Shown: one piece after another, positions 1 to 21,034 of the stretch
Layout: each line of letters begins with the position of its first letter
Position numbering within the stretch: position 1 is the stretch's first letter
From: a virus
Strand: one strand, 5' to 3'
Length of the DNA stretch: 21,034 nucleotides
Virus record (IMG/VR): IMGVR_UViG_3300020183_002779
Coordinates: 1 to 21,034 of that record
The notes under the pieces: generated by a model
What the model was told of the DNA's origin: nothing
The model's database searches: none
What the model saw: the letters and a program-made list of their open reading frames with translations, nothing else
Made by a program: the position numbers and the translations under genes

Positions 1-261
1 GCTTGTGTCACAGCATGTAAGTACGTCGATGAAGTTTTAGTCTATCACACCGAAGATGACTTATTGAATATATTAAAAACACAGCATATTGATATTCGTT
101 TTCTTGGTGACGAATATAAAACAAAAGATTTTACTGGTAAACAATGGTGTTTAGATCGTGGAATAGAACTTCATTATCATGAAAGAGAACATCCATATAG
201 TAGTTCATCTTTAAGAAAACGTGTATACGAAGCAGAACTTGCAAAATTAAATAAATTATGA
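1..261 (+). CDS. Cytidylyltransferase-like nucleotidyltransferase, 3' fragment
   Basis: This is the last 86 codons of a gene whose start lies before the window; frame 1 is open from base 1. The visible part resembles glycerol-3-phosphate cytidylyltransferase (TagD-type) members of the nucleotidyltransferase superfamily: a YVDEVLVY segment, then FLGDEYKTKDFTG, then GIELHYHEREHPYSSSSLRKRV, which corresponds to the C-terminal nucleotide-binding signature (RTEGISTT-like) of the family. The HxGH-type active site would be in the missing N-terminal part. Such enzymes activate a small alcohol phosphate or sugar with CTP. Its role in the phage is unknown, although glycosyltransferases occur nearby. 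The stop overlaps the gp47 start (ATGA), which suggests translational coupling. The family assignment is fairly secure; the substrate is not. Confidence 0.72.
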   Translation, partial: ACVTACKYVDEVLVYHTEDDLLNILKTQHIDIRFLGDEYKTKDFTGKQWCLDRGIELHYHEREHPYSSSSLRKRVYEAELAKLNKL

Positions 262-1334
262 AAATATGTGTGCTTGGTGATACTCACTTCGGTATGAGAG
301 GTGATTCGTTAGACTTTCATAAATACACTGAGAAGTTTTATACGAACGTCTTCTTTCCCTATCTAAAGAAAAATGGTGTTACTACCATTGTACAACTTGG
401 CGATCTTTTCGACCGCCGTAAGTTTATTAACTTCAATTCACTCTATCTGTGTCGTGAATATTTCTTTGATAAACTTGCAGAAAATAACATCACGTTTATC
501 ACATTCCTCGGTAACCATGATGTATCGTTCAAAAACACCCTACAGGTTAATTCCTCACAGTTACTTTTAGACGGCTATCATAATATTACTGTATTGGATA
601 CTTTTACTACAATGCAGTTTGGCAACATTGATGTTGATCTTGTACCTTGGATATGTGATGACAATCAAGATGAAATCTACCAAAAAATAAAAGATTCCAA
701 ATCTCAAATTGTTTTCGGTCATTTTGAAATAGCTGGTTTTGAAATGGATCGTGGAACAATTTGTCATGAAGGTATTGACAAGTCAATGTTCAACAAGTAT
801 GATATGGTATTATCTGGTCATTTTCATCATCGTTCTGATGATGGTCATATCTACTATGTTGGTACGCCCTATGAAATGACATGGGCAGATTACAATGATC
901 CGCGTGGCTTTGTTATATTCGATACTCATACACGTGAGCAAGAGTTTATTCGGAATCCATACAAGATGTTCCATAAGTTGACTTACAATGATGAACTGGA
1001 ACATTTCGCAGAAGGATACAAATCATCGTTTATGGATTATTCAATCTATGAAGGATGTTATGTCAAAGTGGTTGTAGTCAATAAACTCAATCCATTTTTG
1101 TTTGATTTCGTCATTGATAATCTATACAAAAATGGTGCAGCAGACATATCAATCGTAGAAGACTTTACCGATGTTTCAATCATTATCGATGATGAATTGA
1201 TAGATCAAGCTGAAGATACGGTAACAATACTATCAAAGTATATAGATAACTTGACATTAAATGTTGACAATGATAAACTAAAAAGTCTTATGCGTGAACT
1301 TTATGTGGAAGCATTGAACATTCAAATTGAATGA
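258..1334 (+). CDS. 47: Recombination endonuclease subunit gp47 (SbcD/Mre11-like)
   Basis: This is the 358-aa catalytic subunit of the gp46/gp47 complex, which resects double-strand ends for recombination-dependent replication in T4-like phages. All calcineurin-type metallophosphoesterase motifs are visible: GDTHFG (residues 7-12), GDLFDRR (48-54), GNHD (85-88), GHFEIAG (154-160) and SGHFHH (186-191). These supply the Asp, Asn and His ligands for two Mn ions. Length is close to T4 gp47 (about 340 aa). The ATG overlaps the upstream stop by 4 nt, and the gene's own stop overlaps the gp46 ATG by 4 nt, so the two subunits should be made in a coupled ratio. A weak promoter-like sequence lies near its 3' end (about 1251-1279). 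Confidence 0.95.
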   Translation: MKICVLGDTHFGMRGDSLDFHKYTEKFYTNVFFPYLKKNGVTTIVQLGDLFDRRKFINFNSLYLCREYFFDKLAENNITFITFLGNHDVSFKNTLQVNSSQLLLDGYHNITVLDTFTTMQFGNIDVDLVPWICDDNQDEIYQKIKDSKSQIVFGHFEIAGFEMDRGTICHEGIDKSMFNKYDMVLSGHFHHRSDDGHIYYVGTPYEMTWADYNDPRGFVIFDTHTREQEFIRNPYKMFHKLTYNDELEHFAEGYKSSFMDYSIYEGCYVKVVVVNKLNPFLFDFVIDNLYKNGAADISIVEDFTDVSIIIDDELIDQAEDTVTILSKYIDNLTLNVDNDKLKSLMRELYVEALNIQIE

Positions 1335-3040
1335 TATTATTTAAAACTTTACGTTGGAAAAATTTACTTAGTACAGGCAACTATTTTACAGAACTGAAAT
1401 TAGATAGTAATGCCAATACGTTAGTTATTGGCACGAATGGATCTGGAAAGTCTACGATGCTTGATGCGTTGTGTTTTGCTTTGTTTGGTAAACCGTTTCG
1501 TAACATCAATAAACCTAATCTTGTAAACTCTATAAACAATAGAGATTGTGTTGTTGAGATTGAGTTTGATATAGGCAATCAAAAATATAGAATTGTTCGT
1601 GGTATCAAACCGAATGTGTTTGAGATATACCAAAACGCTGTTTTGCTGAACCAAGATGCGGCTGTAAAAGATTACCAAGACTATTTAGAGAAGTTTATTC
1701 TCAAACTAAACTATAAGTCTTTCACGCAGATTGTTATTCTTGGTTCAGCATCCTTTACACCATTCATGCAGTTATCTGCTGCTGATCGTCGTGCAATCAT
1801 TGAAGATTTGTTAGATATTCAAATCTTTTCTACGATGAATAGTCTCGTCAAAGACAGACTTTTGGTTAACAAAGATGTAACTGTTGGACAAAAGAATGAA
1901 ATAATTGTACTCAATCAACGATATGAACTGAAGAAAGAATATCAAGACAAACTTAATCAAGACATCGAAGTTAAGAAAAAAGAATATGAGAGTGAAATTC
2001 AAAGTAGTAGAGAAACCATTGGCACCTTATCAGATGAAATTGACTTGTTGGGGAAACAATGCGCCACACTGGATGCCATCGTGGCAAAAGCATCTGAAAA
2101 TGAGAAGAAGATTGCGGCGCTTAGAAAAGTTGAATCGCAAATTGAAAGCAAGATATCCAAAATTCTATCAGATAAACATTTCTATGAACACAATGCTGAT
2201 TGTCCAACGTGTAGGCAAGCCATTACCATGGAGTTTAAACAGGGGCAACTTGGGGACATTCTATCAAAAGAGCAAGAACTTAGTAACGGTTTAACTGAAC
2301 TGTGCGGTAAAATAAAAACACAAGAAAAAATACTAGATGATATCAGAGCAAGTGAAAAAGATTTACAGAAAGCACGAATTGAACTTGCTACAAAACAAAC
2401 AGGTAAAGCTGGCTTAGAATCTGCTATCAAGAAGCTAGAAAAACAAATTCAAGATTTGAAAAAACCTATATACGAAAGCGTAGATAATAATGAACTTGAA
2501 ACTATAAAGAATCAGATTACTGAAGCACAAAATTTACTAAAACAACTTTTAGATGAGAAAGCATACTTTGATGTTGCAGCATCTCTATTGAAAGATAGTG
2601 GAATAAAAACAAATATCATAAAACAATATTTGCCTGTAATTAATAAGTTGATCAACAAGTATTTGACTAGCATGGATTTCTTCGTCAATTTTAATCTTGA
2701 TGAATCATTTAAAGAAACAATTAAGTCTAGACATCGTGATGATTTTGGATATCATAATTTTTCAGAAGGTGAAAAACAGCGTATCGATATGGCATTGATG
2801 TTGACATGGAGAGCAGTCGCAAAACTGAAGAACTCTACAAACACAAACCTATTGATACTTGATGAAGTATTCGATTCTTCATTGGATGTGACAGGTACAG
2901 AAGAGTTGATGAAGATTCTACACTCACTTGATGGTGTAAACTTGTTTGTAATTAGTCACAAAGGCGACATACTACAAGATAAGTTTGCCAACACAATTCG
3001 ATTTGAGAAAATTAAAAACTTTTCAAAGGTAATAAAATGA
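1331..3040 (+). CDS. 46: Recombination endonuclease subunit gp46 (SbcC/Rad50-like ATPase)
   Basis: This is the 569-aa ATPase partner of gp47. It has the SMC/Rad50 layout: Walker A GTNGSGKST at residues 34-42, a long charged coiled coil (about 170-420) interrupted by a CPTC zinc hook (Cys291 and Cys294), ABC signature FSEGEKQR (477-484) and Walker B LLILDEVFD with Asp511 and Glu512. The zinc hook would let two complexes bridge DNA ends. Length is close to T4 gp46 (560 aa). The start overlaps the gp47 stop (ATGA), and the stop overlaps the next small ORF (ATGA). Gene order 47-46 is as in T4. Confidence 0.95.
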   Translation: MILFKTLRWKNLLSTGNYFTELKLDSNANTLVIGTNGSGKSTMLDALCFALFGKPFRNINKPNLVNSINNRDCVVEIEFDIGNQKYRIVRGIKPNVFEIYQNAVLLNQDAAVKDYQDYLEKFILKLNYKSFTQIVILGSASFTPFMQLSAADRRAIIEDLLDIQIFSTMNSLVKDRLLVNKDVTVGQKNEIIVLNQRYELKKEYQDKLNQDIEVKKKEYESEIQSSRETIGTLSDEIDLLGKQCATLDAIVAKASENEKKIAALRKVESQIESKISKILSDKHFYEHNADCPTCRQAITMEFKQGQLGDILSKEQELSNGLTELCGKIKTQEKILDDIRASEKDLQKARIELATKQTGKAGLESAIKKLEKQIQDLKKPIYESVDNNELETIKNQITEAQNLLKQLLDEKAYFDVAASLLKDSGIKTNIIKQYLPVINKLINKYLTSMDFFVNFNLDESFKETIKSRHRDDFGYHNFSEGEKQRIDMALMLTWRAVAKLKNSTNTNLLILDEVFDSSLDVTGTEELMKILHSLDGVNLFVISHKGDILQDKFANTIRFEKIKNFSKVIK

Positions 3041-3213
3041 AAGAATTATCCTCATATGAAGAAGGAAATCGCATAGCAAAAGTTTATCCTAGAATTTTTG
3101 GTGGTTACAGAGTTTGGATGTACGATTCAATTACAGAAATACAGAATGAAAATTTTTTTGAATATGAACAACAAGCAGAAGATGCTGCTGAGGACTGGGT
3201 GCTAATGAAATGA
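3037..3213 (+). CDS. Small hypothetical protein (58 aa)
   Basis: This short ORF begins at an ATG overlapping the gp46 stop (ATGA) and ends in an ATGA overlap with the peptide deformylase start. It therefore fills the gap between two certain genes with no loose bases, and this is the main evidence that it is real. The product is acidic and aromatic, with GGYRVWMYD in the middle and an acidic C-terminal stretch (EQQAEDAAEDW). I see no membrane segment, signal peptide or cysteine motif. The pattern of a short beta-rich part followed by a helix that ends in AEDW is common among small phage proteins, but I cannot name a family. Function unknown. Confidence 0.75.
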   Translation: MKELSSYEEGNRIAKVYPRIFGGYRVWMYDSITEIQNENFFEYEQQAEDAAEDWVLMK

Positions 3214-3785
3214 GTGAAATATTAACGATTGATACGTCTGCTGGCATACAACAATTAGACAAGATTGATCCATTGCCAGTTTTTGGAGAAGACAATCTTC
3301 TTTTACGTCAGAGAATACCTGAGTATACAGGGTCTTTTCCTAACACAGATTTAATAAAATTATCCAAAAGATTGAAGATGACAATGAAATTATATTCAGG
3401 TCTAGGTCTTGCGGCAAATCAATGTGGTATATCAGAGAGAATTTTCGTAATAGGCACCGATCATTTCCAAATGGTGTGTGTAAATCCAAAAGTATTGGAA
3501 TATGGCACACTTGAAAAGAGTAAAGAAGGTTGTCTGTCTTTTCCAGGATTATTCTTAAATGTTGAGAGAGCATCGTGGATTATGGTTGAGTACACCGATG
3601 AAAATGGTAAGGTAAATCAAACAAGATTAGAAGGCATTTCTGCAAGATGTTTTCTTCATGAACTTGATCATCTTAATGGAATCAAGTATACTGAATTGGT
3701 TAAGCCGCTTGCGTTGAAAATGGCAAGACAGAAGGCAAATAAGATCGTAAAGAAGATTGTTAGAGGTCAAAAGAATGGAAAATAA
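3210..3785 (+). CDS. def: Peptide deformylase
   Basis: This 191-aa enzyme removes the N-formyl group from nascent proteins at the ribosome. All three catalytic motifs are intact: GLGLAANQ (residues 64-71), EGCLS (106-110, metal ligand Cys108) and HELDH (150-154, two metal-ligand His and the catalytic Glu). Phage versions usually lack the C-terminal helix of bacterial enzymes; this one has a short basic tail (ARQKANKIVKKIVRGQK) that could contact the ribosome or RNA. In marine T4-like phages peptide deformylase is a common auxiliary gene, proposed to help fast turnover or maturation of particular proteins. It overlaps both neighbours (4 nt upstream, 11 nt downstream). Confidence 0.95.
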   Translation: MSEILTIDTSAGIQQLDKIDPLPVFGEDNLLLRQRIPEYTGSFPNTDLIKLSKRLKMTMKLYSGLGLAANQCGISERIFVIGTDHFQMVCVNPKVLEYGTLEKSKEGCLSFPGLFLNVERASWIMVEYTDENGKVNQTRLEGISARCFLHELDHLNGIKYTELVKPLALKMARQKANKIVKKIVRGQKNGK

Positions 3786-4131
3786 TCAAATCAAAGAATC
3801 TAGTTCTTATGAAAACTGCATGGAGTTACTGACTGATGAATATCAGCCGCCAACTCTTAATCGTTTTTTTGGTGAGAGTGATGATGAAGATGAACAAGGC
3901 GGTGTTGATGTTGATAATGTTGAATGGAAAAAACACTGGACTGGTATGCCAGAGTTTGTTCAAAACGACAAGAAAACATACAAAACATTGTATGTGCATT
4001 TTCGTAGTAAAGAAGACTATGAAGATTTTGCAAAAGTCATTGATCAAAATCTCAGTGAGAAAACAAAGTCTATCTGGCATCCAAAGTTAGAACGTGACCA
4101 AAACATGTTGAAGAGATGGATTGAAGAGTGA
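3775..4131 (+). CDS. Conserved acidic phage protein with a W-x2-HW-x2-MPEF ... KTKSIW motif
   Basis: This is a 118-aa protein. I start it at the internal ATG (MENNQIKESS) rather than 18 nt upstream, because that gives an 11-nt overlap with the deformylase gene, similar to the other junctions here. The N-terminal third is acidic and probably disordered (GESDDEDEQGG). The rest is a compact domain with EWKKHWTGMPEFVQ, TLYVHFRSKEDYEDFAKVI and EKTKSIWHP. I recall similar MPEF/KTKSIW segments in phage proteins and next to DNA-modification or ParB-like domains, but I cannot assign an activity. The following glycosyltransferase-like gene starts in the overlap GTGA. Real gene, unknown function. Confidence 0.8.
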   Translation: MENNQIKESSSYENCMELLTDEYQPPTLNRFFGESDDEDEQGGVDVDNVEWKKHWTGMPEFVQNDKKTYKTLYVHFRSKEDYEDFAKVIDQNLSEKTKSIWHPKLERDQNMLKRWIEE

Positions 4132-4976
4132 TAGAACGCATCTACATTCCAACAATTCGTCGTGCTGATAAGCAGTACACTTTTGAAAATCTACCTGAAG
4201 AATTGCAGAAGCGTGTCGTGATGGTAATTGATCCATCAGAACGTTCTTTGTATAATTATTCTTGTGAATATCTAGAGTTACCAAAGGAAATTGTTGGGCA
4301 GTGGACACAACTATCACAGACAAGAAAGTTCATCCATCAACACGCTGGTGTTATCAAGTACGCAATGATTGATGATGATCTTATAGTCTACAAAAGAAAT
4401 CAAAAGTATTTTACTGATGTATCGGACATGGAAAGTTCAAAAAGAAAAGCAACACCAGAAGAAATACTTCGGTTGTTTGATACAGCATCACGATGGCTAG
4501 ATGAAGAGAGCATTGGAATTGTAGGTCTATCTGATGGTATGGTACCACCAGCAAACACTGAATACACAGACACTAAAGGTGTGTTTGGCTATCTATTCTT
4601 TGATGGCGTAATGATTTCTGAGATTGCTAATGAGATTGATACATCAATTCGTGTAGCAGAAGATTTATTGTTTTTGTTTGAATGCATATCTAATGGTATC
4701 AATACTAGAATGTCAAACGAGTTTCTGTATGTCAACAAAAGTGCAACCGAAGAACTAAAGGGCAAACGACCTATATGGGAAGACATCTTTGAAACTATGC
4801 CAAAAGATTACTTTCAAACAAATGAACACTATGAAGCACTAGAATACATTCGCAGTAAGTATCCAAATGGCATCACTATCTTTCAAGAAAATGGTGTCAT
4901 GAAAAATACAAAGCATTGGAAAAAAGTATACAGATCAAAAGATCAATCTAGTTTGGAGCAGTTTATCAATGAGTAA
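4128..4976 (+). CDS. GT-A-like (TAGT-related?) glycosyltransferase, first of a tandem pair
   Basis: This 282-aa product starts at GTG in a GTGA overlap with the preceding stop. It begins MIERIYIPTIRRADKQYTFENLP, a nucleotide-binding-like opening also seen in the next gene. YAMIDDDLIVYKR places Asp82-84 where GT-A enzymes have their metal-binding DxD, and VAEDLLFLF later supplies an acidic 'ED' motif. The general plan (IPTxxR opening, ID/LDD motif, ED motif) matches the next protein, so the two are probably divergent tandem paralogues. The N-terminal part is atypical: QLSQTRKFIHQHA stands where the next gene has GPGRARNFAWDH. A sugar-transfer reaction is inference from fold-level motifs; donor and acceptor are unknown. 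Confidence 0.6.
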   Translation: MIERIYIPTIRRADKQYTFENLPEELQKRVVMVIDPSERSLYNYSCEYLELPKEIVGQWTQLSQTRKFIHQHAGVIKYAMIDDDLIVYKRNQKYFTDVSDMESSKRKATPEEILRLFDTASRWLDEESIGIVGLSDGMVPPANTEYTDTKGVFGYLFFDGVMISEIANEIDTSIRVAEDLLFLFECISNGINTRMSNEFLYVNKSATEELKGKRPIWEDIFETMPKDYFQTNEHYEALEYIRSKYPNGITIFQENGVMKNTKHWKKVYRSKDQSSLEQFINE

Positions 4977-5865
4977 TCCCACAAATCCAGTTTACATTGT
5001 ATCAAAAGGTCGTGCAGACACAATGATTACATCAAAATCATTGTCACGCATGAAAGTGCCACATTATATTGTGATTGAACCACAAGATGAAGAATCATAT
5101 GATAAAGCCCTTGATACTTTCAAAATACGTGACTATGTAACATTGATCGTAGCACCATTCAGCAATCATGGTGATGGTCCTGGTCGTGCAAGAAACTTTG
5201 CATGGGATCATTCTATATCAATCGGTGCAGACAAACATTGGGTACTTGACGATAACATTTCCGATTTTTACCGACTTCATAAGAACGAACGCATTCGTGT
5301 TGAATCTGGTGTTATATTTAAAGCAGCAGAAGACTTTATTGATCGATTTGAGAATGTACCTATCTCCGGATTTCAATATCGATTCTTCATTGCACCAAAC
5401 CAAAGCTATCCGCCGTATGTGAAGAACACACGTATCTATTCCACACTTCTCATTTCAAATGATTGCAAGCATCGTTGGCGTGGTCGTTACAATGAAGATA
5501 CAGATATTTGCCTTCGTGTATTGAAAGATGGTGATTGCACAATTCAGTTCAATGCATTTCTCCAAGGCAAAGCAGCAACACAAACTGTCAAGGGTGGTAA
5601 CACAGAAGAGTTCTATCATAAAGAAGGTCTAGAGAAAAACTTCTGGACAGAAGGTATCAATTCAGAAGGTACAAGAAACAAGTCCGAGATGTTGGTACGT
5701 ATGCATCCTGATGTAGCACGAATGGTGTGGCGTTATAAAAGATGGCATCATTATGTTGATTACTCACCGTTCAAGAAAAACGAACTTCGTTACAAAAAGA
5801 ACATCACTTTACCTAAAGATACAAACAACTATGGTATGAGATTGATAACAAACTTCGGTACTTGA
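4969..5865 (+). CDS. TET-associated glycosyltransferase (TAGT/GREB1-like) family protein
   Basis: This is a 298-aa protein. The motifs match what I know of the TAGT family, which is related to the C-terminal domain of animal GREB1 and was first described next to phage TET/JBP oxygenases: PVYIVSKGRAD (7-17), HYIVIEP (32-38), GDGPGRARNFAW (68-79), WVLDDNISDF (91-100; Asp94/Asp95 as DxD-like metal ligands), RYNEDTDICLR (173-183) and VKGGNTEEFY (207-216). In that family the proposed acceptor is an oxidised pyrimidine base in DNA. Here no TET/JBP enzyme is seen in the window, so the acceptor is open. The start overlaps the preceding gene by 8 nt. The stop codon lies inside the -35 box of the next promoter. 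Confidence 0.72.
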   Translation: MSNPTNPVYIVSKGRADTMITSKSLSRMKVPHYIVIEPQDEESYDKALDTFKIRDYVTLIVAPFSNHGDGPGRARNFAWDHSISIGADKHWVLDDNISDFYRLHKNERIRVESGVIFKAAEDFIDRFENVPISGFQYRFFIAPNQSYPPYVKNTRIYSTLLISNDCKHRWRGRYNEDTDICLRVLKDGDCTIQFNAFLQGKAATQTVKGGNTEEFYHKEGLEKNFWTEGINSEGTRNKSEMLVRMHPDVARMVWRYKRWHHYVDYSPFKKNELRYKKNITLPKDTNNYGMRLITNFGT

Positions 5866-5890
5866 CAATCTGTTTTCTCCATGATATCAT
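5862..5890 (+). promoter_or_regulatory. Sigma70-type promoter P1 upstream of the CobT-like gene
   Basis: TTGACA (5862-5867), a 17-bp spacer and TATCAT (5885-5890) form a near-consensus promoter. The -35 box overlaps the stop codon of the TAGT gene. It would start transcription near 5897 and drive the 23-codon leader ORF and the CobT-like gene. Confidence 0.75.
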
Positions 5891-5919
5891 TGCCATATGC
5901 TGATTGATTGGAGAAAACA
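5871..5919. repeat. 10-bp perfect inverted repeat spanning the P1 -10 region and the leader-ORF Shine-Dalgarno
   Basis: TGTTTTCTCC (5871-5880) and GGAGAAAACA (5910-5919) are exact reverse complements, separated by 29 nt. The right arm contains the GGAG ribosome-binding sequence of the leader ORF at 5920. The left arm lies inside the P1 spacer, upstream of the expected start site. Only read-through RNA from the upstream operon could therefore fold this hairpin and hide the GGAG; RNA starting at P1 could not. It could instead be a DNA operator. Confidence 0.55.
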
Positions 5920-5991
5920 ATGTCAAATTTGCAACAAATCGTAACGGACTTGACAAAGCCTGTTTTGTCATATATAATGATTGTTCAGTGA
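5920..5991 (+). CDS. Putative 23-aa leader ORF
   Basis: This is a short frame (MSNLQQIVTDLTKPVLSYIM plus three residues) with a good GGAG at 5910-5913, 6 nt before the ATG. It starts with MSNLQ, similar to MSNIQ at the start of the downstream CobT-like gene, and ends 16 nt before that gene. The second promoter lies completely inside it. It may be a leader peptide, a remnant of a duplicated gene start, or an accident. I cannot show that it is translated. Confidence 0.35.
   Translation: MSNLQQIVTDLTKPVLSYIMIVQ
5950..5978 (+). promoter_or_regulatory. Consensus promoter P2 of the CobT-like gene
   Basis: TTGACA (5950-5955), 17 bp, TATAAT (5973-5978): identical to the sigma70 consensus in both boxes and in spacing. 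A 7-bp inverted repeat (TGACAAA 5951-5957 / TTTGTCA 5964-5970) overlaps the -35 box and the spacer and could be an operator. The expected start near 5985 leaves a leader of only about 23 nt. Confidence 0.88.
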
Positions 5992-6007
5992 TAGATAGGG
6001 TTATCTA
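5992..6007 (+). promoter_or_regulatory. Short hairpin presenting the ribosome-binding site of the CobT-like gene
   Basis: TAGATA (5992-5997) and TATCTA (6002-6007) pair around a GGGT loop and end exactly at the ATG (6008). The only purine-rich Shine-Dalgarno-like bases (AGGG, 5997-6000) are in or next to the loop. The stem is A/U-rich and weak, so this may tune initiation rather than block it. Confidence 0.4.
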
Positions 6008-8290
6008 ATGAGCAACATTCAAAATCAAAAATCTGGTCTTGCCAAACTCATGGCAACCGAGAATCTTATCGTTCAACATGCCAAAGTTTCAACGGCATCG
6101 TTTGATCCAAAAAATCGTGTACTAACTTGCCCTATCTGGGAAAAAATGACTGGTGATCTATATGACTTGCTCATGGGTCACGAAGTTGGTCACGCACTTG
6201 ACACACCTGCTGATGGTTGGCATGGTGCTGTTCATGAACGTGGCGCAAACTACAAAGGGTTTCTCAATGTAGTTGAAGATGCACGTATTGAGAAACGACA
6301 AAAGCGCCGTTATCCTGGTTTGCGCCGTTCGTTTGTCAACGGCTTCAGCGAACTCATGAACAAAGACTTTTTCGGTCTTGGTAATCGTAGTGTCGATACA
6401 CTTCCGTTTATTGATCGGTTGAATATCTATTCAAAGTCTGGTTATACTTTGCCTGATGTTGTATTCAATGCAAAAGAACAAGGCTTTGTTGATCGTGTTC
6501 AATTGTGTGAATCATGGGATGATGTTCTCAAACTCACTGAAGAAATTTGGGAATACTCAAAAGAAGAACAACCGCAAGTCAAAATGCCAGAAGACAACTT
6601 TACACCCGATGATGACGGTGATGAAGACGGTGATTCTGAAACTGGTTCGGACGACGGTAATACCGAGACTGATGGTCAAGGTAAAGAACAATCTAAAACG
6701 AAACAAAAGGGTGAAGACGGCGATCAAGGAACCAAATCTGGTGCAAATGGTAACAAAGATGCTGATGATGATGAAACTGAAGATGGTGAAGATAAAGCCG
6801 ACATCGTTCGTGACAAAGAAACTCAAAGTGTAAATCAAGATCAAACACCTGAGCCACGTTGCGAAACTGATGAAAATTTTCGTAACAATGAAGGCAAACT
6901 CATTGCGAAACATGCACGCGAATACATCTACATCAATATACCAAAACCTAATCTAAACAAGATCGTTACACCGGCAAAACGTGTTCAAGAAATGTTGTCT
7001 CAGGAATTCTCTGATCAAACAATGAGTTACGAACAAATCGCTACTACTTTATATAATGATTTTCGTCACAAAAACGAACGGTATATCTCTTTGTTAGCAA
7101 AAGAGTTTGAAATGCGTAAGGCTGCTGATAAGTTTGCAAAAGCAAAAACATCACCCACTGGTGACATTGATGTAAGTCGTGTTTTCAAATATCAAATTGA
7201 TGATGCGATTTTCAAAAAAGTTATGCGTGTGCCTAAAGGTAAGTCTCACGGTTTGATTTTGTTGCTTGATAAGTCTGGCTCAATGTCCGACAATCTGGCT
7301 GCATCATATGAACAGATACTTATTCTGGCTATGTTTTGCCGTAAAGTAAACATACCGTTTTCTGCATATGGTTTTGGTAATGCTGATCACATTCGCACGA
7401 AAGATTTTCCTGAGCAAAAAGCGTATTATGATAAATCACATACGTTTGATTGTTTCAGTGAAAACGAACAAGATATGTGGTTGTCTTCTGTGTATCTGCG
7501 TGAGATGATCAATTCTAAAATGAGTAACTCGGAGTTTTCTAAAGCGGTAAAGAATATTTTGTGTCTCATGGATGCGTGGTCTGCTCGGTATGGTCGTCCT
7601 GCTAACTTTTATCGCCCATCATCTGATTCGTTGTCAAATACACCGATGACTGAAGCATTGATTGCATGTCAGCCACTTATTACCGAGTTCAAGACTGTCA
7701 ACAATCTTGATATCGTCAATCTGTGTGTGGTACAAGATGGTGATGCTGATGACATTGTTTCTTATGTCAAGAAAGGCAGTTCTGGTGGTCGTAACTTCTA
7801 CGACCCAGATTACCAAAATGTTTTTCTGTGCGATAAGAAAAATAAAGTTCAGCAAAAAGTAGAATGCAAAGAAGATGGTGTGCGTATTGCTATTGCTGAG
7901 TGGTTGAAGAAAACAACTGGTGTGAAAATCATCGGCTTCTATCTTGCAACAAACTCCGCAATGAAAGGTGCATTACGCCGTCGGTTGTTCAATGATGAAT
8001 TGAATACATTGCGTAAAGATGAACGAGCAAACTGGTATAACTTGAAAGATGCATACTCAAAATATGCTAAAGTTTTGCGTAAAGAAAAATTTCTTGAATC
8101 AAAGAATCCTGGCTATGAGTCATTCTTCCTTCTGCCTGGTGGTAATGATCTGGATGTTGGTAATGATGATTTTGAAGCACCAGAAAAATTGACTACGGCA
8201 TCTTTGACAAAAGCGTTTTCAAAATTTACGAAAACCCGCCAAGTCAATCGTGTTTTAGTTTCACGTTTCATTGGTATGATAGCAGTTTGA
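6008..8290 (+). CDS. CobT-like VWA-domain protein with N-terminal HExxH metallopeptidase
   Basis: This 760-aa product has three visible parts. The first (1-190) carries HEVGH (58-62), preceded by LLMG and followed by NVVEDARIE (87-95), a zinc-metallopeptidase arrangement with Glu90 as a likely third ligand. The second (about 195-275) is a highly acidic, low-complexity linker rich in Asp, Glu, Gly and Thr. The third is a von Willebrand A domain with an intact MIDAS, LLLDKSGSM (Asp421, Ser423, Ser425). This is the layout of the CobT-like/VWA peptidase proteins annotated in T4-like phages. It is followed by a CobS-like AAA+ gene, so the pair probably works like MoxR-ATPase/VWA complexes that remodel or insert metal into a target. 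Cobalt chelation itself is unlikely without a CobN subunit. Two promoters precede it, and a terminator follows immediately. Confidence 0.85.
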   Translation: MSNIQNQKSGLAKLMATENLIVQHAKVSTASFDPKNRVLTCPIWEKMTGDLYDLLMGHEVGHALDTPADGWHGAVHERGANYKGFLNVVEDARIEKRQKRRYPGLRRSFVNGFSELMNKDFFGLGNRSVDTLPFIDRLNIYSKSGYTLPDVVFNAKEQGFVDRVQLCESWDDVLKLTEEIWEYSKEEQPQVKMPEDNFTPDDDGDEDGDSETGSDDGNTETDGQGKEQSKTKQKGEDGDQGTKSGANGNKDADDDETEDGEDKADIVRDKETQSVNQDQTPEPRCETDENFRNNEGKLIAKHAREYIYINIPKPNLNKIVTPAKRVQEMLSQEFSDQTMSYEQIATTLYNDFRHKNERYISLLAKEFEMRKAADKFAKAKTSPTGDIDVSRVFKYQIDDAIFKKVMRVPKGKSHGLILLLDKSGSMSDNLAASYEQILILAMFCRKVNIPFSAYGFGNADHIRTKDFPEQKAYYDKSHTFDCFSENEQDMWLSSVYLREMINSKMSNSEFSKAVKNILCLMDAWSARYGRPANFYRPSSDSLSNTPMTEALIACQPLITEFKTVNNLDIVNLCVVQDGDADDIVSYVKKGSSGGRNFYDPDYQNVFLCDKKNKVQQKVECKEDGVRIAIAEWLKKTTGVKIIGFYLATNSAMKGALRRRLFNDELNTLRKDERANWYNLKDAYSKYAKVLRKEKFLESKNPGYESFFLLPGGNDLDVGNDDFEAPEKLTTASLTKAFSKFTKTRQVNRVLVSRFIGMIAV

Positions 8291-8294
8291 TAAC

Positions 8295-8328
8295 ATACCG
8301 CTGCTTGACAAAGTGGCGGTATTCTTTT
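8295..8328 (+). terminator. Intrinsic terminator merged with the next promoter
   Basis: The arms 8295-8306 and 8311-8322 form a 12-bp stem (two adjacent G-U pairs) with loop GACA, followed by TCTTTT. It begins 4 nt after the CobT-like stop. The loop and upper stem contain the -35 box of the next promoter. Confidence 0.72.
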
Positions 8329-8333
8329 ATAAT
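8305..8333 (+). promoter_or_regulatory. Consensus promoter of the CobS-like gene
   Basis: TTGACA (8305-8310), a 17-bp spacer and TATAAT (8328-8333) match the sigma70 consensus exactly. The spacer is the 3' arm of the preceding terminator plus its U tract. Transcription should begin near 8340, so the CobS-like gene must start downstream, which fixes its ATG at 8364. Confidence 0.9.
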
Positions 8334-8363
8334 AGTATTTCCTACTGTGATGGAGTTTATATT

Positions 8364-9554
8364 ATGACAAGTCGTGCTAACAAACGTCAGATTTTTATTG
8401 ATGCACTTGTTGCAACTGGTAAATCTGAAGTTACCCGTGATGATGTTCGTGTCATTGTGGATAAGACTGGAATCAGTTGGCCACAGTGGTTTTTCAAAGA
8501 TGAAGCATACAAGTTACGCCGTGGTGTGTTTCGCGTTCCTGGTGTCTCTAACGCTGCTCCAGCAACATCGGCTATCAACATGACTGCTCAAGTAATTCCC
8601 ATGATCAAATCTGAGCCAGCACAAGGCAATCGTATTGCAAATGTGACAACTGAGCTTGAGATTGATGATCTAATTCCTTCTCAATATAGTAACTATGTTC
8701 CTTTTGGCAACTTTGAAGATGTATTGTCAATTGTGAAATCAAAACAGTTTTTTCCTGTGTTCATTACTGGTCAATCTGGTAACGGTAAGACTATGAGCAT
8801 CGAACAAGCATGTGCAAAAGCAAAACGCAAGTTTGTTTGCGTATCAATGACACCAGATACCGATGAGGGCGATCTTCTTGGTAACTATGTATTGATCAAT
8901 GGTCAGATGGAATGGCGTGATGGTCCTGTGACTGTTGCTGCTCGTCAGGGTGCTGTACTCTGTATTGATGAAATTGATTACGGCGCACAAAACTTGTCGT
9001 GCTTGCAACGTGTACTTGAGGGTAAACCATTCTTGCTCAAGAAAAAGAATGAGTTGGTGACACCCGCACCTGGCTTTAATGTATTCGCTACCGCTAACAC
9101 AAAGGGTAAGGGCTCCGAAGACGGTCGTTATATGTTTACCAATGTATTGAACGAAGCGTTTCTTGAACGTTTTCCTAATACGATGGAACAAGAGTTTCCA
9201 CCTGTACGTATTGAAGAAAAAATTGTCAACAAAGAACTTGAATCTATTGGTCGTTCTGATGAAGTTTTTGCCAAAAATCTTGTGTCATGGGCAAACGTAA
9301 TTCGTAGTACCTTTGCTGATGGTGGCTGTGACGAAGTTATCTCTACACGCCGTCTGGTACACATTGTCAAAACGTTCGGTATCTATGGCAACAAGAAAAA
9401 AGCGATTGAGTATTGCTTGAATCGTTTTGATGCCGATACTAAAGCAACATTCTTTGATCTGTATACTAAGATTGATGCTGGTATTGATCCTTCTGTGAGT
9501 GTAGCAGAAACACCTGTTGAGTCACCTAAAAACACCGAAGAAATTCCATTCTAA
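8364..9554 (+). CDS. cobS: CobS-like AAA+ ATPase (MoxR type)
   Basis: This 396-aa ATPase is of the CobS/MoxR type. The longer reading from 8313 would overlap the promoter, and ATG 8364 has GGAG (8352-8355) at a good distance. Residues 1-60 form a small helical region (GISWPQWFFKDE) like a phage DNA/protein-binding head. The AAA+ core carries Walker A GQSGNGKT (136-143), TPDTDEGDLLG (163-173), Walker B VLCIDEID (198-205) and a sensor-1 region FNVFATANTKGKG. The C-terminal tail has several Pro and Glu and is probably flexible. CobS is common in marine myoviruses, where a cobalamin role has been proposed; the adjacent CobT-like protein favours a MoxR/VWA-type machine. A terminator follows. Confidence 0.9.
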   Translation: MTSRANKRQIFIDALVATGKSEVTRDDVRVIVDKTGISWPQWFFKDEAYKLRRGVFRVPGVSNAAPATSAINMTAQVIPMIKSEPAQGNRIANVTTELEIDDLIPSQYSNYVPFGNFEDVLSIVKSKQFFPVFITGQSGNGKTMSIEQACAKAKRKFVCVSMTPDTDEGDLLGNYVLINGQMEWRDGPVTVAARQGAVLCIDEIDYGAQNLSCLQRVLEGKPFLLKKKNELVTPAPGFNVFATANTKGKGSEDGRYMFTNVLNEAFLERFPNTMEQEFPPVRIEEKIVNKELESIGRSDEVFAKNLVSWANVIRSTFADGGCDEVISTRRLVHIVKTFGIYGNKKKAIEYCLNRFDADTKATFFDLYTKIDAGIDPSVSVAETPVESPKNTEEIPF

Positions 9555-9574
9555 GGTAGTCTTTCATCTTTGCC

Positions 9575-9606
9575 AAAGAGAGTGTTGACACACTCTCTTT
9601 TTTTTT
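9575..9606 (+). terminator. Intrinsic terminator after the CobS-like gene, with the next -35 box in its loop
   Basis: A perfect 10-bp stem (9575-9584 with 9591-9600) encloses a six-base loop that is exactly TTGACA. The 3' arm and following bases give an unbroken run of T (9598-9606). This is the strongest terminator in the window. Confidence 0.92.
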
Positions 9607-9620
9607 ATATAATGTCAACA
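9583..9620. repeat. 8-bp inverted repeat flanking the core promoter of the HTH gene
   Basis: TGTTGACA (9583-9590) and TGTCAACA (9613-9620) are exact reverse complements. They cover the -35 box and the expected start-site region. This is a reasonable operator for a dimeric regulator, possibly the HTH protein encoded next, but that is inference. Confidence 0.45.
9585..9613 (+). promoter_or_regulatory. Consensus promoter of the HTH gene
   Basis: TTGACA (9585-9590), 17 bp, TATAAT (9608-9613). The -35 box is the loop of the terminator and the spacer is its 3' arm plus the U tract. Expected start at about 9619-9621, just before the pseudoknot. Confidence 0.92.
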
Positions 9621-9621
9621 T

Positions 9622-9663
9622 GTAGAGAAAAGTCGCCTCTACTTAATATTTTTCAGAGCGACT
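9622..9663 (+). promoter_or_regulatory. Candidate H-type pseudoknot in the 5' leader of the HTH gene
   Basis: Stem 1 pairs GTAGAG (9622-9627) with CTCTAC (9637-9642). Stem 2 pairs AGTCGC (9631-9636), which lies in the loop of stem 1, with GCGACT (9658-9663). Both are perfect 6-bp stems. Loop 1 is 3 nt, there is no base between the stems, and loop 3 is 15 nt and A/U-rich. This is classic coaxial H-type geometry. It sits at the very 5' end of the predicted mRNA, 8 nt before the GGAG ribosome-binding site (9672-9675). Confidence 0.6.
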
Positions 9664-9683
9664 ATTTTTATGGAGTAAATTGA

Positions 9684-9947
9684 ATGTCCGCTAAAGATAA
9701 AATTCTTAAATACCTTTCTAAAGAGGGTCCTTATAACACTTTGACCGTTGCACAGGCTCAGTCACGTTTTCGTATCAGCAACGTTGGTGCTCGTATTGAA
9801 GAACTTCGTGCGGAAGGTCATTGTATCTACACCAACAAGAAAACTCTTGACAACGGTAAAACAATTACCTTCTACCGTCTTGGCAAACCGACTAGAGAAA
9901 TGGTTGGTTTGGCACATGCGGTTCTTGGCGCTCAAGCTTTTGCCTAA
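9684..9947 (+). CDS. Small winged helix-turn-helix protein (HTH_39-like)
   Basis: This 87-aa basic protein resembles the phage helix-turn-helix families typified by HTH_39: KDKILKYLSKEGPYNTLTVAQAQSRF, then RISNVGARIEELRAEGHCI as recognition helix and start of a beta wing, then a hairpin with NGKTITFYRLG. It probably binds DNA as a small regulator. It has its own consensus promoter, an inverted repeat over that promoter, a leader pseudoknot and its own terminator, so it is an independently controlled single-gene unit, which is unusual among the coupled genes around it. Autoregulation is plausible but inferred. Its tail (GLAHAVLGAQAFA) is hydrophobic and helical. Confidence 0.8.
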   Translation: MSAKDKILKYLSKEGPYNTLTVAQAQSRFRISNVGARIEELRAEGHCIYTNKKTLDNGKTITFYRLGKPTREMVGLAHAVLGAQAFA

Positions 9948-9965
9948 AAAAAACTAAAGAATTGA

Positions 9966-10002
9966 GTGAGGGCACATATATACTATGTGTTCTCACTTTT
10001 TT
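9966..10002 (+). terminator. Intrinsic terminator after the HTH gene
   Basis: A 13-bp stem (9966-9978 with 9984-9996, two G-U pairs) with loop TATAC is followed by six T (9997-10002). Confidence 0.9.
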
Positions 10003-10014
10003 CGTGGATAAATT

Positions 10015-10830
10015 ATGCAGATACAAGTCAATCTTGAGGATTTAAGAAAAAACAAACTGTTCGTGGCTACACCAATGTATGGTGGTATGAATCACGGACT
10101 CTATATGAAATCGTGCCTTGATCTACAAACCGTAATGATCAAATATGGCATTGATGTCAAGTTTTCATTTCTCTTTAATGAATCTCTAATCACAAGAGCA
10201 AGAAATTACTTAGTAGATGAATTTCTACGCACAGACTACACACACCTGATGTTTATCGATTCCGATATTCATTTCGATCCGAATGATATCGTAGCATTGA
10301 TGGCATTGGACAAAGACGTAATTGGTGGTCCTTACCCTAAAAAATCAATCAATTGGGGCAACATTGCTGACACAGCAAGACGCAATCCCGATCTAAATCC
10401 AAGAGAACTTGAAAATCTAGTTGGAGAATATGTCTTCAATGTGGTAAAAGGAACAGAGCAGTTTCAAGTTTCTGAGCCACTTCAAGTTATGGAAATTGGT
10501 ACTGGACATATGATGATCAAACGCCACGTGTTTGATAAAATGGCAGAAGCATTTCCACAAATTCGTTACAAGCCAGATCACGTTGGACAAGAACATTTTG
10601 ACGGTTCAAGATACATTCATGCATACTTTGATACTGTAATCGATACTGTCGACAGTTATACTGGCGGTGGCTCTGATCGTTATCTATCAGAAGATTATAT
10701 GTTCTGTCAGATGTGGCGTAAACTTGGTGGACAAGTTTGGTTGTGTCCGTGGATGCGTACTCAACATATTGGTACATACGCATTTACTGGTAATATGCCA
10801 GCAGTCGCTCAGTATACAGGACGCCTGTGA
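10015..10830 (+). CDS. GT-A fold glycosyltransferase
   Basis: This 271-aa protein has features of a GT-A nucleotide-sugar glycosyltransferase: KLFVATPMYGGMNHGLY (14-30), SLITRARNYLVDEFL (57-71), LMFIDSDIHFDP with the metal-binding DSD at 82-84, GGPYPKK (104-110), EIGTGHMMIKR and the acidic motif LSEDYMFCQMWR near the C terminus. Related proteins are common in T4-like phages of marine bacteria. Sugar and acceptor are unknown; they could be DNA bases, virion proteins or host surface glycans. It lies directly after a terminator and 12 nt downstream of its U tract, and I see no obvious promoter, so it may rely on read-through. The stop overlaps the next start (GTGA). Confidence 0.82.
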   Translation: MQIQVNLEDLRKNKLFVATPMYGGMNHGLYMKSCLDLQTVMIKYGIDVKFSFLFNESLITRARNYLVDEFLRTDYTHLMFIDSDIHFDPNDIVALMALDKDVIGGPYPKKSINWGNIADTARRNPDLNPRELENLVGEYVFNVVKGTEQFQVSEPLQVMEIGTGHMMIKRHVFDKMAEAFPQIRYKPDHVGQEHFDGSRYIHAYFDTVIDTVDSYTGGGSDRYLSEDYMFCQMWRKLGGQVWLCPWMRTQHIGTYAFTGNMPAVAQYTGRL

Positions 10831-11096
10831 TCGATTACAAATACAGTGAAGACCGTATTCTTAAAGAAATACAAGAGTACGTCAACAAGACATACGGTCA
10901 ACACTATTCACAAAACAAATTTCAAGCATCTGAATTTATCATGGACAGTGGACATGGTGAAGGATTCTGCATTGGAAACATTTTAAAGTATGCACAGCGT
11001 TATGGTAAAAAGAATGGATACAATCGTGATGACTTGATGAAAGTCGTACACTATGCTATAATGGCTTTACACAATCATGATATGACGAGGAAATAA
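10827..11096 (+). CDS. DUF3310 protein
   Basis: This 89-aa protein starts at GTG in a GTGA overlap. The second half, FCIGNILKYAQRYGKKNGYNRDDLMKVVHYAIMAL, matches the DUF3310 pattern (CxGNxxKYxxRxxxK...DLxKAxxYL), a helical domain widespread in phages. Some databases label it 'nucleotide kinase', but there is no P-loop here. The arrangement resembles MazG-like helical domains, which is only an impression. The promoter for gp45 lies inside its 3' end. Confidence 0.8.
   Translation: MIDYKYSEDRILKEIQEYVNKTYGQHYSQNKFQASEFIMDSGHGEGFCIGNILKYAQRYGKKNGYNRDDLMKVVHYAIMALHNHDMTRK
11034..11062 (+). promoter_or_regulatory. Promoter for gp45 inside the DUF3310 gene
   Basis: TTGATG (11034-11039), 17 bp and TATAAT (11057-11062). 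The -10 box is perfect and the -35 box matches four of six bases. It would give gp45 an mRNA starting about 30 nt before its ATG. Confidence 0.6.
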
Positions 11097-11102
11097 ATGA
11101 TG
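11085..11102 (+). promoter_or_regulatory. Candidate RegA-type operator at the gp45 start
   Basis: ACGAGGAAATAAATGATG resembles the purine-rich, A/U-containing RegA element I recall at the T4 gene 44 start (AAUGAGGAAAUUAUG). It covers the Shine-Dalgarno and start codon of gp45. The same TGACGAGGA core recurs before the gene at 16840. Inference from similarity and from the presence of regA. Confidence 0.4.
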
Positions 11103-11786
11103 AAACTTTCCGATGGTACACTTAACATTCTTAAAAATTTTGCAACGATTAATCAGGGCATTCTCTTCAGAAAAGGTAAAACGCTCCGTACCGTTTCTTC
11201 ACGAAAGAATGTAATGGCCGAAGCAATTATTACTGAAGAAATTCCAACGGAGTTTGGTGTATATGATCTTAACAATTTTTTGTCTGTGCTAACTCTACAC
11301 AAAGATGATCCTGTTGTAGAGTTTGACAACAATGATGTTTTGATTTTTGGTTTAAAAGGTCGCAGCAAAATTAGATATCGTTTTTGCTCTCCCAACTTGA
11401 TCGTTTCGGCATCAGACAAACCTATCTCTATGCCAGAATCTGAAATAAATCTTGTGCTTAATCAAGAAGACTTTGATTGGATCATGAGTGCGGCAAGTGT
11501 GTTGTCTTCAAGTTATTTCGCAATTGAATCAGATGGAAACAAAGTGTTTATCATTGCACTTGATATGACAAATGATGCTGCACATACAGATTCACTTGAA
11601 ATTGCACAAGGAAATGGCGACAAGTATACGATGATTTTTAAAGTTGAAAACTTCAAGATGATATCAGGTTCTTATGATGTGAAAATTTCTTCACAAGGTA
11701 TTTCAAATTTTAAACACAAAGACTTAAATTTGCAATATTGGATTGCAACAGAAACTGGTTCAAAATATGAGAAAGGCTCAGTATGA
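11097..11786 (+). CDS. 45: Sliding clamp gp45
   Basis: This 229-aa DNA polymerase processivity factor is nearly the same length as T4 gp45 (228 aa). It starts MMKLSDGTLNILKNFATINQGILFRKGKTLRT and has the clamp-like run of beta strands (GVYDLNNFLSVLTLH, then VLNQEDFDWIMSAASVLSSS), which matches gp45 proteins of marine T4-like phages. It forms a trimer that is loaded by gp44/62, tethers gp43 and also activates late transcription. The ATG follows the DUF3310 stop without a gap; a second ATG is adjacent, so the start could be at 11100. It overlaps the next gene (ATGA), and gp44 follows closely, as in T4 (45-44-62-regA-43). Confidence 0.93.
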   Translation: MMKLSDGTLNILKNFATINQGILFRKGKTLRTVSSRKNVMAEAIITEEIPTEFGVYDLNNFLSVLTLHKDDPVVEFDNNDVLIFGLKGRSKIRYRFCSPNLIVSASDKPISMPESEINLVLNQEDFDWIMSAASVLSSSYFAIESDGNKVFIIALDMTNDAAHTDSLEIAQGNGDKYTMIFKVENFKMISGSYDVKISSQGISNFKHKDLNLQYWIATETGSKYEKGSV

Positions 11787-11992
11787 GTAAGTTTATTTAT
11801 TTCACAAACGCAGAACCAACATTTGATGGCGAATCAGTGGCTATCAACAGAGATGCAATCGTATCTGTGTTTGAATACATCAGTCCGACACACGCAATCA
11901 GTCCCAGAACTGTTCTAAAGGGTATTGACGGTATTAGTTGGCAAGTAAAAGAAAATTATTTAGAAGTTGTTGCAAAATTGAACGCTGACTGA
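11783..11992 (+). CDS. Small hypothetical protein (69 aa), possibly FlbD-like
   Basis: It starts in an ATGA overlap with gp45 and ends just before the gp44 promoter. The sequence SVAINRDAIVSVFEYISPTH ... RTVLKGIDGISWQVKENYLEVVAKLN follows the pattern of the small FlbD-like fold (IN...I..I, then a strand, then VKE...EVV..L). This similarity is weak, and function is unknown. The position between clamp and clamp loader, where T4 has no gene, suggests a replication-related accessory, but only by context. Confidence 0.72.
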   Translation: MSKFIYFTNAEPTFDGESVAINRDAIVSVFEYISPTHAISPRTVLKGIDGISWQVKENYLEVVAKLNAD

Positions 11993-11998
11993 TATAAT
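11970..11998 (+). promoter_or_regulatory. Promoter for gp44
   Basis: TTGCAA (11970-11975), 17 bp and TATAAT (11993-11998), overlapping the end of the preceding gene. The expected start near 12005 leaves about 25 nt of leader before ATG 12031. Confidence 0.6.
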
Positions 11999-12030
11999 AT
12001 ATTACATTATGATTTTTGTGAAAGGTGGTT

Positions 12031-12963
12031 ATGAATCATCTACTATGGGTAGAAAAGTATCGACCTCAGACGGTATCAGATTGTATTCTGCCAGAAAGAT
12101 TGAAAACAGTCTTTCAAGAATACGTGAATCAGAGACAGATTCCAAATCTGCTAATGTCTGGTGGAGCAGGCGTGGGCAAGACAACAATCGCAAGAGCAAT
12201 GTGCATGGAAACAGATTGCGATTACATGATAATCAATGGTTCTGATGAATCTGGTATTGACACATTCAGAAATAAAATCAAAGGTTATGCATCATCGATG
12301 TCCTTTTCTGGTGGTAGAAAAGTTATTATCATTGATGAAGCAGACTATCTAAATCCAAACTCAACGCAGCCAGCACTGCGTAATGCAATAGAAGAGTTCG
12401 CATCGAACTGCTCTTTTATTTTTACGTGTAATTATAAAAACAGAATCATTGATCCGCTACATAGTCGATGTGCGGTGGTTGATTTTGTTTTGAAAAATGA
12501 TGAAAAGGCGCAGATGGCGTCTGCTTTTCTCAAACGCATTGAGTTTATTCTTGATTCGGAAAAAGTTGATTATGATAAGAAAGTTATTGCTGAACTTATC
12601 AAAAAACATTTTCCAGATTTTCGTCGTGTTATCAATGAACTTCAACGCTATTCTCAACTCGGCAAGATTGATGTAGGCATCCTCTCTCAAATTGGTGACA
12701 TATCTATCACACAGATTGTCAAACATTTAAAAGAAAAAGACTTTACATCCGTCCGTAAATGGGCAGCAACGACAGAAATTGATAATGCGACACTTTTTCG
12801 CAAACTTTATGATGAACTATACAACATCATAAAACCTCAAAGCATACCACAAGTTGTTTTAATTCTTGCAGATTACCAATATAAGCAAGCGTTTGTTGTT
12901 GATAGTGAAATCAATCTTGTGGCTTGTTTAACAGAGATTATGGCTAATGCGGAGTTTAAATGA
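12031..12963 (+). CDS. 44: Clamp loader large subunit gp44
   Basis: This 310-aa AAA+ ATPase loads gp45 onto primer-template junctions together with gp62. I chose ATG 12031 rather than GTG 12025 because AAAGGTGG lies just upstream and the protein then starts MNHLLWVEKYRPQTVSDCILP, the standard clamp-loader opening. Walker A is GGAGVGKTT (44-52), Walker B IIIDEAD (99-105), sensor 1 FTCNYKNRI and the SRC arginine-finger motif HSRC (144-147). T4 gp44 is 319 aa. In T4, gp62 follows directly; here two other genes intervene. The stop overlaps the next start (ATGA). Confidence 0.95.
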   Translation: MNHLLWVEKYRPQTVSDCILPERLKTVFQEYVNQRQIPNLLMSGGAGVGKTTIARAMCMETDCDYMIINGSDESGIDTFRNKIKGYASSMSFSGGRKVIIIDEADYLNPNSTQPALRNAIEEFASNCSFIFTCNYKNRIIDPLHSRCAVVDFVLKNDEKAQMASAFLKRIEFILDSEKVDYDKKVIAELIKKHFPDFRRVINELQRYSQLGKIDVGILSQIGDISITQIVKHLKEKDFTSVRKWAATTEIDNATLFRKLYDELYNIIKPQSIPQVVLILADYQYKQAFVVDSEINLVACLTEIMANAEFK

Positions 12964-13421
12964 AACATAAAGAAAAAATTGATATCTTAGGAAGAATTGG
13001 TGAAAAGATTGCCGTAAATTACTTCAACAGTCAGGGTCGTAAAGTACAAGAATCAATCGATCACTTTGATCGTATCAAAGATATGATTGTTGATGGAAAA
13101 TTGATTGAAGTGAAAACAGAACAACCATTCGTTATGAAAAATGCTTTTACGTTCAGAGAGAATCAGTTACAGAAGTGTAGAAATGTTGATGAACTTTACT
13201 TCGTATCAATACCTCCTTTGATGAAGCAAAATTATAAATGGGGTGGTTGGATTTTTAAAGCTGATCCTAAAAATTTTATTATCTCTGAAAGATACACAAC
13301 GAAATTCGGAAACAAAATGATTGTAATTCCAATCGAACAAGATGCACTTGTTCCTGTTCAAAAGTTACAACAAAATGAAATAGATGAACTGATTAAGTAC
13401 GCAGACTCAAGTTATGCATGA
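12960..13421 (+). CDS. Putative PD-(D/E)XK-family nuclease
   Basis: This 153-aa protein has an arrangement typical of small PD-(D/E)XK nucleases: an N-terminal helix with Glu15 (GRIGEKIAVNYFNSQG), then FDRIKDMIVDGKLIEVKTEQ, where Asp41, Glu50 and Lys52 form D-x8-E-x-K, and then ENQLQKC with Gln69 as a possible additional motif. The remainder is beta-rich (LYFVSIPP, KWGGWIFKA, KMIVIPIEQDALVPV), as in Holliday-junction or restriction-like folds. It is coupled to gp44 by an ATGA overlap and lies between gp44 and gp62, so a role at replication forks or in host DNA breakdown is possible. No activity can be proven from sequence. Confidence 0.6.
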   Translation: MKHKEKIDILGRIGEKIAVNYFNSQGRKVQESIDHFDRIKDMIVDGKLIEVKTEQPFVMKNAFTFRENQLQKCRNVDELYFVSIPPLMKQNYKWGGWIFKADPKNFIISERYTTKFGNKMIVIPIEQDALVPVQKLQQNEIDELIKYADSSYA

Positions 13422-13705
13422 ATAACTTACTTTTTGATATTTTTGATTGGATCAAAGATGATTGGAATAGCAATCGTGTTCGCTTTGTTGCCGAGCTTTT
13501 TGCTTGGTTTATTAGCATTGGGTGTAGTCTTACAATGGCACTTACCATACCAAATGCTCCCCTCTTGGTTCTTTATCCTATGTGGATTACTGGTTGTATT
13601 ATCTGTGCCTGGGCTGCTCATAGCAGGAAATCTTTTGGCATGTTTGCTAACTACCTTTTGCTAACATCTATTGATACTTTAGGATTTGTGAGGCTTTTAA
13701 CATGA
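13418..13705 (+). CDS. Small integral membrane protein
   Basis: This 95-aa protein has three predicted membrane segments (about 22-43, 48-66 and 73-94) and a charged N terminus (FDWIKDDWNSNR). The pattern FVAELFAWFISIGCSL ... LYPMWITGCIICAWAAHSRKSFG resembles a conserved small membrane protein found in T4-like cyanophages and relatives. I do not know its function. It overlaps both neighbours by ATGA, so it is translated within the clamp-loader operon. A membrane anchor for the replication complex is one possibility, without direct evidence. Confidence 0.8.
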   Translation: MNNLLFDIFDWIKDDWNSNRVRFVAELFAWFISIGCSLTMALTIPNAPLLVLYPMWITGCIICAWAAHSRKSFGMFANYLLLTSIDTLGFVRLLT

Positions 13706-14088
13706 CTAAACCGTTTGATTATGTAAACGCTATTCTACAATCCAAACAACAACTGATTATAGATCAAATTACAGAAAAAGAGTACGTGCCATTTGTGGTC
13801 AATCGTGCTTTATCTCAGCATAAAGATTGTGTTTTGTTTGCGAATGAGATGAATCGTCGCCATGATCTGGATAAAAAGATGCAAAACGACTTTTTACTAA
13901 ATACCGTAAGGTCTATGAAACGACCTTTTGCGAAGTGGGCAAAGTCGGAAAAAAATGATGATTTACAATGTGTCAAACTAGTCTTTGGACTATCCGACTC
14001 TAAAGCGCATGAAACAATGCGCCTTCTGAGCAAAGAACAAATCCAACAAATAAAAGAAGAAGCCCAGATGGGTGGATTAGGAAAATGA
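13702..14088 (+). CDS. 62: Clamp loader small subunit gp62
   Basis: This 128-aa protein is the non-ATPase partner of gp44. Recognisable features of the gp62 family are KPFDYVNAILQSKQQL at the N terminus, EYVPFVVNRALSQHKDCVLFANEMN in the middle and SMKRPFAKWAKSE. It is shorter than T4 gp62 (187 aa), as in marine T4-like phages. Position directly before regA matches T4. The start overlaps the membrane-protein stop (ATGA), and regA begins two bases after its stop. Confidence 0.9.
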   Translation: MTKPFDYVNAILQSKQQLIIDQITEKEYVPFVVNRALSQHKDCVLFANEMNRRHDLDKKMQNDFLLNTVRSMKRPFAKWAKSEKNDDLQCVKLVFGLSDSKAHETMRLLSKEQIQQIKEEAQMGGLGK

Positions 14089-14089
14089 C

Positions 14090-14491
14090 ATGGTTGACAT
14101 ATCTAAGTTTGTTGAAGTCGTCCTTGTAGAAGAAGATGACTTCCTAAAAGTACGGGAAACACTAACACGAATTGGAGTATCGTCAAGAAAAGAACGAGTG
14201 CTTTACCAGTCTTGCCACATATTACATAAACAAGGTAAATATTACATTGTTCATTTCAAAGAGTTGTTTGCACTCGACGGTAAGCCATCGACGATTACAG
14301 AAAACGATATACAAAGACGAAATGCGATTGCCAATTTATTAGAAGAATGGGGCTTGATTAAAGTCGTTAATTATGATATAATTAAAGAAAATATGGCACC
14401 GATTCATCAAATCAAGATTATTTCTTTCAAAGAAAAAGATAATTGGGAATTAATTGCCAAATACAATATAGGTAAAAAGAAAAAAGACTAA
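14090..14491 (+). CDS. regA: Translational repressor RegA
   Basis: This 133-aa RNA-binding protein represses translation of many early phage mRNAs, in T4 including genes 44 and 45. The family core is very clear: FVEVVLVEEDDFLKVRETLTRIGVSS, YQSCHILHKQGKYYIVHFKELFALDGK and RRNAIANLLEEWGLIKV. T4 RegA is 122 aa; the extra length here is a Lys-rich tail. It lies one base after the gp62 stop, as in T4, but gp43 does not follow directly. Candidate operators for it are given at 11085 and 16825. Confidence 0.95.
   Translation: MVDISKFVEVVLVEEDDFLKVRETLTRIGVSSRKERVLYQSCHILHKQGKYYIVHFKELFALDGKPSTITENDIQRRNAIANLLEEWGLIKVVNYDIIKENMAPIHQIKIISFKEKDNWELIAKYNIGKKKKD
14354..14382 (+). promoter_or_regulatory. 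Possible promoter inside regA
   Basis: TTGATT (14354-14359), 17 bp and TATAAT (14377-14382). It would transcribe the 60-aa ORF downstream. In A+T-rich coding sequence such a match can be accidental. Confidence 0.4.
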
Positions 14492-14503
14492 TGGTAATTT
14501 ATC

Positions 14504-14686
14504 ATGATCAAAGTGAAAAACAATATGGTAAAGTTGGTAAACAAATATACCAAGGAAGAAGTATACACGCGGGATTACAATGATTTTGTGAAGGAAGACA
14601 CCAATGAGTTCATTCGTGTTTTCAATTTGAGTAACCCTAACAGAACTTTTCTTGTCAATCGCGCAGCATTTACGATTGTCAAGTAA
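14504..14686 (+). CDS. Small hypothetical protein (60 aa)
   Basis: This is a short basic protein (KVKNNMVKLVNKYTKEEVYTRDYNDFV ... NRTFLVNRAAFTIVK), probably a small beta-fold, with no recognised motif. It lies between regA and a terminator, and the terminator right behind its stop supports it as the last gene of the operon. There is no good Shine-Dalgarno sequence, and an internal ATG at codon 8 is an alternative start. Function unknown. Confidence 0.6.
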   Translation: MIKVKNNMVKLVNKYTKEEVYTRDYNDFVKEDTNEFIRVFNLSNPNRTFLVNRAAFTIVK

Positions 14687-14688
14687 GT

Positions 14689-14716
14689 CGTGACGCCTTC
14701 GGGGTCACGTAATTTT
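14689..14716 (+). terminator. Hairpin with UUCG tetraloop, terminator of the clamp/regA operon
   Basis: CGTGAC and GTCACG (14689-14694 and 14704-14709) enclose CC-TTCG-GG with one bulged G. C(UUCG)G is the very stable tetraloop common in T4 intercistronic hairpins. The following AATTTT is a weak U tract, so this could act as a terminator or as an RNA-stabilising hairpin. Confidence 0.7.
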
Positions 14717-14741
14717 AACTTGCTTATTTAAGGAGAAATCT

Positions 14742-15233
14742 ATGACTATTACTCGTATTAGCCCATTGCTTCATCAAACTCTTGGCTTTGATCGGTTCTT
14801 TGATGATATTGAGAAGGTGTTGAATATGACACCAGCGCAAATGAATATCAATTCGTTTCCGTATCACAATATCATTCGTGTAGATGATAATCGCTACATC
14901 GTTGAACTTGCAGTCGCAGGCTTCAGCAAAGATGATATTGAAATTACCAGAGAGAAAAACACTCTAGTAATCAAAGGTGTCAAAGAAGAGACAGGTAAAG
15001 ATCTTTACCTGACACATTATTTACACAGAGGTATTGCTGCACGTAACTTCACAAAAACAATTACCATAGCTGATACCATTGAAGTTCATAGTTCAGAACT
15101 CAAAGATGGTATTTTACGTGTAGGTCTTTTGAATGTTATTCCAGAACATCAAAAACCAAAACGCATTGAAATTGGTAATGAACTAAAATTCTTTGAACCA
15201 CAACTTCTTCAAGAAGATAAAAAAGCTGCGTAA
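14742..15233 (+). CDS. Small heat-shock protein Hsp20
   Basis: This is a 163-aa alpha-crystallin-type chaperone, IbpA-like, which holds unfolded proteins. The N-terminal helix LGFDRFFDDIEKVLN is typical of IbpA. The crystallin domain runs from YHNIIRVDDNRYIVELAVAGFSKDDIEI to ELKDGILRVGLLNVIPE, with LHRGIAARNFTKTI and the conserved G-x-L (GILRVGLL). The C-terminal I-x-I anchor is represented by KRIEIGN. AAGGAG precedes the ATG by a good distance. It is flanked by two hairpin terminators, so it is a separate unit; I found no convincing promoter in the 25 nt between terminator and ATG. Common in marine T4-like phages, where it is thought to help virion assembly. Confidence 0.93.
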   Translation: MTITRISPLLHQTLGFDRFFDDIEKVLNMTPAQMNINSFPYHNIIRVDDNRYIVELAVAGFSKDDIEITREKNTLVIKGVKEETGKDLYLTHYLHRGIAARNFTKTITIADTIEVHSSELKDGILRVGLLNVIPEHQKPKRIEIGNELKFFEPQLLQEDKKAA

Positions 15234-15235
15234 CC

Positions 15236-15259
15236 AATGGGGGCTTGTCCCCCATTTTT
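15236..15259 (+). terminator. Intrinsic terminator after hsp20
   Basis: AATGGGGG pairs with CCCCCATT around loop CTTGT, an 8-bp stem, followed by further T residues. It starts three bases after the stop. Confidence 0.88.
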
Positions 15260-15273
15260 GACCTTTTTAGATT

Positions 15274-15438
15274 ATGAAAAAAACTTCAAACTTTAAAATG
15301 CCTAAGTCTTTGAAAATCGCATTGATTAACATGGACAAATCACAGCGCAAGGAATACAAAGATCGTTGTATTGCTGCCATTCTTGAACCTGTAATTGAAT
15401 TCAAAAAGAAGAAAAAAGAAGAGAAAATTAATGAGTGA
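15274..15438 (+). CDS. Small Lys-rich hypothetical protein (54 aa)
   Basis: This short ORF begins 15 nt after the hsp20 terminator and overlaps the next gene's start by 8 nt. The product is basic, with KMPKSLKIALINMDKSQRKEYKDRCIAAILEP and a C-terminal KKKKKEEK tail, mostly helical in appearance. Helical, Lys-rich small proteins of this kind are frequent in T4-like phages. Unlike most genes here it has no strong Shine-Dalgarno sequence. Unknown function; possibly nucleic-acid binding because of charge. Confidence 0.6.
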   Translation: MKKTSNFKMPKSLKIALINMDKSQRKEYKDRCIAAILEPVIEFKKKKKEEKINE

Positions 15439-16276
15439 CATTTTGATGTTAAGTCACTTTCACTGTGATTTTCCTTTTAATCCTCTGTCATCTTGGATAA
15501 AAGTATCACATGCAGGTGACGTTGATTTTCAACAACCTTTGTTGAAAGAAATTTCCATTAATACATCTTTAGAAGAAGATCGAATTCAGACATATCAAAA
15601 GTATTATCCAGGTGTTTCTGAAAAAGATTTTCTGAAAGCAATGGGACAACAATCAACAGAGTATTGGTTGTGGAAACATTGTGAAGCTGATTACATTGGA
15701 TGTACGACTTATCGTAGATACTTAATGATTTTCAATAATGAATCTGAAGATGTTGCCAAGATTGTTTATCCAACAGACTATGAATTGGTTAATTATCTTT
15801 CATCGGACCTACACAAACAAAAAGCACTTGAATATTTAAAAGATTATGATATAATTACTAACGTTCGATCTGCTATTCCATGGTCTGTTGAAAGGCAATA
15901 TCTTGCGTCTGAGCCCAAAGAATATTGGGATTTATTCATGCAGGGAATTGTTGAATTGGTGCCAGAATATGAAAAACACATGCACTGGTTTCAGGGTAGT
16001 GTGGTAAATTTTGAAACCACTTATGTTATGCGTAAAGAATTTTTTAAAAAATACGTCAGCGAATATTTTGCAATAATGAAGTATGTTTGGCAAAATACAA
16101 ACAACACATATCCGTCACATGAGTATCTTTTACAAAACAACAAAGAAGTTGGTTGGTGGAATCCACAAGGAAATCCATGGCGTTATCCAGGATTTTTAGG
16201 TGAAAGATTCTTTCCATTTTTTATTTACGCAAACAATATGAACGCAAAGTACGTTCCTTTAGTTTTGTTTACCTAG
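15431..16276 (+). CDS. DUF4422-like glycosyltransferase
   Basis: This is a 281-aa protein. I use ATG 15431 (MSDILMLSHF) rather than an upstream in-frame start inside the Lys-rich ORF. The segment STEYWLWKH (75-83) followed by DYIGCTTYRRYL (87-98) is the DUF4422 hallmark (EYWxWKN...YIGxxHYRRY), a family of capsule/LPS-type glycosyltransferases. In the usual HYRRY the His is Thr here. Further conserved-looking parts are YDIITNVRS, HMHWFQGSVVNFETTYVMRKEFF and the C-terminal GFLGERFFPFFIYAN, which matches the FxxERxxxxY end of the family. Acceptor unknown. This is the fourth glycosyltransferase-like gene in the window. Confidence 0.82.
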   Translation: MSDILMLSHFHCDFPFNPLSSWIKVSHAGDVDFQQPLLKEISINTSLEEDRIQTYQKYYPGVSEKDFLKAMGQQSTEYWLWKHCEADYIGCTTYRRYLMIFNNESEDVAKIVYPTDYELVNYLSSDLHKQKALEYLKDYDIITNVRSAIPWSVERQYLASEPKEYWDLFMQGIVELVPEYEKHMHWFQGSVVNFETTYVMRKEFFKKYVSEYFAIMKYVWQNTNNTYPSHEYLLQNNKEVGWWNPQGNPWRYPGFLGERFFPFFIYANNMNAKYVPLVLFT

Positions 16277-16339
16277 CTTGAAAAATCTTCGGACTCATTT
16301 TTTCATCGCGTCCTTGTATGCAAGTGAGTGCTTACTTCT

Positions 16340-16837
16340 ATGAAAGAAAAATACATCAAATCACACATGAAAGCAGCAAGTGTCTATGCTGAACTTTCTA
16401 CTGCTCGTCGATTGCAAGTAGGTTGCGTAATCGTCAAAGATAATACTATCATTGGTATTGGATACAATGGTATGCCTTCTGGTTGGGACAATAACTGTGA
16501 AGAAATGGAATATGTGCTAAAATCGGAATGTCAACATACCGACAAGCATATGATTTACAATGGCTATACTGAGACTGCACACGGTTGGTCAAAGTTGCAC
16601 ACTAAATCAGAAGTGTTACACGCCGAAACAAACGCAATTGCAAAAGTTTCGCGGTCAACAAACTCAAGTGAAGGTGCAACGATGTTTATTACCCACGCAC
16701 CATGCCTAGAATGTGCTAAAATAATACATCAAGCAGGAATCAATGAGGTTTATTACAAAAACGCCTACAGAAGTGAAAACGGTATTAATTTTCTAAAAAA
16801 ATGTGGAATTCAAGTTATTAAGTGTGACGAGGAGTAA
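16340..16837 (+). CDS. cd: dCMP deaminase
   Basis: This 165-aa zinc enzyme converts dCMP to dUMP for dTTP synthesis. The active site is complete: HAETNAI (His94, Glu96) and APCLECAK (Cys122, Cys125), with ARRLQVGCVIVKDNTIIGIGYNGMPSG upstream and an insertion containing CQHTDKH as in T4-type dCMP deaminases, which bind an extra structural zinc there. T4 Cd is 193 aa. The start is uncertain: ATG 16340 gives MKEKYIKSHM, the typical opening; GTG 16328 would add four residues; neither has a strong Shine-Dalgarno sequence. Confidence 0.93.
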   Translation: MKEKYIKSHMKAASVYAELSTARRLQVGCVIVKDNTIIGIGYNGMPSGWDNNCEEMEYVLKSECQHTDKHMIYNGYTETAHGWSKLHTKSEVLHAETNAIAKVSRSTNSSEGATMFITHAPCLECAKIIHQAGINEVYYKNAYRSENGINFLKKCGIQVIKCDEE

Positions 16838-16844
16838 TTATGAA
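16825..16844 (+). promoter_or_regulatory. Candidate RegA-type operator / strong ribosome-binding site before 16840
   Basis: TGACGAGGAGTAATTATGAA covers the Shine-Dalgarno and start of the 76-aa gene. Its TGACGAGGA core is the same as at the gp45 start (11083-11091), at nearly the same distance from the ATG. This may be a shared RegA target; a simple strong Shine-Dalgarno is the null explanation. Confidence 0.35.
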
Positions 16845-17070
16845 CAACATCACAAAAGTAGCAAAACAATTGGCAGAAGCAAATTTCAAACTTCCTAAAG
16901 CATACAAGTATGATCTTGTGTTGCGTGATTTTGATAACAAAGTTGAATTAATTGGTCTTGTTGATGATCCAACATATAGCATTGAAGACTTCCGTGGTCG
17001 TGAGATGCTATTTCCCAAAAAATGGGTAACACTAGAAGTTTTTGAACCAACTACAAAGGTAACTATATGA
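16840..17070 (+). CDS. Hypothetical protein (76 aa)
   Basis: This is a small soluble protein with an N-terminal helix (ITKVAKQLAEANFKLPKAYK) and a beta-rich second half (DLVLRDFDNKVELIGLVDD, WVTLEVFEP). No recognised domain. It has an excellent ribosome-binding site and lies two bases after the dCMP deaminase stop. Its own stop overlaps the next start (ATGA). The context makes it the first gene of a coupled set with the Sm-like protein and DNA polymerase. Confidence 0.75.
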   Translation: MNNITKVAKQLAEANFKLPKAYKYDLVLRDFDNKVELIGLVDDPTYSIEDFRGREMLFPKKWVTLEVFEPTTKVTI

Positions 17071-17375
17071 ATGAAATTAAATGTTTTACCTTCAAAACAC
17101 ATCAAACTATCATGGGTGAAATAGTCGATGATGGCGATGTTGGATTTAATCTTAAACACCCAATGCAAGTGATTGCGGTGTCACCACGATCTGCGAATGA
17201 TCCTGGTGGCGTTGGTTTTGCGCCATATCTTGCTTTTACAGATGAGTTTGACAAAGGCATTAATTTTAAGTATGATGATGTTTTAACTGTCAACACGCCC
17301 GTTACTGATTTACTGGAGCAGTATCGCAGAGTGTTTAGTTCTATTGAAATTGCACCAGCTGGTCTAAAGATTTGA
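17067..17375 (+). CDS. Sm-like small phage protein (tentative)
   Basis: This 102-aa protein looks like an Sm/LSm-type five-strand barrel: KCFTFKTHQTIMGEIVDDGDVGFNLKHPMQVIAV (strands with 'G-E-I-V' and 'hP-x-x-V'), then a loop, APYLAFTDEFDKGINFKYDDVLTVNTPV and a terminal helix DLLEQYRRVF. A structure of an Sm-like protein of putative cyanophage origin has been published, and this protein fits what I recall of it. Such proteins form rings and may bind RNA. The stop overlaps the gp43 start (TGATG), so its translation is coupled with the polymerase. The assignment rests on pattern only. Confidence 0.62.
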   Translation: MNEIKCFTFKTHQTIMGEIVDDGDVGFNLKHPMQVIAVSPRSANDPGGVGFAPYLAFTDEFDKGINFKYDDVLTVNTPVTDLLEQYRRVFSSIEIAPAGLKI

Positions 17376-19906
17376 TGAGTAAATATTATACGAATGTTTG
17401 TGTTCATGGCAATCACATTCTTTTTCGTGGTGTAAATAATGGTCGGAGAGTGAAGAGCAAAGTCAAATACTCTCCGACTTTGTTTTTACAATCGAACAAA
17501 CCTTCACAGTGGCACTCATTGTTCAATGAGCCATTGGAACCTATGACATTTGATACTATTCGGGAGGCACGTGATTTTGTCAAACGCTATGAAGAAGTTG
17601 CAAACTTTAAAATCTACGGTAATTCACGCTATGAATACGCATTTATTGCTGATACTTTTAGAGGCACTGTTGATTGGGACATTTCTCATCTCAGTATTGC
17701 TTTCATAGACATTGAAGTTGGCTCAGAGAATGGATTTCCTGATCCATACAAAGCAACTGAGCCAATCACCACAATTGCCATTCATCAATTGAATGGTATT
17801 ACCACAGTATACGGTTACGGCTCTTATGAAAATGCTGATGAAAGCGTACATTATGTTCTGTGTAAAGATGAAATCGATTTATGTGAACGATTTCTTGCCG
17901 ATTGGTCAAATAATCATCCTGATGTGCTTACTGGTTGGAATATCAAGTTCTTTGATGTTCCCTATCTAGTCAATCGTTTCACACACATTCTAGGCGAAGA
18001 TGATACAAAGAAGCTTTCACCTTGGGAAATTTTATCACAGAGAAAAACCACATTCAAAGGTAAAGAACAAACGATCTATGATTTAGTCGGTGTTTCTGTA
18101 CTGGACTATTTTGAGTTATATCAATGGTACGCACCTGGTGGTAGAAATATTGAGAACTATCGTCTTGATACAGTCGCAAGCGTTGAACTTGATGAGAGAA
18201 AATTATCATATGATGAGTATGATAGTCTGCATCAACTTTACAAATTAGACTATCAAAAATTTATCGACTACAATATCAAAGATGTAAGATTGGTTCTTAG
18301 ACTTGAAGATAAGTTGAAGTTAATTGAACTTGCACTCACTCTTGCATATGATACAAAAACAAATTATGATGATGTGTTTGCACAGACAAGGATGTGGGAT
18401 GCATTGATTTATAACTATTTGCTTGATAAGAAGATTGTCGTGCCACCACGCCGCGTTTCAAAGAAGAGTGAAGCATTTGAGGGTGCATATGTTAAAGATC
18501 CGCAAATCGGACTACACAATTGGGTTGCATCATTCGACTTGAATAGTCTGTATCCACACTTGATTATGCAGTATAATATTTCACCAGAAACACTTGTGGA
18601 AACTTCAGAATATACCAATAACATGCGTGACCTTGCAATTAACGCATCCGTTGAAAGCCTGCTTAACCGCAAACTGGACACTAGTGTGTTGAAAAATGTG
18701 ACCATCACACCAAACGGTCAATTCTTTTGTACCGATAAACAGGGTTTTCTTCCTGCAATGATGATCGAAATGTATGATGATCGTAAAAAGTTCAAGAAAG
18801 AAATGTTGAAATCACAACAAGAATATGAGAATGAAAAAGATCCAGCAAAGCGAAAAGAAATTGAAAAATTAATTGCACGATACAATAATCTACAACTTGC
18901 AAAGAAAGTCTCATTAAACTCTGCTTATGGTGCAATAGGTTCTCAGTATTTCAGATTTTATGATTTGCGCCAAGCACTTGCTGTTACACAAGCGGGTCAA
19001 TTGTCTATTCGTTGGATTGAAAACAAACTCAATGAATATCTGAATAAAGTATTGAAAACTGAAAAAGATTATGTTATTGCTTCAGATACAGATTCGATTT
19101 ATCTTAATCTTGGTCCATTGGTTAATTCTGTGTATCAACAGAAGCCAGATACTACGAAAATTATTTCCTTCATGGACAAAATCTGTGAAGAGAAGATTCA
19201 ACCTTATATTGACGAGAGTTATCAGAAGCTTGCTGAATATGTCCATGCGTTCGACCAAAAGATGCAAATGAAACGCGAAGGTCTTTCTGACAAAGGTATT
19301 TGGACTGCAAAGAAACGTTACATTTTAAACGTATATAACAATGAGGGTGTGCAATACGCAAAGCCTAAACTCAAAGTCATGGGCTTAGAGATGGTCAAGT
19401 CATCAACACCAGTTATTGTTCGTGACAAAATGTACAAACTGGTTGATTTGATTGTAAACACCAATGAAGAAACCGTACAAAAATTTGTGGCTAATTTTAG
19501 GGAAGAGTTTCGTAAATTACCTGTTGAAGATATTTCTTTTCCACGTGGTTGTAATGGCTTGAAAGAATATGCAGATTCCGTTACGATATACAAGAAGGGC
19601 ACACCGATCCATGTTAAAGGCGCAATTTTATATAATCATTTTCTGAAGCAGCACAATCTGACGAACAAATATCCTTTAATAAAAGAAGGTGAGAAACTGA
19701 AATTTACTTATCTCAAGACACCGAATCCGTTTAGAGATATGGTAGTTTCTTTTCCCACTAGACTGCCTAAAGAGTTTGAGCTGCAAAAATACATCGACTA
19801 TGAGACACAATTTGAAAAAACTTTTCTTGAGCCAATTAAATTAATTCTTGATTGTATTGATTGGAAAACAGAAAAGCAATCTACACTAGAAAGTTTCTTC
19901 ACATGA
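17375..19906 (+). CDS. 43: DNA polymerase gp43 (family B)
   Basis: This 843-aa replicative polymerase has a 3'-5' exonuclease. I start at ATG 17375 (MSKYYTNVCV) instead of TTG 17372. Exonuclease motifs: FIDIE (Asp112, Glu114, the same numbers as T4), GWNIKFFD (Asp194) and YNIKDVRL (Asp303). Polymerase motifs: A, FDLNSLYP (Asp388); B, KVSLNSAYG (Lys511 to Gly519); C, SDTDSIY (Asp571, Asp573). EGAYVKDP is the usual link between domains. The C-terminal end STLESFFT is a likely clamp-binding tail, where T4 has SLDFLF-like residues. It is slightly shorter than T4 gp43 (898 aa) and all catalytic residues are intact. It overlaps the next gene by ATGA. Confidence 0.97.
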   Translation: MSKYYTNVCVHGNHILFRGVNNGRRVKSKVKYSPTLFLQSNKPSQWHSLFNEPLEPMTFDTIREARDFVKRYEEVANFKIYGNSRYEYAFIADTFRGTVDWDISHLSIAFIDIEVGSENGFPDPYKATEPITTIAIHQLNGITTVYGYGSYENADESVHYVLCKDEIDLCERFLADWSNNHPDVLTGWNIKFFDVPYLVNRFTHILGEDDTKKLSPWEILSQRKTTFKGKEQTIYDLVGVSVLDYFELYQWYAPGGRNIENYRLDTVASVELDERKLSYDEYDSLHQLYKLDYQKFIDYNIKDVRLVLRLEDKLKLIELALTLAYDTKTNYDDVFAQTRMWDALIYNYLLDKKIVVPPRRVSKKSEAFEGAYVKDPQIGLHNWVASFDLNSLYPHLIMQYNISPETLVETSEYTNNMRDLAINASVESLLNRKLDTSVLKNVTITPNGQFFCTDKQGFLPAMMIEMYDDRKKFKKEMLKSQQEYENEKDPAKRKEIEKLIARYNNLQLAKKVSLNSAYGAIGSQYFRFYDLRQALAVTQAGQLSIRWIENKLNEYLNKVLKTEKDYVIASDTDSIYLNLGPLVNSVYQQKPDTTKIISFMDKICEEKIQPYIDESYQKLAEYVHAFDQKMQMKREGLSDKGIWTAKKRYILNVYNNEGVQYAKPKLKVMGLEMVKSSTPVIVRDKMYKLVDLIVNTNEETVQKFVANFREEFRKLPVEDISFPRGCNGLKEYADSVTIYKKGTPIHVKGAILYNHFLKQHNLTNKYPLIKEGEKLKFTYLKTPNPFRDMVVSFPTRLPKEFELQKYIDYETQFEKTFLEPIKLILDCIDWKTEKQSTLESFFT

Positions 19907-20448
19907 AAAATATACGGATTATCAAAACTGATATCAATGTTTCAAAAATAGTTAGACAGTTAAATGAGCATCCAGAAGATTGGAACTATCAACAGAAACT
20001 TCCTGAGAGTAAAGTTTTGGATCCACATGTTTATATTAGTGAAGCTGCGGTTCTTCAACTTGTTATTGGCACGATAGAAAATCCAGATGAGTACGTTTTT
20101 GATTCAGAAGGATGTATGCCAGCACCAGCGTACTATAGACACACTGCTGCCATTGCATTTCTAAAACGACATTTCAAAAACTTTAAACGAGCAGGATTTC
20201 TTGCATTACCTCCAGGTGGTGTCACTGGAAAACATATTGACTTTGGAAACTATTATTTAACCAAAGATAGATATCATTTATCAATTCAAGGTACATATGA
20301 ATACAATGTAGAAGATGAAACAATTATTGTTGAGCCAGGCACATTATTTTGGTTTGATAATAAGAAAGAACATTCAGCGAAAAACATAGGAAACGTGGAT
20401 AGAATCACATTGGTATTTGATGTGCCACATTCTAAAAGTAATCCATGA
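19903..20448 (+). CDS. 2-oxoglutarate/Fe(II) oxygenase, aspartyl/asparaginyl hydroxylase-like
   Basis: This 181-aa protein starts at ATG 19903, overlapping the gp43 stop (ATGA). The double-stranded beta-helix signature is complete: GKHIDFGNYY (metal ligands His111 and Asp113), RYHLSIQGTYEYNVEDE, EPGTLFWFDNKKEHSAKN (metal ligand His157) and DRITLVFDV (Arg167, to hold 2-oxoglutarate). The FDN..EHSAKN motif resembles the Asp/Asn beta-hydroxylase family (FDD..xHxxxN). 2OG oxygenases are frequent in marine T4-like phages, but their substrates are mostly unknown. Coupling to DNA polymerase and presence of glycosyltransferases make nucleic acid a conceivable substrate; a protein side chain is the default for this family. 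Confidence 0.82.
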   Translation: MKNIRIIKTDINVSKIVRQLNEHPEDWNYQQKLPESKVLDPHVYISEAAVLQLVIGTIENPDEYVFDSEGCMPAPAYYRHTAAIAFLKRHFKNFKRAGFLALPPGGVTGKHIDFGNYYLTKDRYHLSIQGTYEYNVEDETIIVEPGTLFWFDNKKEHSAKNIGNVDRITLVFDVPHSKSNP

Positions 20449-21034
20449 TACATGTAATACTACCATTTCTTACTGCACTTGCGCTGTCAGGTATTGCAGC
20501 ATACTATTCGGTAATTGGTCTTGCACAAATCTTTCCAGGTTCTTACTGGCCAATTATCATCATGGGTTCAGTGTTAGAGGTAGCAAAGTTAGTTACCGTT
20601 TCGTGGGTATATAATCATTGGAAGTCAACATTCTCTGCGCTCAAAGTTTATTTTTTAATTGCTGTTGTATTGTTGATGGGTATTACATCAATGGGTATTT
20701 TTGGCTATCTGTCAAAAGCACACATTGAACATTCAAGTACAATTGCACCACAAGTAGCAAAGGTAGAAATATATGAGGAAAAGATCAAAGTTATTCAATC
20801 GCAGATCGATAGGAACAACAAGAACCTTAGTCAGTATGATGAGGCTGTCGATCAAATTATGGGCAGGTCGAAAGATGAGAAAGGTGCCGAGAAGGCAAAT
20901 CAGATCCGCAAAGCCCAACAGAAAGACCGTGAGAGAATCATTGCTGAGACTAAGAGGCTTCAAAAAGAGATACAGACACTCACAGAGGAAAAGCTCCCTT
21001 TATTCTTGGAAGTTCGCAAGGCTGAATCGGATTT
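20445..21034 (+). CDS. Membrane protein with coiled coil, 5' part (truncated by window end)
   Basis: This ORF is open to the last base, so at least 196 codons are present. It starts in an ATGA overlap with the oxygenase gene. Three hydrophobic segments lie at about residues 4-30, 33-52 and 66-90 (LPFLTALALSGIAAYYSVIG; YWPIIIMGSVLEVAKLVTV; VYFLIAVVLLMGITSMGIFG). After residue 95 follows a long charged coiled coil (VEIYEEKIKVIQSQIDRNNK ..., QKDRERIIAETKRLQKEIQT). Proteins with this plan are common next to gp43 in T4-like marine phages, but I know no function. A membrane-anchored scaffold is plausible. Confidence 0.8.
   Translation, partial: MIHVILPFLTALALSGIAAYYSVIGLAQIFPGSYWPIIIMGSVLEVAKLVTVSWVYNHWKSTFSALKVYFLIAVVLLMGITSMGIFGYLSKAHIEHSSTIAPQVAKVEIYEEKIKVIQSQIDRNNKNLSQYDEAVDQIMGRSKDEKGAEKANQIRKAQQKDRERIIAETKRLQKEIQTLTEEKLPLFLEVRKAESD

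What the first reader, a model, noticed from the sequence alone, without database searches (positions are those of the whole stretch)
9622..9663. H-type pseudoknot at the 5' end of the HTH-gene mRNA
Two perfect 6-bp stems interlock: GTAGAG/CTCTAC and AGTCGC/GCGACT. The 5' arm of the second lies in the loop of the first, there are zero bases between stems, loop 1 is 3 nt and loop 3 is 15 nt. The structure begins about 2 nt after the predicted transcription start and ends 8 nt before the Shine-Dalgarno. T4 gene 32 uses a leader pseudoknot for translational autoregulation, and small preQ1-type riboswitches also use this fold. This sequence matches neither that I can recognise, so it may be a new cis-regulatory RNA for a small DNA-binding protein.
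Basis: partly seen in the sequence, partly recalled or inferred. Interest (0 to 1): 0.66.

Follow-up and report, generated by a model that had tools for sequence, protein, structure and literature searches.

The report
Phage mRNA 5'-end pseudoknot (HTH gene)
A small knotted RNA fold at the very start of one phage gene's messenger RNA is real: many distantly related, uncultured T4-like phages keep it by matching mutations in both arms. It occurs only in front of that gene, so it probably controls how much of a small winged-helix (nucleic-acid-binding type) protein the phage makes.

Summary
The H-type pseudoknot at 9622-9663 is present exactly as described, and it is real. Leaders of homologous HTH_39 winged-helix genes in uncultured T4-like phages give 74 distinct versions. 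They differ in sequence and in loop length but keep both stems. In an alignment fitted only to stem 1, stem 2 pairs in 99.5% of cells. In one fitted only to stem 2, stem 1 pairs in 93.3%. Two-sided changes far exceed shuffles, and sliding the partner by one to three bases destroys the pairing. The fold starts about +1 to +3 from a conserved strong sigma-70 promoter and usually ends 7-11 nt before the Shine-Dalgarno. It precedes a gene usually followed by its own terminator. Covariance models found one confident copy in each of 16 of 20 phage records. Thirty-eight of 38 matches to three further patterns precede this gene. Rfam 15 has no match. The loops are not conserved, which argues against a metabolite aptamer. 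A sister lineage has a simple hairpin at +1 instead, so a 5'-end mRNA-stability role is the main rival. Best explanation: a cis-acting leader element, most likely an autogenous translational operator (as in T4 gene 32, or Aca2). The structure is close to certain; the mechanism is inferred, about 50%.

The parts
9575..9600 (+). Intrinsic terminator hairpin of the upstream AAA-ATPase (cobS-like) gene; its loop holds the -35 of the HTH promoter
   Evidence: 11 pairs, T-run; same arrangement in close relatives
9585..9613 (+). Sigma-70-type promoter, TTGACA-17-TATAAT (12 of 12)
   Evidence: a promoter-like site is found in 66 of 74 distinct homologous leaders, with 7-9 nt between the -10 and stem 1 in most
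9620..9620 (+). Predicted transcription start (about 7 nt after the -10)
   Evidence: inference from the promoter geometry; not measured
9622..9627 (+). Stem 1, 5' arm GTAGAG
9628..9630 (+). Loop 1 (AAA), crosses stem 2
   Evidence: length 1-4, mode 3, in 74 distinct homologs
9631..9636 (+). Stem 2, 5' arm AGTCGC
9637..9642 (+). Stem 1, 3' arm CTCTAC
9643..9657 (+). Loop 3 (15 nt, U-rich), crosses stem 1; not conserved in sequence, length 7-17
9658..9663 (+). Stem 2, 3' arm GCGACT
9672..9675 (+). Shine-Dalgarno GGAG, 8 nt after the pseudoknot
   Evidence: spacing 5-14 nt, mostly 7-11, in 74 homologs
9684..9947 (+). 87-aa winged helix-turn-helix protein, Pfam PF14090 HTH_39, phrog_4973
   Evidence: AlphaFold model mean pLDDT 83.7
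9964..9998 (+). Intrinsic terminator after the HTH gene, making a transcript of about 380 nt
   Evidence: a similar terminator in 59 of 69 homologous loci examined

Best explanation
The feature is a cis-acting H-type RNA pseudoknot at the extreme 5' end of a short, probably monocistronic mRNA for a small winged-helix (HTH_39) protein of T4-like phages. Shown by comparison: both stems are under selection as RNA; the element sits next to the promoter start site and just upstream of the Shine-Dalgarno; one copy was found per phage record; it is tied to this gene only. Inferred: it is an autogenous operator. The encoded protein would bind the folded leader, recognising helix features (the fairly conserved GAG/CTC part of stem 1 and the YCNC/GNGR part of stem 2) rather than loop bases. 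The bound complex, whose edge lies about 20 nt upstream of the AUG (the edge of the 30S footprint), would block ribosome loading and so hold the protein at a set level. Unbound, the compact fold would leave the ribosome-binding site free and shield the 5' end.
For: Covariation: 10 of 12 pairs change on both sides; 96.3% of cells paired against 81.2 +/- 1.2 in shuffles, and 35-46% when partners are slid. Stem 2 pairs in 99.5% of cells in an alignment fitted to stem 1, stem 1 in 93.3% in one fitted to stem 2. The 21 distinct stem-2 arm pairs all match their own partner but only 101 of 420 swapped pairs do. Loop 3 varies from 7 to 17 nt and stem 1 from 5 to 13 bp, as an RNA fold allows and a DNA operator does not. 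Covariance models over 20 long phage records: one confident hit in each of 16, none elsewhere. Position-independent patterns: 38 of 38 hits in three patterns precede this gene (37 flagged automatically, the 38th is the L063 contig); in a fourth all well-formed hits do. Synteny cobS-PK-HTH-clamp persists at 45-68% clamp identity. Pseudoknot end to Shine-Dalgarno mostly 7-11 nt. Precedents: T4/RB69 gp32 operator (PMC535899); the HTH protein Aca2, which binds DNA and RNA (Birkholz 2024, as cited in PMC12017499).
Against: No binding or expression data exist. The sister clade of the same protein lacks the pseudoknot and has only a short hairpin at +1, so the protein does not need this RNA everywhere, and a generic 5'-end role could explain both. 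The winged-helix fold is usually DNA-binding. The [AVT]FA tail that marks nearly all pseudoknot-lineage proteins is one event on the tree, so it is not independent evidence of RNA contact. The Shine-Dalgarno is not covered by the pseudoknot itself.
Confidence: 0.5

Rival explanations
1. 5'-end stabiliser or expression element: the pseudoknot tucks the mRNA 5' end into a stem so that 5'-dependent decay is slowed, and keeps the ribosome-binding site free, giving high constant expression of a small protein from a strong promoter. No ligand and no feedback.
For: Stem 1 starts at about +1 to +3 in most leaders. The sister lineage has a plain hairpin starting 5-7 nt after the -10 in front of the same gene, so a folded 5' end is kept even where the pseudoknot is absent. 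Strong promoter and short transcript.
Against: A hairpin would do for this role. Keeping a second interlocked stem, and the GAG/CTC and YCNC bases, over such divergence suggests specific recognition. The other two perfect promoters in the window show no comparable leader structure.
Confidence: 0.28
2. Ligand- or host-factor-sensing riboswitch (preQ1-like in architecture), where the pseudoknot folds on binding a small molecule or host protein and changes translation of the HTH gene.
For: Compact H-type fold 8 nt upstream of the Shine-Dalgarno; one gene controlled.
Against: Loop nucleotides, which build the pocket of known pseudoknot aptamers, are not conserved in sequence or length. No Rfam riboswitch is among matches even at E up to 5. 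The gene has no metabolic link, and no other gene carries the element.
Confidence: 0.08
3. RNA that acts on RNA polymerase at the transcript 5' end (put-like antiterminator), allowing read-through of the terminator after the HTH gene into the glycosyltransferase-clamp region.
For: Position at the very 5' end and a terminator directly after the gene in 59 of 69 loci examined; replication genes follow.
Against: Spacing to the Shine-Dalgarno is kept, which this model does not need. The hairpin lineage has the same downstream order without the pseudoknot. No direct evidence.
Confidence: 0.05
4. DNA-level operator: the stem-1 inverted repeat is a binding site for the winged-helix protein just downstream of its promoter, and the pseudoknot is a by-product.
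For: A winged-helix protein is encoded immediately downstream; inverted repeats beside promoters are typical operators.
Against: A second, interlocked inverted repeat co-varies too. Arm spacing (loop 3, 7-17 nt) and stem length (5-13 bp) vary freely and G-U pairs occur, as expected of RNA, not of a DNA site with fixed helical phase. No second copy of the repeat in the window.
Confidence: 0.04
5. Chance: stems that arose by accident in an AT-rich leader.
For: Other equally stable pseudoknots can be drawn elsewhere in the window.
Against: All covariation results.
Confidence: 0.01

Closest known systems
Bacteriophage T4 / RB69 gene 32 translational operator (gp32 autoregulation)
   Same: T4-like phage; 5' leader pseudoknot upstream of the Shine-Dalgarno of a nucleic-acid-binding protein gene; single gene controlled in cis (PMC535899).
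   Different: Gene 32 encodes a single-strand-binding protein, not a winged helix. Its operator has a second, unstructured component of more than 40 nt with UUAAA repeats between pseudoknot and start (PMC535899). Here only about 8 nt separate pseudoknot and Shine-Dalgarno, and the pseudoknot is at the transcript 5' end.
Aca2 leader-RNA control (anti-CRISPR operon regulator, Birkholz et al. Nature 2024)
   Same: Small phage HTH protein with leader RNA structure in front of its own gene's mRNA; Aca2 binds both DNA and RNA (cited in PMC12017499; that it blocks translation via leader stem-loops is from my own knowledge, the paper is not held).
   Different: The window protein is a Pfam HTH_39 winged helix with no detected sequence similarity to any solved Aca2. 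No anti-CRISPR gene is involved; binding is not shown here.
preQ1 riboswitches (classes I-III)
   Same: Small H-type pseudoknot near the ribosome-binding site.
   Different: No Rfam match; six-pair Watson-Crick stem 2 and unconserved loops; no queuosine gene.
5'-terminal stem-loops that protect mRNAs from 5'-dependent decay
   Same: Structure starts at about +1; the sister lineage shows exactly such a hairpin.
   Different: Two interlocked covarying stems with conserved pairs.

Membership tests
H-type RNA pseudoknot (fold class) | Two interlocked helices, 5' arm of the second in the loop of the first | tested here: met
   sequence; covariation in both stems
Any family in Rfam release 15 | Covariance-model score at or above the curated gathering score | tested here: not met
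   no match in the window or in 12 divergent loci; nothing credible at E up to 5
T4 gene 32 translational operator | Leader of an SSB (gp32) gene | tested here: not met
   the gene downstream is HTH_39 / phrog_4973
T4 gene 32 translational operator | Unstructured UUAAA-repeat stretch of more than 40 nt 3' of the pseudoknot | tested here: not met
   only 20 nt separate the pseudoknot from the AUG
T4 gene 32 translational operator | Encoded protein binds its leader and represses its own translation | not testable with these tools
   needs binding and reporter assays
preQ1 riboswitch | Match to the preQ1 covariance models | tested here: not met
Aca2-type RNA/DNA-binding HTH regulators | Aca2-like HTH protein | tested here: inconclusive
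   Pfam HTH_39 above the gathering score; a profile search of solved structures lists no Aca2; fold searches list generic winged helices
Aca2-type RNA/DNA-binding HTH regulators | Protein binds leader RNA structure and blocks translation | not testable with these tools
   no binding data
HTH_39 (PF14090) winged helix proteins | Pfam match above gathering score | tested here: met
   30.5 bits against a cut-off of 21.3, E 3.2e-07

The most novel reading that the evidence does not exclude
A winged-helix protein family (HTH_39) of uncultured T4-like phages recognises a pseudoknot at the 5' end of its own mRNA and represses its own translation. This would be a further HTH-fold protein acting as an RNA-binding autoregulator beside Aca2, with a leader RNA family not in Rfam 15, conserved down to about 50% protein identity.
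Probability: 0.45. Interest if true: 0.72.

Novelty: new member of a known kind. Interest (0 to 1): 0.6.

Why it matters
It gives a comparatively proven RNA structure, absent from Rfam 15, for a widespread group of uncultured T4-like phages, attached to one small regulator-like gene beside the phage replication genes. If the protein is its ligand, winged-helix proteins would join the HTH proteins shown to control mRNAs through leader RNA, which is directly testable with one protein and one 45-nt RNA. If it is a 5'-end protector, the natural switch between pseudoknot and hairpin lineages in front of the same gene is a clean comparison of what a pseudoknot adds.

Tried and rejected
Single-sequence statistics alone: rejected as proof, because a crude scan of the window finds other pseudoknots of equal score, and the nested-only fold energy of the leader is unremarkable (z -1.06). 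A loose DNA pattern (GTCGCCTCT...GCGAC) gave mostly chance hits in GC-rich contigs; a pattern that includes stem 1 fixed this. Cultured phages with HTH_39 homologs show no such pseudoknot in their leaders, as read by eye in DLP6, Itty13, BcepMigl, ICBM1/2, SIO1, pCB2047-C, Pmp11, RHEph21, ctQRb9 and HTVC008M. Relatives in GTDB genomes: none by peptide patterns; no exact match to one close pattern. An HTH profile too diverse for the genome scan failed. A hairpin that would sequester the Shine-Dalgarno (TTTTTATGGA with TCCGCTAAAGAT) and a nested alternative in loop 3 (TCT 9638-9640 with AGA 9655-9657) were seen in the window fold, but read as window-specific: relatives mostly have TCT for TCC after the ATG, and GT at the end of loop 3. 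They were not counted as parts. Aca2's paper is not held. Note on bias: leaders found with the GAGA...GCGAC pattern are fixed at those bases, so base-conservation claims rest on the 23 homology-found types only.

Full report
WHAT IS THERE. The window is part of a T4-like phage (DNA polymerase about 52% identical to cyanophages; sliding clamp; clamp loader). They lie between a 12-of-12 sigma-70 promoter (9585-9613) and the Shine-Dalgarno of an 87-aa winged-helix protein gene at 9684-9947 (Pfam HTH_39, phrog_4973). A strong terminator follows at 9964-9998, so the unit reads promoter, pseudoknot, Shine-Dalgarno, gene, terminator in about 380 nt.

IS IT MORE THAN CHANCE. In shuffles of the 65-nt leader, 0 of 2000 contain so stable an H-type pseudoknot, but the whole 21-kb window contains others of similar score, so the single sequence is not proof. 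The proof is comparative. Searching IMG/VR with the protein alone, and so blind to the leader, returned 80 loci plus a profile-based set. Their leaders and those found by pattern contain 74 distinct pseudoknots. Stem 1 appears as GTAGAG/CTCTAC, GCAGAG/CTCTGC, ACAGAG/CTCTGT, ATTTGAGAG/CTCTCAAAT, TTTTGAGG/CCTCAAAA, ATTTGAGC/GCTCAAAT, TCTGAGA/TCTCAGA and a 13-bp form in L296. Stem 2 appears as AGTCGC/GCGACT, GAATCGC/GCGATTC, GGTCTC/GAGACC, GAGCCGC/GCGGCTT, AAGCCACT/AGTGGCTT, AACCAC/GTGGTT, GAATTGC/GCAATTC, GTGTCGC/GCGACAC and GAGATAT/ATATCTC.

STATISTICS. On a 29-sequence alignment, 96.3% of cells are standard pairs against 81.2 +/- 1.2 in shuffles. Ten of 12 pairs change on both sides, and sliding the partner by 1-3 columns drops pairing to 35-46%. 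To avoid circularity I built one covariance model from stem 1 only and one from stem 2 only, aligned 38 and 41 matches to them, and counted the other stem: stem 2 is 99.5% paired on the stem-1 alignment and stem 1 is 93.3% paired on the stem-2 alignment. All 21 distinct stem-2 arm pairs match their own partner, against 101 of 420 swapped combinations. Caveats: these counts are by sequence, not by independent event; most of the 29-41 sequences were chosen for carrying the pseudoknot; and the pattern-found ones are fixed at the pattern's bases. The homology-found set alone shows the same two-sided changes.

GEOMETRY AND LINKAGE. Loop 1 is 1-4 nt (mode 3), loop 2 is 0-1, loop 3 is 7-17, stem 1 is 5-13 bp and stem 2 is 5-8 bp. 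The pseudoknot ends 5-14 nt before the Shine-Dalgarno, mostly 7-11. A promoter is recognisable in 66 of 74 leaders with the -10 mostly 7-9 nt before stem 1, placing stem 1 at about +1 to +3, and a terminator follows the gene in 59 of 69. Scanning 20 phage records (up to 177 kb) with both models gave one confident hit in each of 16 records, and nothing better than E about 0.07 elsewhere. For records I checked, the coordinates correspond to the HTH leader loci. Three further patterns hit 38 places, all in front of this gene (one, L437, is the L063 contig missed by the automatic flag). Synteny cobS, pseudoknot, HTH, glycosyltransferase-like, clamp is kept at 45-68% clamp identity.

RNA, NOT DNA. 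Variable spacing, variable stem length, interlocking repeats and G-U pairs argue for selection on RNA. The unpaired loops are poorly conserved, which argues against a small-molecule pocket. The better conserved bases lie in the stems (GAG/CTC; YCNC), which suits recognition of a helix by a protein or strict stability needs.

SISTER LINEAGE. Twenty-two homologous leaders lack the pseudoknot. They form one clade of the protein tree, show no detectable cobS upstream, and in most of them a 4-7 bp hairpin (for example CTTGC-GCAAG, CTTGT-ACAAG, TACTCG-CGAGTA) begins 5-7 nt after the -10. A folded 5' end is therefore kept, and the pseudoknot is lineage-specific. This is the best support for the stability rival.

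MECHANISM. Linkage to a single nucleic-acid-binding protein gene, one copy per record, closeness to the Shine-Dalgarno (edge at -21 from the AUG) and the gp32 and Aca2 precedents make autogenous translational control the most likely role, at about 50%. Steps shown: structure, selection on both stems, position, exclusive linkage. Steps inferred: transcription start, protein binding, block of ribosome loading. The protein model is a confident winged helix (mean pLDDT 83.7) resembling many DNA-binding and some other nucleic-acid-binding winged helices. Such middling matches do not tell DNA from RNA binding.

KNOWN OR NOT. No Rfam 15 family matches, and nine literature searches found no description of this element (subscription journals mostly not held). 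It works like, but fails membership tests for, the T4 gene 32 operator, and it fails the preQ1 riboswitch test. I therefore file it as a new member of a known kind: a phage leader pseudoknot controlling a nucleic-acid-binding protein gene.

Noticed in passing
9575-9613 and 8295-8333: Terminator and promoter overlap: the -35 TTGACA lies in the loop of the upstream intrinsic terminator and its U-run forms part of the promoter spacer. Close relatives keep this with altered but still paired stems (for example L016 GGGTGTG-TTGACA-CACACCC).
   Followed up: partly
9964-9998 and downstream of the HTH gene in about 59 homologous loci: The terminator after the HTH gene has an unusually long, AU-rich, similar apex (CATATATA...ATGTG) across very divergent phages; it may be more than a terminator.
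   Followed up: partly
L068, L075, L369-L403 leaders: Sister lineage of the same gene carries a short hairpin at about +1 in place of the pseudoknot.
   Followed up: partly
C-terminus of the HTH protein, window 9936-9944: All but one of the pseudoknot-lineage proteins end in [AVT]FA (the exception, L387, ends VFT); none of the hairpin-lineage ones do. This is one event on the tree; it could be a degron or a contact site.
   Followed up: partly
L083 (Pelagibacter phage HTVC008M) 2430-3195: In this cultured relative a ribosomal protein S21 gene, preceded by what looks like a tRNA-like sequence, sits between cobS and the HTH gene, and there is no pseudoknot.
   Followed up: no
L057, about 45 nt upstream of the HTH gene: One close relative has lost the -10 and the whole pseudoknot in a single deletion just after TTGACAC; it could be a real loss or an assembly error.
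   Followed up: no
5950-5978, 8305-8333, 9585-9613: Three perfect 12-of-12 sigma-70 promoters, in front of the peptidase-like, AAA-ATPase and HTH genes in turn; only the last has a strongly folded leader.
   Followed up: no
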